From positions 248,001-312,000 of the forward strand of contig NZ_CP016617.1 in NCBI RefSeq assembly GCF_002741015.1: a stretch of 64,000 nucleotides of DNA, read 5' to 3'. Under the pieces are notes generated by a model, which saw only the letters and a program-made list of their open reading frames with translations, did no database searches and had not been told where the DNA came from. This document shows, piece by piece, positions 1-64,000 of the stretch; position 1 is the first letter of the stretch; each line of letters begins with the position of its first letter. The DNA is from Microvirga ossetica. GTDB taxonomy: Bacteria; Pseudomonadota; Alphaproteobacteria; Rhizobiales; Beijerinckiaceae. A program made the position numbers and the translations under genes.

Positions 1-22
1 ACTTTGTTCGCCGATCGCCCAT
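1..22 (-). CDS. Possible start of a divergent regulator gene (runs off the left edge)
   Basis: On the minus strand an ATG at 22-20 opens a frame reading Met-Gly-Asp-Arg-Arg-Thr-Lys before the window ends. A short basic start like this is common in TetR-family repressors, and the gene would diverge from the membrane-protein gene at 98 across two palindromic operators. Only seven codons are visible and no strong ribosome site is seen, so the identity is a guess from context. Confidence 0.25.
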
Positions 23-29
23 GGCTGCA

Positions 30-103
30 CCATACACATGTGTATTGACTCGTCCAGCCATTGGGCTATGGTCATCACCATACAGAGGTGTATGGTGATG
101 ACC
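30..103. promoter_or_regulatory. Two matching operator-like palindromes over the start of the gene at 98
   Basis: The pattern CCATACA-N4-TGTATKG occurs at 30-47 (spacer CATG) and again at 78-95 (spacer GAGG), 48 bp apart. The first contains a perfect 14-bp palindrome at 32-45. The second is the core of a perfect 15-bp inverted repeat (arms 70-84 and 89-103, loop 85-88). The loop is the ribosome-binding GAGG and the right arm contains the start codon at 98. Dimeric repressors of the TetR or MarR type bind sites of this shape. An RNA hairpin limiting translation is also possible. Confidence 0.5.
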
Positions 104-484
104 AGACACGACGCCGCTCTCATCATCGCCGGGCTCATCGGCAGCTTTGGTGCCGTCGTGCACGGCATGCTCACCCAGTCTCGTATCGTCGATCCGGTTC
201 AGGAGCTCGCGGCTGCCCGGATCAGTGCGCAGGTCCAGCGGCTTGTGACGCTCCTGCTGCAGTTCAGCACCTTCAACTGGTTCATTGGCGGGCTCGCGCT
301 GATCGTAGCCGCCTGCACGTTCGGGCGGGAGGCCAGGCTGGCAACGGGCTTGCTGGTGGGAAGCTCGTACCTGTTTGCCACCCTCGGCAATCTCTGGGCT
401 ACCCGAGGGCGGCACCCGGGCTGGATCGTCTATGGAGCCGCGCTCAGCCTGACCCTCTACGGGCTCGCCGAAACCAGCCTGTGA
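98..484 (+). CDS. Small integral membrane protein of unknown function
   Basis: This encodes 128 residues if the ATG at 98 is used; GAGG at 85-88 sits a suitable distance upstream, whereas in-frame ATGs at 38 and 92 lack spacing or a site. Hydrophobic stretches near residues 8-25, 55-72, 82-95 and 105-122 suggest four membrane segments, with a short soluble link after the first. No enzyme motif is visible and I do not recognise the family. The gene lies under two operator-like palindromes and may be controlled by a divergent regulator just outside the window. Confidence 0.6.
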   Translation: MTRHDAALIIAGLIGSFGAVVHGMLTQSRIVDPVQELAAARISAQVQRLVTLLLQFSTFNWFIGGLALIVAACTFGREARLATGLLVGSSYLFATLGNLWATRGRHPGWIVYGAALSLTLYGLAETSL

Positions 485-611
485 GCGCCCGCCGGGCTTC
501 GCGCTGAACCAGGTCGTGTGATCGTCTGATGCAAGCACAGGGAGGCCGACATGAAGATTCTGGTCGCCGGGTCATCTTAACGTCAGCCGCTACGCTGATT
601 TATGCACCAAT

Positions 612-858
612 GTCACCTCGACCGGCTCATTCTCGCCCGCGAGCTGATTGGTCGGGTGACGACCAAGACCCGCAGCAATTCCAAGCTGCCAGCCCTGCTC
701 GAGCTGTTCCTGTCGCGCCTGCTGGTGACGGTGCCCCTCGCGGCCAAGCTGTTGCAGGTCACCCCAAGGCCGTCGACCTGATGCTGGCGCAGCTCGGCGG
801 GGCGCTGCCACGCGAGCTCACTGGCCGCACCCGCTATCGCGCCTGGGATATCGTGTAA
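612..858 (+). pseudogene. C-terminal fragment of an RHE_PE00001-type (DUF1612/HTH) protein, frameshifted
   Basis: From 612 the frame reads HLDRLILARELIGR and then a helix-turn-helix-like stretch (LLELFLSRLLVTVPLAAKLL) up to VTP near 771. The match continues one frame over with KAVDLMLAQLGG and ends ELTGRTRYRAWDIV at 858. This C-terminus is typical of the RHE_PE00001 family of rhizobial plasmids and islands. The break fits loss of one A from an AAA run near 768-771. The N-terminal two thirds of the family (usually 350-400 residues) are absent, so this is a relic. Confidence 0.6.
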
Positions 859-1225
859 GGCTCCCCAATAACATCTCATCCCCGAATTCTGAGCCATCTT
901 GACCAATTCAAAGCCTTCAGTCCCGGAAGCGACATCGCAGCGGCCAGAGATCAAAAGGCCCAGCGCGAATTCAGGCTGGAAGGCTCGGCAATAGAGGCGT
1001 AAAATCGCTTTCTGGGATGGCGCGGCCTGTGTCCGAAAGCCACCCATTGCCAGGATTGCGCCGTTGCAGGAACTGGAGCGGCAACGTCGTCGCCTCATTG
1101 GGCGCACGGGCGAGGAACGCCGAGAGGACACACGCGAGAACGGTGCGCTGATCGACAATCGGTCCTGATCACTCCTCCAAGTGGGAAGACAGGCCTTATC
1201 CGATATCAAGTGGAGGGGACGCTCC
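859..1225. other. Intergenic stretch without a recognisable gene
   Basis: No frame here shows a start with a ribosome site or a known motif. It ends with the leader of the substrate-binding protein gene at 1226, whose GGAGGGG site is at 1212-1218. A promoter for the long downstream run probably lies here, but I cannot point to a convincing -35/-10 pair. Confidence 0.4.
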
Positions 1226-2233
1226 ATGCACAGCACTTCAACCCGCCGCCATATCCTCGCTGGCCTCACTACGACCGGGCTAGCCGCCCTGCTCGATGCC
1301 CGGAGAGCCTCCTCGGAGGAGGCTCCGCTTGATACCACCACCGTTCGCTTCTCGAAATCTCCTGGGATCTGCAACGCACCGCAGTTTGTGGCAGAAGACC
1401 TGCTCCGCGCCGATGGGTTTTCCGACTTCCGTTACGTGGATGCAGTGGCCGGTCTAACCGCGACCGCGATGCTGGCCCGCAGCGAAGTGGACTTTGTTGT
1501 TGAGTTCGGAACCGCTCTGGCTCTGCAGATCGATCAAGGGGCGCCCCTCAAGATCCTCACCGGCGTGCATGTCGGATGCTACGAACTTTTCGCGCATGAG
1601 GGCATCAATAGTGTCCTCGACCTGAAAGGCAAGACTGTCGGCGCCGGGCAAAATCTGGGGTCCGACCCGCATGTCTTTGTGACAGCAATGGCGACCCATG
1701 TCGGGCTTGATCCGCTCAAGGACATCAATTGGGTGACGAGTGACGTCAACCCGATGGAGCTGTTCACGCAGGGCAGGATCGACGCCTTTGTGGCCTTTCC
1801 GCCAGAGCCGCAGGAGCTCCGCGCCCGCAGGGTCGGCCATGTCATTGTCAACAGCATTCTGGACCGCCCCTGGTCCCAATACTACTGCTGCATGCTGGCC
1901 ACCAATGCGTCGTATCTGGAGAACTATCCTGCGGCCACCAAAAGGGTTGTGCGCGCTGTTCTCAAGGCGACTGATCTGTGCGTCTCGAATCCCGAGCAGG
2001 TGGCCACGCTCTTGGTGAATGGTGGCTATACCAAGCGGTACGATCCCGCCCTTCAAGCCCTCAAGGAGATCTCCTACGCCAAATGGCGGGACTACGACCC
2101 GGAGGATACGATCCGGTTCTACTCCTTGCGCCTGCATGAGGCCGGCATGATCAAGTCGAGCCCACAGAAGATCATCGCCAGCGGCACCGATTGGCGCTTC
2201 CTCAATGAGATCAGGCGTGAGTTGAAGACATGA
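1226..2233 (+). CDS. Tat-exported substrate-binding protein, NMT1/THI5-like fold (paralogue 1)
   Basis: The product has 335 residues. The ATG at 1226 follows GGAGGGG and gives an N-terminus with a twin-arginine (residues 7-8, TRRHILAG) and a hydrophobic stretch, as in Tat signals. The rest resembles the NrtA/SsuA/THI5-like SBP group: a strand with SPGIC, a GVHVGC turn, DLKGKTVG, an ELF..GRIDAF stretch and PWSQYYCCM. Cysteines 49, 118, 221, 222 and 252 are shared with the four paralogues in this window. The stop overlaps the next gene by four bases (ATGA). No permease or ATPase gene is near, so it may serve sensing rather than import. The ligand is unknown. Confidence 0.8.
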   Translation: MHSTSTRRHILAGLTTTGLAALLDARRASSEEAPLDTTTVRFSKSPGICNAPQFVAEDLLRADGFSDFRYVDAVAGLTATAMLARSEVDFVVEFGTALALQIDQGAPLKILTGVHVGCYELFAHEGINSVLDLKGKTVGAGQNLGSDPHVFVTAMATHVGLDPLKDINWVTSDVNPMELFTQGRIDAFVAFPPEPQELRARRVGHVIVNSILDRPWSQYYCCMLATNASYLENYPAATKRVVRAVLKATDLCVSNPEQVATLLVNGGYTKRYDPALQALKEISYAKWRDYDPEDTIRFYSLRLHEAGMIKSSPQKIIASGTDWRFLNEIRRELKT

Positions 2234-2814
2234 GCGGGCGGCTTGCATCCCTTCTGCTGGCAGCACTGCTGTCCTGCCCGGCGCAGAGCCACGACGCACC
2301 GCACAATCAGCGCTTACCGGTCATACGGACAGCACCGGACTTTACCCTGACGTCGCAGGATGGCAATCGCGTGTCGCTCCACGATTTCCGTGGCAAGGCG
2401 GTCGCTGTCACCTTCATCTTTGCGTCCTGCACGGACACCTGTCCGCTGCTGACCGACAACATGGCGCGCGTACAGGACAAGCTGGGTTCCGTGTTTGGCT
2501 CTAAGGTCGCCTTCGTGTCGATCACCGTCGATCCCGAGCGCGATACGCCCGAAGCACTGAAGCAATATGCGCAGAATTTCGGCGCCAACCTGAAAGGCTG
2601 GGCCTTTCTGACCGGTGACCCCGTTGTTATCCGTGAGGTTGAGCGAAAGTACGGCGTCTTCGCGAAGAAGACCGCGTCCGGCGACATCGACCACACCTTC
2701 CTGACGTCACTCATCGACCCGAAGGGAAACCTGCGTGTGCAGTATCTCGGCGTCCGGTTCGACCTGGAGGAGTTCCGCGGTGATCTTCTCAAGCTCCTCG
2801 ATGAGGCCGAATAG
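2230..2814 (+). CDS. SCO1/SenC-family copper or thiol protein
   Basis: This 194-residue protein has an N-terminal export signal ending in LLSC (Cys16), so it may be a lipoprotein. It has the thioredoxin-like SCO core: FASCTDTCP with the CxxxC pair at Cys67/Cys71, SITVDPERDTPE, and the distal His155 in DHTFL. SCO proteins use the two cysteines and the histidine to bind copper for cytochrome oxidase assembly or to act as thiol reductants. Here no oxidase gene is near. The gene overlaps the SBP upstream by four bases and the sensor kinase downstream by 14, so all three are probably translated together. That suggests a redox or metal role in the signalling block. Confidence 0.85.
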   Translation: MSGRLASLLLAALLSCPAQSHDAPHNQRLPVIRTAPDFTLTSQDGNRVSLHDFRGKAVAVTFIFASCTDTCPLLTDNMARVQDKLGSVFGSKVAFVSITVDPERDTPEALKQYAQNFGANLKGWAFLTGDPVVIREVERKYGVFAKKTASGDIDHTFLTSLIDPKGNLRVQYLGVRFDLEEFRGDLLKLLDEAE

Positions 2815-5425
2815 TATCAGGAACTGGCTGGTCGGCTGGGTCGCCCGGTTGCCGGCGCGCGTTCAGACCAAGCTGCTCGCCGCGTTTCTCTCCATCGTCG
2901 GGCTCCTCATCGTGCTTGGCGCGGTGGGGTTGCAGGTGCTAAGCGGGGTCAACGAGCAAACTGATGTGCTGATCCGTCAGCAGCGCAAGATTGCAGCCTA
3001 CCATCAGGTCCAGCACGATACCACGAGCCAGCTCTACAGCATCTCGACCGCACTCCTGCTGCAGGAGGACCGAATGCTCGATGCAGCGCTCCGTCAGCTC
3101 AGGCAGTTCGGCTACGATCTCGATCGCATGGAATTCATCGCCCGGGACGAGGCCGAGCTTCTTGCTCAAGTCCGCCAGGACTATGACCGCCTGACGGCTG
3201 AGGTGACACGGGTGGTGGACTTCATCCGCACCGGCCAGAGGGATGAAGCGCGGACAACGCAACTGGCACAGATCATGCCGCTGGCGGATCGTCTGGAACG
3301 GCTGACGAACCAGTTGGTCAACATCGCCGAGGCCGACATGGTGGACGCGATCGAGACGACCGAGCGGGCCTACGCCACCTCCCGGGCCGTCGTGATCTCG
3401 TTTGTCATCGGCAGTATCCTGTTGGCGCTCGGCCTTGGTTACATCATCTCATGGTCGCTAATCGAGCCGGTCAAGGAGATTGAGACCCATCTCAGCCAGA
3501 TCGCGGCCGGCGACTTTGCCCAGAAGGTCACGATCGCCAATCGGGACGAGCTCGGCGTGCTCGCTCAGAACGTCAATCGGACATCCGAGCAGCTCGGGCA
3601 GCTTTACCGGCAGATCGAGGCACGCACGCGAGAGCTCACCGAGGCGCTGACCTACCAGACCGCCACCGGTGAGGTACTCAAGGCCATTAGTCGTTCGACG
3701 CTTCACCTGCAGCCCGTGCTCGACACGTTACTGGAGACCGCCGCTCGGCTGTGCAGGGCCAACCGGGCCCTCCTGTTCCGCTTGGATAACGGACTTTACC
3801 GGCTCCGGGCCTCGTACGGCTTCTCTGACGAGTTCAAGCAGTTCCTTGAGAACAACCCCATCAGTCCGGATGCGATCGGCACCATTGTCGGGCGCACCAC
3901 CACGGAGCGACGCGTCCTCCACTATGAGGATATCGAGACGGACGACCGTTATATGTGGAAAGAAGCCCAGGCCTTCGGGGGCTTTCGCACCGTACTCGGT
4001 GTGCCCCTGCTGCGGGATGGGGAACCGATCGGCGCGATCGTGCTCTCTCGCCCCTATGTCGAACCCTTTACCGACAAGCAGATTGATCTGATCACGGTCT
4101 TTGCCGATCAGGCGGTGATTGCCATCGAGAATGCCCGCCTCGTCAGAGAGCTGAAGGAGCAGTCCGCCGCACTGGCCGCCTCGGTCGAAGAGCTAAAGGC
4201 TCTTGGTGAGACCGGTCAGGCCGTTAGCGGCACCCTCGACCTGACCCAAGTCCTCGATCTGGTCTCCAGCCGGGCCATGGCACTGGGCCAGGCGGATGCC
4301 TGTGGGCTGTTCCGCTACGATCGAACGAACCGTGCCTTCGTACTATGGCGGGCGAGCGGCCTTGATGAGGACTTTTCGGAGCGGATCCGCCACATCCGGA
4401 TCCTGGAGGTCGAGACAGCTATGGGACGTGCGATCCAGCAGCATGGCCCGGTCGCCGTCAGCGATATCATGAAACTGCCGAACTGGCCGCTGCGCGATGC
4501 CGCCGTCGGGGCCGGAATCCGGAGCGTTCTGGTTGTTCCACTCGTCCGGGCGGAACGGGTCTTCGGGACGCTCGTGCTGATGCGGCGGGAGCAAGCGGAG
4601 TTTCCCAGGCGGACCGTCGACCTGATGCAGACCTTCGCGAACCAGTCGGTGCTCGCCATCCAGAACGCACGGCTCTTCCGCGAGATCGAGGACAAGAGCC
4701 GTCAGCTCGAGATTGCGAGCCAGCACAAGTCGCAGTTCCTGGCCAACATGAGCCATGAGCTGCGCACCCCTCTGAATGCGGTCCTCGGCTATACGGAGAT
4801 GCTGCTCGATGGCGTCTACGGCGACGTGACTGGCGAAGCTCACGAGATCTTGGAGTACATTCAGGCGAACGGCCAGCACCTTCTGGCGCTCATCAATGAC
4901 GTGCTCGACCTCTCGAAGATCGAGGCCGGGCAGCTTGCGCTGGCGCTCGATGAGTATGCCGTCCAAGGCGTCATCGAGGCCGTGGCCTCTGTCGCCCAAC
5001 CGCTCGCCCAGACCAAAGGCCTCGACCTGAAGGTCGGCATCGCGGGGGATCTCCCGCTGGGACGGGGTGATGAACGGCGGCTCACCCAGGCTCTCCTCAA
5101 CCTTGTCGGCAACGCCATCAAGTTCACCGACGCAGGCTCGGTCACAATCGCCGCAACGGCGGTCGGTGACCTGCTGGAGCTAGCTGTGACTGACACTGGC
5201 CCGGGAATTGCCCCGACCGACCAGGAGCGGATCTTCGATGCCTTCCAGCAGGTCGACAATTCCTCAACCCGGCAAAAGGGCGGTACGGGTCTGGGGCTCG
5301 CGATCTCACGGCGCATCGTCGAGATGCATGGCGGGACGATCTCTGTGGAATCTGTCCCGGGGCAGGGTTCCACTTTCCGGATCAGGATCCCGCTTCAGGC
5401 TGGCGAAGTCATGGAGGCGGCGTGA
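2801..5425 (+). CDS. Membrane sensor histidine kinase (HAMP-GAF-GAF-HisKA-HATPase)
   Basis: Using the ATG at 2801, the protein has 874 residues. A membrane segment at about 24-48 and another at about 196-220 enclose a helical extracytoplasmic region of roughly 145 residues. HAMP follows (about 220-270), then two GAF domains (about 300-450 and 475-630). The dimerisation domain carries SHELRTPLNA with phospho-accepting His652, and the ATPase domain shows the N (NLVGNAIKF), G1 (DTGPGI), F and G2 (GTGLGLAIS) boxes. The start overlaps the SCO gene; an upstream start at 2735 would add 22 residues of uncharged text and is less likely. The kinase probably phosphorylates the receivers encoded next. 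Confidence 0.88.
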   Translation: MRPNSIRNWLVGWVARLPARVQTKLLAAFLSIVGLLIVLGAVGLQVLSGVNEQTDVLIRQQRKIAAYHQVQHDTTSQLYSISTALLLQEDRMLDAALRQLRQFGYDLDRMEFIARDEAELLAQVRQDYDRLTAEVTRVVDFIRTGQRDEARTTQLAQIMPLADRLERLTNQLVNIAEADMVDAIETTERAYATSRAVVISFVIGSILLALGLGYIISWSLIEPVKEIETHLSQIAAGDFAQKVTIANRDELGVLAQNVNRTSEQLGQLYRQIEARTRELTEALTYQTATGEVLKAISRSTLHLQPVLDTLLETAARLCRANRALLFRLDNGLYRLRASYGFSDEFKQFLENNPISPDAIGTIVGRTTTERRVLHYEDIETDDRYMWKEAQAFGGFRTVLGVPLLRDGEPIGAIVLSRPYVEPFTDKQIDLITVFADQAVIAIENARLVRELKEQSAALAASVEELKALGETGQAVSGTLDLTQVLDLVSSRAMALGQADACGLFRYDRTNRAFVLWRASGLDEDFSERIRHIRILEVETAMGRAIQQHGPVAVSDIMKLPNWPLRDAAVGAGIRSVLVVPLVRAERVFGTLVLMRREQAEFPRRTVDLMQTFANQSVLAIQNARLFREIEDKSRQLEIASQHKSQFLANMSHELRTPLNAVLGYTEMLLDGVYGDVTGEAHEILEYIQANGQHLLALINDVLDLSKIEAGQLALALDEYAVQGVIEAVASVAQPLAQTKGLDLKVGIAGDLPLGRGDERRLTQALLNLVGNAIKFTDAGSVTIAATAVGDLLELAVTDTGPGIAPTDQERIFDAFQQVDNSSTRQKGGTGLGLAISRRIVEMHGGTISVESVPGQGSTFRIRIPLQAGEVMEAA

Positions 5426-5787
5426 TGAAGCGCATCCTGGTGGTGGAGGACACCTGGCACAACCGCAAGATGCTGCGCGATCTGCTCACGCGGGCAGGCT
5501 TCGAGGTGCTGGAGGCGGTCAATGGCGAGGAAGGTATCGCCCAAGCCGAACGACACCGGCCCGACCTGATCCTGATGGACATCCAATTGCCGCTGGTGGA
5601 TGGCTACGACGCGACGCGGCGCATCAAGGCCAATCCGGACCTGCACCACATTCCGATCATCGCCGTCACCTCCTATGCCCTTGCTGGCGACGAGGCGAAG
5701 ACGCGTGAGGCTGGCTGTGACGGGTATGTCGCCAAGCCGTTCAGTCCACGCAATCTGCTGGCGAAAGTCCAGGAGTATCTCGCATGA
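5425..5787 (+). CDS. Single-domain response regulator (CheY/DivK-like)
   Basis: The 120-residue protein is only a receiver domain: acidic pair Glu8/Asp9, phospho-acceptor Asp52 in LILMDIQLP, a Thr/Ser after beta-4 (VTSYA) and the conserved Lys in VAKPF. The ATG at 5425 follows GGAGG at 5413-5417 and overlaps the kinase stop (TGATG), so the two are translationally coupled. With no output domain it may relay phosphate or bind a partner, as DivK does. The position between kinase and cyclase suggests it competes with, or passes phosphate to, the receiver of the cyclase. Confidence 0.88.
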   Translation: MKRILVVEDTWHNRKMLRDLLTRAGFEVLEAVNGEEGIAQAERHRPDLILMDIQLPLVDGYDATRRIKANPDLHHIPIIAVTSYALAGDEAKTREAGCDGYVAKPFSPRNLLAKVQEYLA

Positions 5788-5802
5788 AGAGGACACCCGG
5801 CC

Positions 5803-6981
5803 ATGCGTGATTTACCTCTTATTCTCGTGGTCGACGACACGCCGCAGAACCTTGACCTGATGACGCGTCGGCTCAGGAGCCACGGCTACGAGGTTGCGAC
5901 GGCCGGCGACGGCGAGGAGGCGCTTGCCCGGGTAGTGGAGCTCGAACCTGATCTGATCCTTCTGGACATCATGATGCCCAGGCTCGACGGGATCGAGACC
6001 GTCCGGCGACTAAAGGCCGACGCCGCGCACCGGCACATCCCCGTCATTCTCGTCACCGCCAAGTCGGACCCGCGGGACGTGATCGAAGGCCTCGATGCCG
6101 GTGGCGACGACTATCTGACCAAACCGATTGACCATGCCGCGTTGCTGGCGCGGGTCCGGTCCATGCTGCGGATCAAGGCGCTGCACGACACCGTCCAAGA
6201 CCAGGCCCGAGAACTGGCCACCTGGAACCAGCGACTCGAGCAGCGCGTCACCGAGCAGGTTGAGCAGATTGGCCGAATGGAGCGCCTGCGCCGGTTCCTG
6301 CCACCGCAAGTGGCGGATCTCGTGGTCGCAGGGCGGGGAGGAGCGGATCCCCTGGAGAGCCACCGGCGTGATGTCACGGTCGTGTTCGGGGATCTACGTG
6401 GTTTTACGGGCTTTGCCGAGACGGCGGAGCCGGAGGAAGTGATTACCGTGCTCCGGGAGTATCATACTGCGATCGGGCAGCTCGTGCTGCAGCTCGAGGG
6501 GACTCTGGAGCGCTTTGTCGGGGATGGCGTGCTGGTGCTGTTCAACGATCCGCTCCCGCAGCAGGATCATGCCGAGCGCGCGGTGAGGCTGGCGCTCCAC
6601 ATGCGCGAGCGCATTCATGTCCTGGCCGAAGGTTGGCGGAAACGAGGGCATGATCTCGGCTTCGGTGTTGGCGTTGCCCGAGGATACGCGACATTGGGCA
6701 GTGTTGGCTTCGAGCACCGGCAGGAATACTCGGTCATCGGCACGGTGCCAAACCTCGCATGCCGTTTATGCGGCGACGCGAAGCCTGGCCAGATCCTGCT
6801 GAGCCAGAAGGTCGTGGCTTCGGTCTACGGGAGGATTGAGGTCAGTCCGGTTGGCGATCTGACGCTAAAAGGGTTTCACAAGCCGGTCCCAGCCTTCGAG
6901 CTCGTCTCATGGTGTGGGTCGTGTGACGAGTCGAGACACGAGGCAGCTGGTGAAAGAGTCGAACAAGGAGACGTCCTTTGA
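5803..6981 (+). CDS. Response regulator with class III adenylate/guanylate cyclase output
   Basis: The 392-residue protein has a receiver at 1-120 (Asp11/Asp12, phospho-acceptor Asp55, Lys in YLTKPID), a coiled coil at about 130-165, and a class III cyclase domain from about 185. Both metal-binding aspartates are present (FGDLRGFTGF and FVGDGVLVLFND). The later motif reads YSVIGTVPNLACRL, with Thr where many cyclases have Asp, as in class IIIb. I cannot tell ATP from GTP specificity. The gene starts 15 bp after the single-domain regulator. Phosphorylation by the kinase upstream probably controls second-messenger synthesis. Confidence 0.87.
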   Translation: MRDLPLILVVDDTPQNLDLMTRRLRSHGYEVATAGDGEEALARVVELEPDLILLDIMMPRLDGIETVRRLKADAAHRHIPVILVTAKSDPRDVIEGLDAGGDDYLTKPIDHAALLARVRSMLRIKALHDTVQDQARELATWNQRLEQRVTEQVEQIGRMERLRRFLPPQVADLVVAGRGGADPLESHRRDVTVVFGDLRGFTGFAETAEPEEVITVLREYHTAIGQLVLQLEGTLERFVGDGVLVLFNDPLPQQDHAERAVRLALHMRERIHVLAEGWRKRGHDLGFGVGVARGYATLGSVGFEHRQEYSVIGTVPNLACRLCGDAKPGQILLSQKVVASVYGRIEVSPVGDLTLKGFHKPVPAFELVSWCGSCDESRHEAAGERVEQGDVL

Positions 6982-7153
6982 GAAAACCAAGACGCCTCCC
7001 GCTCCTGGCTCACAGATGCGCTGTCATTGAGGAATATGCCCACGAAACGCGGACGATTGCCGTCGAAGGAACAAGCCAGCTTACTTCAGCACGTTCCTGT
7101 GCGAGCAGAAGGTTTGAGCTGGCTGATCCGAGATCAACCGGAGGAGGCGCCCC

Positions 7154-8161
7154 ATGAATACCATTCAGACCCGCCGTCATGTCCTAACCGGCCTCACCGC
7201 CATCGGGCTTGTTCCACTGTTGAAACGTCCTGGAGCCTTCGCCGAGGAGGCTGCGCTTGAGACAACCTCTGTCCGCTTCGCACGGTCTCCGGGAATCTGC
7301 CTGGCACCGCAATTTGTGGCCGAAGAGCTGATCCGCGCTGATGGGCTCTCGGACTTCCGCTACGTGGATACACAGGCCAGCCTGACCTCGATAGCGCTGG
7401 CGGCGCGCGGTGACGTCGACTTCGTCGTCGAGTACGGAACTTTACTTGCCATTCGCATCGATCAGGGAGATCCGATCAAGGTGCTCAGCGGCGTGCATGT
7501 GGGCTGCTACGAGCTGTTCGCGCATGAGGGCATCAACAGCGTCCTCGACCTGAAGGGTAAGAGTGTCGCTGTGGGGGTGGCCCGCGGATCGGATCCGCAC
7601 GTCTACGTCAGTGCTATGGCAAGTTATGTCGGGCTTGATCCGCTCAAGGACATTGTTTGGGTGACGAGTGACGTCAACCCGATGGAGTTGTTCGCACAGC
7701 ACAAGGTTGATGCATTCCTTGCGGGACCGCCCGAGCCCCAGGAACTGCGCGCTCGCAAGATTGGCCATGTCATCCTCAACAGCCTCCAGGACCGACCCTG
7801 GTCACAGTATTTTTGCTGCATGCTGGCCGCCAATGCAGCTTATGCCGCGAAGTATCCAGCAGCCACCAAGAGGGTCTTGCGCGCTGTCCTCAAGGCCAAT
7901 GATCTGTGCGTCTCGGAGCCGGAACGTGTGGCCAGGCTTCTGATCAGCGATGGGTATGCCACACACTATGACTTGGCTCTGCAGACGCTCAGGGACATTC
8001 CTTATGCCAAATGGCGGGAGCTCGATCCGGAGGACACGATCAGGTTCTTCTCGTTGCGGCTTCGTGAGGGAGGTATGATCAAGTCGAGTCCGCAAAAGAT
8101 TATTGCCACTGGCACCGATTGGCGCTTTCTCAATGAGATCAAGCGTGAGTTGAAGACATGA
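7154..8161 (+). CDS. Tat-exported substrate-binding protein (paralogue 2)
   Basis: This 335-residue protein starts at an ATG behind GGAGGAGG and has a twin-arginine signal (TRRHVLTG). It is the closest relative of paralogue 1 and aligns almost without gaps: SPGIC, GVHVGCYELFAHEG, YVGLDPLKDI, PPEPQELRARKIGHVI, PWSQYFCCM and the C-terminal DWRFLNEIKRELKT. The cysteines fall at the same positions (49, 118, 221, 222, 252). It lies 172 bp after the cyclase gene, with its own ribosome site, and may share its transcript. No transport partner is encoded nearby. Confidence 0.8.
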   Translation: MNTIQTRRHVLTGLTAIGLVPLLKRPGAFAEEAALETTSVRFARSPGICLAPQFVAEELIRADGLSDFRYVDTQASLTSIALAARGDVDFVVEYGTLLAIRIDQGDPIKVLSGVHVGCYELFAHEGINSVLDLKGKSVAVGVARGSDPHVYVSAMASYVGLDPLKDIVWVTSDVNPMELFAQHKVDAFLAGPPEPQELRARKIGHVILNSLQDRPWSQYFCCMLAANAAYAAKYPAATKRVLRAVLKANDLCVSEPERVARLLISDGYATHYDLALQTLRDIPYAKWRELDPEDTIRFFSLRLREGGMIKSSPQKIIATGTDWRFLNEIKRELKT

Positions 8162-8364
8162 GCGAGTGGTCGTTGCACACCCGGTGACGGAATGGTCTCA
8201 GATGATCCTTCCAACGCACCGGGCCGCCATCGAGGCTCGTGCCGGATGAATGTATGGTAAAGGTCGGCATGAGAGGAGGCGAGAAGGTCTTTGTCTGCCA
8301 AGCGGTTCGATAGGTGTTTCTTTGCAGCCTGTCATACTGACCATCATTTGGAAGGGAGGTTCTC

Positions 8365-9387
8365 ATGCATACCCTATATGCTGGACCATTCAGCCGACGG
8401 AGGTTCCTTCGTGGGATTACGCTGGCGGGGACAGCGGGGCTCCTGGGCTGGCACCCCACGCGAGCCGCTGCGGAGCCGCCGCCTGAAACGACGCGGATCC
8501 GGCTCGTCCGGATTCCCAGCATCTGTCAAGCCCCTTCGTATGTAGCCGAAGAACTGCTGCGCAGCGAAGGGTTCACCGAGGTGCACTTCCTCCGAAAAGA
8601 GGGAACTGCAGACATCGAGTCGGCCCTCGCCTCCGGTGAAGCCGACCTCAATGGGCATTTCGCCGCCCCGCTCCTTCTCCGCCTGGAGGCGGGGGATCCC
8701 ATCATCATCCTGGCGGGACTCCACGTCGGCTGCTTTGAACTGTTCGGGACGGATCGGGTTCAGACGATCCGCGACCTCAAGGGGAAGACCGTGGCCGTGC
8801 CGGCGCTCGATTCCAGCCGATACGTCTTTCTCGCCAGTATGCCGGCGTATGTGGGCCTGGACCTCCATAAGGACATACACCTCGTCACGCATCCGGGACC
8901 CGAGTCCATCCGGCTCCTAAGTGAGGGGAAGATCGATGCCTACCTGGGCTTTCCCCCCGAACCGCAGGAGATGCGGGAGCGGCAGATCGGCCATGTGGTG
9001 ATTGACAGCACCGCGGACCGGCCCTGGTCGCGATACTTCTGCTGCATGCTGGCTGGGAATCGGGAGTTCGTCCGCACGTCTCCGGTGGCCACCAAACGCG
9101 CCCTCCGCGCCATCTTGAAAGCGGCGGATTTCTGCGCCAGCGAGCCCGAGCAGTCCGCGCAGTTCATGGTGGATCAGGGTTATACTAAGCGCTATGACCA
9201 TGCCCTCCAGGTCATGAAGAAGCTCCCCTACGGTCAGTGGCGTGAGTATAGCGCTGAGGACACTCTGCGCTTCTACGCCCTGCGCCTCCACGAGGTCGGG
9301 ATGCTCAACAGCAGCCCCCAGAAACTTCTCGCCCAGGGCACCGACTGGCGATTCTTCAACGAACTGAAGAAGGAGCTGAAGGGATAG
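8365..9387 (+). CDS. Tat-exported substrate-binding protein (paralogue 3)
   Basis: The 340-residue protein starts at an ATG after GGGAGG and carries the best Tat motif of the set (SRRRFLRG near residues 10-17). The mature part is more divergent from paralogues 1 and 2 but keeps IPSIC, GLHVGCFELF, DLKGKTVAV, PPEPQEMRERQIGHVV, PWSRYFCCM and DWRFFNELKKELKG. All five family cysteines are present, shifted by about five residues. It is 203 bp from paralogue 2, and no recognisable gene lies between them. Confidence 0.8.
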   Translation: MHTLYAGPFSRRRFLRGITLAGTAGLLGWHPTRAAAEPPPETTRIRLVRIPSICQAPSYVAEELLRSEGFTEVHFLRKEGTADIESALASGEADLNGHFAAPLLLRLEAGDPIIILAGLHVGCFELFGTDRVQTIRDLKGKTVAVPALDSSRYVFLASMPAYVGLDLHKDIHLVTHPGPESIRLLSEGKIDAYLGFPPEPQEMRERQIGHVVIDSTADRPWSRYFCCMLAGNREFVRTSPVATKRALRAILKAADFCASEPEQSAQFMVDQGYTKRYDHALQVMKKLPYGQWREYSAEDTLRFYALRLHEVGMLNSSPQKLLAQGTDWRFFNELKKELKG

Positions 9388-9461
9388 CGCTTGTTGGGCG
9401 CGTAAGTGTGGATATCTGCTGTTGACTGTGAACCAGCATCGAATGCCGCCCTTCAAGCTGA

Positions 9462-9492
9462 CTGTCTCACTGAGCACTCTGGCGTGAGACAG
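9462..9492. repeat. Inverted repeat with 9-bp perfect arms
   Basis: CTGTCTCAC at 9462-9470 and its exact complement GTGAGACAG at 9484-9492 flank 13 bases. GTGAGAC recurs at about 9526. It lies 75 bp after paralogue 3. There is no T-run, so it is a poor intrinsic terminator; it could be a protein site or an old IS end. Confidence 0.35.
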
Positions 9493-9637
9493 GCGATCTC
9501 ATGATTTCAGCGACTTAGCCTGTGTTGTGAGACGAAAGCTTGGACATTTAACCTGAGATTCTCGGTGGCTTTCGGCATGGCGTTGTCACGTTAACTGGCG
9601 CCAGGCGCACTGGGGCCAATTTGGTTGTCGGAGAGGC

Positions 9638-10339
9638 TCAAGCAGCAATGTTGGCCATAGCCTTCCATTCCGCCATGGCGTTGAGGCGGTGCAGATGGAT
9701 GGCAGGAGCAGAACGGCGGGAGCGGGGTGGAACGAAGAGATTGCGGACGGCCGAGAAGACGCTGACGAACCGCTGCAGGTAGCTGGGCGATCGAAAGCCT
9801 TGCATTGCCCGCTCTCGTCGACGGAAGGGCAGATGCGAATTCTCCGCCCGATTGTTGAGCCCCTTGTGCGAGCGGTGCTCGACTTCTCGCATAACCAGGC
9901 GCTGGGCGGCCGCGTAGGAGCCGAGCCTGTCGGTGATCATGCGCCGGGGTGGGCAGCCCTGCTTGCGCGAGAGACGCCTCAGCAAGCGCTTGGCAGCCGT
10001 GGTGTTGCGCCGGCTCTGAACGATCTCATCCAGGACGTATCCATCCTGATCCACCGCCCGCCACAACCAGTGCTTCTGGCCAGAGATCGTGACCACGACC
10101 TCATCGAGGTGCCAGATGTCGCGGCGGCTTGGCGTCTTGCGCCTGAGGCGGCGGGCGTAAGCCGGCCCGAACTTCAGCGCCCAGCGGCGGACCGTCTCGT
10201 AGGAGACGACAATGCCGCGCTCGAGCAGCATCTCCTCGACCAGCCGCAGGCTCAGAGGAAACCGGAAATACAACCAGACCGCATGGGCGATGATCTCAGG
10301 CACAAAGCGATGGCGTTTGTAACTGACAGGCTTGCTCAT
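9638..10339 (-). CDS. IS6-family transposase
   Basis: The 233-residue protein has an N-terminal zinc/HTH-like region (ETVRRWALKFG) and the DDE catalytic core: Asp in WHLDEV, Asp in MITDRLGSY and Glu in NRAENSH, with spacing usual for IS6. The basic RRRERAMQGF near the C-terminus is also typical. The gene looks intact. IS ends could not be fixed, though TCACGTTAAC occurs near 9585 and, in reverse, near 10375 where the IS110 element begins. It stands at the junction between the intact signalling block and the truncated second cyclase. Confidence 0.85.
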   Translation of the reverse strand: MSKPVSYKRHRFVPEIIAHAVWLYFRFPLSLRLVEEMLLERGIVVSYETVRRWALKFGPAYARRLRRKTPSRRDIWHLDEVVVTISGQKHWLWRAVDQDGYVLDEIVQSRRNTTAAKRLLRRLSRKQGCPPRRMITDRLGSYAAAQRLVMREVEHRSHKGLNNRAENSHLPFRRRERAMQGFRSPSYLQRFVSVFSAVRNLFVPPRSRRSAPAIHLHRLNAMAEWKAMANIAA

Positions 10340-10374
10340 GCCGGACCATCTACACCGCTCGAACTCATGTCCGG

Positions 10375-11799
10375 GTTAACGTGATGTCGTGGATGGCGCC
10401 CTCCACCAGCGTCGACGTGCCAGAATGGGCATGTTGAAGAACCGGAGAGGATCACTTCCATGTCTGAGATTGCCACGATCGGCCTTGATATCGCAAAGAA
10501 CGTCTTCCAGCTGCACGCGGTGGACAGGAGTGGAAAGATCGTCCTGCGCAAGGCGCTGCGGCGCAGCCAGGTGCAGGGGTTCTTCAGCAGGCTGCCGCCT
10601 TGCCTGATCGGGATGGAGGCCTGCGCGACGGCTCATCACTGGGCTCGGACGCTCATGGCTTTCGGGCATGACGTCCGTCTGATCCCGCCCGCCTACGTCA
10701 AACCCTATCTGCGCCGGCAGAAGAATGATGCCGCGGACGCGGCGGCGATCTGTGAGGCCGTCGCGCGGCCGTCGATGCGCTTCGTCCCGGTCAAAAGTCC
10801 ACAGCAGCAAAGCACTCTCATGCTACACAGAGCCCGCGATCTCCTGATCGGGCAGCGAACTGCCCTGATCAATGCCTTGCGCGGTCACTTTGCAGAGTTG
10901 GGCATCGTGGTGGCGCAAGGCGCTCGCAACACGCGCCAGCTGATCGCCTTACTCCACGAGGAGGCCAATCCAGACTTCCCCGCGGCAGCTCGAACTGCGC
11001 TTCAGCCTTTGGCCACGATGCTGCTCGGGATCGAGACGCAGATTGCCAAGCTCGATAAGGCCATTCTGGCGGCCCATCGCAGCGATCCGGTCAGCATGAG
11101 ACTGGCCGCCATCCCCGGCATTGGTCCGATTGTCGCTTCCTGTCTCGCGGCCAGCGTCCCGGACGCCAGCCTGTTCCAGGGCAGCCGGGAGTTCGCAGCC
11201 TATCTCGGCCTCGTGCCGCGGCAGCACTCAACCGGCGGTAAGGCGAGGCTGGGCTCCATCTCCAAGATGGGCAACCGGCACTTGCGCAAGCTGCTGGTCG
11301 TCGGTGCGCACGCTGCGCTCTACAGCATGAAGTCTGGCAAGACCAGGACGGCTATGGCTGACTGGGCCCGGTCTCTGCTGGCCAAGAAGCCGTTCAAGGT
11401 GGTCGCCGTCGCCTTGGCCAACAAGATGGCCCGGATCGCCTGGGCGGTGATGGCCAGGAGCACGACTTACGAGCCCGGGAGCAAGGGAGTTGCAGCGTCG
11501 GCGGCATAGGCGACCAGTTCAAACGATCTGCCCATAGGGCATCCCAGTTGGCACGGTGACGATGAGATGATGTGAAGCCAAAGCGGATATGGACCGCCGG
11601 ATCTGGCAAACCCGTGACGTTGTCTTGCGTCAGTCGAGCGCGATAATGTGAGAGGGACCAGCTTCCAGCGTAAAACATCAGGGCCGGCGGTCATGAAGCA
11701 CCGCGTTCAAAGGCCGGAGACATGACTGCACCCGCCCCGCTAGGCCTAAACGTCAACAACAATCACATTGCCAAACGGGCGCCATCCAGACATGACAAC
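10375..11799 (+). mobile_element. IS110-family element, copy 1
   Basis: The limits come from comparison with copy 2 at 54444-55857: the two are alike from GTTAACGTGATG to CCAGACATGACAAC and differ outside. The element is about 1425 bp and has no terminal inverted repeats, as is usual for IS110. Its right end falls directly inside a cyclase gene remnant. Confidence 0.75.
10460..11509 (+). CDS. IS110-family transposase (DEDD), intact
   Basis: The 349-residue protein starts at an ATG after GGAGAGG. The N-terminal RuvC-like domain has Asp9 in GLDIAKN, Glu in GMEACATAHHW and the acidic cluster in QKNDAADA. The C-terminal transposase-20 domain has IPGIGPIVASC and FAAYLGLVPRQHSTGGK. Both halves are complete, unlike copy 2 near 54.5 kb, so this copy is the likely active one. 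Confidence 0.9.
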   Translation: MSEIATIGLDIAKNVFQLHAVDRSGKIVLRKALRRSQVQGFFSRLPPCLIGMEACATAHHWARTLMAFGHDVRLIPPAYVKPYLRRQKNDAADAAAICEAVARPSMRFVPVKSPQQQSTLMLHRARDLLIGQRTALINALRGHFAELGIVVAQGARNTRQLIALLHEEANPDFPAAARTALQPLATMLLGIETQIAKLDKAILAAHRSDPVSMRLAAIPGIGPIVASCLAASVPDASLFQGSREFAAYLGLVPRQHSTGGKARLGSISKMGNRHLRKLLVVGAHAALYSMKSGKTRTAMADWARSLLAKKPFKVVAVALANKMARIAWAVMARSTTYEPGSKGVAASAA

Positions 11800-11800
11800 A

Positions 11801-12002
11801 TCCGGATTCGAGCGCCGGTTGGAGTACTCTGTCATCGGCACAATTCCAAACCTCGCCTGCCGACTGTGCGACGAGGCAAGGCCGGGGCAAATACTTGTGA
11901 CCGTCTCTGCAAGACAAAATCGAAGCTACTCCAGTCGGTCATTTAACGCTGAAGGGGTTCCATAAACCCGTCTCAGCGTTCCAACTCACCTCATCTCGAG
12001 GG
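11801..12002 (+). pseudogene. 3' remnant of a second class III cyclase gene
   Basis: Right after the IS110 end the frame reads GFERRLEYSVIGTIPNLACRL then DEARPGQIL, matching the intact cyclase at 5803-6981 near its C-terminus (GFEHRQEYSVIGTVPNLACR). After about 11895 the match continues in another frame with PVGHLTLKGFHKPVSAFQL, so there is also an indel of the central bases. Everything upstream of the YSVIG region is missing and replaced by IS110. The relic shows that a second cyclase once stood beside the minus-strand SBP pair. Confidence 0.75.
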
Positions 12003-12365
12003 TCACTCGACGGTAGAGCGCGCGCAAAAATCGCTGAAGAGGATGTGCAGTCTCCCTGATGCCGAAAGGCAGCATCCGGGGTATTTACTAGTGCAGCGAT
12101 GCTGTCTGTCGCGTGCCGGGAACGGAATTCGATCGAGGACTCTCCGATCGAGCGAATGTCGCTGATGGCAACGGTCTGACCTGAGCCCGACGGAATGTGC
12201 TGAAGGTCTCGCCTAAAGAGAGCCGCTTGATCATCGGGCGGAAGGCGACCGGTGATCGAAGCCAACCACGTGGAAGACATCCTCGCGGGTGGAGGCAGCT
12301 ATGTGCCGCCACAAACGTGCGCATGCATTGCAGCTGCAGCAAGTGGGCGTTGACCGAGAAAAGGG
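12003..12365. other. Intergenic stretch without a recognisable gene
   Basis: This lies between the cyclase remnant and the end of SBP paralogue 4. Short open frames occur on both strands, but none has a ribosome site or known motif. Confidence 0.4.
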
Positions 12366-13394
12366 TCAGCCTCCAAGTTCACGTCGAACCTCATTGAGGA
12401 ACCGCCAGTCGGCTCCATCTGCGATGATTTTCGCGGGGCTCGATTTCAGCATCCCCGATTCGCGCAGCCGAAGCGCGTAAAAACGGATTGTGTCCTCGGG
12501 ATCATAATCACGCCAGCGGTTGTACGGCACGTCCGCAAGCGTCTGAACCGCATAGTCCAAGCGCGGCGTGAAGCCCCTATCTACCATACGCTGCGCAACA
12601 AGGGTTGGCTCGCTCACGCACAAATCTGTCGCCCGCAGCATGGCACGCACCACACGTTTAGTAGCGATGGGATTTTTTCGGACAAATTCTCGATCCCCCG
12701 CCAACATGCAGCAAAAATATTGCGACCAGGGACGATCCTGCGCACTGTTGAGGATAACATGACCGATGTTCTGCGCACGCAAACGCTGTGGTTCTGGAGG
12801 AAATCCGAGGAAGGCGTCGATCTTGCCCTCGGTAAACAACTCGATAGGTTTGACCTTCGCGCTCGTCACCCACTCGATATCCTTGACGGGATTAAGTCCA
12901 ACAAGCGTCGCCATCGCGCTGAGGAAAACGTGTTGGGGTGACTCAAGCCCCTGAATGCCGACGGTTCGACCCTTCAAACCGGCGACGCTGCGTACGTCCT
13001 CCTTGGCGGATAGCTCGAAACAGCCGACATGAACCCCCGCCAGAACGGTAACGCCAAGGCCCCGTTCGATCGCAAGAAGAAGTGGACCAGAGAAATCCAC
13101 GTTGAAGTCGAGATCTTTCCCCAATGTTTTATTTTGGTACACACCGCTACCAAGTTCAACGTAGCCAGCATCAACGTAAACGACGTTTGTGAACCCCTCG
13201 GCGTTTAGCAGGTCGCTTACCACGTACTGTGGGGCTATGCAGATGCCCGGGCTCTTCACGAGGCGGATTGTCGTCGTCTCTGGGGGCGGATCATCGATCA
13301 CTTCTGCCCTGAGCCGAGCCGCAGTGCTCCAAAATAGCGCGGTCGAGCCAGCACATGCCCCAGCCAATAGCAAGTCGCGACGATTCGGATGCAT
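12366..13394 (-). CDS. Tat-exported substrate-binding protein (paralogue 4)
   Basis: The 342-residue protein starts at 13394 behind GAGGAGG. The signal has RRDLLLAG, a weaker twin-arginine match. The mature part keeps SPGICIAPQY, GVHVGCFELS, DIEWVTS, PPEPQRLRAQNIGHVI, PWSQYFCCM and DWRFLNEVRRELGG, plus a short insertion near residue 75 relative to the other copies. The family cysteines are conserved. It is encoded opposite to paralogues 1-3 and downstream of paralogue 5 on the same strand. Confidence 0.8.
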   Translation of the reverse strand: MHPNRRDLLLAGACAGSTALFWSTAARLRAEVIDDPPPETTTIRLVKSPGICIAPQYVVSDLLNAEGFTNVVYVDAGYVELGSGVYQNKTLGKDLDFNVDFSGPLLLAIERGLGVTVLAGVHVGCFELSAKEDVRSVAGLKGRTVGIQGLESPQHVFLSAMATLVGLNPVKDIEWVTSAKVKPIELFTEGKIDAFLGFPPEPQRLRAQNIGHVILNSAQDRPWSQYFCCMLAGDREFVRKNPIATKRVVRAMLRATDLCVSEPTLVAQRMVDRGFTPRLDYAVQTLADVPYNRWRDYDPEDTIRFYALRLRESGMLKSSPAKIIADGADWRFLNEVRRELGG

Positions 13395-13735
13395 CAGGAC
13401 CTCCTCGAAATCGGCTTAGACGGTAGGGCTTCCGGGGGGCCGAAGTCGGGCCGACCGTGTTTGCGCGGACTTAAGGCCCCCGCTGGCGACGAAACTAGCA
13501 CATCTGCGCTATGTCGGATATGCCCGGGGACTGACACAATGGCGATAAGCTGATCTTGACCCGTTGTGTAGCGCTCGTTGCAGAGGCTCGAACCAGCAGC
13601 CCGACTCCCATGAACCGAGCGCCGGAGCACCGGAGATTGGCGAGGACGGGCCACACTCCGGGTCATCTTGCCGCCCTGCGGGCCGCAATTATGCCCTGAG
13701 CCTCCTGACGTGGCGAGCAATCAATTGCTATCCAT
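13395..13735. other. Spacer between SBP paralogues 5 and 4
   Basis: These 341 bp separate two minus-strand SBP genes. Apart from the GAGGAGG leader of paralogue 4 at its low end I see no gene, terminator or clear promoter. Confidence 0.4.
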
Positions 13736-14731
13736 TCACGTTTTCATCTCCCGCCTTAGCTCGTCGAGGAAGCGCCAGTCTGTAAATTTCGAGATAACGT
13801 CTTTTGGCGTCTTTTTGATCATTCTCACTTCAGACAGCCGCAGGGTAAAGAAACGCACGGTGTCTTCTGGGTCATACTCTCGCCACAAGCCGTAGCGTGC
13901 GTCTTTCAGGATTGTCAGCGCACACTCGGGCGAGAAGCCGACATCGGCCATCCGTCGCGCCGCCATCTCTGATTGCGTGTGGCAGATGTCAGTCGCTTTC
14001 AAGATAGCACGCAACATACGCTTGGTCGCGACCGGGTTCCTGCTCACAAAATCGGCATTGGCGGTCACCATGCAGCAGAAATAGTTAGACCAGGGGCGAT
14101 CATCGGCAGTATTGACGACGACGTGCCCGACGTTGCGCATGCACGGCTGCGAGGGCTCAGGCGGGGCGCCGATGAAGGCATCGATCTCACCGGCGGTGAA
14201 GAGGTCGGCCTGGCTCACCGACGAATTTGTCACCCATTTGATGTCCTCTCCGGGGTCGACTCCGACATAAGAGGCCATCGCGCTTACCAGCAGATGATCT
14301 GCTGCGCCGATGGCGGAGACTCCCACCCGTGTTCCTCGCAAGTCCCCGATGCTCTTGATGCTGTCCTTGGCACGCAGTTCCATGCATCCCACGTGAACCC
14401 CGGATAGTATCGTCAAGGGTCTGCCGACATCGACAAGCGGGAGAAAGTCGACGCAGGCCTCAAGGCTGACGTCGATCTCGCCATCCGCCACCATGCCCGC
14501 TGAAATAATCGGTGTTGGCACATAGCGGACTTCGGCAAAGCCTTCTCCAAGAAGCAGATCTTTGGCGAGGTATAGTGGCGCCATGCACGCGGCAGGGATT
14601 GCGGGGAGGCGGATGGTGGTCGTTTCCGGGGGCGGCTCAGCCCAAGCTGGTGCCGAGGTGCCGATAAGGCCTGCAGTGCCAGCAGCCGTTAGGCCAGCTA
14701 GGAAAGTGCGGCGATCTTGAATGATCTGCAT
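13736..14731 (-). CDS. Tat-exported substrate-binding protein (paralogue 5)
   Basis: The 331-residue protein starts at 14731 after AGGAGGG and has a Tat-like signal (DRRTFLAG followed by an Ala/Gly-rich stretch and AWA). It is the most divergent member (AACMAPLYLAKDLL, GVHVGCMELRAKDS, PWSNYFCCM, RWREYDPEDTVRF-like region) but keeps all five cysteines and the DWRFLDELRREMKT end. It has two CC-flanking changes (CCMVTAN instead of CCMLA). No transporter genes are adjacent. Confidence 0.8.
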   Translation of the reverse strand: MQIIQDRRTFLAGLTAAGTAGLIGTSAPAWAEPPPETTTIRLPAIPAACMAPLYLAKDLLLGEGFAEVRYVPTPIISAGMVADGEIDVSLEACVDFLPLVDVGRPLTILSGVHVGCMELRAKDSIKSIGDLRGTRVGVSAIGAADHLLVSAMASYVGVDPGEDIKWVTNSSVSQADLFTAGEIDAFIGAPPEPSQPCMRNVGHVVVNTADDRPWSNYFCCMVTANADFVSRNPVATKRMLRAILKATDICHTQSEMAARRMADVGFSPECALTILKDARYGLWREYDPEDTVRFFTLRLSEVRMIKKTPKDVISKFTDWRFLDELRREMKT

Positions 14732-15079
14732 CGGATCGACCCTCCTGAATTGAAAAACCGAGCAAAAGAACGTAAGCGCGCCGTGAGGAGCGGGAGTCTT
14801 GTGCTCTCCAGTCGCTCCGCGCGATCGATCCCCACCAACGATGAAGACAATTATACGCCCTATCTGCGCTGGCAGCGAGGACCCATCGTCTGGTTTGCGC
14901 GCCGCTCATTCGGAACATGGCTGCGTTTCACTCCGCTGCCGTGGGTTACACGTAACCGCTCCTCCCTACGACGACCCGATTGCTGCGGAGCTGGCATAGA
15001 ATGCACAGTGTTGCATCCGCTTGCATGGCTGCACCGATGGACAGGGCAAGTGTGAAATTCAGTTTTGCAGGCGTAAACC
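14732..15079. other. Intergenic region with one small palindrome
   Basis: The region between SBP paralogue 5 and the SnoaL-like relic holds the promoter side of the minus-strand pair. A palindrome GGTTAC-AC-GTAACC lies at 14944-14957 and could be a protein site. No gene is recognisable. Confidence 0.35.
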
Positions 15080-15552
15080 CTGAACGCACTCGACCACATC
15101 GCGATCAACGATATCCTCTGCCGCTTCTTCCTCGCCTTCGACAAGCGGGTCTGGGCAGCCATGGAGAACTGTCTCGCGACCGAGGTCTTCATCGACATGC
15201 CTCGTTCGGGCGGGAACAACCCAGCACCATGAGCGGCGCCGAGTTCGTCAAGCGCCGGCGCAGTGCGGTCGATACCCTGGCCAAGCATCACAGCTTCGCC
15301 AACCTGCTGCTGACGCGGGATGGTGATGGCGTGAAGGGGCGCTGCAACTACCTCATCCTGCGGTTCGACGGCGACTTCAAGGGCGAGGGCGAGGACTTCT
15401 ACAACGCGTGCGGGGCCTACGAGTTTCGTTTCGCCAAGGCTGATGGTGCGTGGAAGAGCACCAGCATCACGCAGCGGGCGCTCCAAAGTTGGGGCAATCG
15501 GCAACTGCACGCAGGCGCGCGCAAGACCGAAGCCCAAGACATCAAGGCATGA
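15080..15552 (+). pseudogene. SnoaL/NTF2-like protein gene broken by a one-base deletion
   Basis: From a CTG at 15080 the frame reads LNALDHIAINDILCRFFLAFD, then EVFID. Restoring one T between 15196 and 15197 (GAC-TAT-GCC) joins this to FGREQPSTMSGAEFVKRR and on to a stop at 15552, about 155 residues in all, the size of a SnoaL-like hydrolase/isomerase fold protein. The usual start codon may also be lost. The 3' end overlaps the end of the convergent LysR gene by 11 bp. A sequencing error is the other explanation. Confidence 0.6.
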
Positions 15553-16420
15553 TGCCCACCTTGTGCGCCCCCGGCAGCAGATCCATCAGCGCCCGCAGAG
15601 GCGGGCTGGCTTCGCCCTGCCACACAAGGTGCGTACGGTTGATGCGGAACCGATCCGGCAGCGGATGGCGCTCCACCGCAGTGCCCAGGACGGCTTGGTC
15701 GAGCACTTCTGCGGGCACGATGGCCACGCCGGTGCCTGCGGCCACACAGGCCACGATGGCGTGGTACGAGCCGAGGTCCAGGATCCGTCCGGGCGAGGCG
15801 CCCCCCTCGGCCATCCACTCGACCAGGCGCCGGCGGTAGGAGCAGCCATGCGGGAAGGCCAGCAGCGTTTGGCCGCCCAGAGAAGCCGCACTGCGGGGCG
15901 CAGGAGCGCCCTTGGCGCTGATCAGCACCAGCTCTTCCTCGAAGGCGGGCAGCGACGAAAGCCTTCCCGTCTCGAAGGGCTCTGACACGAAGGCAGCCTC
16001 AACCTCAAAGTGCTCCAGCAGGCGGAGGAGCGCGGCTGTCGTGCCAGTCTGCAACTCAATCGACACGTCCGGGTACTCGGCATGAAACGCAGACAGCACC
16101 GGCGGCAGCCGGGCGCCTGCCGCGCTTTCCAGCGAACCTAACCTCAAGACGCCTCGCACAGCGCCGCTGCGCAACTCCTGCTCGGCCAAGTCGGCCATCT
16201 GAAGCAGTCGCTCGGCATGGCCCAGCAACGTACGGCCGGCATCGGTAAGCGCCAGGCCGCGGCCCTGGCGACGGAACAGGGTGACGCCCAGCCGCTCCTC
16301 GAACTGCTTGATCCGCGTGGTGACATTGGAGGGCACACGGTGCAGCCGGTTGGCCGCGCGCGTCACGCCACCCTCTCTTACCACACAGCGGAAGATATGC
16401 AGGTCGTCCAGATCCATCAT
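15542..16420 (-). CDS. LysR-family transcriptional regulator
   Basis: The protein of about 292 residues has the N-terminal winged HTH (DLDDLHIFRCVVREGG, then TRAANRLHRVPSNVTTRI) and the effector domain from about residue 90 (VLRLGSLESAAGARLPPVL). In-frame ATGs at 16426, 16420 and 16417 are possible starts; the longer frame from 16555 lacks family support. It is divergent from an MFS exporter gene 89 bp away and probably controls it and the following gene. AATT-N12-AATT at 16433-16452 in the shared promoter could be a LysR site. Confidence 0.85.
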   Translation of the reverse strand: MMDLDDLHIFRCVVREGGVTRAANRLHRVPSNVTTRIKQFEERLGVTLFRRQGRGLALTDAGRTLLGHAERLLQMADLAEQELRSGAVRGVLRLGSLESAAGARLPPVLSAFHAEYPDVSIELQTGTTAALLRLLEHFEVEAAFVSEPFETGRLSSLPAFEEELVLISAKGAPAPRSAASLGGQTLLAFPHGCSYRRRLVEWMAEGGASPGRILDLGSYHAIVACVAAGTGVAIVPAEVLDQAVLGTAVERHPLPDRFRINRTHLVWQGEASPPLRALMDLLPGAHKVGIMP

Positions 16421-16432
16421 TCTCATTTGGAG

Positions 16433-16452
16433 AATTGTACGTCCGGATAATT
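16433..16452. promoter_or_regulatory. Candidate LysR-type site in the divergent promoter
   Basis: AATT at 16433-16436 and AATT at 16449-16452 flank GTACGTCCGGAT, an A/T-ended partly symmetric element between the divergent LysR and MFS genes. LysR boxes are loose (T-N11-A), so this is only a position-based suggestion. Confidence 0.25.
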
Positions 16453-16509
16453 CAGTATTCAATGCATCTTCAGAGGGGTAGTGTCGGAGGTGTTCGATCC
16501 GAGCGGCTG

Positions 16510-17733
16510 ATGAGCATGGAACACACTTCCACCGTCCACCCTGACCGCACGACATGGAGCGTGATCGCCGGCGGCATCGTTGCCCTTGCCGTTGCCATGG
16601 GCATCGGACGGTTCGCGTTCACGCCCCTGATGCCATTGATGTTGCGTGATGGCACCCTGAGCACCGCCGCCGGTGCTGAATGGGCGGCGGCCAACTACGG
16701 CGGCTACCTCGTCGGTGCCCTGACGGCGTCCTGGTTCTCCAAGGATCCGCTCCGGGGCATGCGGCTGGCCCTGCTCGGTGTTGCGCTGACGACGCTGGCT
16801 GCGGCGTGGACCAGCGGAGGGTCAACAGCTCTCGTCGGTGCTGGGCTGCGCGCCGCCGCCGGCGTCTTCAGTGCCTGGGTGCTGGTCTGTGCGAGCAGTT
16901 GGTGCCTGGCCGAACTGGCCCGGCGGCAGGCTCCGCGGCTGGGCGCCTGGATCTACACCGGCGTCGGCCTGGGCATCGCACTGGCCGGCTCGTTCGCCTG
17001 GCTTGGCGGTCGCCAGCGGGCCACATGGCTGTGGCTGGAGCTAGGCCTGATCGCCCTCGCGGGTGCGGTGTTGGTAGGGCTGGGATTGCAGGATCGGAGC
17101 ATGACCTCCGCATCGGCAGGGGCACATGCTTCGTCCCCCGCGACGCCAAGCACCAAGCACGGGCACCTGGCCCTGGTGCTATGCTACGGCGTCTCCGGTT
17201 TCGGTTACATCGTGCCGGCCACGTTCCTGCCCGCCATGGCCCAGCAGCAGTTCCCCGACCCGCTGGTATTCGGGCTCACATGGCCGCTGTTTGGACTGGC
17301 CGCTGCCCTGTCGGTTGCAGCCGCCGCACGCTGGTTATCGGGCTGGTCGCGCCGGCGCGTCTGGGCGCTGGCACACGGCACCATGGCGCTGGGCACCGCC
17401 TTACCTTTGGCAACCCAGGCCCTGTGGGCCCTGGCCGCCTCGGCGGTGCTGGTGGGCGGGACGTTCATGGTGGCCACCATGGCCGGTCTACAACTGGCCC
17501 GCGAGCACGCACCTGCTAACCCGACACCGCTGCTCGCCCGGATGACCGTCGCGTTTGCGGCCGGGCAGATTGCAGGCCCGCTTCTGGTTCGCGCCCTTGG
17601 CCCAGACGGTTGGGCCGGCTGGGATGCCCTAGCCTGGGCCAATGCGACCGCCACCGCGCTGTTAGTGCTCACGATGGCGTGGTTATGGCACGACGCCAAA
17701 CACTCCTACTCACCTCTGAGGCAGTTCCGATGA
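16510..17733 (+). CDS. MFS transporter, YbfB/YjiJ family
   Basis: The protein has about 407 residues with twelve hydrophobic segments. The start GIGRFAFTPLMPLM in the first segment is the hallmark of the YbfB/YjiJ group. The ATG at 16510 is chosen because family members begin shortly before this helix; ATG 16516 is equally possible. Substrates of the group are mostly unknown, and export of aromatic or toxic compounds is plausible. It overlaps the next gene by four bases (ATGA) and diverges from LysR. Confidence 0.82.
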   Translation: MSMEHTSTVHPDRTTWSVIAGGIVALAVAMGIGRFAFTPLMPLMLRDGTLSTAAGAEWAAANYGGYLVGALTASWFSKDPLRGMRLALLGVALTTLAAAWTSGGSTALVGAGLRAAAGVFSAWVLVCASSWCLAELARRQAPRLGAWIYTGVGLGIALAGSFAWLGGRQRATWLWLELGLIALAGAVLVGLGLQDRSMTSASAGAHASSPATPSTKHGHLALVLCYGVSGFGYIVPATFLPAMAQQQFPDPLVFGLTWPLFGLAAALSVAAAARWLSGWSRRRVWALAHGTMALGTALPLATQALWALAASAVLVGGTFMVATMAGLQLAREHAPANPTPLLARMTVAFAAGQIAGPLLVRALGPDGWAGWDALAWANATATALLVLTMAWLWHDAKHSYSPLRQFR

Positions 17734-18311
17734 ACCCTGCTCCTTCCATGACCTCTGTCCTGAGCTTCCCCGAAGCAGGCTTGCCCGAACGCCTGGGTCC
17801 GCCAGCAACCCTCGACGCCGCGCAACAAGAGGCGGCCGACGAGTTGATCAACGGCCCACGTGGCGGCGTGTACGGTCCCTTCCGGCCCCTGCTGCATCGC
17901 CCGCCGCTGCTGCGTGCGGTGGCCAAGGTAGGCGAGTCCCTGCGCTACGAGGGCACGCTCGACGCCGCGCTGCGTGAATGGACGATCTGCGTTGTCGCTC
18001 GCGAGCTGTCCAATGTATTCGAGTGGGATATGCACCTGGCGCTGGCTTCGGCCGCCGGGGTGCCGAGTGCGGCACTGGCCGCTTTGGACGCTGGGCAACC
18101 GTTGCCACACGACCTGCGGGCCGACCTTGAGCTCGCTCGCGTCGTTGCCCACGAAGTCATCAGCCAGCACCGCCTGAGCGACGGGACCTACGCGGAGGCA
18201 CTCAAGCAGTGGGGAGAGCCGACCGTGGTGGAACTGCTCGCGCTGGTAGGCTACTTCGCCATGGTGTGCTGGCTGATGAACGTGGCGCGCACCCCAGGGC
18301 CAGCGACCTGA
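17730..18311 (+). CDS. Carboxymuconolactone decarboxylase / AhpD-like protein
   Basis: This 193-residue all-helical protein resembles the CMD family: an N-terminal segment with GPRGGVYGPFRPLLHRP, then REWTICVVARELSNVFEWDMH and a C-terminal helix ELLALVGYFAMV. In the place of the AhpD CxxC pair there is a single Cys (TICVVA), so peroxidase-reductase activity of the AhpD type is unlikely. It is translationally coupled to the MFS gene and probably acts with it under the divergent LysR regulator. Confidence 0.72.
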   Translation: MNPAPSMTSVLSFPEAGLPERLGPPATLDAAQQEAADELINGPRGGVYGPFRPLLHRPPLLRAVAKVGESLRYEGTLDAALREWTICVVARELSNVFEWDMHLALASAAGVPSAALAALDAGQPLPHDLRADLELARVVAHEVISQHRLSDGTYAEALKQWGEPTVVELLALVGYFAMVCWLMNVARTPGPAT

Positions 18312-18523
18312 GCTGAAGCCCCCAAGCTGTTTTCCTGCCGGCTTGGCGTCTGGCGTTCCAACTGCTGAGGTCAGCTACTGTGAAGGGTTTCGGATGCCGG
18401 CCATCGCGACGTAGGCACATGCACTGGGGCCGGCGTCCGGAAGCCTCCAGGGAAGATGCTATGGGACCGGCGGCGAGGATATCATATCCATCGGCGCTGA
18501 GATGAACCGATGGAGTGTCTCCC

Positions 18524-19678
18524 ATGCAGAAGCTGAACGACCTGAGCCGGTCCCTCGCTCCCCTCGAACCGGACAGCACACTGATCTGCGTGATCGAACT
18601 GAGCCTGAAGAGCTGGCTCGTCGCCGGCATCGTGCCTGGCGTCGAGCGCCAGCCGTTGAAGAAGCTCGCGATCGACGAGGACGCCTTGCTGAAGCTGCTG
18701 CATCGATGGCGAGACGAAGCAGAGAAGGCGGGCCGCAGGATCAAGCGCATCGCTGTCGCCTTCGAGGCTGGCCGGGACGGCTTCTGGCTGGCGCGCTGGC
18801 TCAGGGCGCGCGACATCGAGGCCCATGTCATTCACGGATCGAGCGTCGCCGTATCGCGTGAACACCGCCGCGCTAAGACCGACCGACTGGACACCGAGCT
18901 GCTCAAACGCGCCTTTCTCGGCTGGCTGCGTGGCGAGCGCGATCACTGCAAGATGGTCGCAATCCCGACCATCAGGGAGGAAGATGCCAAGCGGCCCAAC
19001 CGCGAGCGCCTCGTGCGAGAGCAGAGCCGGATCATCAACCGCATGAAAGCCACGTTGATCCGGCTCGGCATCCGCAGCTTCAATCCCAAGCTGAAGAAGG
19101 CCGCCGAACGCCTTGAAGGACTGCTCACCCCCGAGGGCGAGGCGATCCCGCCCAATACCTTGGCTGAGCTCCGTCGCGACATCGAACGCCGGCGGCTCGT
19201 GCGCGAGCAGATCCGCCAGATCGAGGATGCCCGCCTGGACCGTCTCGAGCAAGCACCCTGCGACGGGCCCCATGCCATGGTGCGCCTGTTGGGGCGCATC
19301 ATGGGGGTTGGCATTGAGACGGCCGACATGCTGGTGCAAGAGGTGCTGGCGCGGCACTTGCGCGACCGACGAGCCGTCGCGCGTTATGGGGGCCTCACAG
19401 GCTCGCCCGATGAGAGCGGCACAAGACGTCGGGAGAAAGGGCTGGCCCGTTCTGGTAACGCTCGCGTTCGGCGCGGCATGATCCAATTGGCCTGGCGCTT
19501 TCTCATCTTCCAGAAGAACAGCGCCTTGGCACAATGGTTTCGAGCCCGCACCGAGAACGCTCGCGGCACGCGCAAGACCATGATTGTGGCTCTGGCGCGC
19601 AAGCTCCTGGTCGCCCTGTGGCGGTTCGTGCGAGAGGGAATTGTGCCTGACGGCGTCGTTCTGCGCCCTGCACAATGA
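18524..19678 (+). CDS. IS110-family transposase, different subgroup
   Basis: The 384-residue protein starts at an ATG behind GGAG at 18512-18515. It has the DEDD-type N-terminal domain (ICVIELSLKSW, AFEAGRDGFWLARWL, AKTDRLDTELL) and the C-terminal domain with GRIMGVGIETADMLVQE and VARYGGLTGSPDESG. The first acidic residue is Glu in VIELS, as in this subgroup. It is unrelated in detail to the IS110 copies at 10.4 and 54.5 kb and appears intact. Confidence 0.85.
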   Translation: MQKLNDLSRSLAPLEPDSTLICVIELSLKSWLVAGIVPGVERQPLKKLAIDEDALLKLLHRWRDEAEKAGRRIKRIAVAFEAGRDGFWLARWLRARDIEAHVIHGSSVAVSREHRRAKTDRLDTELLKRAFLGWLRGERDHCKMVAIPTIREEDAKRPNRERLVREQSRIINRMKATLIRLGIRSFNPKLKKAAERLEGLLTPEGEAIPPNTLAELRRDIERRRLVREQIRQIEDARLDRLEQAPCDGPHAMVRLLGRIMGVGIETADMLVQEVLARHLRDRRAVARYGGLTGSPDESGTRRREKGLARSGNARVRRGMIQLAWRFLIFQKNSALAQWFRARTENARGTRKTMIVALARKLLVALWRFVREGIVPDGVVLRPAQ

Positions 19679-20349
19679 TCGGAGGACGCTCAAAATCCCC
19701 AGCAATTTCAGCCCGGTCCGTCCTCTTGTGACGGTTCGCCGCTGACGGTTCGAGGTGGCGGGATCCCGATGTGGTTCCTTGGCTTTCATGCCGAAGGGAA
19801 GAATGGGTCCGCTGCTTTGGAGCTTCGCCGCCGATGCGCATGACTGCATCATGGTTCGGGGTCATTGGACCCACCGAATACAAGGCTGTGGCGCGATGAC
19901 TCGGCGCCCGTGGCATGGCTCCGCTCTATCCTCGGTCGGTTTGACACGGCTGATCCCGTCGCGGGCAGATCGGCTGGGAATGCTCCGCATTCCGGTCCTG
20001 GACGCTTGGCCAAGGAGCAAGAAAGAGAGGCAGACCACGTCGCTCTTGACAACAAACGTCCCATACAAGGAACCTGCGGAACAGTTGGGCGCCGCGCGTG
20101 GTGCGCTCATCTATGGGGATTTGGGCGCTTTGGATCGGGGACTGGATCGGCGTCGACGCGTCCAAGCCAGCGGAGTGGCGGCGATGAGCCGGAGCGGGGC
20201 ATCATCGCCGTGGCCGAGTTGGCGCGACGGTGACCATTGATGCTCCATTCGCGGGGTATACGCCTCATTCGGCCGAGTGCCCGGGTGGCTGGCGCAGGAC
20301 CAACGGCGGTGACGAACAGCAGGGCGGCAGCGTCGTGGGGCCATCGGTT
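19679..20349. other. Non-coding stretch between the IS110 and IS91 genes
   Basis: About 670 bp with several open frames on both strands but no start with a ribosome site and no known motif. It probably contains the IS110 right end and the IS91 terminus beyond the 3' end of its transposase gene, but I cannot place either. Confidence 0.35.
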
Positions 20350-21564
20350 TCATGAGGTGTCGACCCGGATCACAGCACTCGGGGACGATGGCCGGTGTAT
20401 TGGCGAAGACCCGCGCGCGAACCGCTCGATGATGATCATGCGCCCGCCGCAGCAGGGACAGGGCTGCGTCAGGCATGGTGGAGCTGTGGCGCCAGTCGGG
20501 TCTGCGGTCACCGTTGCACAGGGCTCACGCGCACCAAGCAGCGCGCGGGCTCGCGTCAGGTTGGCGGCGCGTGAGCCGTGAGCGAAGAGGCCATAATGCC
20601 GGATGCGATGAAAGCCGCGCGGGAGCACGTGAAGCAGGAAGCGGCGGATGAACTCGTCGACAGCCAGCGTCATCGTCTTGCAGCGGGCGCGACCCTCAAC
20701 CCGATAGTCCTTCCAGGTGAACGTCACGCCGCTGTCGTCGGCGCGGATCAGCCGGCTGTTCGAGATCGCAACCCGGTGCGTGTAGCGGGCGAGGTAGGCC
20801 AGAACGGCCTCCGGTCCGGCAAACGGCCGCTTGGCATAGACGAACCACCTGATCTTGCGCAGACGAGCCAGGAAAGCTGCGAACGCTTTGGGACCGGTCA
20901 GATCCGCGTGGTCGCCGAAGAACCGCAGTTGCCCGGCCGCATAGGCCGTGGCGAGCTTCTCCAGGATCAGCCGCCGGAACAGCTTTGAAAGGATCCGCAC
21001 GGGCAGGAAGAAGTTCGGCCGGCATGCGATCCATCGCGTGCCGTCAGGGGACAGCCCACCGCCCGGCACGATCATGTGCACGTGCGGGTGATGCGTCATC
21101 GCCGAGCCCCAGGTGTGCAGCACGGCGGTGAGGCCGATCCGCGCCCCGAGATGCTTGGGATCGGCCGCAAGGGTAAGGGTCGTCTCGGCCGCGGCCTTGA
21201 ACAGGAGATCGTAGATCACGGCCTTGTTGGGGTAGGCGAGGTCGGCGATGGCGGCCGGCAGCGTGAACACCACGGGGAAGTACGGCACGGGCAGCAGTTC
21301 GGCTTCGCGCTGTGCGAGCCAGTCCCGGGCCGCCGCGCTCTGGCATTTGGGGCAATGACGATTGCGGCAGGAGTTATAGGCGATGGTCGTGTACGTACAG
21401 TCTGCGCAGCGCGCGACGTGCCCGCCGAGAGCCGCCGTGCGGCAGGTCTCGATCGCACTCATCACCTTGAGCTGGCCAAGGCTCATATGCCCGGCATTGG
21501 CGCGGCGCCACGCCGGTCCATGGTCGCGGAAGATGTCCGCGACCTCCGGCCCTGGACGGGCCAA
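20350..21564 (-). CDS. IS91-family transposase (HUH/Y2 type)
   Basis: The 404-residue protein begins with a TTG at 21564. It has the N-terminal zinc region (CADCTYTTIAYNSCRNRHCPKCQ-like, cysteines near residues 53-73), the HUH motif HPHVHMIV and the catalytic tyrosine in YLARYTHRVAIS. IS91 elements move by rolling-circle replication and can carry flanking DNA. The C-terminus shows a further Cys pair (CPCCGG). It lies 12 bp behind the recombinase gene on the same strand. Confidence 0.88.
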   Translation of the reverse strand: MARPGPEVADIFRDHGPAWRRANAGHMSLGQLKVMSAIETCRTAALGGHVARCADCTYTTIAYNSCRNRHCPKCQSAAARDWLAQREAELLPVPYFPVVFTLPAAIADLAYPNKAVIYDLLFKAAAETTLTLAADPKHLGARIGLTAVLHTWGSAMTHHPHVHMIVPGGGLSPDGTRWIACRPNFFLPVRILSKLFRRLILEKLATAYAAGQLRFFGDHADLTGPKAFAAFLARLRKIRWFVYAKRPFAGPEAVLAYLARYTHRVAISNSRLIRADDSGVTFTWKDYRVEGRARCKTMTLAVDEFIRRFLLHVLPRGFHRIRHYGLFAHGSRAANLTRARALLGAREPCATVTADPTGATAPPCLTQPCPCCGGRMIIIERFARGSSPIHRPSSPSAVIRVDTS

Positions 21565-21576
21565 GACGACCTCGCC

Positions 21577-22452
21577 TTACGCGGGCGGCTGATGCTCCGG
21601 TCTCAGCAGGGTAAGCCGATCGAGTGGGCTCATGACGGCGCGGATCGTGGAGGTGGCGACACGGGTGTAGAGCGCAGTGGTCTCGAGTTTGGCATGCCCG
21701 AGCAGGACCTGGATCACGCGAATGTCGATGTTCTGTTCCAGCAGATGCGTGGCGAAGCTATGCCTGAGCGTGTGCGGGCTCACGCGCTTGGTGATCCCGG
21801 CCTGCTGCGCGGCCGCATGGAAGGCGCGGTTGAGCTGGCGCGTGGTGAGCGGGTTGACCGGGTTCTGGCCGGGAAAGAGCCAGACCAGGGGCCGCGCGAT
21901 CCGCCACCAGTCGCGCAAGAGTTCGAGCAATTGCGGGGAGAGCATCGCATAGCGATCCTTGCGGCCCTTGCCCTGCTCGATGCGGATGAGCATGCGCTGA
22001 GAGTCGATATCGCAGACCTTGAGCGACACGACTTCCGACACCCGCAGCCCAGCGCCATAGGCCGCGCTCAGAGCTGCCTTGTACTTGGGGCCCGGGGCCG
22101 CCTCGAGAAGGCGAGCCACTTCCGCCGGGCTCAGGACGAGGGGTACTTTGCGCGGCTCGTGGACCAAGGTGAGACGCCGAGCCAGATCGATCCGATCGAG
22201 GGTGACGGTGAAGAAGAAGCGCAGGGCCGCGACCGCCGCGGTGCGGCTCGGTGGGGTCACGCCGCTTTTGGTCAGGTGCAACTGGAACTGCCGCACATCC
22301 TCAGGCGAGGCGGTCTCCGGCGAGCGGCCGAGGAAGGCCGCGAAGCGTCTGACCTGGCGGATGTAATCAGTGCAGGTCTTCTCGACGAAATGGCGCACCG
22401 TCATGTCGTCGATCATGCGCTGGCGCAGCGGGCTGATGGCTGTCTCGGACAT
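21577..22452 (-). CDS. Tyrosine recombinase paired with the IS91 transposase
   Basis: The 291-residue protein starts at 22452 behind CAGGAG. It has the N-terminal SAM-like domain (RHFVEKTCTDYIRQVRRFAAF) and the catalytic domain with Arg in GAGLRVSEV, HTLRHSFATHL, the second His in LLGHAKLETT and the nucleophile Tyr in TALYTRV. Many IS91-like units in proteobacteria pair a tyrosine recombinase with the Y2 transposase in this order and spacing, so the two form one mobile unit. Confidence 0.88.
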   Translation of the reverse strand: MSETAISPLRQRMIDDMTVRHFVEKTCTDYIRQVRRFAAFLGRSPETASPEDVRQFQLHLTKSGVTPPSRTAAVAALRFFFTVTLDRIDLARRLTLVHEPRKVPLVLSPAEVARLLEAAPGPKYKAALSAAYGAGLRVSEVVSLKVCDIDSQRMLIRIEQGKGRKDRYAMLSPQLLELLRDWWRIARPLVWLFPGQNPVNPLTTRQLNRAFHAAAQQAGITKRVSPHTLRHSFATHLLEQNIDIRVIQVLLGHAKLETTALYTRVATSTIRAVMSPLDRLTLLRPEHQPPA

Positions 22453-22796
22453 CGAAGGCTCCTGTCGTGAGGTGGAGGCACCACACCCCTCGATCCTCAA
22501 GACAGGACCCAGCCCTGTCATCGTGTGCCGTTCAGCGGGTTACCGCCCCCAAGCCATGGCACCGCCCCAGCCGCAGTGCCCTCCCGCGCGAGCGGGTTCG
22601 TTCATTGGTACGCTTCGGAAGTGAACTGCGCGTCCGCATCGCTGTGGAAGCGGACCCGCCTGAGAATTGGCTCGAAGCCGCTTCCAAGGAGACAAGTCTC
22701 AGATTGATTCCGGACGTGCACCAGTCATCCGGCCGTCTCTGAAGCTGTGCTATCGTCCCTGGTGCCGGCACACGGTCCATCTCAAAGGAGGCCGCC

Positions 22797-23855
22797 ATGA
22801 AACTCAAGCGCCTGAGCATCGGCACGTTCAATCTCTACAACCTCAACGAGCCGGGACTGCCGATCTACACTGACGAGAGCGGGTGGTCACAGGAAGAATA
22901 CGATCTGAAGATCGACTGGACCGCCCGGATGATCCGCCTCCTGCACCCGGACATCTTCGGGTTTCAAGAACTCTGGCATGGAGTATCCATGACGCGGGCC
23001 CTCGAGGACTCCGGCAAGGCGGACGACTACGACCTGCTCGTCCCCTCCGACATCGATGGCACCCGCATCGTCTGCGCAGCCATCGTGAGAAAGGGTCTGA
23101 TCGAAGGGCAGGCAGAGTGGATCGAGGACTTTCCAAAGAAGTTCGTCCTCAAAAGCTCCGGCGACGATCCCCAGACCCCCGCCATCAGCGTGGGCATCCA
23201 TAGCTTCTCTCGTCCGGTCCTGCACTTCACCATCAGGCCGCGCGAGGATCACGAGGCCGCCCATGTTTATGTCTGCCACTTCAAGTCGAAGGGACCGACC
23301 AAGGTGTTCCAGGAGAGTTGGTTTGAGGCCGACGAGGCGACGTACAAGAAGCACGCGACGAGCCTCGGGTCGGCCATCGCAACGATCCGCCGCACAGCCG
23401 AGGCGGCGGCCTTGCGGTTCATCCTAACAGAGCGGATGAAGGGCAATCGGACGCCCGTGATCGTCGTCGGCGACATCAATGACGGCCATCTCAGCAACAC
23501 GGCGAACATCCTGACTGCGCAGCCGCGCTATCTCGTGGGAGACAGCACGGGCGGCGGCGACGTCAGCCTGTACACCGCCCAGACATTGCAGGAATACCGC
23601 AGCTCGCGGGACGTCTACTACACCCACATCTTCCAGGACGCCATGGAGTCGCTCGACCATATCCTCGTCAGTGAGGAGTTCTACGACAACTCCAAACGTC
23701 GGATCTGGATGTTCGACGGCATGACCGTCAGCAACGACCATCTGAATTTCGACGATCACAAGGAGACGGGCACCAACGACCACGGCGTGATTTGTGCAAG
23801 CTTTGAATACAAGCCGGTCAAGTCCACATCCTCGGGGACGCCGCCTGAAGCCTGA
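22797..23855 (+). CDS. Endonuclease/exonuclease/phosphatase-family protein
   Basis: The 352-residue protein starts at an ATG after AAAGGAGG. It has the DNase I-like fold markers: GTFNLYNL near the N-terminus, FGFQELWH with the metal-binding Glu, VVVGDINDGHLSNT, SLDHILVS and the terminal NDHGVICASFE with catalytic Asp-His. There is no signal peptide. The substrate could be nucleic acid, phosphoinositide or another phosphodiester; the sequence does not decide. It converges with the FrnE-type gene. Confidence 0.75.
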   Translation: MKLKRLSIGTFNLYNLNEPGLPIYTDESGWSQEEYDLKIDWTARMIRLLHPDIFGFQELWHGVSMTRALEDSGKADDYDLLVPSDIDGTRIVCAAIVRKGLIEGQAEWIEDFPKKFVLKSSGDDPQTPAISVGIHSFSRPVLHFTIRPREDHEAAHVYVCHFKSKGPTKVFQESWFEADEATYKKHATSLGSAIATIRRTAEAAALRFILTERMKGNRTPVIVVGDINDGHLSNTANILTAQPRYLVGDSTGGGDVSLYTAQTLQEYRSSRDVYYTHIFQDAMESLDHILVSEEFYDNSKRRIWMFDGMTVSNDHLNFDDHKETGTNDHGVICASFEYKPVKSTSSGTPPEA

Positions 23856-23913
23856 ACGAGCAAACTCCGTGCCCAATGCGGAGCGGCGGGAGCGAACCGA
23901 CGTCCGTCCATCG

Positions 23914-24591
23914 TTAACTCGGAGAGACCCCCGCCGGGACCTGTCCGAGCTCGGCGGCGATGCCGCGCAAGGCCTGCTCGAAGGCCTCGGGCGGCTGACC
24001 GCCTGAGATCAGCCACCTGCCATTGATGACGATGGCCGGGACCGAGCGGATCCCGCGGGAGATCCATTCCTGCTCGGCATCGCGGACCTCCTCGGCATAG
24101 CGCCCCGATGCCAGCACCTCACGGGCCTCGTCCCCGTCAAGCCCAGCCGCAACGGCCGCATCCACCAGCACCCCCTGATCCGATACGTTCGCGCCGTCCG
24201 TGAAGTAGGCCGTGAACAGCGCGTGCTTGAGCTCCCGCTGGTGGCCGGTGATTCCCGCCCAGTGAAGCAGACGGTGAGCGTCGAAGGTGTTGTAGATCCG
24301 GCTCCCCTCCGACATGTTGAACGGGAAGCCGACCTCTGCCCCGCGAGACCGGATCATCTCGCGACTGGAAGCCGACTGCTCTGGAGTAGATCCGTACTTC
24401 TCACCGATGTGCTCCACGAGGTTCTGTCCAGCCGGGGGCATGCCCCGGTTAAGCTCGAAGGGCTGGAAGGTTATCTCGGCCTCCACCACATCCGCGGCCT
24501 TGGCCAAGGCCTGCTCGAGCCCCTTCAGGCCGATGATGCACCATGGGCAGGCGACGTCGGAGATGAAGTCGATCTTCAGGTGCTGGGTCAC
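23914..24591 (-). CDS. DsbA-family oxidoreductase, FrnE type
   Basis: The protein has 225 residues from the GTG at 24591, which has AGGAT a few bases upstream and gives the usual family start TQHLKIDFISDVACPWC. The CPWC active site and the later cis-proline region (RGIRSVPAIVINGRW) identify a thioredoxin-fold, FrnE-like protein, generally cytoplasmic. A start at 24660 would add 23 residues. It is divergent from the glutathione transferase gene, and both suit thiol or electrophile defence. Confidence 0.8.
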   Translation of the reverse strand: MTQHLKIDFISDVACPWCIIGLKGLEQALAKAADVVEAEITFQPFELNRGMPPAGQNLVEHIGEKYGSTPEQSASSREMIRSRGAEVGFPFNMSEGSRIYNTFDAHRLLHWAGITGHQRELKHALFTAYFTDGANVSDQGVLVDAAVAAGLDGDEAREVLASGRYAEEVRDAEQEWISRGIRSVPAIVINGRWLISGGQPPEAFEQALRGIAAELGQVPAGVSPS

Positions 24592-24826
24592 GGCGTCGAT
24601 CCTGGGCGTTCGTGGAAATTGCAGGATCCCCCTTATCACGATCGCCAGCGATCCTAGCATCGAGATCGGTTCAGGGCAGAGCAAATTCAGGTGAGTCCGG
24701 CCGCGGGCACTGGTCATGGGATGCAAGCTGGACGATCGAGACCCCAAGCCCCATCTTTCAGCTCCGCAGGTGGGCCACCGGGGCTTTATCCCACGCTCAC
24801 CCACGCACATCCCAGGAGTGACAGGA

Positions 24827-25681
24827 ATGACCGATCCATCTCGTTATGTGCCGCCGAAGGTCTGGACCTGGAACAATGGCAGGAGCGGGAGCCCCGTCAC
24901 GAGTCTCAACCGCCCGACCGCCGGAGCCACGCACGAAAAGGAGCTACCCGTCGGTCGGCATCCCTTGCAGCTCTACTCGCTGGGGACGCCCAATGGCCAG
25001 AAGGTCACCATCCTGCTGGAGGAGCTACTGGCGTTGGGCCATCCCGGCGTGGAGTACGATGCCTGGCTGATCAGGATCGGCGAGGGTGACCAGTTCGGAA
25101 GCGGGTTCGTGGCGGTAAACCCGAACTCCAAGATCCCTGCCTTGGTCGACCGCTCCGGCCCGGATCCGATCCGGGTCTTCGAGTCCGGTGCGATCCTGCT
25201 TTACCTCGCGGAGAAGTTCGGAGCCTTCCTGCCAGCCGAACCCAGCCTGCGCGCCGAATGCTTGTCCTGGCTGTTCTGGCAGATGGGAAGCGCCCCCTAT
25301 CTGGGGGGAGGCTTCGGGCATTTCTATGCCTACGCGCCACTGAAGATCGAATATGCGATCGATCGGTTCGCAATGGAGACGAAGCGGCAGCTCGACGTGC
25401 TCGATCGGCGGCTCGCGGATAGCGAATACATCGCGGGGTCTAAGTACACGATCGCCGACATGGCCATCTGGCCGTGGTACGGCGGCCTGGTTCAGGGACG
25501 GATGTACGAGGCGAGCGAGTTCCTGTCGGTGCAGGACTACCGGCACGTCCGGCGCTGGGCCGATGCGATCAGTGGCCGCCCGGCCGTTGCACGGGGACGG
25601 ATCGTGAACCGTGCCTTTGGCGAGCCTTCCGAGCAGTTGCACGAGCGCCATGACGCCAGCGACTTCGACAGGATGACCTAG
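24827..25681 (+). CDS. yghU: Glutathione S-transferase, YghU type
   Basis: The 284-residue protein starts at an ATG after AGGAG/AGGA. It shows the YghU/Yfc-type extended N-terminus (YVPPKVWTWNN, then THEKELPVG), the thioredoxin domain (LYSLGTPNGQKVTILLEEL, ESGAILLYLAEKFG) and the helical domain with FWQMGSAPYLGGGFGHFY. YghU has disulfide-bond reductase activity with glutathione and binds two glutathiones. The family assignment is firm; the physiological substrate is not known. Confidence 0.85.
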   Translation: MTDPSRYVPPKVWTWNNGRSGSPVTSLNRPTAGATHEKELPVGRHPLQLYSLGTPNGQKVTILLEELLALGHPGVEYDAWLIRIGEGDQFGSGFVAVNPNSKIPALVDRSGPDPIRVFESGAILLYLAEKFGAFLPAEPSLRAECLSWLFWQMGSAPYLGGGFGHFYAYAPLKIEYAIDRFAMETKRQLDVLDRRLADSEYIAGSKYTIADMAIWPWYGGLVQGRMYEASEFLSVQDYRHVRRWADAISGRPAVARGRIVNRAFGEPSEQLHERHDASDFDRMT

Positions 25682-26181
25682 GACAAGGTGGCCGCCCGCG
25701 ATTAGCTGCCCACCGAGCACGAGCAAACGTCCTGCACGAGCATGGACGTGGATGCCGTGTGCTGGTGTCGAGGACAACGTCGCGCTGGAGCTGTTCGCGA
25801 GACAGCTCTTGCAGGACAATGGGTTGGAGCCCACATGGGCCGCGAACGCGAACGGGGCTATCAACGACCTGAATCTTCCAAGCCAATCCTAGAGGTCGGC
25901 TTGAGGCATCTTCCGGAAGAAGAGACGATGTCGGCTCAAGGATTCAAGAACGGACCTTCCCAGGACCCAGTGACCTTCTTGGCCTGACCCACAGCGGACA
26001 GCACGAGGACTGGCGATGATATCGCAACGACCTTGCGACCGAGGGCCACGAAATCTGCGCCTTCCAAAATCTGCGCCTTCTAAGAGACCCGTTTCACGCC
26101 GGGTGGCCGCCATGTCCCGTCGCCCGCCGGTAGGATCGACGGCGGCGTCGGCTTCGGCCAGTACAGGCGCATCACGAGATA
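25682..26181. other. Intergenic stretch before an IS6 element
   Basis: No recognisable gene. A 14-bp direct repeat (AAATCTGCGCCTTC at 26051-26064 and 26067-26080) gives a two-unit tandem with 16-bp period. Confidence 0.4.
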
Positions 26182-26992
26182 GGGCTTGCCACGTTTGCAG
26201 CTTGCTGACGGCATTGCATCGGCTTAGCTGTTCGATATGACCTCACCATTCTACTCCGGCTACCGCTTCCCCAGCGACATCATTCAGCGCGCGATCTGGC
26301 TCTACCTGCGTTTCACCCTCAGCTACCGGGATGCCGAGGAGCTCCTGGCCGAGCGTGGGGTCGAGGTGTCTTATGAGACCATCCGGCGCTGGGTGCTCAC
26401 CTTTGGACCGGTGATCGCGCACCAGCTGCGGACCCGACGTCCTAAGCCTCACAGTCGCTGGCACCTGGACGAGATGTTTGTTCGCATTGGAGGCAAGCAG
26501 ATGTATCTCTGGCGCGCCGTTGATGCTGAAGGCGAGGTCCTCGAGGTGCTGGTTCAAGCGAAGCGCGACAAGCGAGCCGCCCTGAAGCTCATTCGTAAGC
26601 TCCTGAAGAAGCACGGCACCGCTCCAACAGAGTGGGTCACGGACAAGTGTCCCGCCTATGGAGCTGCGCTTCGAGGCCTGAAGATCCAGAGGGCCGTTCA
26701 TACCCAGGCCAAGCGGGCCAACAACCGAGCGGAGAGTTCGCACGTGCCGGTGCGACGACGAGAGTGGAAGCTGCAGGGGTTCAAGTCACCCGGCTCGGCC
26801 CAGCGGTTCCTCACAATGCATGCAGCGATCTACAACACGTTCACCGTTCCTCGCCATCTCACGACCGCCCGAACGCACCGGCTCCTCCGAGCCGAGGCGT
26901 TCGCCACCTGGCGCGAAGCTGCGGGTGTAGTGGCATAGCGAGGGACATGTGGCAGATCCCATTTCGGTCAGACCCCGCAATGTGACAAGCCC
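26182..26992 (+). mobile_element. IS6-family element, 811 bp
   Basis: The ends are set by imperfect inverted repeats: GGGCTTGCCACGTTTGC at the left (from 26182) and, reading inward from the right (from 26992), GGGCTTGTCACATTGC. The length equals that typical of IS6. I see no exact 8-bp target duplication outside the ends, which fits replicon fusion or deletion at one side. Confidence 0.65.
26237..26938 (+). CDS. IS6-family transposase
   Basis: The 233-residue protein has the IS6 layout: N-terminal FPSDIIQRAIWLYLRF, HTH (YETIRRWVLTFG), and the DDE core with Asp in WHLDEMFV, Asp in WVTDKCPAY and Glu in NNRAESSH. It ends with REAAGVVA. It differs clearly from the IS6 gene at 9.6 kb and from the pair at 58-61 kb, so at least three IS6 types are present. 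It looks intact. Confidence 0.88.
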   Translation: MTSPFYSGYRFPSDIIQRAIWLYLRFTLSYRDAEELLAERGVEVSYETIRRWVLTFGPVIAHQLRTRRPKPHSRWHLDEMFVRIGGKQMYLWRAVDAEGEVLEVLVQAKRDKRAALKLIRKLLKKHGTAPTEWVTDKCPAYGAALRGLKIQRAVHTQAKRANNRAESSHVPVRRREWKLQGFKSPGSAQRFLTMHAAIYNTFTVPRHLTTARTHRLLRAEAFATWREAAGVVA

Positions 26993-27095
26993 TGATCACG
27001 TGCGTGTAGTCGGCGAGACCATCTGCCCGCAGGATCGCGCAATCAGCCCCTGGCGGAGCATCACATGAACCCCAGCAGCACCGCCCCGCAGAACA

Positions 27096-27164
27096 GAATG
27101 CCAGGGCGGCAACTAGGATCACTTCATTCTCATACGAAATATAGGACTTGAGACGCTTCGTCAT
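27096..27164 (-). pseudogene. Possible N-terminal fragment of a membrane-protein gene cut by IS6
   Basis: On the minus strand an ATG at 27164 with a good GGGAGG site begins MTKRLKSYISYENEVILV then AALAF. The frame then shifts in a G/C-rich stretch, and a hydrophobic continuation (GGAAGVHVMLRQGLI) is visible in another frame. The start resembles a transporter N-terminus interrupted by the IS6 end about 70 bp further on. The family cannot be fixed from this little. Confidence 0.3.
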
Positions 27165-27341
27165 GGCGGCCTCCCACCTTAACCATGGTATAGCGCTGGT
27201 CGGCGAGCGGGCGACGCATCCAAAAATTTCACTGGTTAATACGACTTCTGAGCTCAGGTTAGCTTGGCGGATGCTGATTGCATGACATAATGCAGAGTTT
27301 AGCGAATGGGCTCCGCTTACTCTAAACGATAGGGAACTGCC

Positions 27342-28838
27342 TTGACTGAACCGTGCGACCTCTCTGCTCGTGAAGCGCGCCGCCTCATCGGCTGCAGGTC
27401 TCTCTCGCCGGTGGAGTTGCTGGAGAGCTGTCTTACGCGCATCGAGCAGGTGAACCCTGCCGTCAATGCTTTCGTCGCTCTTGATGTGCCAGGATCTCGA
27501 GCCGCAGCCAAACAGGCTGAGGATGCGGTCATGCGCGGGGACGATCTCCCACTGCTGCATGGCCTGCCAATTGGCGTCAAGGATCTCGACGAGACGGCAG
27601 GGCTTCGCACCACGTGGGGAAGCACCCTCTATCGGGACCATATCCCGACCCATGACGCCGGGATGGTTGCCCGCTTTCGGTCAGCGGGGGGCTTGGTGCT
27701 CGGCAAGACCAATACGCCTGAGTGGGGTCTGGGAGCGAATACCCGGAACGCAGTCTATGGCGCAACAGGCAATCCCTTCGATCCGGAGAGGTCGTGCGCA
27801 GGCTCATCCGGCGGCTCTGCGGTCGCGCTAGCAGCTAACATGGCTCCGCTTTGCACCGGATCCGACATGGGCGGATCCCTGCGCAACCCGGCAGCCTTTT
27901 GCGGCATTGTCGGTTTTCGCCCAAGTCCGGGGCTTGTCCCGTCTGAGAAGCGAGCTCTCGGCTGGTCGCCACTCTCCGTGCTCGGGCCGATGGCTCGAAA
28001 CGTCGAGGACCTCTGTCTGCTCCTGTCGGCTATGGCCTCAGATGATGCGCGCGACCCTCTGGCGTACACAATGCACAGAGCAAGTGTACGCAGCGCGCCT
28101 GGTTTGTTCTGGCCACCACCACAGGTCGATCTTGCAAAGCTGCGTGTAGCGGCAAGTGAAGACTTCGGCCAGGCACCAGTTGAGCGGATTGTCCGTGAGG
28201 CCTTCCAGGTCCGCGCTGAAGCCTGCCTGACAATGGTTCGCGAACTGGCCTTCGCTCACCCTGATTGCAGTGGAGCCGATGAGAGTTTTGCTGTTCTGAG
28301 GGCGGCTGGAGTTCTTGCTACTCATCTCGAACGGTACAGGACCCGCCCAGAGGAGTGTGGGCCGAACCTTCAGGCCAATGTCGAGGAGGGACTACACTAC
28401 AGACTCGAAGACTACGCTCGTGCACATGTGAAGCAGACACAGATCTATCACTCTTTTCAGCGCTTCTTTCAGTCCCATGATGTTCTGATCACGCCTGCCA
28501 TCACGATCAGCCCGCGGCCATGGCGTGAGCTCTATCCAACTGAGATTGATGGACAGCGGACGCGCAACTACTTTCACTGGCTGGCAATGGCGTACTACGT
28601 GACGCTGTCAGGTCATCCTGCTGTTTGTCTGCCCGTTGGGCTTGACGCTCAGGGAATGCCCTTCGGCCTGCAGATTGTAGGTCCAAGAGGAGGAGACGCC
28701 TTCGTCCTAGGCGTAGCGGCTGCGCTTGAGGAGGCTTTCAACAGTTCCCCGATGCTTCGTCGGCCAGTTCCAAACATTGAGCAACTCCGAGCGGCTCCCC
28801 CGATCAGCAGCATGGATGGGTTTCTTGGCTGGGAGTGA
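27342..28838 (+). CDS. Amidase signature family hydrolase
   Basis: The 498-residue protein begins at a TTG at 27342 with AGGGA upstream. It has the amidase signature triad: Lys in GVKDLDE, the cis-Ser in CAGSSGGSAVALAA and the nucleophile Ser in SDMGGSLRNPA. The length matches the family (about 470-500). It hydrolyses an amide to acid and ammonia; the substrate is not shown. It opens a same-strand group with a dehydratase, a creatininase-like and an M20 hydrolase, which suggests degradation of an amide- or ureido-type nitrogen compound. Confidence 0.85.
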   Translation: MTEPCDLSAREARRLIGCRSLSPVELLESCLTRIEQVNPAVNAFVALDVPGSRAAAKQAEDAVMRGDDLPLLHGLPIGVKDLDETAGLRTTWGSTLYRDHIPTHDAGMVARFRSAGGLVLGKTNTPEWGLGANTRNAVYGATGNPFDPERSCAGSSGGSAVALAANMAPLCTGSDMGGSLRNPAAFCGIVGFRPSPGLVPSEKRALGWSPLSVLGPMARNVEDLCLLLSAMASDDARDPLAYTMHRASVRSAPGLFWPPPQVDLAKLRVAASEDFGQAPVERIVREAFQVRAEACLTMVRELAFAHPDCSGADESFAVLRAAGVLATHLERYRTRPEECGPNLQANVEEGLHYRLEDYARAHVKQTQIYHSFQRFFQSHDVLITPAITISPRPWRELYPTEIDGQRTRNYFHWLAMAYYVTLSGHPAVCLPVGLDAQGMPFGLQIVGPRGGDAFVLGVAAALEEAFNSSPMLRRPVPNIEQLRAAPPISSMDGFLGWE

Positions 28839-29196
28839 CCACCCGCAGAGGCGTGTCGCTAAGTGGAGGCAGCTCCAGGTTGTGGCGCAGTGTCTAAGTC
28901 GGGTCGATCAATGTTTGTTGGCACTATCATGCGCCGTGATCCGCAACCTCGACCATAGACACCTGCAGGGCGGTCTTACTTTCACGCCCGCCAACATTGC
29001 TCATTCAGTCGTGACCGGGAAGGGGACCTCCCCAGGCGTGGCGGACCGAACCTCAACGCGCCTTCCCGGGCGCCCGGCGCGGGGCGATTGCGCGGCAGAC
29101 TGCGGCCTACACCACAGATGATCCATCCGATCACCGTGTTCTCGGTGAGCTTGATGAAGAAACTCTTATTTCGATACTGTCCAGGAGGACCCTGTC
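28839..29196. other. Intergenic stretch without a recognisable gene
   Basis: These 358 bp between amidase and dehydratase show no coding frame of note. AGGAGG at 29186-29191 serves the GTG at 29197. Confidence 0.4.
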
Positions 29197-30137
29197 GTGA
29201 TCACGCCTGACAACATCCTGTCTGCGCAGGAGCGTATCGCCCCTTTCATAAGGCGCACTCCGGTGCTGTCAGCCATGCAGATGCGCGATGGCAGCGGACT
29301 TGAGGGACGGGTCACGCTCAAACTCGAACTTTTGCAGGTAGCCGGCTCGTTCAAGGCGCGAGGCGCCATGAACCGGCTGAAGACCCTGCCGCCGGAAGGA
29401 TTGAGGCATGGACTGGTGACCGCCTCCGGAGGCAATCACGGATTGGCTATTGCGCGCACGGCCCATGCAGCGGGCGTCGCGGCCAAAATCTTCCTGCCTT
29501 CCAATGTCGCACCCGATAAGGTCGCAATACTGCAGGGCTGGAATGCATCTATTGAAATCGTCGGCTCTGTCTGGGATGAGGCCAACGAGGCGGCCTTGGC
29601 CTTTGCGGCCGCGGCTGGCGCGACCTATGTCCATCCATTCAGCGATCCGATCGTCGTTGCCGGCCAAGGCACACTGGGTCTCGAGACTCTGGACGATATG
29701 CCGGACGTGGACACCATTTGGTCGCGATTGGGGGAGGGGGACTTATCGCAGGCCTTTCGACCGCCGTGAAGGCTCGACGTCCCCACGTCAAAGTGATCGG
29801 GATTGAGCCGGTTGGCTCGCCGACGTTGCGGGCTTGCCTTGATGCAAAACGCCTCGTCACGCTCGACGGCGTTAGCACGCGGGTCCCGACCATGGCCTGC
29901 CGGCGGACGGATGAGGCGATCTTCCAAACGGTAATCCGCCACGTCGACGACATTGTCCTCGTCACGGACGATGAGATGCAGGCCGCGGCCCGCTGGCTCT
30001 GGTTCGAGTTTGGCATTGCCGCCGATTTATCGGGAGCGGCATCGATTGCGGCCTTAAGGGCCGGGAAGGTTCCGCGTTCAGCGGACGATCACGTTTGCGC
30101 CTTGATCTGTGGCGCAGGAACAGATGGGATGGCATAG
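29197..30137 (+). pseudogene. Threonine/serine dehydratase gene with a one-base frameshift
   Basis: From the GTG at 29197 the frame shows a PLP fold-type II dehydratase: VAGSFKARGAMNRL with the PLP lysine, then ASGGNHGLAIARTAHAAG and GQGTLGLE. At about 29716 the frame breaks after DVDTI; the next frame carries on with VAIGGGGLIAGLSTAVKA, then IGIEPVGSP and GAGTDG, up to 30137. Adding one T to the T3 run (ATT-TTG) restores a protein of about 313 residues. It may be a real pseudogene or a homopolymer error. No ACT domain is present, as in catabolic forms. Confidence 0.8.
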
Positions 30138-30240
30138 GTGGAAGCCGCATGCGATCATCATGCGGGTTGCACCTAGAGACGGCGTGCTGCCAGGCGGCGA
30201 GAGAATGGCTCAGAAACTAGGAAAGTAGGGGGTATCGATT

Positions 30241-31002
30241 ATGCAAGTCCTGTGGCAGAACCTTACGGCCGCTGAGTTGCGTGACCGTGCCGGCCGCGGA
30301 GCCATCGTGCTCCTGCCTGTCGCATCCACCGAGCAACACGGACCGCATCTTGCCACGGGTGTCGACGATGTCCTCTGCTCGGAGGTTTGCCGCCGGGCTG
30401 CGCTGAAGCTTGCAGGCCAGAACGTCCCAGTGGTCGTCGCACCGACAATTGGGATCGGGCTTGCCGAGCACCACATGGCTTTTGGCGGCAGTCTCACCCT
30501 TACCCTGCCAACCTACCACGCGCTCCTGCGCGATCTCTGCGACTCTATACTGCGAGCCGGGTTCGGCAGGATCCTGATCGTCAACGGGCATGGCGGCAAC
30601 ATGAGTGCACTGAATGCCTTGACGGTTGAACTCACGCGGGAGCTGAAAGCGCCGATCGCCACCACATCCTACTGGCTTCTCGCCAATGAAGCCTTCGCAG
30701 AGATCCTTGAGGATCAGCAGTCGGTCCTGCACGCCTGCGAGGCCGAGACCTCAATGATGATGGCGGTGCGACCAGATCTGGTCGACGTCGCAGAATTACC
30801 CAATGCCCTGGGGCCGCAAGCAAGCGGAGCGGGTTCTGTGCTGAGCCCGCCATTGCACCGCTGGCGATCATTTCAAGAGTTCGCCCCGACCGGGGTGATC
30901 GGTGATGCCCGTCGCTCTTCGGCTGACAAGGGCGAGCGTCTCCTGGAGGCGGCCTCGAGCGCCCTTGCAGACCAACTGGCCCTCGGCAAACCGTGGAACT
31001 GA
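30241..31002 (+). CDS. Creatininase-family amidohydrolase
   Basis: The 253-residue protein shows the family metal-site motifs: LPVASTEQHGPHLATGVDD near residues 22-40 (Glu, His, Asp), VNGHGGNMSALN near 115 and the downstream CEAETSMMMAV (Glu). Members bind two metals (Zn/Mn) and open cyclic amides or lactams, creatinine being one substrate; others act in riboflavin or mycofactocin pathways. In this neighbourhood a ring-opening step before the M20 amidohydrolase is a reasonable reading. It starts with an ATG about 100 bp after the dehydratase. Confidence 0.82.
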   Translation: MQVLWQNLTAAELRDRAGRGAIVLLPVASTEQHGPHLATGVDDVLCSEVCRRAALKLAGQNVPVVVAPTIGIGLAEHHMAFGGSLTLTLPTYHALLRDLCDSILRAGFGRILIVNGHGGNMSALNALTVELTRELKAPIATTSYWLLANEAFAEILEDQQSVLHACEAETSMMMAVRPDLVDVAELPNALGPQASGAGSVLSPPLHRWRSFQEFAPTGVIGDARRSSADKGERLLEAASSALADQLALGKPWN

Positions 31003-32219
31003 ATATCCATTAACTTCCTTCAGCCACCTAACTTTGGAGCCGTATGGATGGTCGAGATCAATTCCACCCGTCTGCTTGATGACCTGGCGGCGCTCCGACG
31101 GATTGGTGGCCAGGGTACCGGCGTGGTGCGGGAGGCTTTTACTGCCACCGATCTGGAGGGGCGGCGTTGGCTTGCACGGCGTTTTGCGGAAGCAGGTCTG
31201 CGCCCTGTATGGGATCCAATCGGCAATTTGTTTGGCTTGCCTCCCACAGGGAGGCCTACGGTCCTCATCGGCTCCCACTCGGATACACAGCCTGAATGCG
31301 GATGGCTTGATGGAAGTTACGGTGTGGTATGCGGGCTGGAGATTGCGCGCGCAGCACAGGAAGCCGGCCTCCAGGGTCTCGCCGTTGTTTCCTTCGCTGA
31401 CGAGGAGGGATCCTTCGAGCCGCTCTTGGGAAGCCGGGTGTGGAGCGGCGAGTTGCCCTTCTCGGCAATCCAGGACAGGACTGACCGCAGAGGTCGTAGG
31501 CTCCGCGATGTTCTTGCCGGCATGCCTGAATTGAGAGCCGCGGAACAGGTCCCACCTCAGCTCTTCAAAGCCTACATCGAAGCCCACATCGAGCAGGGCC
31601 CTGTTCTGGACGACGCCGGCGAAGCGATCGGTGTGGTCGAGACGATTGTTGGGATGCAGCACGTCGAGGTGGCGATCATGGGCGATCAGAACCATGCCGG
31701 AACCACTCCGATGGATCGCCGGCAAGACGCTGTCATGGGCTTTGTGGCTTTTGCCCATGCGGTGGACGAAGCGTTTCGCTCCGAGGCCGGCCCGTCCACT
31801 GTGTGGACCTTCGGGCGCGTGACGGTCAGCCCGAACGCCACATCCATCGTGCCGGGCCGTACCGACGCAACGCTACAGATCCGCGATCCCGAACAAGCCC
31901 GCCTCAACCGCCTAACTGCACGTGCCCAGATGATTGCAAAAAACATCAGCGCGAATGGATCGATTGAAATCAGGACGCAAGTGACCGCTAAACTCCCTCC
32001 AGCTCCTCTCAATGCAGCACTGGTTAGCACGCTCACCAGTGCTGCTGAGCGTCTGGTCCCACGACGGTGGTGGCGGATGGTATCCGGCGCCCTGCATGAT
32101 GCGGTGCCCGTGAGTCGCATCATGCCAAGTGCCATGCTGTTTGTGCCATCGATTGCCGGTAAGAGCCACTGAACCGCTCCGGGATTCCCGGAGGCTCCAA
32201 CTCCTGACAGGATGGAGCC

Positions 32220-33445
<1,226 letters not shown>

Positions 33446-33588
33446 AATCCAAGCCCACCGGCCTCCGGAAAACTCGGCGCGGTTCACACTGCTTTGAGGA
33501 AGACACCCGGTCTAGCGATCTTATCCAAGGTTGCGCCGTTCTCGGTGCGGCAGTCGAGGAAATGCTAGTGCCGCCACTCAGCCCTTGA

Positions 33589-34076
33589 GCCGTCAGCTCC
33601 TGCTGGCTGCATACACTGGGGCTTCGCCGCCTTCAATAATCCGGCGCACACGATTAACAGCTGCCACGCTGCTCGTTGAGCGGATACAGGTTCCGGACCA
33701 TAGCGTGAAAGCGGGGGTATCCAGGTAGGCGTGCCGCCAACAAGAAGCCTGGTTGTTGTTGCCACGTAGGTCTACGACGGGAAAATTTCACAGGGCTACG
33801 GCTTCAGAGGGGGTAGCAATACGCTCCAGAAGACCAGTCCAGTTTTCGCCAGCTATCTCCCTGGCACCAACGTTTGCCTTCGATGCTGGCGCGTGAGCCA
33901 CGACAGAGCAGAAGAGGCTGCAGGGGTACTTCGATCAATGGGCAGCGGACATACGTACAGGGCGCATTGTCGGCTCTGCGGACTGGATAGGCTTACCTGC
34001 CTGCATTGTCATGGTTGGGGTTGCGCCAGACCCCACGAAAGCGGGGCCTGGGTTATAGACTGGAGGCAACCGCGTC
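33589..34076. other. Region with a possible short relic
   Basis: There is no intact gene. One plus-strand frame at about 33900-34050 reads RLQGYFDQWAADIR then GLPACIVMVGVAPDP before a stop, which looks protein-like but matches nothing I can name. It may be the end of a deleted gene. Confidence 0.3.
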
Positions 34077-35981
34077 CTATTGCACGGGCGTTGGGATGAT
34101 CGGCAGGATGATCCGGGAGGGATGATCCGCGTCATGCAGGATCGTTTGGTCCGCAACCTTGAAGGATGTCTCCTGACCGAACTCAGTACCCGTGTTCGGA
34201 TTGCGGTCATAGTGCGGGAAGTTCGAGCTGGAGATTTCAAGTCCGATGTGGTGGCCCGGCCGGAACAGGTTCGACGTGGGCCAGAGGTCGATCTTGTACT
34301 CATAGACCTTCCCCGGCTCGATAGGCGTCCGCCTCTCAAGCGACTCCCGTGAGCTGGCACGGATGATCCCATTGCCAAGATTGTAGACCTTGCCATCCGG
34401 ATGAACATCGACGAGTTTGGCGGTGAAATCCGTGTCCGGGGCTGATGACTGCGCATACAGGATCACCTGAACCGGTCCGGTCACCTCCATGCTCTGCTCA
34501 AGAGGTGGGGTCATGTACACCAGAACGTCGGCCCGGTCTTCGATCTTGGCCTGATCGTAAGGTCCGACCGGTGCCACATCCGGCGTGCAGCATGAATGCC
34601 CGCCCGCGCTTGGGACAGGATTGGCCGGGTCATAGCGGTACTTGTCGAGCGCCTGGCTGGCCGCCTGCTTCTCAAGCGAGAGGGACCCGTTGCCATAACG
34701 GGTGTTGGCCTGCCCCATGCTATGCAGGTAGTATGGCGTGAACCTGGTCTCCGGCAGCGGCCAGCTGTCTGCTTTGCGCCAGGTGTTGGCACCCATCACG
34801 AACACCCGAACCGGCTTTTCGGTATCGACCCCGTTGACCTGACCTTTCAGCCAGTAATCGAACCAGCGCAGATGCAGCCGGTCGATCGGGTTCGCTGCCT
34901 CTGGGCCAAAGTCGATTTCGCCAACCTTCTGAACCCAGGGCAGATGGATCCACGGCCCAATCACCAGATGCTGGCCCTTGCGAGCGGCCTCCGAGCCGCC
35001 CTTCTCGCGCATGCCCATGAAGTTTTCGGTTCCCCCCTTCATGAACACGTCGTACCAGCCGGCGAAGTTCAGGGCCGGCACCTGGATGTCCTGATACTTG
35101 GTTCGAATGCTCCACTGCTTCCAGTACTCGTCCCAGGTATCGTGCGCGACCCAGTCGGCATAATAAGGTGCGATCCGCTGGTCGTTTTGGGAGTTCGGCA
35201 GATAGTCGCTGATCGGCACGTGCTTATACAGGGCTGGCAGGTCAGAGGCTGCCTTTTGGATCTCGTCGAGCAGCTGCTGATCACCCTGCCGGCGGACTCC
35301 TGACATGGCGATTGAGGTCAGCGGCCATGACTGCTTGAACGCAAGCGAGAAGGCGCCGCCCTCGTACGACCAGCCGTCGTAGTAGTCCGACGAGGTGTGG
35401 GCGGGGGCGATCGCCACCAGATGCGGCGGCTTTTCCGCTGCAGCAAGCCACTGCGTCGCTCCGACGTAGGAGAAGCCGTACATGCCGACCTTGCCATTCG
35501 ACCCAGGCAGTTGGGCTGCCCATTCCACCGTGTCGTAGCCGTCCTTGCCTTCATCGCGGAACGGGTAGAACTCGCCTTGTGACTTGTACTGTCCGCGCAC
35601 ATCCTGGATCACCACGATGTAGCAGTGAGAGGCATACTCCTCCGGTTTGGCATAGACGTAGGTCTGTGCCGCATCTTTGTTGTAGGGGAGGCGCATCAAG
35701 AGGACCGGATAGCTCCCGGGTTCCTGGGGCCGGTACACATCCGCCATCAGCACAGCGCCGTCCCGCATTTTGGCGGCGACATCCGCCTCCTTCTTGACCG
35801 AGCATGGTCCCTTATCGAGGGCAGCCCATGCGGGGGACGCGGACGCGAGAACCACAACTGCTACAAACACAAAGGTGCAGGTTGCAGATCGATGATCCTT
35901 AGGGGTTCGGTTGGGCGTCCAAGCCTTTTGCCGTGTACTGACCGAGGACGTAGGCGCTCGTACCCGAGTTCGATTCTTCAT
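34077..35981 (-). CDS. Secreted CocE/NonD-family hydrolase (X-Pro peptidase S15 type)
   Basis: The 634-residue protein has an N-terminal export signal (hydrophobic FVFVAVVVLASASPAWA near residues 37-53, after a basic stretch). The alpha/beta hydrolase domain shows MRDGAVLMADVYRP, the nucleophile in GMYGFSYVG, FAGWYD with the Asp and VIGPWIH with the His; a beta-jelly-roll domain follows (DRADVLVYMTPPL, DFTAKLVDVHPDG). Family members hydrolyse esters such as cocaine, acylated beta-lactams or N-terminal X-Pro peptides; the substrate here is open. The neighbours give little help, as the gene is alone on its strand. Confidence 0.85.
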   Translation of the reverse strand: MKNRTRVRAPTSSVSTRQKAWTPNRTPKDHRSATCTFVFVAVVVLASASPAWAALDKGPCSVKKEADVAAKMRDGAVLMADVYRPQEPGSYPVLLMRLPYNKDAAQTYVYAKPEEYASHCYIVVIQDVRGQYKSQGEFYPFRDEGKDGYDTVEWAAQLPGSNGKVGMYGFSYVGATQWLAAAEKPPHLVAIAPAHTSSDYYDGWSYEGGAFSLAFKQSWPLTSIAMSGVRRQGDQQLLDEIQKAASDLPALYKHVPISDYLPNSQNDQRIAPYYADWVAHDTWDEYWKQWSIRTKYQDIQVPALNFAGWYDVFMKGGTENFMGMREKGGSEAARKGQHLVIGPWIHLPWVQKVGEIDFGPEAANPIDRLHLRWFDYWLKGQVNGVDTEKPVRVFVMGANTWRKADSWPLPETRFTPYYLHSMGQANTRYGNGSLSLEKQAASQALDKYRYDPANPVPSAGGHSCCTPDVAPVGPYDQAKIEDRADVLVYMTPPLEQSMEVTGPVQVILYAQSSAPDTDFTAKLVDVHPDGKVYNLGNGIIRASSRESLERRTPIEPGKVYEYKIDLWPTSNLFRPGHHIGLEISSSNFPHYDRNPNTGTEFGQETSFKVADQTILHDADHPSRIILPIIPTPVQ

Positions 35982-36744
35982 TGAGTTTTCCTCCCGTTCT
36001 ATGATTGCCTAGAAAGTCAGTCCGGCTCGCCTCCCGTTGGCTACTCGGCACGCAACGTGAGCCGAGAAACGGAATGCTCGCTCTTGATCAAAGGAGAGAC
36101 AATTGCATTTCCGGCTATGGAGCTATCGCTGCGAGGCTCTTTGCATAATCAATGCTGGCTATTACTATACGCCAGCCTGAAGAATCAGCCTTTGCTTGTG
36201 AGCACGGATTATTGGCCCGTCGCATGGATCAGGGCGCTGTCAAAGATCATGCTCGGCCAGTTCTGACCGACGCCCATTGTGACTGTTTGCTCTCGCAATT
36301 CCCAGTTCAGGATCTCAGAGCGGCGAGAGGCGATTGCGAAATATCAGCTTCCCTTGCATGACGGACGCGCCGCATCGCCGAAGATGGGCGTCAGCTGCGC
36401 TTGTAGATGAGCATTTCGAACTGCCCCTATCCAGAATTCAATTACTCTCTTAACAGTTCAAGCTTGATGGAAATAATTGTCAAGCCGTGGTCGTGAGTTT
36501 TCATCTGCTGACCGAGCGATTGGCTATCCAGCACTGCTCTCCGGGGCGCAGTGTTCTTTTGGAGAAAACATGATCCGGAGCGCGGAGATCGTGCCTCACT
36601 GCCCGGTGAAAGTGGCTTATACTTCTCGCACGGCCCCAGCCCAAGTGCGACTAGCTGTTATATACGCTATCGCGTCACGAGGGCCGTGATCCTGTCTATC
36701 CGAACTCTCGCCAACCTGTCAGCACGCACTACAAACCGGCGATA
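35982..36744. other. Long intergenic stretch without a recognisable gene
   Basis: These 763 bp between the CocE-type gene and the last SDR of the next operon have only short open frames with no family match. Base composition is more A/T-rich than the neighbours. I see no terminator hairpin that I would defend. Confidence 0.4.
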
Positions 36745-37428
36745 TTAATAGGTTGCACGTCCGCCAGAGACATCGAAGACGCCGCCTGTGCTGAAGGAGC
36801 ATCCCTCTCTTGCGAGCCAGCAGATCAGGGACGTTACTTCGTCCACTGTCCCGAACCGCGCCATCGGAATCTTGGACAGCATGAAGTCGATGTGACTTTG
36901 GCTCATCTGGTCAAAGATCGGCGTATGCACGGCAGCAGGGGTGACACAGTTCACGGTGATGTTGCTCTTGGCCAGTTCCTTGCGGAGGGACTTGGTCAGG
37001 CCGATCACCCCTGCCTTCGAGGCACTGTAGGCCGATGCATTCGGGTTGCCTTCCTTGCCGGCGATAGAGGCGACGTTGATGATGCGGCCATAGCCGCCCT
37101 TGAGCATCTCTGACACAATGGCGCGGTTGCAATAGAAGAGGCCGTTCAGATTTACCTCTATTACGCGACGCCAGGCATCGATTGGGTATTCACTTAGAGC
37201 AGTGTTCGGGCCTGTGATGCCGGCACTGGCGATGAGGATGTCGACGCGCACCGCTACAGTCCCGGAACCGATCGTCTCACGGGCGGAAGCAATCGCATTG
37301 GCGTCCATATCCCAAATCGCCACTTGAGCACCCTCCGCGGCAAGTCTGACACTTACTCCGAGGCCGATGCCTGATGCGCCCCCGGTCACGATGGCCCTAC
37401 GACCGTCAAATCGCCGATTGCTGCTCAT
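36745..37428 (-). CDS. Short-chain dehydrogenase/reductase with an internal deletion
   Basis: The 227-residue protein has the NAD(P) motif TGGASGIGLG and the catalytic Ser (INVASIAGKEG), Tyr and Lys (YSASKAG). However, it reads VAVRVDILIASAGI where the family has about 20-24 more residues between a first VD and a second VD. These carry the adenine-contacting Asp and helix alpha-D. The deletion keeps frame, so it may have come from recombination between the two VD repeats. NAD binding is probably damaged. It is the last gene of the minus-strand operon. Confidence 0.75.
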   Translation of the reverse strand: MSSNRRFDGRRAIVTGGASGIGLGVSVRLAAEGAQVAIWDMDANAIASARETIGSGTVAVRVDILIASAGITGPNTALSEYPIDAWRRVIEVNLNGLFYCNRAIVSEMLKGGYGRIINVASIAGKEGNPNASAYSASKAGVIGLTKSLRKELAKSNITVNCVTPAAVHTPIFDQMSQSHIDFMLSKIPMARFGTVDEVTSLICWLAREGCSFSTGGVFDVSGGRATY

Positions 37429-37504
37429 TGCTCACCTATTTTGTGCCCTAACGACTTTGGAAACAGCGAATTTCGTTACCGTCCCCAGCGCAGCACCATC
37501 GCGA

Positions 37505-38287
37505 TTAGACTACGGAATACCCGCCATCAATGGTCAGAATCGATCCAGTAATAAAGGCTGCTGCAGGCGAGCAGAGGAAGAGTACACCCCCAACCAAGTC
37601 ATGTGGCGTACCCCAGCGCTTCAAAGGCGTACGCTCAAGAATAGCGCGGTTGCGATCTTCATTTTGGTGCAAAGCAGCCGTTAACGGCGTCTGGATCCAC
37701 CCAGGCGCAATTGCATTGACGCGAATGCCATCTGCCGCGAACGCGATGGCGAGCGACTTCGTTAGTTGGACTATGCCGCCCTTGCTCGCGGCATAGCCGG
37801 GCACGAGCCCGCCGCCAAAGAAGGATAGCATCGACGCCAGATTCACGATCGATCCCTGAGATCGGGCAAGAAGCGGCCTCGCGGCCGTGCACACGCGCAT
37901 GGTTCCCGTAAGATTGATGTCGATCACGTCTTCGAAGACCGAAGGCTCGAATTCCTCGACGCGCCGGATGATGCCAGCGCAGTTTACGACGACGTCGAGG
38001 GCGCCGAGTTCACCCACCAGCGCTTCCACGGCCCGGCCATCCCGCACATCGAGCACGCGACAATCGGCTGGGGCCATGGCTTCCCTAACCTTATCGACTT
38101 CGCCGCGCGAGACCCCTGTGGCGATCACCTCGGCGCCGGCTTCGAGAAACCCCTGTGCGATACCGGCTCCGATACCAGAGGTTCCGCCTGTGACGAGCAC
38201 GCGCTTTCCGGAATACCACTGCGCAGCCCAATGACCCGAGGGTGCGGGAGCGCTCGACGTTCCGCGATCGGTTGTCCTGTCCGTCAT
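37505..38287 (-). CDS. Short-chain dehydrogenase/reductase
   Basis: The 260-residue classical SDR has TGGTSGIGAGI near residue 33, NCAGIIRR, the catalytic Ser in VNLASMLSFFGG and YAASKGG. The end reads ITGSILTIDGGYSVV, typical of the family. It has an extended N-terminus before the Rossmann fold. It starts 19 bp after the cupin gene and probably oxidises or reduces a hydroxy acid or its keto form taken in by the Tct system. Confidence 0.85.
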   Translation of the reverse strand: MTDRTTDRGTSSAPAPSGHWAAQWYSGKRVLVTGGTSGIGAGIAQGFLEAGAEVIATGVSRGEVDKVREAMAPADCRVLDVRDGRAVEALVGELGALDVVVNCAGIIRRVEEFEPSVFEDVIDINLTGTMRVCTAARPLLARSQGSIVNLASMLSFFGGGLVPGYAASKGGIVQLTKSLAIAFAADGIRVNAIAPGWIQTPLTAALHQNEDRNRAILERTPLKRWGTPHDLVGGVLFLCSPAAAFITGSILTIDGGYSVV

Positions 38288-38306
38288 TCCTTGGTCCTCG
38301 TTGGCA

Positions 38307-38804
38307 TCAGCGCACGAACTGGTCGACGTAGTCAGCTCCGAGGCCGACCTCAGTGTAGTGCTTCCGGCACATGTCGATCTTCGTAAACACGTCCTCGAAG
38401 CCTACGTGCTTGTTGTCCTGATCGACGTAGTACATGCAGCCGCTGATGTTGAAGAACGTGATCATCTCCTGAACGTCGTCCGGCACGACCAGGGTGTGTA
38501 TCTCGCCGGGCGGCTCAAACACGTAGGAGCCCTCGGTAGCAACCCAGTCATGCTCGAGGTAGCGCCATGAGCCCTTCAGGACGAAGCCGTGGACCGGGCT
38601 GGGATGCAGATGCCGCGAGAGGACGCCGGCGCGCCGGACGCGCAGAAGGTTGCACCATTGCCCCTGAAGCGTGTTGAGCATGAGAGGGCGGAACCAGACG
38701 TTTGGCGCCTGTGGCACCCAGACACGTTCGTCCTCAGGGATTGCCGTGACGGCAATTTCCTGAGGAGCGAGAACATGGGTCGAGCCTTTCATAGCGTGAT
38801 ACAT
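38307..38804 (-). CDS. Cupin-domain dioxygenase-like protein
   Basis: The 165-residue protein starts at 38804 after CAGGAG. It resembles the 2,4'-dihydroxyacetophenone dioxygenase group: LSRHLHPSPVHGFVLKG gives the His-rich metal motif, and EGSYVFEPPGEIHTL the second cupin motif with Glu/His. It could be a metal-dependent dioxygenase or a sugar/keto-acid binding cupin. It lies 17 bp after tctA. Confidence 0.8.
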   Translation of the reverse strand: MYHAMKGSTHVLAPQEIAVTAIPEDERVWVPQAPNVWFRPLMLNTLQGQWCNLLRVRRAGVLSRHLHPSPVHGFVLKGSWRYLEHDWVATEGSYVFEPPGEIHTLVVPDDVQEMITFFNISGCMYYVDQDNKHVGFEDVFTKIDMCRKHYTEVGLGADYVDQFVR

Positions 38805-38821
38805 GAGATCTTCTCCTGCGC

Positions 38822-40318
38822 TCAGACGGTTATAGGGGCGGACTTCGACTTTCGGGACGCCCAGATCGTCCAGGCCACCATGCCGATGGTGATCGCAGCC
38901 AGCACAGCCGCGATCGGGCGGTCCACGAGGCCGATCGGATTGCCGTCGGCCTTGATCATCGAGTTGATGAAGTTCTCCTCCAAGAGCGGCCCGAGGACCA
39001 CCCCAAGGATCGTTGGTGCAACCGGAAAGCCGTTCTCCTCCATGATAAAGGCCAAAACCCCGAAGCCGAGCATCAGTCCGACATCGAACAGCGAGTTGTT
39101 GATGGCGAAGGCACCAACGATGGCGAAGAGCAGGATGATCGGCATGAGGATGTCGCGAGGAACGCGCAGGATCTTGGTTGCTACCTTGATCATCGCCCAG
39201 CCCAGCGGAAGCATCAGGAGGTTGGCCAGGACGAACACCAGAAAGAGAGCGTAAACGTTCTGCGGGTTGTTCACAAAGATCGTCGGCCCCGGCGCCATGT
39301 TCTTCATATAGAGAACCCCGATGGCGATGGCTGTGATCGAGTCGCCAGGGATACCGAACACCAGGGCCGGGATCCAGGCGCCGGCCAGCGAGCTGTTGTT
39401 TGATGCCCCAGCCTCGATGAGACCTTCCGGATGCCCAGTGCCGAATTTCTCGGGCTCCTTGGAGAACCGCTTGCTCATCGCATAGGACATCCACGCTGCC
39501 ATGTCCGCGCCGCTGCCGGGCTGGATGCCAATGACCGTTCCAAGGGCGCTGCCGCGGATGAGCTGCCAAGGATACTGCTTCGTCAACTTCCACATGTTGG
39601 CGAAGATCGGCCCGATATGGGTCACAGCGATCTGAGCCTTCGCCTCTTTCGACACCATGTGCCGTAAAACCTCGGATACCGCGAACATCCCGACCATCAT
39701 GGGAATGAGCGATATACCGCCGAGCAGGCCCGTCGTGCCGAAGGTGAACCGGGGCTGGCCTGCCGGGTTGTCCATGCCGATCAGCGCGATGGCAAGGCCC
39801 AGCAGGAGCGCGATGCAGGCCTTCAGGGGGCTTGCGGAGCCGATGAACACAGCGCCGCCCAGGCCCATGGCCACGATCCAGAAGAACTCGACGGATCCGA
39901 AGCCCAGTGCAAACTCGGCGATGGCTGGCGACGCGACCATCATGACCGCCGTCCCGAACAAGCCGCCCAACACCGAGAAATACAAGCCGATCCCGAGGGC
40001 GAGTTCCGGCTTCCCCTTCAGGGTCAGCTGATAGGAGTCCTCGACATAGGCCGCCGATGCGGGCGTGCCGGGAATGCGCAGGAGGCATCCGGGGATATCG
40101 CCGGAGAAAATCGCCATGGTGCTGGTGGTGACGATGGCGGCCACCGCGGGGACCGGCGGCATGAAGAAGGTCAGCGGCACGAGAAGCGCCGTCGCCATGG
40201 TGGCCGAGAGGCCGGGAATGCAGCCCACGACGAGCCCGTAGACAGCCGAGGCGACAATCACCGCGAGCACGTAGGGCTCGAACACCATTCCGAAGGCTGT
40301 CAGATAAGCGTCAAGCAT
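38822..40318 (-). CDS. tctA: Tripartite tricarboxylate transporter, large membrane subunit TctA
   Basis: The 498-residue protein has the TctA pattern: about twelve membrane segments, GCIPGLSATMATALLVPL with the conserved glycine-rich loop near residue 32, and IQPGSGADMAAWMSYAMSK in the second half. TctA forms the channel of secondary transporters that use a periplasmic TctC. It starts six bases after the TctB stop and is followed by the cupin gene, so the whole is one operon. Confidence 0.93.
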   Translation of the reverse strand: MLDAYLTAFGMVFEPYVLAVIVASAVYGLVVGCIPGLSATMATALLVPLTFFMPPVPAVAAIVTTSTMAIFSGDIPGCLLRIPGTPASAAYVEDSYQLTLKGKPELALGIGLYFSVLGGLFGTAVMMVASPAIAEFALGFGSVEFFWIVAMGLGGAVFIGSASPLKACIALLLGLAIALIGMDNPAGQPRFTFGTTGLLGGISLIPMMVGMFAVSEVLRHMVSKEAKAQIAVTHIGPIFANMWKLTKQYPWQLIRGSALGTVIGIQPGSGADMAAWMSYAMSKRFSKEPEKFGTGHPEGLIEAGASNNSSLAGAWIPALVFGIPGDSITAIAIGVLYMKNMAPGPTIFVNNPQNVYALFLVFVLANLLMLPLGWAMIKVATKILRVPRDILMPIILLFAIVGAFAINNSLFDVGLMLGFGVLAFIMEENGFPVAPTILGVVLGPLLEENFINSMIKADGNPIGLVDRPIAAVLAAITIGMVAWTIWASRKSKSAPITV

Positions 40319-40324
40319 GAAACA

Positions 40325-40798
40325 TCACCACCGCACGGGGTCCATAATCCCCCAGGGAAGCTGCACGCTGAGGCCCACGTAGAAGATCGTGTGGACGAGA
40401 AGCGCGACGCAGATGGATAGGAGGGCAGCCCGGACGGGCCGCACGTGGCCGGACAGGAACAGGCAGACCAAGATCGCCACCGCCGTTGGCAGAAAGCCGA
40501 GCATCTCAACGAAGCTCACATATGCAAACACCGCCATTGGCACGAGAAGGAAGCGGGCGACGAGCCAAGGACGGCGGGTCCATTCGGACCATGCAAAGAG
40601 CGGTGCGTGGCCGGCGGACTGCAATCCGCCGGTCATCATGATGATCGAGCACAGGGCGAGCAGGCTTGCGATGACGAGTGGAAAGGTCGAGGGACCGAAG
40701 ATCTGCTCGCCCGGATTTGGGAGGTTCCAGGCTCCGAGCCCCAGCCCGACGGCCAGGATCAGAAACAGGGCCCCACCGGCCACGTCATTGATCTTCAT
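40325..40798 (-). CDS. tctB: Tripartite tricarboxylate transporter, small membrane subunit TctB
   Basis: The 157-residue protein has four hydrophobic segments and the size of TctB, the second membrane subunit of TTT systems. It lies between tctC and tctA as usual. The gap to tctC is about 110 bp. Confidence 0.85.
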   Translation of the reverse strand: MKINDVAGGALFLILAVGLGLGAWNLPNPGEQIFGPSTFPLVIASLLALCSIIMMTGGLQSAGHAPLFAWSEWTRRPWLVARFLLVPMAVFAYVSFVEMLGFLPTAVAILVCLFLSGHVRPVRAALLSICVALLVHTIFYVGLSVQLPWGIMDPVRW

Positions 40799-40908
40799 GA
40801 GGCGCTCTCCTTGGCGTCTACGTGGGCAATGGTCCAGCCGACCGACCGGTCCCTGCCAGCATCCATGCTCGAAGTCATTATGGCTGTGCTTGTGTCAGGT
40901 GTCCCTGC

Positions 40909-41880
40909 TTACTGACGCAGCTTCAGGCCAAGATCTGCCATCACCTCGCCATTGTTCTTGTGCTGCTCCGCCAGGAAGGTTCGGAAGGCGTCGCCCTTCT
41001 CGAAAGCGTAGCCGAAGCCGCGCTCGTTTAGGAAAGCCGTGTACTCGGGCCCGGTCGCGACCTTTTCAACCGCGGCTACCAAACGTGCCGTTACTTCCGG
41101 CGGAAGGCCGGCCGGCGCCGCGATGCCGCGCCATGTTCCGCCCGAATAATCCTTGCCGGTGGCTTCCTTGACCGTAGGCACATTCGGGAACGCCGCGATC
41201 TTCTCCTTGGCGAGGACCGCGAGCGACTTCACCCGCCCGGCATCGATCATCGGCTTGCCTTCCGGCAGCGAGGACGGGACGATCTGGACGCCCCCAGAGG
41301 CCAGTTCCTGGAAACCGGGAGCCGCGCCCTGGCTCGGCACAACGGTCACGCTTTTGGGGTTGATGCCTTCGAGCTTCAGCAGGCCCGCGAAGGCGAGGTG
41401 ATAGGCCGCGCCGGCGGCCATGCCCGAGAGCTTGTAATGCCCGACGGGCTGCTTGCGAATGTCCTCCAGCGCTCCTTTGAGATCCTGCCAGGAGCTGGAG
41501 GCAGAAACGTTGAAGGCGGAGGCGTCGAAGTTGACGAGCGCAATCGGCGTCAACTGCTCATAGGTGAACGGGGCCGTGTTGGACCAGTAATAGGTGGTGA
41601 CCTCGGCGGTCGCCAGACCGATGGTGTAGCCATCCGGTTTTGCATTGACGATCTCCGTATGCCCGACTACACCGCCCCCGCCGGTGCGGTTGACCACATT
41701 GATCGGCTTCCCCAGCTCCTTCTCCAGCCCTGCCGCGAGCATGCGAGCGACGGCATCGGTTCCGCCGCCGGCGGCCCATGGGACGATCAGCGTAATCGGT
41801 CGCTCAGGCCATGCCGCTTGAGCGGGCAGGCTTGCCACGGCGGCCAGCGCTGCGAGGGCGAGTACTTTCTTTAGCTTCAT
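40909..41880 (-). CDS. tctC: Tripartite tricarboxylate transporter substrate-binding protein TctC (Bug family)
   Basis: The protein has 323 residues from the ATG at 41880, behind GGGAGAAG, and starts with a Sec signal (MKLKKVLALAALAAV, then PAQA). The mature part has the Bug markers: PERPITLIVPWAAGGGTDA, NVVNRTGGGGVVGH and NAKPDGYTIG, and a C-terminal ENxxPTVKE-like segment. Bug proteins bind carboxylates; the exact ligand is unknown. The start lies inside the end of the gntR gene (77-bp overlap). Confidence 0.92.
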   Translation of the reverse strand: MKLKKVLALAALAAVASLPAQAAWPERPITLIVPWAAGGGTDAVARMLAAGLEKELGKPINVVNRTGGGGVVGHTEIVNAKPDGYTIGLATAEVTTYYWSNTAPFTYEQLTPIALVNFDASAFNVSASSSWQDLKGALEDIRKQPVGHYKLSGMAAGAAYHLAFAGLLKLEGINPKSVTVVPSQGAAPGFQELASGGVQIVPSSLPEGKPMIDAGRVKSLAVLAKEKIAAFPNVPTVKEATGKDYSGGTWRGIAAPAGLPPEVTARLVAAVEKVATGPEYTAFLNERGFGYAFEKGDAFRTFLAEQHKNNGEVMADLGLKLRQ

Positions 41881-42640
41881 GGCGCTTCTCCCTTGGTTTT
41901 CTTGGGGTTTCACTTTTCCGAGATGCTTTTTTGCTCTTGGACGTCTCACTGGGCTCGATGGAAAGGTGATGGAACGTGTAGCCCAGGACCCGCTCCATGG
42001 CCCGTTGGGCTTCGCCGGCATTGCCTCGCACGATCGCGTGTGCGACGGCGGCATGGTTCTCCAGGTTTCCACTGAACGCCTCAACGGCCACATCGAACAC
42101 GGCACTTAGAATGGCCTCGATGGCGCCGCGAAAGCTTCGCAGGACTGGATTGTGGGTTGCCTCCAAGATCGACAGGTGGAAATCCTTATCGGCCGCGATG
42201 GCAGCGTTCGGGTCGGTCTGCCCGCGTTCCATGGCCTCAAGCGCAGCCATGATCCGATTCAAGTCGTCGGGTTCGGCTCGCTGCGCGGCGAGTGCCGCGG
42301 CGGCGGGTTCGATAATGGCCCGCGTCTCCTCGAAGGCCAGAAGCAGGGCTCGATCGAGGCCCTCGTCCCCAGCAAGCCATCCAAGGAGCTCCTGATCAAG
42401 CAGGCTCCAATCATGGCGGGGCTTGACATGGGTCCCGAACCGCGGCCGGACGCTGACCAGCCCCTTCGCGGCCAGCATCTTGATCGCCTCCCGCACGACA
42501 CCGCGGCTGGCCCCGAATCGCGCCTCCAGCTCATGCTCGGGCGGAAGGGCCTGCCCGGGCAGAAAGGTGCCGCGCACGATCTCGGACCCTAGGCCCGATA
42601 CCACCGCGCCGATCTTCCCCGGCTTGGAACCCTGCCGCAT
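41804..42640 (-). CDS. GntR-family (FadR/FCD) regulator
   Basis: The 278-residue protein has a winged HTH at about 10-75 (LGSEIVRGTFLPGQALPPE, then SRGVVREAIKMLAAKGLV) and an FCD domain (about 95-225; DKDFHLSIL, ENHAAVAHAIV). The last 45 residues are a Lys/Arg/Ser-rich tail, unusual in the family, whose codons overlap the first 77 bases of tctC. The gene starts seven bases after the RraA-like gene. It probably binds the TGATGTT-T-AACATCA palindrome upstream of the operon. Confidence 0.87.
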   Translation of the reverse strand: MRQGSKPGKIGAVVSGLGSEIVRGTFLPGQALPPEHELEARFGASRGVVREAIKMLAAKGLVSVRPRFGTHVKPRHDWSLLDQELLGWLAGDEGLDRALLLAFEETRAIIEPAAAALAAQRAEPDDLNRIMAALEAMERGQTDPNAAIAADKDFHLSILEATHNPVLRSFRGAIEAILSAVFDVAVEAFSGNLENHAAVAHAIVRGNAGEAQRAMERVLGYTFHHLSIEPSETSKSKKASRKSETPRKPREKRHEAKESTRPRSAGRRGKPARSSGMA

Positions 42641-42647
42641 CGCCGTG

Positions 42648-43295
42648 TCAGAACTTTCCGTATTGGAGATAAGCCTGCTGCGGATCCTGTCCGTTGCGGA
42701 TGGCCTGACGCAGAGCGGACTCCGTACGGATCACTTCCTCGGTTTTGGCAATGATGCTTTCCGCATCATCTCTCGGGATCACGACGATGCCGTCCCGGTC
42801 CGCCAGGATGTAATCGCCGGCCCCGATCACGACGTTGCCGATGGTCACCGGCTCGTCGAATGCCTCGGGAATCCACCCCGCCACGATGTCCACGGGCGTC
42901 GCGTAGCGGCAGAAGACTGGAAAGCCTTCCGCCTCGATGAAGCCCGTATCCCGGCAACCGCCATCAACGATATAGCCGCGAACACCCCGAAGCTTCAGGG
43001 TCTCGGCCGATAGTTCCCCCATCAGCGCGCGAACGTCATCCTGCGGTTGGCACACGACGACGTGGCCGGCAGGAGCCTTTGACAGCAGGCCTGTCCAGGC
43101 CAAAAGGGATTCATGGGCGCTCACCGTCGTGTCCGGACGTCCGCGTACGGTGAAGACCGGGCCGGCTGCTTTCATGTCCTTGGTGAGACCGAGGAGGTTA
43201 CGTGGCAGCACCCGCGGCGTCATGCCGAGATCGCGCATGACATCATAGACGGCGCCCGAGTAGCACTCCTGCAGTCGATCCGCGAGGGATGTCAT
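42648..43295 (-). CDS. RraA-like aldolase (4-hydroxy-4-methyl-2-oxoglutarate type)
   Basis: The protein has 215 residues from the ATG at 43295, which follows AGGAGG; the longer frame from 43373 lacks such a site. The HMG/CHA aldolase motif is visible as VDGGCRDTGFIE (Arg-Asp for metal and substrate), with a preceding glycine-rich stretch. These enzymes cleave 4-hydroxy-2-oxo acids to pyruvate or decarboxylate oxaloacetate. It is the first gene of the operon that takes up a carboxylate through Tct. Confidence 0.85.
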   Translation of the reverse strand: MTSLADRLQECYSGAVYDVMRDLGMTPRVLPRNLLGLTKDMKAAGPVFTVRGRPDTTVSAHESLLAWTGLLSKAPAGHVVVCQPQDDVRALMGELSAETLKLRGVRGYIVDGGCRDTGFIEAEGFPVFCRYATPVDIVAGWIPEAFDEPVTIGNVVIGAGDYILADRDGIVVIPRDDAESIIAKTEEVIRTESALRQAIRNGQDPQQAYLQYGKF

Positions 43296-43374
43296 TCTTT
43301 CCTCCTGAACCAGCCCATCTGAGGTGGGCTTGACAGGATCCTGACACGCTACGATGGTCACCGCAACAAACATC

Positions 43375-43389
43375 TGATGTTTAACATCA
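43375..43389. promoter_or_regulatory. Palindromic operator for the GntR regulator (predicted)
   Basis: TGATGTT at 43375-43381 and its complement AACATCA at 43383-43389 flank a single T. The site sits in the 106-bp gap between the divergent RraA-like gene and the DapA-like gene. FadR-type GntR proteins bind short palindromes of this size. The regulator gene is in the operon itself, so autorepression is likely. Confidence 0.6.
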
Positions 43390-43401
43390 TACCTTTGTAG
43401 A

Positions 43402-44328
43402 ATGGAGGAAGCCTTGGGTCAGCATGCGTTTCACGGGGTGTATCCCGTTCTGTACGCCTTCTTCGACAGCAACGGTCGGCTCGATACAGAGGCCATGCGG
43501 CGTCAGGTCGAACATTGCATCGGTGCCGGCGCGCACGGACTGATGGCGTTGGGCCTGGTGACCGAGGTCAACAAGATGGATGTGCGCGAGCGCATGGAGC
43601 TCGTGGAACTCGTGGGCGCACTCAATCAAGGGCGTGTCCCCTTCGCGGTGACGGTTGGCGAGCCCTCGATCGCGGGTCAGATCGCCTTCGCGCGGGAAGC
43701 TCGAGCTGCAGGTGCGGACTGGGTCATCCTGCAGCCGCCTCCGGCACGGGGTGGCGGTGAGCCGGAGCTGATCCGGTTCTTCGGGAGCGTTGCTGACGCA
43801 CTGGACTGCCCAGTGGCGATCCAACACAATCCCTTCAACCTCGATGTCTGGCTTTCCGTGGACGGCATGGTGTCGCTGCATCGGCAGCACGCCAACATCA
43901 CGGTGCTGAAAGGCGAGGGGACAGCAGTTGAAACGGAGCGCCTGATTGCGGGAACGGACGGGCGGCTTGCCGTCTTTGCGGGGCATGGCGGGATTGAGTA
44001 TCTTTCGAACCTGCGGGCTGGAGCGGCCGGACTCATTCCCGCGCCTGATTGCCTCCCCATTCAGGTGAGGATCTACGAGTTATTCCGTGAGGGTTCGCCG
44101 GAGGCGCTTGCGGAGGCCGAGCGTCTTCACAAGGAACTTCTCCCGCTCATTGTCTACATGATCAGGTCAATCCCCTCATTGCTGTGCTACGGCAAGCGGT
44201 TTATGGCTGAACGATTGGAGCTCCCAGAGGTAATCGACCGCGCGCCGGCGGTTACGCCAACGGAGTTTGGCCTGTCAGAGATGAGGCGGTTGCTTGGCGA
44301 CTTGCAACGGCTTGAAGGCCTGCCCTGA
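43402..44328 (+). CDS. DapA-family aldolase/lyase
   Basis: The 308-residue protein has the TIM-barrel DHDPS fold: GVYPVLYAFFDSNGRLD, GAHGLMALGLVTEVNKM, the Schiff-base Lys in VLKGEGTA and the later GHGGIEYL. The usual catalytic Tyr of the YNxP motif is replaced (VAIQHNPFN), so it is not a normal dihydrodipicolinate synthase. Lyases or dehydratases for keto-sugar acids are possible. The ATG is at 43402; a TTG at 43414 lies better behind GGAGG at 43404-43408 and could be the true start. It diverges from the Tct operon across the GntR palindrome. Confidence 0.82.
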   Translation: MEEALGQHAFHGVYPVLYAFFDSNGRLDTEAMRRQVEHCIGAGAHGLMALGLVTEVNKMDVRERMELVELVGALNQGRVPFAVTVGEPSIAGQIAFAREARAAGADWVILQPPPARGGGEPELIRFFGSVADALDCPVAIQHNPFNLDVWLSVDGMVSLHRQHANITVLKGEGTAVETERLIAGTDGRLAVFAGHGGIEYLSNLRAGAAGLIPAPDCLPIQVRIYELFREGSPEALAEAERLHKELLPLIVYMIRSIPSLLCYGKRFMAERLELPEVIDRAPAVTPTEFGLSEMRRLLGDLQRLEGLP

Positions 44329-44457
44329 TGATCAAGCACAGCTAGTCCGGTTGGAAGGCTCTGAGGCTGATTTCGGATGAATATAGACGACCGCCATTCT
44401 GCCGGTTCGGTTGCAAGCCCTAATGTAGGTCAAGCGAAGGTCGGACAGGGCATCAGG

Positions 44458-44616
44458 TTAGGCAGCAGCGCGGAGAAGAGCAGCGATGAAGTCACTCTGA
44501 GCTTTTATGTCGTTTGCCGGCGCGCTCGCCACTTGACCCTTGCGGATCATCGCCACGACCTTATAGCCAACGATCAGCCGCTCTCCGAGCAGGTAGTGGT
44601 ATAGCTGCTCATGATC
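44458..44616 (-). pseudogene. C-terminal remnant of an IS6-type transposase
   Basis: On the minus strand a frame from 44616 to the stop at 44458 reads GERLIVGYKVVAMIRKGQV, then APANDIKAQSDFIAAL and RRAAA. This matches the end of IS240/IS6-like transposases, where MIRKGQV is common. The rest of the gene is missing. Confidence 0.55.
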
Positions 44617-44643
44617 CGCTCTGGGTGCGGTCCAAGAGGGATG

Positions 44644-45447
44644 TCAGCCAGGCAATGCCGTGCTGATCTCATTCGCCAGGCTGATCACAGTAACGCGAAT
44701 ATCCTCGGCGTGCTCTGACTCAGTGCCGTGGAGGAACGGAATGCTCAGCGCCGCAAGCACTCGTCCGTCGCGATCCCGGATCGGTGCCGCATAGGCGTAG
44801 ATGCTGGGCGCACTCTCACCACGGTCCTGTGCCCAACCCTGCCGGCGGATGCGTGTTGCCTCTGCCTTGAGGCGCTTCGGATCGGTGAGGGTACGAGAGG
44901 TGAAGGCGGCTAGAGGACGAGAGAGCCACTCGGCTTGCCTCTCGGGCGGCTCAAACGCAAAGAGCAGCTTGCCGGCCGCTCCCGCATTGATAGGCATCCG
45001 CTGACCGGGTGTCACCCCCAATGCATAGGGCCGCCGACCCTGCGCCGCAGCGAGCACCAGCACGCCCTCGCCATCAAGCACCGAGAGCTTGACGCTGTGT
45101 CCGGCTGTGATGGCGACCTTGTCAAGGAAAGGCTGCGCCAGCGCAATGAGGTCGAGTTGAACTGGGTCGGACGGCACACGGGAGGCGAGCGTCCGCAGGC
45201 GCGGTCCGAGCCGGTAGGACCCGGTGCCATGGCGCTGGACGACGTCATGGGCCTCCAGCGTGTTGAGGATGCGGTAGACCGTGCTGCGGGGCAGCGCCAA
45301 AGCGGCCGTCAGTGCCGTTATCGAGGCGCCATCCTGCTGCTCCTCGAGAGCAGATAGCACGCTCATCATGCGGTCGATGGCCGGAATGGTATGCTGGATT
45401 GCTGCGGCATCCACCCATCGGGGTGCGACGGTCCTCGTTTTCTTCAT
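44644..45447 (-). CDS. IclR-family transcriptional regulator
   Basis: The protein has about 267 residues with ATG 45447 (279 from 45483). The winged HTH reads PAIDRMMSVLSALEEQ, then TALTAALALPRSTVYRILNTL, and the effector domain follows (LAQPFLDKVAITAGHSVKLSV, INAGAAGKLLFAF). IclR proteins bind promoters next to catabolic operons. The divergent sugar-acid operon starts 117 bp away, with a perfect palindrome between them. Confidence 0.87.
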   Translation of the reverse strand: MKKTRTVAPRWVDAAAIQHTIPAIDRMMSVLSALEEQQDGASITALTAALALPRSTVYRILNTLEAHDVVQRHGTGSYRLGPRLRTLASRVPSDPVQLDLIALAQPFLDKVAITAGHSVKLSVLDGEGVLVLAAAQGRRPYALGVTPGQRMPINAGAAGKLLFAFEPPERQAEWLSRPLAAFTSRTLTDPKRLKAEATRIRRQGWAQDRGESAPSIYAYAAPIRDRDGRVLAALSIPFLHGTESEHAEDIRVTVISLANEISTALPG

Positions 45448-45480
45448 TGACTTGCGATCTGGCCCATTCATAAGATGATG

Positions 45481-45509
45481 CAAATATGAATTTCAGCTAT
45501 TCATATTTG
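45481..45509. promoter_or_regulatory. Perfect inverted-repeat operator, predicted for the IclR regulator
   Basis: CAAATATGAAT at 45481-45491 and its exact complement ATTCATATTTG at 45499-45509 flank TTCAGCT. The site lies between the divergent IclR gene and the VOC gene, covering the IclR leader. The A/T-rich arms stand out from the G/C-rich neighbourhood. Confidence 0.65.
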
Positions 45510-45564
45510 AATAACAAAATATGAGCAAGCCGCCCGAACGGCTGCCTGGCCGGAGGAAATGCCG

Positions 45565-45999
45565 ATGCTGACAGTGTCGTCGATCGCCCATGTGGCCATC
45601 CGCGTGACGGATGTGGAACGCACTCTCGATTTTTATTCTGGCAAGCTTGGCATGCGCGAGATGATGCGGCTCGACCGGGACGGCCGCCTCTGGCTGCTCT
45701 ATCTGCGCATCACCGATACCCAGTTCCTCGAGGTGTTCCCCGAGGGCGTGGGCGAGCGTGCGGCGGAGCGCGATGCGGTGGGATTCAACCACATGTGCCT
45801 CGAGGTTGCGGATATCGACGTCGCGCTGCGTGAGCTGGACGCCGCAGGCGTGCCGCTGATCAGGGACAAGCAGATGGGTGCGGACGGTAACTGGCAGGCC
45901 TGGATTGAGGATCCGGACGGTCATCGCATCGAACTGATGCAGATGATGCCCGACAGCCTTCAGGCCAAGGCGATCGCTCGCATGGCGGCCAGCGGCTAG
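45565..45999 (+). CDS. VOC (glyoxalase/bleomycin-resistance) family protein
   Basis: The protein has 144 residues from the ATG at 45565, eight bases behind GGAGG; an ATG two codons earlier is too close to that site. It shows two beta-alpha-beta-beta-beta units with the metal ligands His (SSIAHVAIRV), Glu (FLEVFPEG), His (FNHMCLEV) and Glu (HRIELMQ). It may be a lactoylglutathione lyase or isomerase. It is the first gene of the sugar-acid operon. Confidence 0.85.
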   Translation: MLTVSSIAHVAIRVTDVERTLDFYSGKLGMREMMRLDRDGRLWLLYLRITDTQFLEVFPEGVGERAAERDAVGFNHMCLEVADIDVALRELDAAGVPLIRDKQMGADGNWQAWIEDPDGHRIELMQMMPDSLQAKAIARMAASG

Positions 46000-46008
46000 G
46001 CGCCCGCC

Positions 46009-47184
46009 ATGAAGATCACCGGCCTCAAGACCTTCGTGGCCAATGTCTCGCGGACGAACTTCGTCTTCGTGAAGCTTTATACTGACGAAGGCATCGACGG
46101 TGTCGGCGAGGCGACGCTGGAGTGGAAGACGCTCGCCGTCACTGCCGCGCTGGAAGAGTTGGAACGCCGGCTCGTCGGTCGCGATCCCTTCCGATCGGAC
46201 GCGCTTGTCGAGCAGCTCCATCGCGATAGCTACTGGCGCACGGGCGCGGTGTTCCGCACCGCGTTGGGCGCGGTCGAGGCCGCGATGCTCGACATCAAGG
46301 GCAAAGCGCTTGGCGTGCCGGTGTTCGAGCTCCTAGGCGGCAAATACCGCGATCGGGTCGCATGCTATGCCAATCACTGGTTCTTCGGCGCACGCACGCC
46401 GGAGGACTATCACGTCGCGGCGACCCGCGGCGTTGCCATGGGCTATCGCGCGCTGAAATGGGATCCGTTCGAGGCGTCCGATCTCGAAATGGACAGGACG
46501 CAACGCAACCGCACAGTTGCGATCGTGGAGGCCGTCCGCGATGCTGTGGGACCAGACATCGAACTGATGCTCGACGTCCATGGTCGCCTCAACGTCCCGA
46601 CCGCCATCGCGATGTGTAAGGCGCTCGCGCGCTTCGACCTGACCTGGATCGAGGAGCCGACGCCCCCTGAGTCGATCGAAGCGCTCGCCGAGGTGCGGGC
46701 GAACTCACCCGTGCCTATTGCCTCGGGCGAGCGCTGGTACGAACCCACCCGTTTTCTGGAAGCTCTATCCAAGAAGGCGGTCGACGTCCTGCAGCCTGAC
46801 GTGTCGCATGCAGGTGGCCTCGCCGAAACGAAGCGCATCGCGCATCTGGCCCATCTGCATCTCATCCCCGTTGCACCTCACAACCCTGTGGGGCCGGTGA
46901 TGAACGCCATGACGCTGCACACGGCCGTCGCCATCCCGAACTTTTCCGTGTTCGAGACCGTCAGCGTCGATGTCCCCTGGCGCAAGGAATTGGTGAAGGA
47001 GACGCTCGTGTTCGAGGACGGGCATCTGCTCGCCCCGACGGCGCCGGGCCTCGGCGTCGAGCTCAACGAGGAGGCGTGCGCCCGTTTCCCCTATGCGCCC
47101 CATGATGTGCCGCTCTTCGATGGCTCCATCAATCTCAGCGGTGTGGCCACCGGCGCCGTCGTCATGAACACGACCCAACTCTAG
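46009..47184 (+). CDS. Enolase-superfamily sugar-acid dehydratase (galactonate dehydratase-like)
   Basis: The 391-residue protein has the N-terminal capping domain (VAYxxDEGIDGVGEATLEWKT-like region) and the barrel: ALKWDPF for the base, MLDVHGR, WIEEPTPPE and ASGERWYEP for three metal ligands, and VAPHNPVGPV for the second base/His. The order is that of the D-galactonate dehydratase group. It converts an aldonic acid to the 2-keto-3-deoxy acid. It begins nine bases after the VOC gene. Confidence 0.85.
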   Translation: MKITGLKTFVANVSRTNFVFVKLYTDEGIDGVGEATLEWKTLAVTAALEELERRLVGRDPFRSDALVEQLHRDSYWRTGAVFRTALGAVEAAMLDIKGKALGVPVFELLGGKYRDRVACYANHWFFGARTPEDYHVAATRGVAMGYRALKWDPFEASDLEMDRTQRNRTVAIVEAVRDAVGPDIELMLDVHGRLNVPTAIAMCKALARFDLTWIEEPTPPESIEALAEVRANSPVPIASGERWYEPTRFLEALSKKAVDVLQPDVSHAGGLAETKRIAHLAHLHLIPVAPHNPVGPVMNAMTLHTAVAIPNFSVFETVSVDVPWRKELVKETLVFEDGHLLAPTAPGLGVELNEEACARFPYAPHDVPLFDGSINLSGVATGAVVMNTTQL

Positions 47185-47202
47185 CCCAAGGAGACTGCCC
47201 AG

Positions 47203-48351
47203 ATGCGCGTCGGCCTCACTCTCAGCGGAGACAATCTGAGCGAGGATGGCGCCATGTTCGCTGCTCAGCTTGGGGTGACCGACGTGGTCGTTCATTTCAA
47301 CGACTACGCGGCCGGTCCTGATGCAGAACCCTATCTGCAGGGGGAGGCGGTAGGGCCGATCCTCAAAGATTGCTACAGGGTTTCACTATGGGACTATGAA
47401 AGGATGGCCGCCGCCGCCGCCATGCTGGCGCGGCACGGGCTGAGGATCGCCGCGCTGGAAAATTTCTCACCATCCTTTTGGTCCGACATCCTGCTCGATG
47501 GCCCGAACCGTGCCGCACAGATGGAGGGCCTCAAGCAATTGGTGCACGATGCAGGGCGGGCGGGCATCCCAGTCATCGGCTACAATTTCTCGATCGCTGG
47601 CGTATGGGGCTGGCGCAGGCGCCGGGCGGCCCGCGGCGGCGCGACGACCGTCGTCATGGACCTCGCCGAGGAGGAGCGGGACACGCCCATCCCGGACGGC
47701 ATGGTCTGGAACATGCGCTACCGTGACGGCGATCCAGCCGCTGCTCCCGTCACGGTGGGGGAGGCGGAGCTGTGGGAGCGCTTCGCCTGGTTCCTGGCGC
47801 AGCTCGTGCCGGTGGCAGAGGAGGCGGGGGTAAGCCTTGCCGCCCATCCCGACGATCCGCCGGTCGAGACCCTGCGCGGCACGGCGCGGCTCGTGAACCG
47901 TCCAGAGAAATATGACCGGCTACTCGCCCTGGAGCCGAGTCCCGCCAATGCGCTGGAATTCTGCATCGGCTCGCTCCAGGAAATGCCCGGCTGCGACATT
48001 TACAAGGCCACCCGCCATTACGCTCGCCGGAAGGCGCTGGCCTATGTTCATTTCCGCAACGTCCGCGGTCATGTGCCTAATTATATCGAGACCTTCGTTG
48101 ATGACGGCGACGTCGACATGACGGAGATCGTTCGCATCCTGCGTGACGAGGACTTCGAAGGTGTGCTCGTGCCGGATCACGTGCCGGAACTCGCCTGCGC
48201 CGCCCCCTGGCATGCCGGCCACGCCTACACGGTTGGATACATGAAGGCCCTGATCGGGCTCGCACCCATGCTCGGACCATCCTGGTCCGCCGAGCGATCC
48301 CATCATGGAGAAAGAAGAAACGCCTCGGACCAACAGCGCTCCACGGCATAA
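47203..48351 (+). CDS. Mannonate dehydratase-like TIM-barrel enzyme (UxuA family)
   Basis: The 382-residue protein resembles UxuA: VGLTLSGDNLSEDG at the start, VIGYNFSIAGVWGW, LAAHPDDPPVETLRG, EFCIGSLQEMPG, VHFRNVRGHVPNY and DHVPELACA. UxuA is a metal-dependent dehydratase of D-mannonate. The protein is shorter at the middle than E. coli UxuA but similar to the alphaproteobacterial forms. It ends with a Ser/Arg/His-rich tail. It starts 18 bp after the dehydratase. Confidence 0.82.
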   Translation: MRVGLTLSGDNLSEDGAMFAAQLGVTDVVVHFNDYAAGPDAEPYLQGEAVGPILKDCYRVSLWDYERMAAAAAMLARHGLRIAALENFSPSFWSDILLDGPNRAAQMEGLKQLVHDAGRAGIPVIGYNFSIAGVWGWRRRRAARGGATTVVMDLAEEERDTPIPDGMVWNMRYRDGDPAAAPVTVGEAELWERFAWFLAQLVPVAEEAGVSLAAHPDDPPVETLRGTARLVNRPEKYDRLLALEPSPANALEFCIGSLQEMPGCDIYKATRHYARRKALAYVHFRNVRGHVPNYIETFVDDGDVDMTEIVRILRDEDFEGVLVPDHVPELACAAPWHAGHAYTVGYMKALIGLAPMLGPSWSAERSHHGERRNASDQQRSTA

Positions 48352-48387
48352 CCGGGGCATCAAAATCGAGGGGCACAGGAGGAAACG

Positions 48388-49605
48388 ATGAAATCGCTGA
48401 AACTTGCAGGCTTCTTGGCCTTGTCGGTTCTGTCGTCGGTGGCGACGACCACGATCGCCCGGGCCGGCGACGTGGTGTGGTGGGCCCCGAACTGGGGTGA
48501 GGAGCGGGCGCGAACGCTCGCTCAGAAATTCATGGCCGCCAATCCCGGGACCAACATCAAGATCGAGGTGACGGTCTCGAACGGCCTCCCCGAGCGCGTG
48601 CTTACCGCCATGCGGTCCGGCACGGCCCCTGACATTATCGAGGTCCAGCACGGTTGGGTGAATGGATATGCACAGGGCGATTTGATCATCCCGCTCGACG
48701 ACACGATCCAGGACAAGCAGGACTACGTGAAGGCGGCGATCGACTACGTGAGCTGGAATGGCAAGGTCTGGGCCATTCCCTACCGTATCGAGACCCATGG
48801 GGTGATCTACAACAAGGATCACTTCAGAGAGGCTGGCCTCGATCCCGAAAAGCCCCCGAAGACCTGGGACGAGCTGACCGCCGCCGCCAAGGCGCTCACA
48901 AAGAATGGCCGCTCCGGCTTTGGCATCACAGGGGGTGGTGAGGTCGGCAACACGATCTTCCGCTCGCTGCCCTTCATCTGGATGAATGGGGGCGACATCA
49001 TCTCGGCGGACATGACCAAGGCCGTGGTGAACTCGCCGGAGGCGGTCAAGGCGGTGGAGTTCTACACGAACTTCTACAAGCAGGGCTTCGCGCCGAAATC
49101 GACGCTGGAGAACGACGGCCTGGCGCTGCGCCGCCTCTTCATTGCCGGCGCGGTCTCGGCCTATCAGTCCGGGCAGTTCGATCTTCCGGCGATCCATAAG
49201 GAAAACTCCACCATCAAGCTCGGGGCGATGATGATCCCCGCACCGGCTGGCAAGCAGACCGCGGCCATTCTCGGCGGTTGGAGTTATGTCATTCCGAAAA
49301 GCGCCAAGAACCAGGCCGAGGCCAAGAAGTTCGTTCAGTTTCTGAACACGACCGAGTACCAGGCCTACTACACGGACACGTTCCCGGCCCGCACCTCCGC
49401 GATCAAGCTGCCGCGTTTCGAAGACCCCATGCTGAAACCTTTCGCCGAGATGCTGCCCTATGGGCGGCCGGTCCCGGTGCACAAGAACTGGGTGAAGATC
49501 GTGCAGGCCTATTTCGACGGCATCCAGCGCATCCTGCTCGGCGATCAGACCGTCCAGAAGGCGATGGACGAAGCCAATGACGAGATCCAGGCCCTGCTGA
49601 AATAG
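48388..49605 (+). CDS. ABC sugar transporter substrate-binding protein
   Basis: The 405-residue protein has a Sec signal (SLKLAGFLALSVLSSVATTT-like start) behind AGGAGG. The mature part is a type I sugar SBP (MalE/UgpB class): DVVWWAPNWGEERA, PDIIEVQHGW, WAIPYRIETHGVIYNKDHF, and FAGAVSAYQSGQF-type loop. It feeds the two permeases encoded next and probably binds an oligosaccharide or sugar acid. Confidence 0.9.
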   Translation: MKSLKLAGFLALSVLSSVATTTIARAGDVVWWAPNWGEERARTLAQKFMAANPGTNIKIEVTVSNGLPERVLTAMRSGTAPDIIEVQHGWVNGYAQGDLIIPLDDTIQDKQDYVKAAIDYVSWNGKVWAIPYRIETHGVIYNKDHFREAGLDPEKPPKTWDELTAAAKALTKNGRSGFGITGGGEVGNTIFRSLPFIWMNGGDIISADMTKAVVNSPEAVKAVEFYTNFYKQGFAPKSTLENDGLALRRLFIAGAVSAYQSGQFDLPAIHKENSTIKLGAMMIPAPAGKQTAAILGGWSYVIPKSAKNQAEAKKFVQFLNTTEYQAYYTDTFPARTSAIKLPRFEDPMLKPFAEMLPYGRPVPVHKNWVKIVQAYFDGIQRILLGDQTVQKAMDEANDEIQALLK

Positions 49606-49673
49606 CCGTCCTGAAGGCGAGGGACCGGCTCGTTCAGAGGGCCGGACCTCCCCGAAGCTCCGGAGCCCATGCC

Positions 49674-50531
49674 GTGAGATCGAATACGGGTCTTGTCTTC
49701 GCGCTGCCCGCGCTGATCGTGCTCTTCATGCTCATCGCTTACCCGGTGTTCTACACCGGCTGGCTGAGCGTGACGAACGATCAGGGACAGTTCACGGGCT
49801 TGCAGAACTTCTCTGCCGTGCTACGTCCGCGCGTGACCACACAGGCGCTGTGGAACACCCTGTGGTGGGTCTTGGGCTCCATCTTTTTCCAGGTGCTGTT
49901 GGGGGTCGCGGCGGCGATCCTGCTCAACCAGAACTTCATGGGCCGCGCGCTCGTGCGCTCCATCGTCCTCATCCCCTGGCTGATCCCGGGGATCGTCGCC
50001 GCCACGACTTGGGCATGGATGTTCCACACTGAGTTCGGGATCATCAACTACATGCTCACGAGCACGGGCGCACTCGACGAGCCAGTGGGCTGGCTCACCC
50101 GCTCGAACACGGTGATGCCCGCAATGATCGCCATCAATGTGTGGAAGCTCTTCCCGTTCGTGGCGATCATGGTGCTCGCCGGTCTGCAGTCCATCCCTCA
50201 TGAGCTCTATGAAGCTGCCCGGATGGATGGCGCGAGCTACTGGGACGAGGTGCGCCATATCATGCTACCGCAGATCCGGCCGGTGATCACGGCCGTCACG
50301 CTGTTGCTGGTGATCTGGGCGCTGAACGCCATTACCATCATCTACGCGATCACCAAGGGCGGCCCTGCCAACCGAACCGTGATCACGCCGATCCAGATCT
50401 TCCGGCTCGCCTTCGAGAACGTCGAGTTCAATCAGGCCGCGGCCCTAAGCGTGATGTTCTTTGGTGTCGTGATGCTGATCGTCCTGGCTTATATCAAAGT
50501 TTTCGCCAACCAGCCGGGGGAGAACCCGTGA
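49674..50531 (+). CDS. ABC sugar transporter permease (MalF type)
   Basis: The 285-residue protein starts with GTG 49674 (the nearby ATG at 49669 is out of frame). It has six membrane segments and the EAA loop ELYEAARMDGASYWDEVR, then IMLPQIRP. It overlaps the second permease by four bases (GTGA). Confidence 0.88.
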   Translation: MRSNTGLVFALPALIVLFMLIAYPVFYTGWLSVTNDQGQFTGLQNFSAVLRPRVTTQALWNTLWWVLGSIFFQVLLGVAAAILLNQNFMGRALVRSIVLIPWLIPGIVAATTWAWMFHTEFGIINYMLTSTGALDEPVGWLTRSNTVMPAMIAINVWKLFPFVAIMVLAGLQSIPHELYEAARMDGASYWDEVRHIMLPQIRPVITAVTLLLVIWALNAITIIYAITKGGPANRTVITPIQIFRLAFENVEFNQAAALSVMFFGVVMLIVLAYIKVFANQPGENP

Positions 50532-51388
50532 GACCCTCGCCGACCATCGGTCTCTCCTTGAGACGGCCCGGCCTCAACCGGCCGGCCATCTTCCTCGGCT
50601 GCTCGGTGCTCATCTTTGTCTGCCTGTTCCCGTTCCTGTGGATGGGCTTGTCTTCGATCAAGGTGCTGAACGAGCTCTACACCATCCCGCCGCAATGGTG
50701 GCCGGATCATCCGACGCTGGCGAATTACTACAAGGTCCTGTTTGAGAGCCGCATCCCGCGCTACTTCCTGAATTCTATCATCATCTCGGTCGGCGCCACC
50801 GGCCTTGCCCTGATCCTTGCCGTGTTTGCCGCCAATGGCTTCGCCCGTTTCCGGTTCAGGGGTAGGTCCTTCTGGCAGGCCTGCATCCTCATCGGGCAGC
50901 TCTTGCCCACGGCGGCGATCATCGTGCCGCTCTTCATCACCTTGAGGGTGCTGGGACTGGTGAATACCTATTGGGGCCTCATCCTCGTCTACATGATCAT
51001 CACGCTGCCGCTCAGTGTATGGATGCTGACGAGCTACTTCAAGGCCATTCCCCTTGAATTGGAGGAAGCTGCGATCATCGACGGCGCGAGCCGTGTCGGC
51101 ATCCTGTTTCGCATCACGCTGCCCCTGTCGCTGCCCGGCATCGTGGCGGTCCTGATCTATGCCTTCATCACGACCTGGAACGAATTCATTTTCGCCCTGT
51201 GCTTCGCGACCGACTCGAGCGTGAAGACCCTGCCGATCGGGCTTGCGGAGTTCTCGACGGAGTTCAACACGGACTGGGGCGCCGTGATGGCGGCCTCGAT
51301 GGTGATGACGATCCCGATCGCGCTCCTCTTTCTCGTTTTCCAGAAACACTTCGTCGGTGGGCTCACCGCCGGAGCCACTAAGGGGTGA
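50528..51388 (+). CDS. ABC sugar transporter permease (MalG type)
   Basis: The 286-residue protein starts with GTG in the GTGA overlap. It has six membrane segments and the EAA loop ELEEAAIIDGASRVGILFRI, ITLPLSLPG. No ATPase gene is in the operon; a shared ATPase of the MsmK/UgpC type elsewhere is likely. Confidence 0.88.
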   Translation: MRPSPTIGLSLRRPGLNRPAIFLGCSVLIFVCLFPFLWMGLSSIKVLNELYTIPPQWWPDHPTLANYYKVLFESRIPRYFLNSIIISVGATGLALILAVFAANGFARFRFRGRSFWQACILIGQLLPTAAIIVPLFITLRVLGLVNTYWGLILVYMIITLPLSVWMLTSYFKAIPLELEEAAIIDGASRVGILFRITLPLSLPGIVAVLIYAFITTWNEFIFALCFATDSSVKTLPIGLAEFSTEFNTDWGAVMAASMVMTIPIALLFLVFQKHFVGGLTAGATKG

Positions 51389-51397
51389 CGTCATATC

Positions 51398-52204
51398 ATG
51401 GTAGAGATTCCTAAACTCGGACTGGGCACATACGGCCGCACCGGCGAGGCCGGTATTGCCGCCATCCTCAAGACGCTTGAGATCGGCTATCGCCATATCG
51501 ACACGGCACAGAGCTATGACACCGAAGCTGGCGTCGGCGAGGCCGTGCGCCGCAGCGGCGTTTCGCGCTCGGAGATTTTCATCACCACCAAGGTCGCGGA
51601 CACAAATCTCGAAAAATCGCAGTTCATCGACAGCGTCGAGCGCAGCCTCGAGACAATCGGCCTCGGACCCGTTGACCTGCTGCTGATCCACTGGCCTAGC
51701 AAGAATGATGCCGTCCCGTTCGAGGATTACATGCTGGCGTTGGCCGAGGCGCAGCGCCGCGGACACACGCGACTGATCGGCGTCTCGAATTTCCCCATTG
51801 CGCTTCTGGAACGCACAGAGCGGCTGCTTGGGAAGGGCGCCATTGCCACCAACCAGGTGGAGATCCATCCCTATATGCAGGCGCCGAAGTTGATTGCCCA
51901 TGCGCGACGCAAAGACCTGACGCTGACTGCCTACCAGCCGCTTTGCCAAGGCGCTGTAGCGTCGGATCCTGTGCTGCAACGCATCGGTGGGAAGCATGGC
52001 GTCGCGGCTTCAGCGGCCGCGCTTGCCTTTCTGATGGCGGAAGGTCATGCGGTCATTCCGGCCTCTGCCAACGAGGTCAATTTACGCGCCAACTGGCAGG
52101 CCCGCGCTGTGACGCTGGATAGCAACGACATGCAGGCGATTCGCGCTTTGCACCGCGGTGAACGCAGCATCAACCCCGACAAGTCGCCCGCCTGGGATGA
52201 CTGA
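51398..52204 (+). CDS. Aldo/keto reductase
   Basis: The 268-residue protein has the AKR fold: GLGTYGRTGE, HIDTAQSYDTEAGVGEAVR with Asp and the catalytic Tyr, FITTKVAD with Lys, LLIHWPS with His, then LIGVSNFPIALLE and NQVEIHPYMQ. It uses NADPH to reduce a carbonyl. It starts nine bases after the second permease and probably handles an aldehyde or keto sugar. Confidence 0.88.
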   Translation: MVEIPKLGLGTYGRTGEAGIAAILKTLEIGYRHIDTAQSYDTEAGVGEAVRRSGVSRSEIFITTKVADTNLEKSQFIDSVERSLETIGLGPVDLLLIHWPSKNDAVPFEDYMLALAEAQRRGHTRLIGVSNFPIALLERTERLLGKGAIATNQVEIHPYMQAPKLIAHARRKDLTLTAYQPLCQGAVASDPVLQRIGGKHGVAASAAALAFLMAEGHAVIPASANEVNLRANWQARAVTLDSNDMQAIRALHRGERSINPDKSPAWDD

Positions 52205-52229
52205 GCCGTCTATCCGACAGGAGCCCGTT

Positions 52230-52967
52230 ATGACCCATACGCCGGACATCCAGCGTCCCGATCACCGTCTCGTCGAGGCACTGCGGGAGATCGGCACTGC
52301 GACCATCTCAGGCGAATTGCGCAATCTCGGCATCCGCAATGCTGCGATCACCGGGCCGCGCGCCTTGACCACCGGCAGGATCTCGGCTGGCCCCGCGCTG
52401 ACGCTGCAATTTATGCCCATGCGCGAGGACCAGTTCGGTTCCGCAGAGTATGACGATCCGGAGAAGCAGCTCCACCGACATGTGCTGTACCACGCGCAAA
52501 AAGGCGACATGGTCGTCGTCGATGCGCGAGGCGACATGGACAGCGGCATCTTCGGTGAGATGATGCTTACCTACTTTGCCGGCCTCGGCGGCGAGGGCGT
52601 GGTGATCGACGGCTGCATCCGCGACTCTGCTAAGGCGCGGGATCTCGGCATCGGCCTCTGGGTCCGTGGGGTCACGCCCAATTTCCACGCGCAGACCAAT
52701 ATTTTTCCCTTCGCGGTCAACGTGCCCATCGCCTGCGCCGACACCTTTGTCGTGCCCGGTGACATTGTCGTAGCGGACGATGACGGAGCAGTGGTCGTTC
52801 CCGCAGCCATGGCAGAACAGGTGATTGAGGTCGGCAGTCGACATGCCGAATGGGAAGGGTTCTCGCGGCTGCGCCTGTCCCAGGGCGGGGACCTACGCAA
52901 GTATTACCCTCTGCGCGACGATGCAGAGGCTGAATATCTCATCTGGAAAACGCGGGGCGGCTCGTGA
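52230..52967 (+). CDS. RraA-like aldolase, second copy
   Basis: The protein has 245 residues from the ATG at 52230, behind CAGGAG. Motifs: GTATISGELRNLGIRN, GDMVVVDARGDMDSGIFGE and VIDGCIRDSAKARDLG with the Arg-Asp pair. It is of the HMG/CHA aldolase type like the gene at 42.6 kb but clearly different in sequence. It would split the keto-deoxy acid or a related hydroxy-keto acid. Confidence 0.82.
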   Translation: MTHTPDIQRPDHRLVEALREIGTATISGELRNLGIRNAAITGPRALTTGRISAGPALTLQFMPMREDQFGSAEYDDPEKQLHRHVLYHAQKGDMVVVDARGDMDSGIFGEMMLTYFAGLGGEGVVIDGCIRDSAKARDLGIGLWVRGVTPNFHAQTNIFPFAVNVPIACADTFVVPGDIVVADDDGAVVVPAAMAEQVIEVGSRHAEWEGFSRLRLSQGGDLRKYYPLRDDAEAEYLIWKTRGGS

Positions 52968-52991
52968 TGACTTGGTGGGGACCATGCGACC

Positions 52992-54188
52992 ATGAAGATC
53001 GTTGACCTGAAATGCGCGCTCATCGGCGACCATCCCATCATCCGCATCGCGACGGATGAGGGGATCAGCGGCTATTCGCAGATCGAGCATCACAAAGCAT
53101 TCATCAAGCCGCACGTGCTCTCCTTTCGCGAGGCCCTGATCGGGGCCGACCCGACGAATGTCGAGCGGGTGATGCTGCGCATCCGCCAGCGCGGTGCGTT
53201 CAAGCCCTATGGTAGTGCCGTGAGTGCCATCGAGATGGCGCTTTGGGACATTGCCGGCAAGGCTGCCGGCGTGCCGGTCTATAAGCTGCTGGGAGGCAAG
53301 GTGAGAGATGAGGTCCGTGTCTATAATGGCTCGCTGCGCTTCCCGATGACGGGCCACCGTGCGCAGGACTACGCGGAGGACGTGCGTCGCATGATGGCGC
53401 TGCCCGAGGGTTTCACCATCATGAAGCAGCCGATCTCGTTCCACAGTCCCATGAAGCGTGAGGTGCCGGGCTACTACTACGGCGAGCCCGAGTTGGGGCA
53501 CTTTCATGGTGCGCTCGACAGGGGCGTGCTCACCGAGCGCGGCCTCATCCACACGATCGACTGCGTCGCGGTGATGAAGGAAGTACTGGGTGACCGGGTC
53601 GGACTTGCCCTCGATTGCGGCCCTGGCTAGATGCTCTCTGACGCGATCCGCTTCGCGCGCGCGGTCGAGCCCTACAACCTCATGTGGCTCGAGGACATGC
53701 TCACCGGTGACTACATCCCCTATGTCCACGCAGACATGTACCGGGAGCTGACACTCGCGACCTCCACCCCCATTCATACCGGTGAGCAGATCTATCTGCG
53801 GCAGAACTTCAAGGACCTGATCGAGAAGAAAGCCGTGCGCGTCATCGGGCCTGACCCCTGCGATGTCGGCGGCATCGCCGAACTGAAATGGATTGCTGAA
53901 TATGCCGATCTCCACGGTGTGCTGATCGCCCCTCATGGCACCGCCAATGGTGTGCTGGGCCTTGCCGCGCTGGTTCAGGTCTGCGCAACGCTGCCTCACA
54001 ATTTCATTGCCTTCGAATACCCTGGGGCCAACGCCCCATGGTGGCATGACATCGTTGATGGCCTGGCATCACCGGTCGTGAAGAACGGCATGATTGCGGT
54101 CTGGGATCGGCCAGGAATGGGCTTCGAGCTAATCCCCGTGCGCGCCAGGGCTTATCTTGCCGAGGATGATGCCGCCTTCTTCGACTGA
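52992..54188 (+). pseudogene. Enolase-superfamily dehydratase gene with an in-frame TAG
   Basis: The reading frame runs from 52992 to 54188 with one TAG at 53628-53630, replacing a Trp expected after LALDCGPG. Before it are the capping domain (DEGISGYSQIEHHKAFI) and the first barrel strands. After it come WLEDMLTGDY, HTGEQIYLRQ and IAPHGTANGVLGLA with the other metal and acid-base residues. The restored protein has 398 residues. ATG follows directly on the stop, so restart of translation could give a second half-protein (185 residues). TGG to TAG is the simplest origin. Confidence 0.8.
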
Positions 54189-54443
54189 GGCATTACAGCG
54201 GCTCGAACCTAAATCGTCATCCAATAAGACTCTGCCTCGCAGCATAAACTTCGCACGAGTGTTGTCCGCCGGTATCGTGTACCGTCCTGATCAGGCCGCG
54301 CAGGCCAGCTCTCGGTTTGCTCTTCATGATGGGCGTGGGCGGCTTCGCGGCCGATCTAGGGACTCTGTTGCATTATCCTATCAATCCACAGGAAGTAGTA
54401 TCTATCAAAGTGCACTTGCAGGCTACTGATTGTGCTTCACGAA

Positions 54444-55857
54444 GTTAACGTGATGTCGTGGATGGCGCCCTCCAACAGCGTCGGACGTGCCAAAATGAGC
54501 AAGTCCAAAAACCGGAGAGGATCACTTCCATGCCTGAGATTGAAACGATCGGCGTTGATATCGCAAAGAACGTCTTCCAGCTGCACGGCGTCGACAGGAA
54601 TGGAAAGATCGTCCTGCGCAGGGCGCTGCGCCGCAGCCAGGTCCCAGGCTTCTTCAGCACCCTTCCGCCTTGCCTGATCGGGATGGAGGCCTGCGCAACC
54701 GCTCACCACTGGGCCCGCACGCTCATGGCCTTCGGCCATGAGATCCGCTTGATCCCGCCCGCCGACGTCAAACCCTATCTGCGCCGACAGAAGAATGATG
54801 CCGCGGACGCGAGGCCGTCACACGACCATCGATGCGCTTCGTCCCGGTCAAGAGCCCGCAGCAGCAGAGCACCCTCATGCTGCATGGAGCCCGTGATCTC
54901 CTGATTGGGCAGCGGACGGCCCTGATCAATGCCCTGCGCGGTCACTTTGCGGAGCTGGGCATCGTGGTAGCACAAGGGGCTCGCAACACGCGCCAACTGA
55001 TTGCCCTGATCCATGACAACGCCAGTCCCGATCTTCCCGTCACAGCTCGGGTCGCACTCCAGCCTCTGGCGGCGATGCTGGTTGGGATCGAGGCGCAGAT
55101 TGCCAAGCTCGACAAGGCCATTCTGGCCGCCCATCGCAGCGATCCAGTCAGCACGAGGCTCGCCGGCATTCCGGGCATCGGCCCGATTGTGGCCTCTTGT
55201 CTCTCCTCCAGCATCCCGGACGCCAGCCTGTTCCAGGGCAGTCGGGAGTTTGCCGCCTATCTCGGCCTCGTGCCACGGCAGCACTCAACCGGCGCCAAGG
55301 CGAGGCTGGGCTCCATCTCCAAGATGGGCAACCGGCACCTGCGCAAGCTGCTGGTCGTCGGCGCGCACGCGGCGCTCTACAGCATGAAGTCCGGCAAGAC
55401 CAGAACGGTCCTGGCTGACTGGGCCCGAAGCCTCCTGGCCAAGAAGCCGTTCAAGGTGGTCGCCGTTGCGCTGGCCAACAAGATGGCCCGGATCGCCTGG
55501 GCCGTGATGGCCAGGGGCACGGCGTACGAGCCCGGGAACACGGGAGCTGCCGTGTCGGCGACATAGACGACCAGCTCAAAACCATTCGCCCCTCGGGGCA
55601 TCTCAGTTGGCACGGTGATGATGAGATGATGTGAAGCTACAGCGGACATGAACCGCCGGATCTGGCAAACCCGTGGCATCGTCTTGCGTCAGCCAAGCGC
55701 GATAACCTGAGAGGGACCAGCTTCAGCGTAAAACATCAGGGCCTGGGGTCATGCAGCACCGCGTGCAAAGGCCGGAGACATGACTGCACCCGCCCCGCTA
55801 GGCGTAAACATCAAAAACAATCACATTGCCAAACGGGCGCCATCCAGACATGACAAC
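54444..55857 (+). mobile_element. IS110-family element, copy 2
   Basis: It matches copy 1 (10375-11799) from GTTAACGTGATG to CCAGACATGACAAC. The transposase gene is frameshifted, so the element depends on another copy. Confidence 0.75.
54530..55566 (+). pseudogene. IS110-family transposase with a 13-bp deletion
   Basis: From the ATG at 54530 the frame follows copy 1 (TIGVDIAKNVFQLHG, GMEACATAHHW, QKNDAADA) and breaks near 54809, where copy 1 has 13 more bases after GCGGACGC. The other frame continues with RFVPVKSPQQQSTLMLHGAR to 55566, including IPGIGPIVASC. All else aligns well. Confidence 0.85.
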
Positions 55858-55906
55858 GCTTCATCGGATACTGGGGTTCGCTTGTACGATTCTGCTGCTG
55901 ACGCGC

Positions 55907-56284
55907 TCATGACGATTTTTCACCTCGGAACTGACCAGCTCGCTCAATGAGATCAACCATCTGAGATGCTGCATGAATGGTCAGGGAGTGCGGGGTGTAG
56001 CCTGGCCTTGGAGAGATGTAGGTCGCCATTTCGCGGGCAAGGTCGAGCTGCCGATCGGATACGTTGGCGAGCAACGCAATCAGCAGGTTCTCCAGCGCAA
56101 TCACCCGAATGCGAAGCTGCACCAGCTCGGCATTCGTCAGGTCAGGCACCTCGGGTTGCGCATCAGGGGAGGTTAACTCCTCTTGCAGGCGACGGGGTCC
56201 TGCGCCGCCCTCGTTCTCCCACCTTGAAAGCGCCATCCGGCGCTGTTCCGAGGGGTCTGGGAATTCTGGCTTGTCATGGGTCAT
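55907..56284 (-). CDS. Hypothetical protein
   Basis: A 125-residue frame from an ATG at 56284 shows a polar start (HDKPEFPDPSEQRRMALSRW), a Pro/Glu-rich link and an amphipathic helical stretch (LVQLRIRVIALENLLIALL). I do not recognise the family. The coding look (spread of charged residues, size) is moderate. An upstream in-frame ATG at 56392 has no better site. Confidence 0.45.
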   Translation of the reverse strand: MTHDKPEFPDPSEQRRMALSRWENEGGAGPRRLQEELTSPDAQPEVPDLTNAELVQLRIRVIALENLLIALLANVSDRQLDLAREMATYISPRPGYTPHSLTIHAASQMVDLIERAGQFRGEKSS

Positions 56285-56599
56285 ATGGAGGCCTTCCAAA
56301 ACAGGATGGTGCGAAGTTGCTTTACATCGGCCATTCCAGCCGAGGACGCGAACCCATCTCAACAACGCTGCAAAGGCCGGGGAGCACCACAATTCAGGCT
56401 GGCGACGTACCAGGCCAAGCTACCTTTGGGTTCAGGGGGCAGCTCGGGGTCTTCGGCCCATTTTCCCGGCCCGTAATCAAAGAGGAGGCGAAAGGGTGAA
56501 TGATGATTATCAGATCCTCCGATCAGGTGCCTCGCACGACCCTGCTCAAGCGGTTTCCCCGCCCCGCGAAACCTCGGCGTCGTCCCGGAATCCCGTATC
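56285..56599. other. Spacer before the sdhB relic
   Basis: Nothing recognisable. Open frames run through it on both strands but without family match. Confidence 0.35.
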
Positions 56600-56895
56600 G
56601 GGCGAGGGAAGGCGTGCCAACGCCCGCCGGGGCCGAGCGCGTCAACGCATTCGAAATCTATCGCTACACCCTGACTCCGACGATAACCCGCCGTGATACC
56701 TTCGAGGTGGATCTCGACGATTGCGACCCGATGGTTCTAGATGCGCTCATCTGGATCAAGAACAAGGTCGACCGGACCCTGACCTTCCGCCGCTCGTGGC
56801 GCGGTAGCGAACATGAGGATCATCAAGGACCTGGCCCCTTCGACCTGACACATGTCTTTGCCCAGTACGCGATGATCGAGCCTTGTCTCCAAGTG
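56600..56895 (+). pseudogene. Degenerate succinate dehydrogenase iron-sulfur subunit (sdhB) relic
   Basis: The frame contains TPAGAERVNAFEIYRY, then RRDTFEVDLDDCDPMVLDA and KVDRTLTFRRS, which is the N-terminal ferredoxin-like domain of SdhB. After TFRRS the Cys-rich 2Fe-2S binding motif and following sequence are missing, and the text jumps to DLTHVFAQYAMIEPCLQ, which resembles the DLTxFYAQYxxIxPWLQ segment later in SdhB. All cysteines for the iron-sulfur clusters are absent. The remaining frame to 57093 is noise. So this is a deleted copy, not a working enzyme. Confidence 0.7.
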
Positions 56896-57275
56896 GCCCA
56901 ACATCATCCGGCCGATGCCGGCGTCATGAACGGAAACCCTCGCAAATATCAGCATTCATGCGCTTATCAGCCGAGATGCCAATACCAGAGGAGATCTCAA
57001 CACGATGCTGGCCCTGCCAAAGGGTCTGTGGAGGGCTCTGTTCTCTTATGCCGGGGATTCTGGTCAAGCCCTTTGAATGGCCCTTTCCGTTAGGTCTGCT
57101 GGTATCACCTGTCGGGTCATGATTCTCTCCGCGGTCGACAGACACCGCCGCATGATGGGGTCGGAAGCCTCAGCCTCGCCATGTTGCATACGCGGTCGAC
57201 CTCATCCTGGGTGTCTGGAAGCGTCGCCGCAACAGTGCCAGCGCGATGGCTGCTGCCTCGTCCCGACAAGGGACA
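56896..57275. other. Region between the sdhB relic and an IS110 relic
   Basis: No gene I can defend; only shadows and short frames. Confidence 0.35.
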
Positions 57276-58061
57276 TCACTCCGCCAGTCGGCGGATCTTC
57301 TGGTCTACAATCTCATGCCGGCTGTCCGTTCCCACGCTCGAGGACTTTGAGAACCGCTCCGGCGCATCGATGAGGCTGATATAGGCCAATGCCACGAGGG
57401 AGCCGACCCCAGGAGCCGTCATGAGCCGCCGAGCCGCTTGGTCCTGGCGTGCCAGAACCATCAAACGGCGGGTGAGAAGGCCGATTTGCCGGCCGATGGC
57501 CTGTAAGGCTGTCAGGAGCGCCTCCACGACATCCTTGAGCGGGCCATCGGCGACCAGTTCCCGCACACGATCGATGAAGGGCTGACCGCCCCCTTTCCCA
57601 GCGACCAGACCGAATGGCTTGAGCACGCCCCGGATCTGGTTGGTCAGATCAACCCGCATCCCGACCAGGCGGGCACGCGAGGTGAGGAAGCTCCGGACGA
57701 TCTGACTGTCCAAGCTTTTGACGGTGACTGCGCGATACCAGCCGGTGCGCACGATCTGTGCTAGCCCAAGCGCATCATTGGGATCGGTCTTGTTCACCTG
57801 GAGAGAGTGCGGCTTTGGCATGACGCGCATCGAGGCAGATCACAGGTAAACCAAGCTTTGTCAGCTCGTGCCAGTGCCAGGTCGATAACGGGCCGCTTTC
57901 CAGGCCAATCCGCTCCACATGCGGCGCTCTCGCGTTAACGACAGCGGCAATGGCCTCTGGCGTCGAGGTGCACTTGCCGCGCCAGAGCGGCTTCCCATGC
58001 TCGTCGATGATGCAGACTGCTGTCTGCTCAGCGATCCATCCAATCCGACATACTGCTTCAT
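57276..58061 (-). pseudogene. Frameshifted and truncated IS110-type transposase
   Basis: On the minus strand the gene begins MKQYVGLDGSL at 58061, then shifts frame to EQTAVCIIDEHGKPLWRG and LESGPLSTWHWHEL, and shifts again near 57815 to QVNKTDPNDALGLAQIVRTG. It ends in APGVGSLVALAYISLID, followed by ERFSKSSSVGT at about 57330, where the C-terminal 60-70 residues are missing. Two frameshifts and the truncation make it dead. It belongs to another IS110 subgroup than the copies at 10.4 and 54.5 kb. Confidence 0.75.
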
Positions 58062-58148
58062 GAGGATACTCTCCGTTGGCTTCCAGTTTGAGCCTGATCA
58101 CACCAGACCTCAGTTTGCCGTCAAAGGGCACCAGGCCCGGAATAACCC

Positions 58149-58958
58149 CATGTTGCATTAACCTCGGCCGTATAGCGAGGAGCCGTTCATCAAGGATCCG
58201 CTCCCGTGTCTCTGTTCAAGCGCCGTCGCTTCCCGGTTGAGATCATCCTGCTGTGCGTGCGCTGGTACTGCAAGTATGGGATCAGCTATCGCGATCTGGC
58301 CGAGATGATGTCCGAACGCGGTGTCGCTGTTGACCCATCCACGATCTTCCGTTGGGTTCAGCGCTATGCTCCGGAGATCGAGACGCGGATCCGACCCTAT
58401 CGGGGACCTCGCTCAGGCTCCTGGAGAGTGGACGAGACCTACGTCCGCGTAGGGGGCAAGTGGAAATACCTGTTCCGCGCGGTCGACAAGCACGGTCAGT
58501 TGATCGCCTCCATGCTGTCCGATCGCCGGAATGCCAACGCCGCTTATCGTTTCCTGTGTAAAGCCCTCAAGGCGATGAGTCACTATCCACCGTCCTCGAT
58601 CACGACCGACAAACTGGCGTCGTATCCCAAGGCAATCCTGCGCCTGCAGGACGAAGGGCTTCTGCCGAACGATGTGGTACACCGCACCTCGAAATATCTG
58701 AATAACATCCTTGAAGCGGATCATGGTGCGCTCAAGCGCGTGATCCGTCCGACACGCGGCTTCCAGACCATGAAAACCGCCGCCGCGACCCTGACGGGTT
58801 TTGAAATCATGCGCATGATCCGCCGCGGACATTGTATCCATCGGGAACGTCGCGCGACAGGCGAAATCCGTCTCGTCGAACAGCTCTTCGGTCTTGCTGC
58901 CTGAGCGGCCAGTCCCACGAGGTTCGTTGTGCCCTTTTCAAGTTGCTGCAACAGTGCC
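58149..58958 (+). mobile_element. IS6-family element (type with GTTGCATTAAC end)
   Basis: The left part shows GTTGCATTAACC (from 58152) and the right end, read inward, GGCACTGTTGCAGCAAC. It is about 810 bp. The left terminal bases differ from the other copy, so the left end is approximate. Confidence 0.6.
58206..58904 (+). CDS. IS6-family transposase
   Basis: The 232-residue protein starts with GTG and has FKRRRFPVEIILLCVRWY, the HTH (DPSTIFRWVQRYAPE), and the DDE residues in WRVDETYVRVGG, ITTDKLASYPKA and LEADHGALKRV. It is nearly the same as the gene at 60920. It looks intact. Confidence 0.9.
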   Translation: MSLFKRRRFPVEIILLCVRWYCKYGISYRDLAEMMSERGVAVDPSTIFRWVQRYAPEIETRIRPYRGPRSGSWRVDETYVRVGGKWKYLFRAVDKHGQLIASMLSDRRNANAAYRFLCKALKAMSHYPPSSITTDKLASYPKAILRLQDEGLLPNDVVHRTSKYLNNILEADHGALKRVIRPTRGFQTMKTAAATLTGFEIMRMIRRGHCIHRERRATGEIRLVEQLFGLAA

Positions 58959-58976
58959 CTTCGACGCAAGCCCATC

Positions 58977-59384
58977 ATGAGAGGGGTTCAACAGCCCGCC
59001 CCCGAAAGAGGAGAGAACCGGACCAAGACGGCGCTGGAGCTGTGGCCGGAGGCTCAAGCCCGAGCAGACGAAATCGTTGCCGTCTGGGACAAGTACCTTG
59101 CTGACACGCGGGCAGCACGGGAACAGAGCGGCTTTGAAGAGGCGGACGAAGCCGCTCGCGAGGCCGTAGCGGATCTGCATGAGCTGGAAGGGCGGATCGT
59201 CCGGATGCGGGCGAAAACGCCCAAGGGAATGCTCGTAAAGGCGCGGATGGCAGCGCTAGATCCCACAACGGTCTCAACGGTCGACGACCTGGAACACGCC
59301 CTCGAGGAGCGATTTGAGACCGGCCACATCATCGGCCTTTCTCTCATCCTCGACGTGCTGGATCTGCACGGAGGCGATGCATAG
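58977..59384 (+). CDS. Hypothetical helical protein downstream of IS6
   Basis: From the ATG at 58977 it encodes 135 residues, rich in Glu, Arg and Ala, with a helical pattern (ALELWPEAQARADEIVAVWD, AREAVADLHELEGRIVRMRA). No membrane segment or catalytic motif is seen. The start lies only 19 bp after the IS6 end, so the original N-terminus may have been longer. A good terminator follows at 59460-59491. Function unknown. Confidence 0.55.
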   Translation: MRGVQQPAPERGENRTKTALELWPEAQARADEIVAVWDKYLADTRAAREQSGFEEADEAAREAVADLHELEGRIVRMRAKTPKGMLVKARMAALDPTTVSTVDDLEHALEERFETGHIIGLSLILDVLDLHGGDA

Positions 59385-59459
59385 GCGACAACGGACCGTT
59401 TACTCCCTGCCGCTATAAAGAGCCTAGCCTGCGTTGCGTATCAGGCTGAGGCAACAGGA

Positions 59460-59491
59460 AGCCCCGTTCGGCTCTACCCCGAGCGGGGTTT
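59460..59491 (+). terminator. Rho-independent terminator
   Basis: A ten-pair stem (CCCCGTTCGG at 59462-59471 with CCGAGCGGGG at 59479-59488) with a seven-base loop is followed by TTTCT. It ends transcription of the 58977 gene and can partly serve the opposite strand. Confidence 0.7.
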
Positions 59492-59516
59492 CTGCTTGAA
59501 CCGCACAGGCGCCGCA

Positions 59517-60251
59517 CTATTCAGCAGCAGTGAGTGCGTCGCTCGCCATGCGGTTCAGGTGCTTTTGGGCCCACATGGCTGCTTGCGTCCGGTTGGCAGC
59601 CTTCACCTTTCTCAGGATCGCCTTGATGTGAACCTTAATCGTAGCTTCAGCCACTCCAAGCTCACGGGCAATCAGCTTGTTTGACGCTCCTTTGGTGAGG
59701 CAGTGTAGGATCTGAGCCTCTCGGCCCGAAAGATGGCACACAGAAGGAAATCATGGGCTGACACTGGCGCAATTGGCCCTCCAGCGTGAGCCTGAAGGCG
59801 AGCTTGCCTCTGCTGGAACAAAGCGATGCCCGCAGCAGCCGGGATAAAGGATTCGCCGAGCATTACGAGTTCCAGCGCCTTGATCAGAGGCTCGCTATCC
59901 ATCGCCGTCGAGCAAAGCCCATCCAAGCCTGCTTGAAAGGCCGGCACTATGGCTGCGGGTTCCATGTGGCCGGTCAGGAGAACCACCCGAGCGGATAGGC
60001 ATCGCGCCTTTAGCCTCTCGACAGTCGCGGTCACTTCGTCAGTCACCTTGTCCGTATAGATGAGGTAGAGGACAGGCAGGCCGGATGAATGGTCAAGGGT
60101 TTCTTCTGAGGTGACGAAGTGCGTTCCTGAGAGGAGATGGCTGATGCCGCAGCGGACGAGCGTTCTGGCAGACCAGAACGGTCGTTACATACGAAGATGC
60201 ATTCTGAGCCCGTGGGAGGATTTGCTCAATATAGATGACTTCATGGCTCAT
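59517..60251 (-). pseudogene. NarL/LuxR-type response regulator gene with frameshifts
   Basis: On the minus strand it starts at the ATG at 60251 (SHEVIYIEQIL, then TTVLVCQNA), shifts frame near 60150 (LVRCGISHLLSGTHFVTSEE) and continues with LPVLYLIYTDK and RVVLLTGHMEP to DFLL. After an extra TG at about 59740 the LuxR HTH follows in the next frame: CHLSGREAQILHCLTKGASN, then ATIKVHIKAILRKV. Restored length is about 245 residues. The receiver lacks the usual phospho-acceptor (LIYTDK), as in many regulators of this group in the order. Confidence 0.75.
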
Positions 60252-60486
60252 GATTGCGTGGCCCCTAATGATGCTCAGCATTGGTCATTCGAGACCGCCC
60301 GCGCTAGTCGATGGCATTCGCATACGAGGAGCCTTGTCTAACTCTAACAGGTCGTGACGCTTGGGTCCTTCCCGCGAGGTGGCCCTTAAGTGTTATTCCG
60401 CGTCCGTGCTTGGTCCAAGGCACCCATTTCCGAGAAACAGCATCGAACCCACACGAAAGTACACAGAGCGTCGTCCTGTTGGGGGG

Positions 60487-60516
60487 CTATGAGCGGATGC
60501 TGCGGTTCTATGGCAT
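60487..60516 (+). repeat. Imperfect 30-bp direct repeat, copy 1
   Basis: CTATGAGCGGATGCTGCGGT at 60487-60506 and the next ten bases recur at 60824-60853 with about four mismatches. Both copies translate to YERMLRFY. They flank the small frame at 60580-60792. Copy 2 ends seven bases before the IS6 element. Confidence 0.55.
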
Positions 60517-60579
60517 ACTTCGATAGCCCCTCTGGCACTCCTTGCTCGAGGGCTACTGTCGTCGTCTCGCGGTGGGTTA

Positions 60580-60792
60580 ATGTCCAGGCTCCTATTCCCT
60601 GTCATGCTAGGCACATTGGTTGCAGGTTGGGTCTACCTGTCAGAGCGGCATGATAGATTAGCCGCCCCGGCCTTTCGACAGAAGGTGGACGACCTTCTGT
60701 TTGGAGCATTTCTGGCCTTGGCGGCGCTCTTGCTCGGGTACTACCCCATTCGTCACTTGGCCCTGATCCTGACGGCGGCGTTGGGCATATAA
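60580..60792 (+). CDS. Possible small membrane protein
   Basis: A 70-residue frame from an ATG with GGTGGG upstream has a hydrophobic start (LLFPVMLGTLVAGWVYL), a charged middle (SERHDR, FRQKVDD) and a second hydrophobic stretch (LLFGAFLALAALLLGYYP). Two membrane segments are likely. No family is known to me, and the frame could be chance, although the pattern is protein-like. Confidence 0.4.
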   Translation: MSRLLFPVMLGTLVAGWVYLSERHDRLAAPAFRQKVDDLLFGAFLALAALLLGYYPIRHLALILTAALGI

Positions 60793-60823
60793 CCGAAGCC
60801 AGCAGCGGAGAGGTTGTGGAGAT

Positions 60824-60853
60824 CTATGAGCGAATGCTGCGGTTCTACAGCAT
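60824..60853 (+). repeat. Imperfect 30-bp direct repeat, copy 2
   Basis: Second copy of the repeat at 60487-60516 (CTATGAGCGAATGCTGCGGT and following), again coding YERMLRFY in one frame. Confidence 0.55.
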
Positions 60854-60860
60854 GATATGA

Positions 60861-61672
60861 GGCATCGTTGCATTAACCTTGGCGCTATAGATAGGGCGGC
60901 TATGTGAGGAGTCGTCCTGTTGTCCCTGTTCAAGCGCCGCCGCTTTCCGGTTGAGATAATCCTTCTATGCGTGCGCTGGTACTGCAAGTACGGCATCAGC
61001 TATCGCGACCTCGCCGAGATGATGTCCGAGCGCGGCGTCGCGGTCGATCCATCCACGATTTTCCGATGGGTCCAGAGGTATGCACCGGAGCTTGAGAAAC
61101 GGGTTCGCCGCCACCGGGGACATCGGTCTGGATCTTGGCGCGTCGATGAGACCTATGTGCGGGTCGGCGGTAAATGGAAGTATCTGTTTCGTGCGGTCGA
61201 CAAGCATGGGCAGTTGATCGACTTCATGCTGTCCGAACGGCGCGATACCGGAGCGGCTTATCGCTTCCTGGGCAAAGCCCTGAGGACGGTGAGCGACTAT
61301 CCACCATCCTCGATCACGACTGACAAACTGGCGTCGTATCCCAAGGCCATCCGACGCTTACAAAGCGAAGGGCTGCTGTCGAAACATGTCGAGCATCGCA
61401 CCTCGAAGTATCTCAATAATATCATCGAAGCGGATCATGGTGCGCTCAAGCGTGTGATCCGGCCGACCCGCGGCTTCCAGAGGATGAGAACCGCCGCTGC
61501 GACCCTGAAGGGCTTCGAGGTGATGCGGATGATCCGCCGCGGCCATTGCGGCCTGGCACAGCGTGGCGTGACAGGCGAAAACCGTCTCGTCAACCAGCTC
61601 TTCGGTCTCGCGGCCTGAGTGACCCATGCGACTGGATTCAATTTACCCTTCTCAAGTTAATGCAACAAAGCC
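60861..61672 (+). mobile_element. IS6-family element, 812 bp
   Basis: Ends are GGCATCGTTGCATTAAC (left) and, inverted, GGCTTTGTTGCATTAAC (right). Flanks (ATGATATGA at the left, CCAGCAAG at the right) show no target duplication, and the gene cut at the right has no continuation at the left, so a deletion accompanied it. Confidence 0.8.
60920..61618 (+). CDS. IS6-family transposase
   Basis: The 232-residue protein starts with TTG 60920 and is nearly identical to the one at 58206 (same FKRRRFPVEIILLCVRWY start, WRVDETYVRVGG, ITTDKLASYPKA and IEADHGALKRV). It seems intact. Two such copies 2 kb apart in the same orientation could mobilise the DNA between them, as IS26 does. Confidence 0.9.
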   Translation: MSLFKRRRFPVEIILLCVRWYCKYGISYRDLAEMMSERGVAVDPSTIFRWVQRYAPELEKRVRRHRGHRSGSWRVDETYVRVGGKWKYLFRAVDKHGQLIDFMLSERRDTGAAYRFLGKALRTVSDYPPSSITTDKLASYPKAIRRLQSEGLLSKHVEHRTSKYLNNIIEADHGALKRVIRPTRGFQRMRTAAATLKGFEVMRMIRRGHCGLAQRGVTGENRLVNQLFGLAA

Positions 61673-62064
61673 CCAGCAAGCGCATAGGCACCGGCCGCGC
61701 CAAAATGGGACGAGTTGATCACCCCGACTGCATCAACCCCGGCTTCTTTCGCCAAGCTGCAGGCCAGCTCCATTGCCGCATAACCGGAGGCATGACCGAG
61801 GCCGTTGTCGGCATCGAGAACGGCAGAGCCTAAGGCCGTGCGGCGGATCTGCATCTTTGGCGTTGGATTGACACGTCCGCTCCGCAGCACGCGGGCATAA
61901 TGTAGTGCAAGATGGACCCCATGACTGTCGACCCCAAGGCGCGACGCGTGCAGCATGGCACGGGTAGCTGCACCGGCTGAAGCTTCGTCGGCACCGGCGC
62001 TCCGAAGTCCGGCGAAAGTTTGGGTTTCAAGCTGGTCCCATGGAGCAATAATAAGGTCTGTCAC
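61673..62064 (-). pseudogene. Malate/L-lactate-type dehydrogenase (Ldh2 family), truncated by IS6
   Basis: From a GTG at 62064 the frame has SAGADEASAGAATRAMLHAS, SRLGVDSHGVHL, ADNGLGHASGYAAMELA and NSSHFGAAGAYA, the N-terminal part of the Ldh2/ureidoglycolate dehydrogenase family. About 130 of the usual 330-350 residues remain, up to the IS6 edge. The NAD-binding later part is missing and is not found left of the IS. A GntR gene lies 176 bp upstream on the same strand. Confidence 0.8.
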
Positions 62065-62240
62065 ATCAATCTCTTTTGATTTCGCGTGTTCGGGAGTCCG
62101 CCTGTTTACGACGCGCGGTTGACCGAAAAATCGGCGAAGAGGCTAACTCCGCTGCGAGCACAAAGTCTCTGCCCCGTCACATGCGAGGCATCGTCGGATG
62201 TCAGGCAAGCGAAAACAGCCGCAGCAAACGTGCAGCTCCC

Positions 62241-62957
62241 TTATTCCGGCGTGAAGATCTTAGGGTTCTGAGATGACACACGCTCCAACTCCTCCATGAC
62301 AGCTTCCAAATGGGTCTTCATAGCGCGTCGTGCTGCCTCAGCGTCACGAGCCTCAAGGGCATAGAGCACCTCGCGATGTTCAATAAGGGTAGCCATATGC
62401 CGACGCGGCGAAGAGAGAAGGCGACGAGCTCGATCAATGTTAGCACGGGATACCTCAATGATCGCTGCAATCCGCGGAAGCTCCAGGGCCTCTACCAGAG
62501 TGTTATGAAAGTCTAAGTCAAGGTTATGAAATCCCGATGGATCCATTCGCGCAACAGCTTGCTCTTGGGCCTTCAGATTACTCCGAAGTACGTCCAACCC
62601 AGAAGGTGGTAGATGGAGAGCGGCTGTCGCAGCCACCAGCTCCTCCAAAGCTTGTCGGATTAGCATGAACTCCCTGATCGCACGCAGATGTATTCGAGTT
62701 ACTCGGGTGCCGCGTTGTGGCAAAACCTCAACGAGGCCTTCTACGGCTAAGCGCGCGAGCGCCTCCGAAACGGGAAACATCGAAACGCCAAGTCTGGCGC
62801 AGACGGCTCTTTTGTCAATCAATTCGCCTGGAGCGAAATCCAAGGAAATGATAGAGGTTCGCAGCGACTGTTCCACCTGCTCCAAAGTACTTCCGCGGGG
62901 TCGATGCTCGAGACGAGAAAGGAACGTATATTTACTATTCTTGTCGGGTGCTTGCAT
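62241..62957 (-). CDS. GntR-family (FCD) transcriptional regulator
   Basis: The 238-residue protein has a winged HTH (SLRTSIISLDFAPGELID, RLGVSMFPVSEALARLAVEG) and the FCD domain with the metal-binding His residues (HNLDLDFHNTLVEAL, LIEHREVLYALEARD, AMKTHLEAV). It is likely the regulator of the truncated dehydrogenase gene downstream or of a lost catabolic operon. Confidence 0.85.
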   Translation of the reverse strand: MQAPDKNSKYTFLSRLEHRPRGSTLEQVEQSLRTSIISLDFAPGELIDKRAVCARLGVSMFPVSEALARLAVEGLVEVLPQRGTRVTRIHLRAIREFMLIRQALEELVAATAALHLPPSGLDVLRSNLKAQEQAVARMDPSGFHNLDLDFHNTLVEALELPRIAAIIEVSRANIDRARRLLSSPRRHMATLIEHREVLYALEARDAEAARRAMKTHLEAVMEELERVSSQNPKIFTPE

Positions 62958-63335
62958 GGTGCGGGAGTGTTAACAGTTACATACCTCAGGCGCTATAGTC
63001 GGATTAAGATGGGATGCTCGCAACCTATTCCTCAAAGTCCAGGAAACAGGGCAGAGTGTCTATGTGGTCTGTCACTGATAAGCTGTCCTAAGGATCAGAT
63101 ACGTTGTATGCCGATCAGGCCTAAGCCCTGCTCGCATAAGGGCCCAGTACCCGGAATGAAACTTACATACTTCACTGTAGGTGAGGGGTGCAGGATCAAG
63201 CTAGTTTCCGTCCACAAACGGCAAACGTTTGATTTCATTACGTGAATCATATCTTTGCGCGAGCAAGGCCCGGCGGTTTCAGGTATCTTGGATCATGCCA
63301 CTAAGTCCAAAGCCCTGCCACCGCCGGAGCCGACA
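62958..63335. other. Intergenic stretch between GntR and an ISNCY transposase
   Basis: It contains the GntR leader and the left end of the ISNCY element. The exact IS end is not fixed. No gene is recognisable. Confidence 0.4.
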
Positions 63336-64000
63336 ATGCGCCAAGAACGCACCGTCCAAGCCAGCATATTCGATCTTTTCGCCACGCACGAGATCGGCTG
63401 CGAGTTGAAGGCGATGTCGCAATGGCTGGATGAGCATTGCGATCTGTTTGCCGTGGTGGCGCGAGACCTGTGTCGGGGCGGCATCAAGGCGACCGGACGG
63501 CAAGGTCTGCCAGCCGAAGCCGTATTGCGCTGCGCGATCCTCAAGCAGTACCGGCAACTGAGCTACCAGGAGCTGGCCTTCCACCTCGAGGACTCCGCTT
63601 CATTTCGCGCCTTTGCCCGACTGCCGTGGTCGTGGAGCCCGCAGAAGTCGGTGCTGCAGAAGACGATCAGCGCGATCCGGCCCGAGACCTGGGAGCAGAT
63701 CAATCGGGCCCTGCTGTCGGTCGCTCGGCAGGCGAAGCTCGAAGACGGTGCGGCGGTTCGGCTGGACAGCACGGTGACCTCGGCGCTCATGCACGAGCCG
63801 AGCGACAGCAGCCTGCTGTGGGATGCTGTGCGGATCATGGTGCGCCTTCTGAAGCGGGCCGATTCCTTGGTCGGCGGCGCCGGCTCATGGCGCAATCATT
63901 GCCGCGCAGCCAAGAAGCGCGCTCACAAGATCCAGTTCACGCGCGGTCGACCCAATCGGGTCCGGCTCTACCGCGAGCTGATCGCCATCACGCGCGCGAC
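63336..64000 (+). CDS. ISNCY-type transposase, 3' end outside the window
   Basis: The frame is open from the ATG at 63336 to the window edge (221 codons). It begins RQERTVQASIFDLFA, then MSQWLDEHCDLFAVVARDL, GRQGLPAEAVLRCAILKQYR and FRAFARLPWSWSPQKSVLQ, then RLDSTVTSALMHEPSDSSLL with the first catalytic Asp. This is the N-terminal half of the ISNCY/IS1182-like DDE transposases found in the order. The remaining DDE residues lie beyond 64000. Confidence 0.82.
   Translation, partial: MRQERTVQASIFDLFATHEIGCELKAMSQWLDEHCDLFAVVARDLCRGGIKATGRQGLPAEAVLRCAILKQYRQLSYQELAFHLEDSASFRAFARLPWSWSPQKSVLQKTISAIRPETWEQINRALLSVARQAKLEDGAAVRLDSTVTSALMHEPSDSSLLWDAVRIMVRLLKRADSLVGGAGSWRNHCRAAKKRAHKIQFTRGRPNRVRLYRELIAITRA

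Follow-up and report, generated by a model that had tools for sequence, protein, structure and literature searches.

Importer-type binding proteins as probable receptors of a SCO-associated kinase–cyclase module in Microvirga ossetica and distant bacterial phyla

Why should five importer-type substrate-binding proteins (SBPs) be encoded around a histidine kinase and a nucleotide cyclase, with no importer beside them? The question is raised by a 64,000-nucleotide stretch of Microvirga ossetica contig NZ_CP016617.1 (positions 248,001–312,000), hereafter the window, to which all coordinates refer. Between 1226 and 6981, genes for SBP1, a SCO protein, a histidine kinase, a receiver and a receiver–cyclase follow one another, with SBP2–SBP5 downstream, and every gene listed here is an intact open frame at its coordinates:

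1226–2233, plus strand: SBP1, an NMT1-fold binding protein of 335 residues with a Tat signal and C49, H115, C118, C221, C222 and C252 (Pfam, AF2 model)
2230–2814, plus strand: SCO1/SenC protein with CxxxC (C67, C71) and a distal H155 (Pfam, motif)
2801–5425, plus strand: histidine kinase with TM1, a predicted periplasmic four-helix bundle (about residues 48–195), TM2, HAMP, two GAF domains, HisKA and HATPase_c (Pfam, AF2)
5422–5787, plus strand: stand-alone receiver, GTG start at 5422, alternative ATG at 5425 (Pfam Response_reg)
5803–6981, plus strand: receiver–class III nucleotide cyclase of 392 residues, with D197, D241, N317 and R321 present and R237 at the base-recognition Lys position (Pfam, alignment)
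7154–8161, plus strand: SBP2, 72% identical to SBP1 and clustering with it in a Microvirga set (identity, tree)
8365–9387, plus strand: SBP3, 49% identical to SBP1, an orthologue common to Mesorhizobium, Ensifer and Rhizobium (identity, tree)
9638–10339, minus strand: IS240/IS6-type transposase, breaking the SBP array and outside the system
10460–11509, plus strand: IS110-type transposase, breaking the SBP array and outside the system
12366–13394, minus strand: SBP4, closest to a Bradyrhizobium SBP (83%; tree)
13736–14731, minus strand: SBP5, closest to a Mesorhizobium ventifaucium SBP (65%; tree)

The initial annotation had described a chain of five genes followed by four more SBP paralogues in both orientations, and both descriptions were confirmed. 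SBP1 and SCO overlap by 4 bases, SCO and kinase by 14, and kinase and receiver by 1 base from the ATG at 5425 or 4 from the GTG at 5422, with a 15-base gap before the receiver–cyclase; SBP2 and SBP3 lie on the plus strand and SBP4 and SBP5 on the minus strand, both transposase genes being placed between SBP3 and SBP4. The reported lack of an accompanying ABC permease or ATPase gene is also borne out, as three-seed models detected no NitT/TauT-type permease or ATPase in the window.

The arrangement extends well beyond this strain. A genome scan, from which 68 loci were kept, revealed the same kinase at 54, and at all 54 an SBP or an SBP–SCO pair is next upstream among the profiled genes, usually less than 150 bases away. 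The complete SBP–SCO–kinase–receiver–cyclase order, a search for which the initial annotation had proposed, is present at 36 of the 68 loci; because it recurs in distant phyla, this gene order is far beyond chance. Hosts of the kept loci, among which soil and root-nodule bacteria are numerous, include rhizobia, Acetobacteraceae, Beta- and Deltaproteobacteria, Rokubacteria, Eisenbacteria and Chloroflexota. Loci carry one to seven SBPs. At 50 of the 68 loci, spread over several phyla, a SCO gene comes after an SBP gene, so that the SCO–kinase link, whose restriction to one strain would have spoken against a shared system, is not strain-specific; the gap between SBP and SCO exceeds 600 bases at 4 of 47 loci (maximum 1478). 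The kinase is absent from 14 of the 68 loci, 5 of which end no more than 2.6 kb from the last SBP, and the other 9 carry real lone SBPs.

SBP1–SBP5 all match NMT1/NMT1_2 (Pfam PF09084, PF13379) above both curated cut-offs, SBP2–SBP5 being 47–72% identical to SBP1, and the 9.63-Mb host genome contains no further close member (next match, 26% identity). Assignment to the aliphatic sulfonate SBP SsuA was rejected, with scores of 58–71 bits against a TIGR01728 cut-off of 163.5. The signalling SBPs form one clade with a Tat signal, in which C49, H115, C118, C221, C222 and C252 are near-invariant (SBP frames scoring above 300, leaving out the near-copies L017 and L026); conservation of H115 and C118 is partly due to query choice, because one search pattern contains both. 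The CC pair is mostly followed by Met. Tat export, as proposed in the initial annotation, is predicted by a twin-arginine motif (RRx[FLVWIM]), which occurs without exception in the 42 signalling representatives and in the 16 importer relatives. The family is large: of 8000 candidates scored, 7997 reach E 1e-40 or better against the SBP alignment, a match to the alignment rather than an assignment to the signalling clade, and the named entries among the 120 candidates listed are all named as transport proteins. The AF2 model of SBP1 has a mean pLDDT of 92.1, and its top Foldseek match was 3qsl; by sequence search, no close member of the Cys/His clade was found in the PDB.

The kinase matches 4HB_MCP_1 (27.9 bits, barely above the cut-off of 27), HAMP, two GAF domains, HisKA and HATPase_c, and the AF2 model of residues 1–285 has a mean pLDDT of 78.4. 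No Cys or His is invariant in its periplasmic domain (H72 occurs in 9 and M180 in all of 13 sequences), which is nevertheless the most conserved part of the kinase. The metal or thiol chemistry is therefore more likely to reside in the SBPs and SCO than in the kinase sensor, to judge from these residue patterns. Fold matches of the sensor include the TorS–TorT and LytS–XylFII complexes, but these matches count as weak evidence, since designed helical bundles score alike. On the output side, the receiver matches Response_reg and the next gene Response_reg plus Guanylate_cyc. In class III cyclases two Asp residues bind metal, Asn and Arg act on the transition state and a Lys recognizes the base. 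D197, D241, N317 and R321 are each present in 43 of 44 sequences, identifying a class III nucleotide cyclase by its predicted catalytic residues; the base-recognition position holds Arg in 40, Gln in 3 and His in 1 of the 44, such that the Lys expected of a class III adenylate cyclase is absent, though the protein may still be active.

We favour the reading, with a probability of about 0.68, that importer-type SBPs were recruited as dedicated, interchangeable receptors of a kinase–cyclase sensing module, which supports and refines the initial annotation's inference that the SBPs deliver a ligand or metal state to a kinase that sets cyclic nucleotide levels. Tat-exported NMT1-fold SBPs with a putative Cys/His site would bind a periplasmic signal, the co-encoded SCO most likely loading or reducing that site; loaded SBPs would bind the periplasmic four-helix bundle of a kinase common to all of them, using residues specific to the clade, of which many lie in C-terminal helices; and the kinase would phosphorylate both the single receiver and the receiver–cyclase, changing the level of a cyclic nucleotide. 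SBPs acquired by, or shuffled between, lineages could thus provide several inputs for one kinase. A special 'core' paralogue adjoining SCO or the kinase was rejected (the label takes 25 changes on the tree versus 26.0 in shuffles).

SBP-activated kinases are already known, and what is new here is the SBP clade with its Tat signal and Cys/His site, its kinship with importers that have the five-residue site, and a conserved kinase sensor with no invariant Cys or His. TorT–TorS and XylFII–LytS pair a periplasmic binding protein with a membrane kinase, as the module probably does, TorS and LytS having helical-bundle sensors, and LuxP–LuxQ is a further such pair. These three systems are known with one SBP per kinase, whereas a module locus encodes 1–7 Tat-exported SBPs with a Cys/His site, together with SCO and a cyclase as output, and the known pairs use other SBP folds. 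CmpA, NrtA and SsuA, which have permease partners, are about 15% identical to the module SBPs. PrrC/SenC with PrrBA/RegBA in Rhodobacter is a familiar case of a two-component system with a SCO-family gene next to it, and the module resembles such systems in placing a SCO gene beside a kinase gene; PrrBA/RegBA differs in having no known SBPs, another kinase and a DNA-binding regulator. CyaB-type class III cyclases have the catalytic metal Asp residues and the Asn/Arg pair in common with the module cyclase, which departs from them in the Lys-to-Arg change and its fused receiver domain. Among the papers listed from the open-licence PMC literature, none describes this module, to judge by title and abstract start, and the wider matches were general papers on SBP-activated kinases. 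According to one published account, many SBP-activated kinases adjoin their sbp gene, but three SBPs encoded close to the Pseudomonas aeruginosa kinases AgtS and AruS did not activate them (PMC11113362), and an SBP gene next to a kinase gene is therefore not proof of contact. If several SBPs do act on one kinase, the module would be comparable, in bacteria, to a repertoire of receptors that feed a common transducer. More broadly, it presents a probable case of an uptake protein turned receptor, in which two clades with one five-residue Cys/His site are linked to transporters or to a kinase–cyclase pair, and it offers a handle on the ligands of NMT1 SBPs with metal-type sites, on the presence of SCO proteins in signalling operons and on the inputs to orphan cyclases of rhizobia.

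As to the signal, the likeliest candidates are copper or one of its complexes and organosulfur/thiol ligands. We give copper slightly less than an even chance of being involved. A rival account that leaves the receptor scheme unchanged, and that we regard as a serious contender although we somewhat doubt it, holds that the Cys residues form disulfides or switch with redox state and that SCO, as a thiol–disulfide oxidoreductase, keeps them reduced; the signal would then be a thiol/organosulfur compound or the redox state of the periplasm rather than copper. SCO, which scores 119.8 bits against the SCO1-SenC profile (cut-off 22.8), additionally matches AhpC-TSA and Redoxin, and all 50 module SCOs have CxxxC with a distal DH (a script recognized 48, and the other 2 were read by eye). 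The closest relatives of the signalling SBPs, ABC-importer SBPs with a Tat signal and C49/H115/C118/C221/C222, often adjoin organosulfur-type oxidoreductase genes: 13 of 16 chosen site-bearing importer loci carry relatives of two Paracoccus genes, the SfnB-like dehydrogenase and the alkanesulfonate-monooxygenase-like gene (neither reaches the NCBIfam cut-off for its name), and genes for cysteine synthase, cysteine dioxygenase or transsulfuration lie at some importer loci. A purely thiol-based account fits less well with H115, which belongs to the site and is conserved in both clades, as in metal sites. SCO is, moreover, classically a copper chaperone, and a second SCO gene in the host genome adjoins a YcnI gene. 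Copper genes (YcnI/CopC/CopD) are confined to one importer subclade, whereas the organosulfur-type genes are broader; three comparison importers in which the full site is absent (L106, L107 and L135, too few for a comparison) had no YcnI/CopD match, and the alignment still has C49 and C222 in L107 and L135. SCO is not indispensable, because six otherwise normal modules do not have it. Joint loss of SCO and the SBP site was refuted: loci without SCO keep the site, which counts against SCO being required for it. Within the receptor reading, we only tentatively suggest an undescribed, widespread sensor of soil and plant roots, in which arrays of Tat-exported SBPs that are thiol-reactive or loaded with a metal, probably copper, and that a dedicated SCO chaperone services, report copper complexes or organosulfur ligands as exchangeable receptors for one kinase–cyclase pathway.

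It is improbable, in our judgement, that the SBPs still serve uptake through a permease encoded elsewhere while the kinase merely reports the same nutrient or transporter. Permease and ATPase models do match next to nearly all importer relatives examined (the permease model also works beside outgroup SBPs), and the nine lone SBPs sit away from any such kinase. At the kept loci, however, an importer permease is present at 1 of 68, there closer to another SBP, and 8 of 68 contain an importer-type ATPase gene at any position; consistent pairing of these SBPs with permease and ATPase genes, which would have undermined the initial annotation, is thus not what the relatives display. The tree, which omits L011–L013, L017, L026, SBPs shorter than 290 residues and near-duplicates (leaving 103 rows out of 179), splits signalling from importer SBPs with full support, and the signalling clade has fixed residues specific to it, many of them toward the C terminus, with C252 almost restricted to it. 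The importer SBP of Paracoccus denitrificans PD1222 (PDEN_RS24925) shares the Tat signal and the five-residue site, but the Paracoccus importers have Thr at 252, and importers of this type lack the signalling-specific residues and are encoded with permease, ATPase, SfnB-like and monooxygenase genes, often with YcnI/CopCD. Also against uptake, searches starting from the sensor domain, among them one of 385 genomes of the class, recovered near-full-length copies only next to clade SBPs. In that class-wide search 35 of the genomes gave a match at 1e-10; the strongest outside the host genome (1.4e-18) was a chemoreceptor, and most other listed matches start past residue 100, on the HAMP side. Two family genomes with clade SBPs (G074 and G393) gave no full sensor match.

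Still less probable is that the SBPs are enzymes in the style of DszB or of the single-turnover pyrimidine synthase THI5, reporting modification of a ligand by conformation. THI5/THI13 has the NMT1 fold, as does DszB, and THI5 is a neighbour in both sequence and fold, HMMER aligning the CC pair with part of its CCCFC stretch at the equivalent position. THI5 is a cytosolic enzyme, whereas the module SBPs have a Tat signal and a CC that is not embedded in CCCFC; tandem exported arrays tied to a kinase suit receptors better, and no biosynthetic gene was prominent among the recurrent neighbours inspected. That the genes merely travel together, functionally uncoupled, on mobile elements is highly improbable: the module is found on plasmids and next to transposases and is sporadic within the order (3 of 397 genomes), but its order and tight spacing are kept in distant phyla and its sensor domain is strongly constrained. 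A recurrent-neighbour search at the loci, meant to point to the ligand, found no near-universal neighbour gene beyond the module, which also argues against hitch-hiking; shadow frames aside, sporadic neighbours were a 592-residue cyclase-like protein (7 loci), 324-residue proteins that presumably resemble PF04392-type SBPs (6 loci) and an ATPase cluster (9 loci).

Open frames and domain profiles confirmed the genes and domains that the initial annotation had assigned to a module of binding protein (SBP), SCO (SCO1/SenC), histidine kinase, single-receiver and receiver-cyclase genes (window 1226-6981), whose first four members share 4, 14 and 4 (or 1) bases at their successive junctions. Within their own genome, the five NMT1-fold binding proteins of the window, SBP1–SBP5, have no close relatives except one another; among the nearest named records are M. 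calopogonii, with 97% identity over SBP1, and plasmid pMVF16-4 of Microvirga sp. VF16. The location of the window and the two genes that split the SBP array are as follows:

G000:C2:248001-312000: the window, on a 1.34-Mb contig of the 9.63-Mb genome
Window 9638-10339: IS240/IS6-type transposase gene
Window 10460-11509: IS110 transposase gene

Scanning 84,980 genomes, one per species, with an SBP alignment yielded 90 relatives, the best 80 of which gave 68 loci. For their annotation, SBP, SCO, kinase sensor, kinase core, receiver and cyclase profiles were derived from three modules, and permease, ATPase and SBP profiles from three true importers. A kinase was found in 54 of the 68 loci, and in every one the next profiled gene upstream was an SBP or an SBP–SCO pair. 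The SBP–SCO pair was present in 50/68 loci and the complete SBP–SCO–kinase–receiver–cyclase order in 36/68; locus L066, in which SCO is split over two frames, is an additional full module beyond this rule-based count. The gap from SBP stop to SCO match was at most 150 bases in 42/47 loci (188, 622, 672, 1059 and 1478 in the remainder), with an unprofiled frame between the two in L060 and L067, and that from SCO to kinase was at most 150 bases in 46/47. Six loci (four Bradyrhizobium, one unclassified proteobacterium and one Chloroflexota) had the module order without SCO, some of them also without the receiver, at SBP–kinase distances of 15–107 bases. The number of SBPs in kinase-bearing loci ranged from 1 to 7. 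Of the 68 loci, one (L045) contained an importer permease, closer to a different SBP, and 8 contained an importer-type ATPase gene at any position.

In five of the 14 kinase-less loci the sequence stops no more than 2.6 kb past the last SBP, and two of these (L050 and L055) already contain SCO; the other nine are true lone SBPs, counting L074, which has just 3.4 kb of downstream sequence. Five of the nine come from strains with a module elsewhere, as matched by strain name. In some kinase loci without a detected cyclase the contig ends; in L062, L067 and L076 none was found although the sequence runs on for kilobases, and L064 has a receiver plus a weaker cyclase match. Second-type SBP-like proteins, presumably PF04392-like, adjoin some modules in Rokubacteria and Deltaproteobacteria (L067:6471-9559, L060:12833-13882, L048:2976-3998).

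In the family set, SBPs of the signalling clade (the clade that includes the SBPs of kinase modules) were found in 6/397 genomes and the periplasmic, predicted four-helix-bundle sensor domain of the kinase in 4/397, all four among those six; with the window's genome excluded, the chance of this overlap is 1e-6, assuming independent genomes, which they are not. Four more family genomes match at about 1e-31, and their SBPs are importers. No full sensor match was obtained in genomes G074 and G393, although both encode clade SBPs; the G393 assembly consists of 780 contigs. All four sensor loci examined from the other three family genomes showed the SBP–SCO–kinase order. In the order-wide set, clade SBPs occurred in 3/397 genomes, and in both genomes other than the window's the kinase adjoins them, with SCO in one and not in the other. 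Sensor matches were found in 11 of 72,556 plasmid records; the three spanning most of the sensor all came with SBP and SCO. Class-wide, outside the window's genome, no sensor match was better than 1.4e-18, the best being a chemoreceptor. In Sinorhizobium fredii, a short two-piece stretch (NZ_CP035038.1:998293-998483, 73% identical) matches the HAMP region of the kinase and is perhaps a module remnant.

Signalling SBPs separated from importers with full support in a FastTree phylogeny of 113 rows rooted on importers. SCO-adjacent SBPs were scattered across the tree, and SBP1–SBP5 were spread over four positions. SBP1 grouped with SBP2, SBP4 with Bradyrhizobium and SBP5 with an SBP from Mesorhizobium; SBP3 joined rhizobial orthologues within a clade of support 85 (not starred) whose remaining members came from Rokubacteria, Deltaproteobacteria, Betaproteobacteria, Eisenbacteria and other groups. 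Compared with window 8365-14731, the third VF16 SBP (L011:27055-28068) is a chimera, its first few codons from SBP3 and the rest from SBP5, the latter inverted. SBP arrays recombine, and we read the array as built from exchangeable parts.

C221 and C222 (SBP1 numbering) were present in 195/195 SBPs, C118 in 194, H115 and C252 in 191 each and C49 in 190 (5 gaps); one of two search patterns includes H115 and C118, so those two were partly selected and the other four site residues were not. Residues conserved at at least 90% in both the signalling clade and its importer relatives were C49, P52, G105, G113, H115, G117, C118, L133, G135, G160, D162, P163, A187, C221, C222, A244, P256 and F325, making the Cys/His set, D162 aside, the sole reactive chemistry common to both. 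Fixed in the signalling clade alone were E36, E120, R199, P215, S217, Y219, R240, C252, W287, R288, D294, R297, F298, L301, R302, P313 and E332; of the 17, 11 are located beyond residue 239 and are read as a candidate docking face. A twin-arginine motif was found in 42/42 diverse signalling representatives. The confident AlphaFold2 model of SBP1 (mean pLDDT 92.1) has a predicted CmpA/NrtA/SsuA/THI5 fold. In a HMMER alignment, the SBP CC pair lines up with a portion of the THI5 CCCFC stretch; according to an excerpt of PMC10848271, THI5 is an enzyme that employs Fe(II), PLP and a His in its active site. Database protein P0005 (524 aa) appears to combine portions of two family SBPs in a tandem fusion, with FCGM in its second half in place of the FCCM seen in others.

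The nearest outgroup SBPs, on Paracoccus, Haematobacter, rhizobial and Methylobacteriaceae replicons, have C49, H115, C118, C221 and C222 and lack C252. Nineteen importer or comparison loci were compiled: 10 plasmid loci chosen for diversity among 60 matches listed, 6 from an earlier search and 3 from Methylobacteriaceae. Sixteen encode an SBP with the Cys/His site, one of which (L147) additionally has Cys at position 252, and the Tat motif is present in 16/16 importer SBPs. As counts of chosen loci rather than frequencies, permease and ATPase models matched in 15/16 (exception, L146); 13/16 contained relatives of the acyl-CoA-dehydrogenase-type and luciferase-type genes seen in Paracoccus, and 8/16 contained YcnI and/or CopC/CopD genes. 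Neighbours were named solely from the Paracoccus proteins: the dehydrogenase-type protein best matched SfnB (129.8 bits, under the cut-off of 430.9) and the luciferase-type protein alkanesulfonate monooxygenase (228.7 bits, under the cut-off of 510), and the other neighbours exceeded the Pfam cut-offs for DUF1775 (YcnI), CopC and CopD. Excerpts of PMC8424229 and PMC12362106 describe Bacillus subtilis YcnI as a copper-binding protein of a copper-uptake operon. The sole YcnI gene of the window's genome, which has three SCO genes, lies ~0.6 kb from another SCO gene (G000:C1:2762418-2763830). A conserved operon around the Tat-SBP importer (L133:5578-12677; also L136, L137, L138, L139 and L140) comprises SfnB-like dehydrogenase, monooxygenase, Tat-SBP, permease, ATPase, YcnI and CopC/CopD genes, apparently an uncharacterised importer uniting organosulfur-type and copper genes.

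Kinases activated by SBPs are an established kind, of which the module would be a variant that differs in SBP number, Cys/His site, SCO and cyclase. The combination of several SBPs, a Cys/His site, SCO, no transporter and a cyclase output is unusual, and no description of the module was found in open-licence literature by title or abstract start. Gene order, constraint, co-occurrence, the Tat signal, the Cys/His site, the SCO motif and the absence from modules of transporter genes typical of importer relatives are all read from sequence. We infer that the SBPs would dock on the kinase sensor domain, that SCO would load or reduce the SBP Cys/His site, and that the kinase would drive both the single receiver and the receiver-cyclase, changing cyclic nucleotide levels. 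Against this mechanism stand the six modules without SCO and, as an excerpt of PMC11113362 reports, the earlier failure of SBP–kinase gene adjacency as a predictor. A copper signal is proposed from SCO in the signalling loci together with YcnI/CopCD, which mark a single subclade of the importers, and an organosulfur or thiol signal from the wider importer gene context; a copper–thiol complex would fit both. The cyclase (window 5803-6981) carries Arg where base recognition normally involves Lys, a replacement common to module cyclases (40/44), and its product may therefore depart from the usual base-recognition rule.
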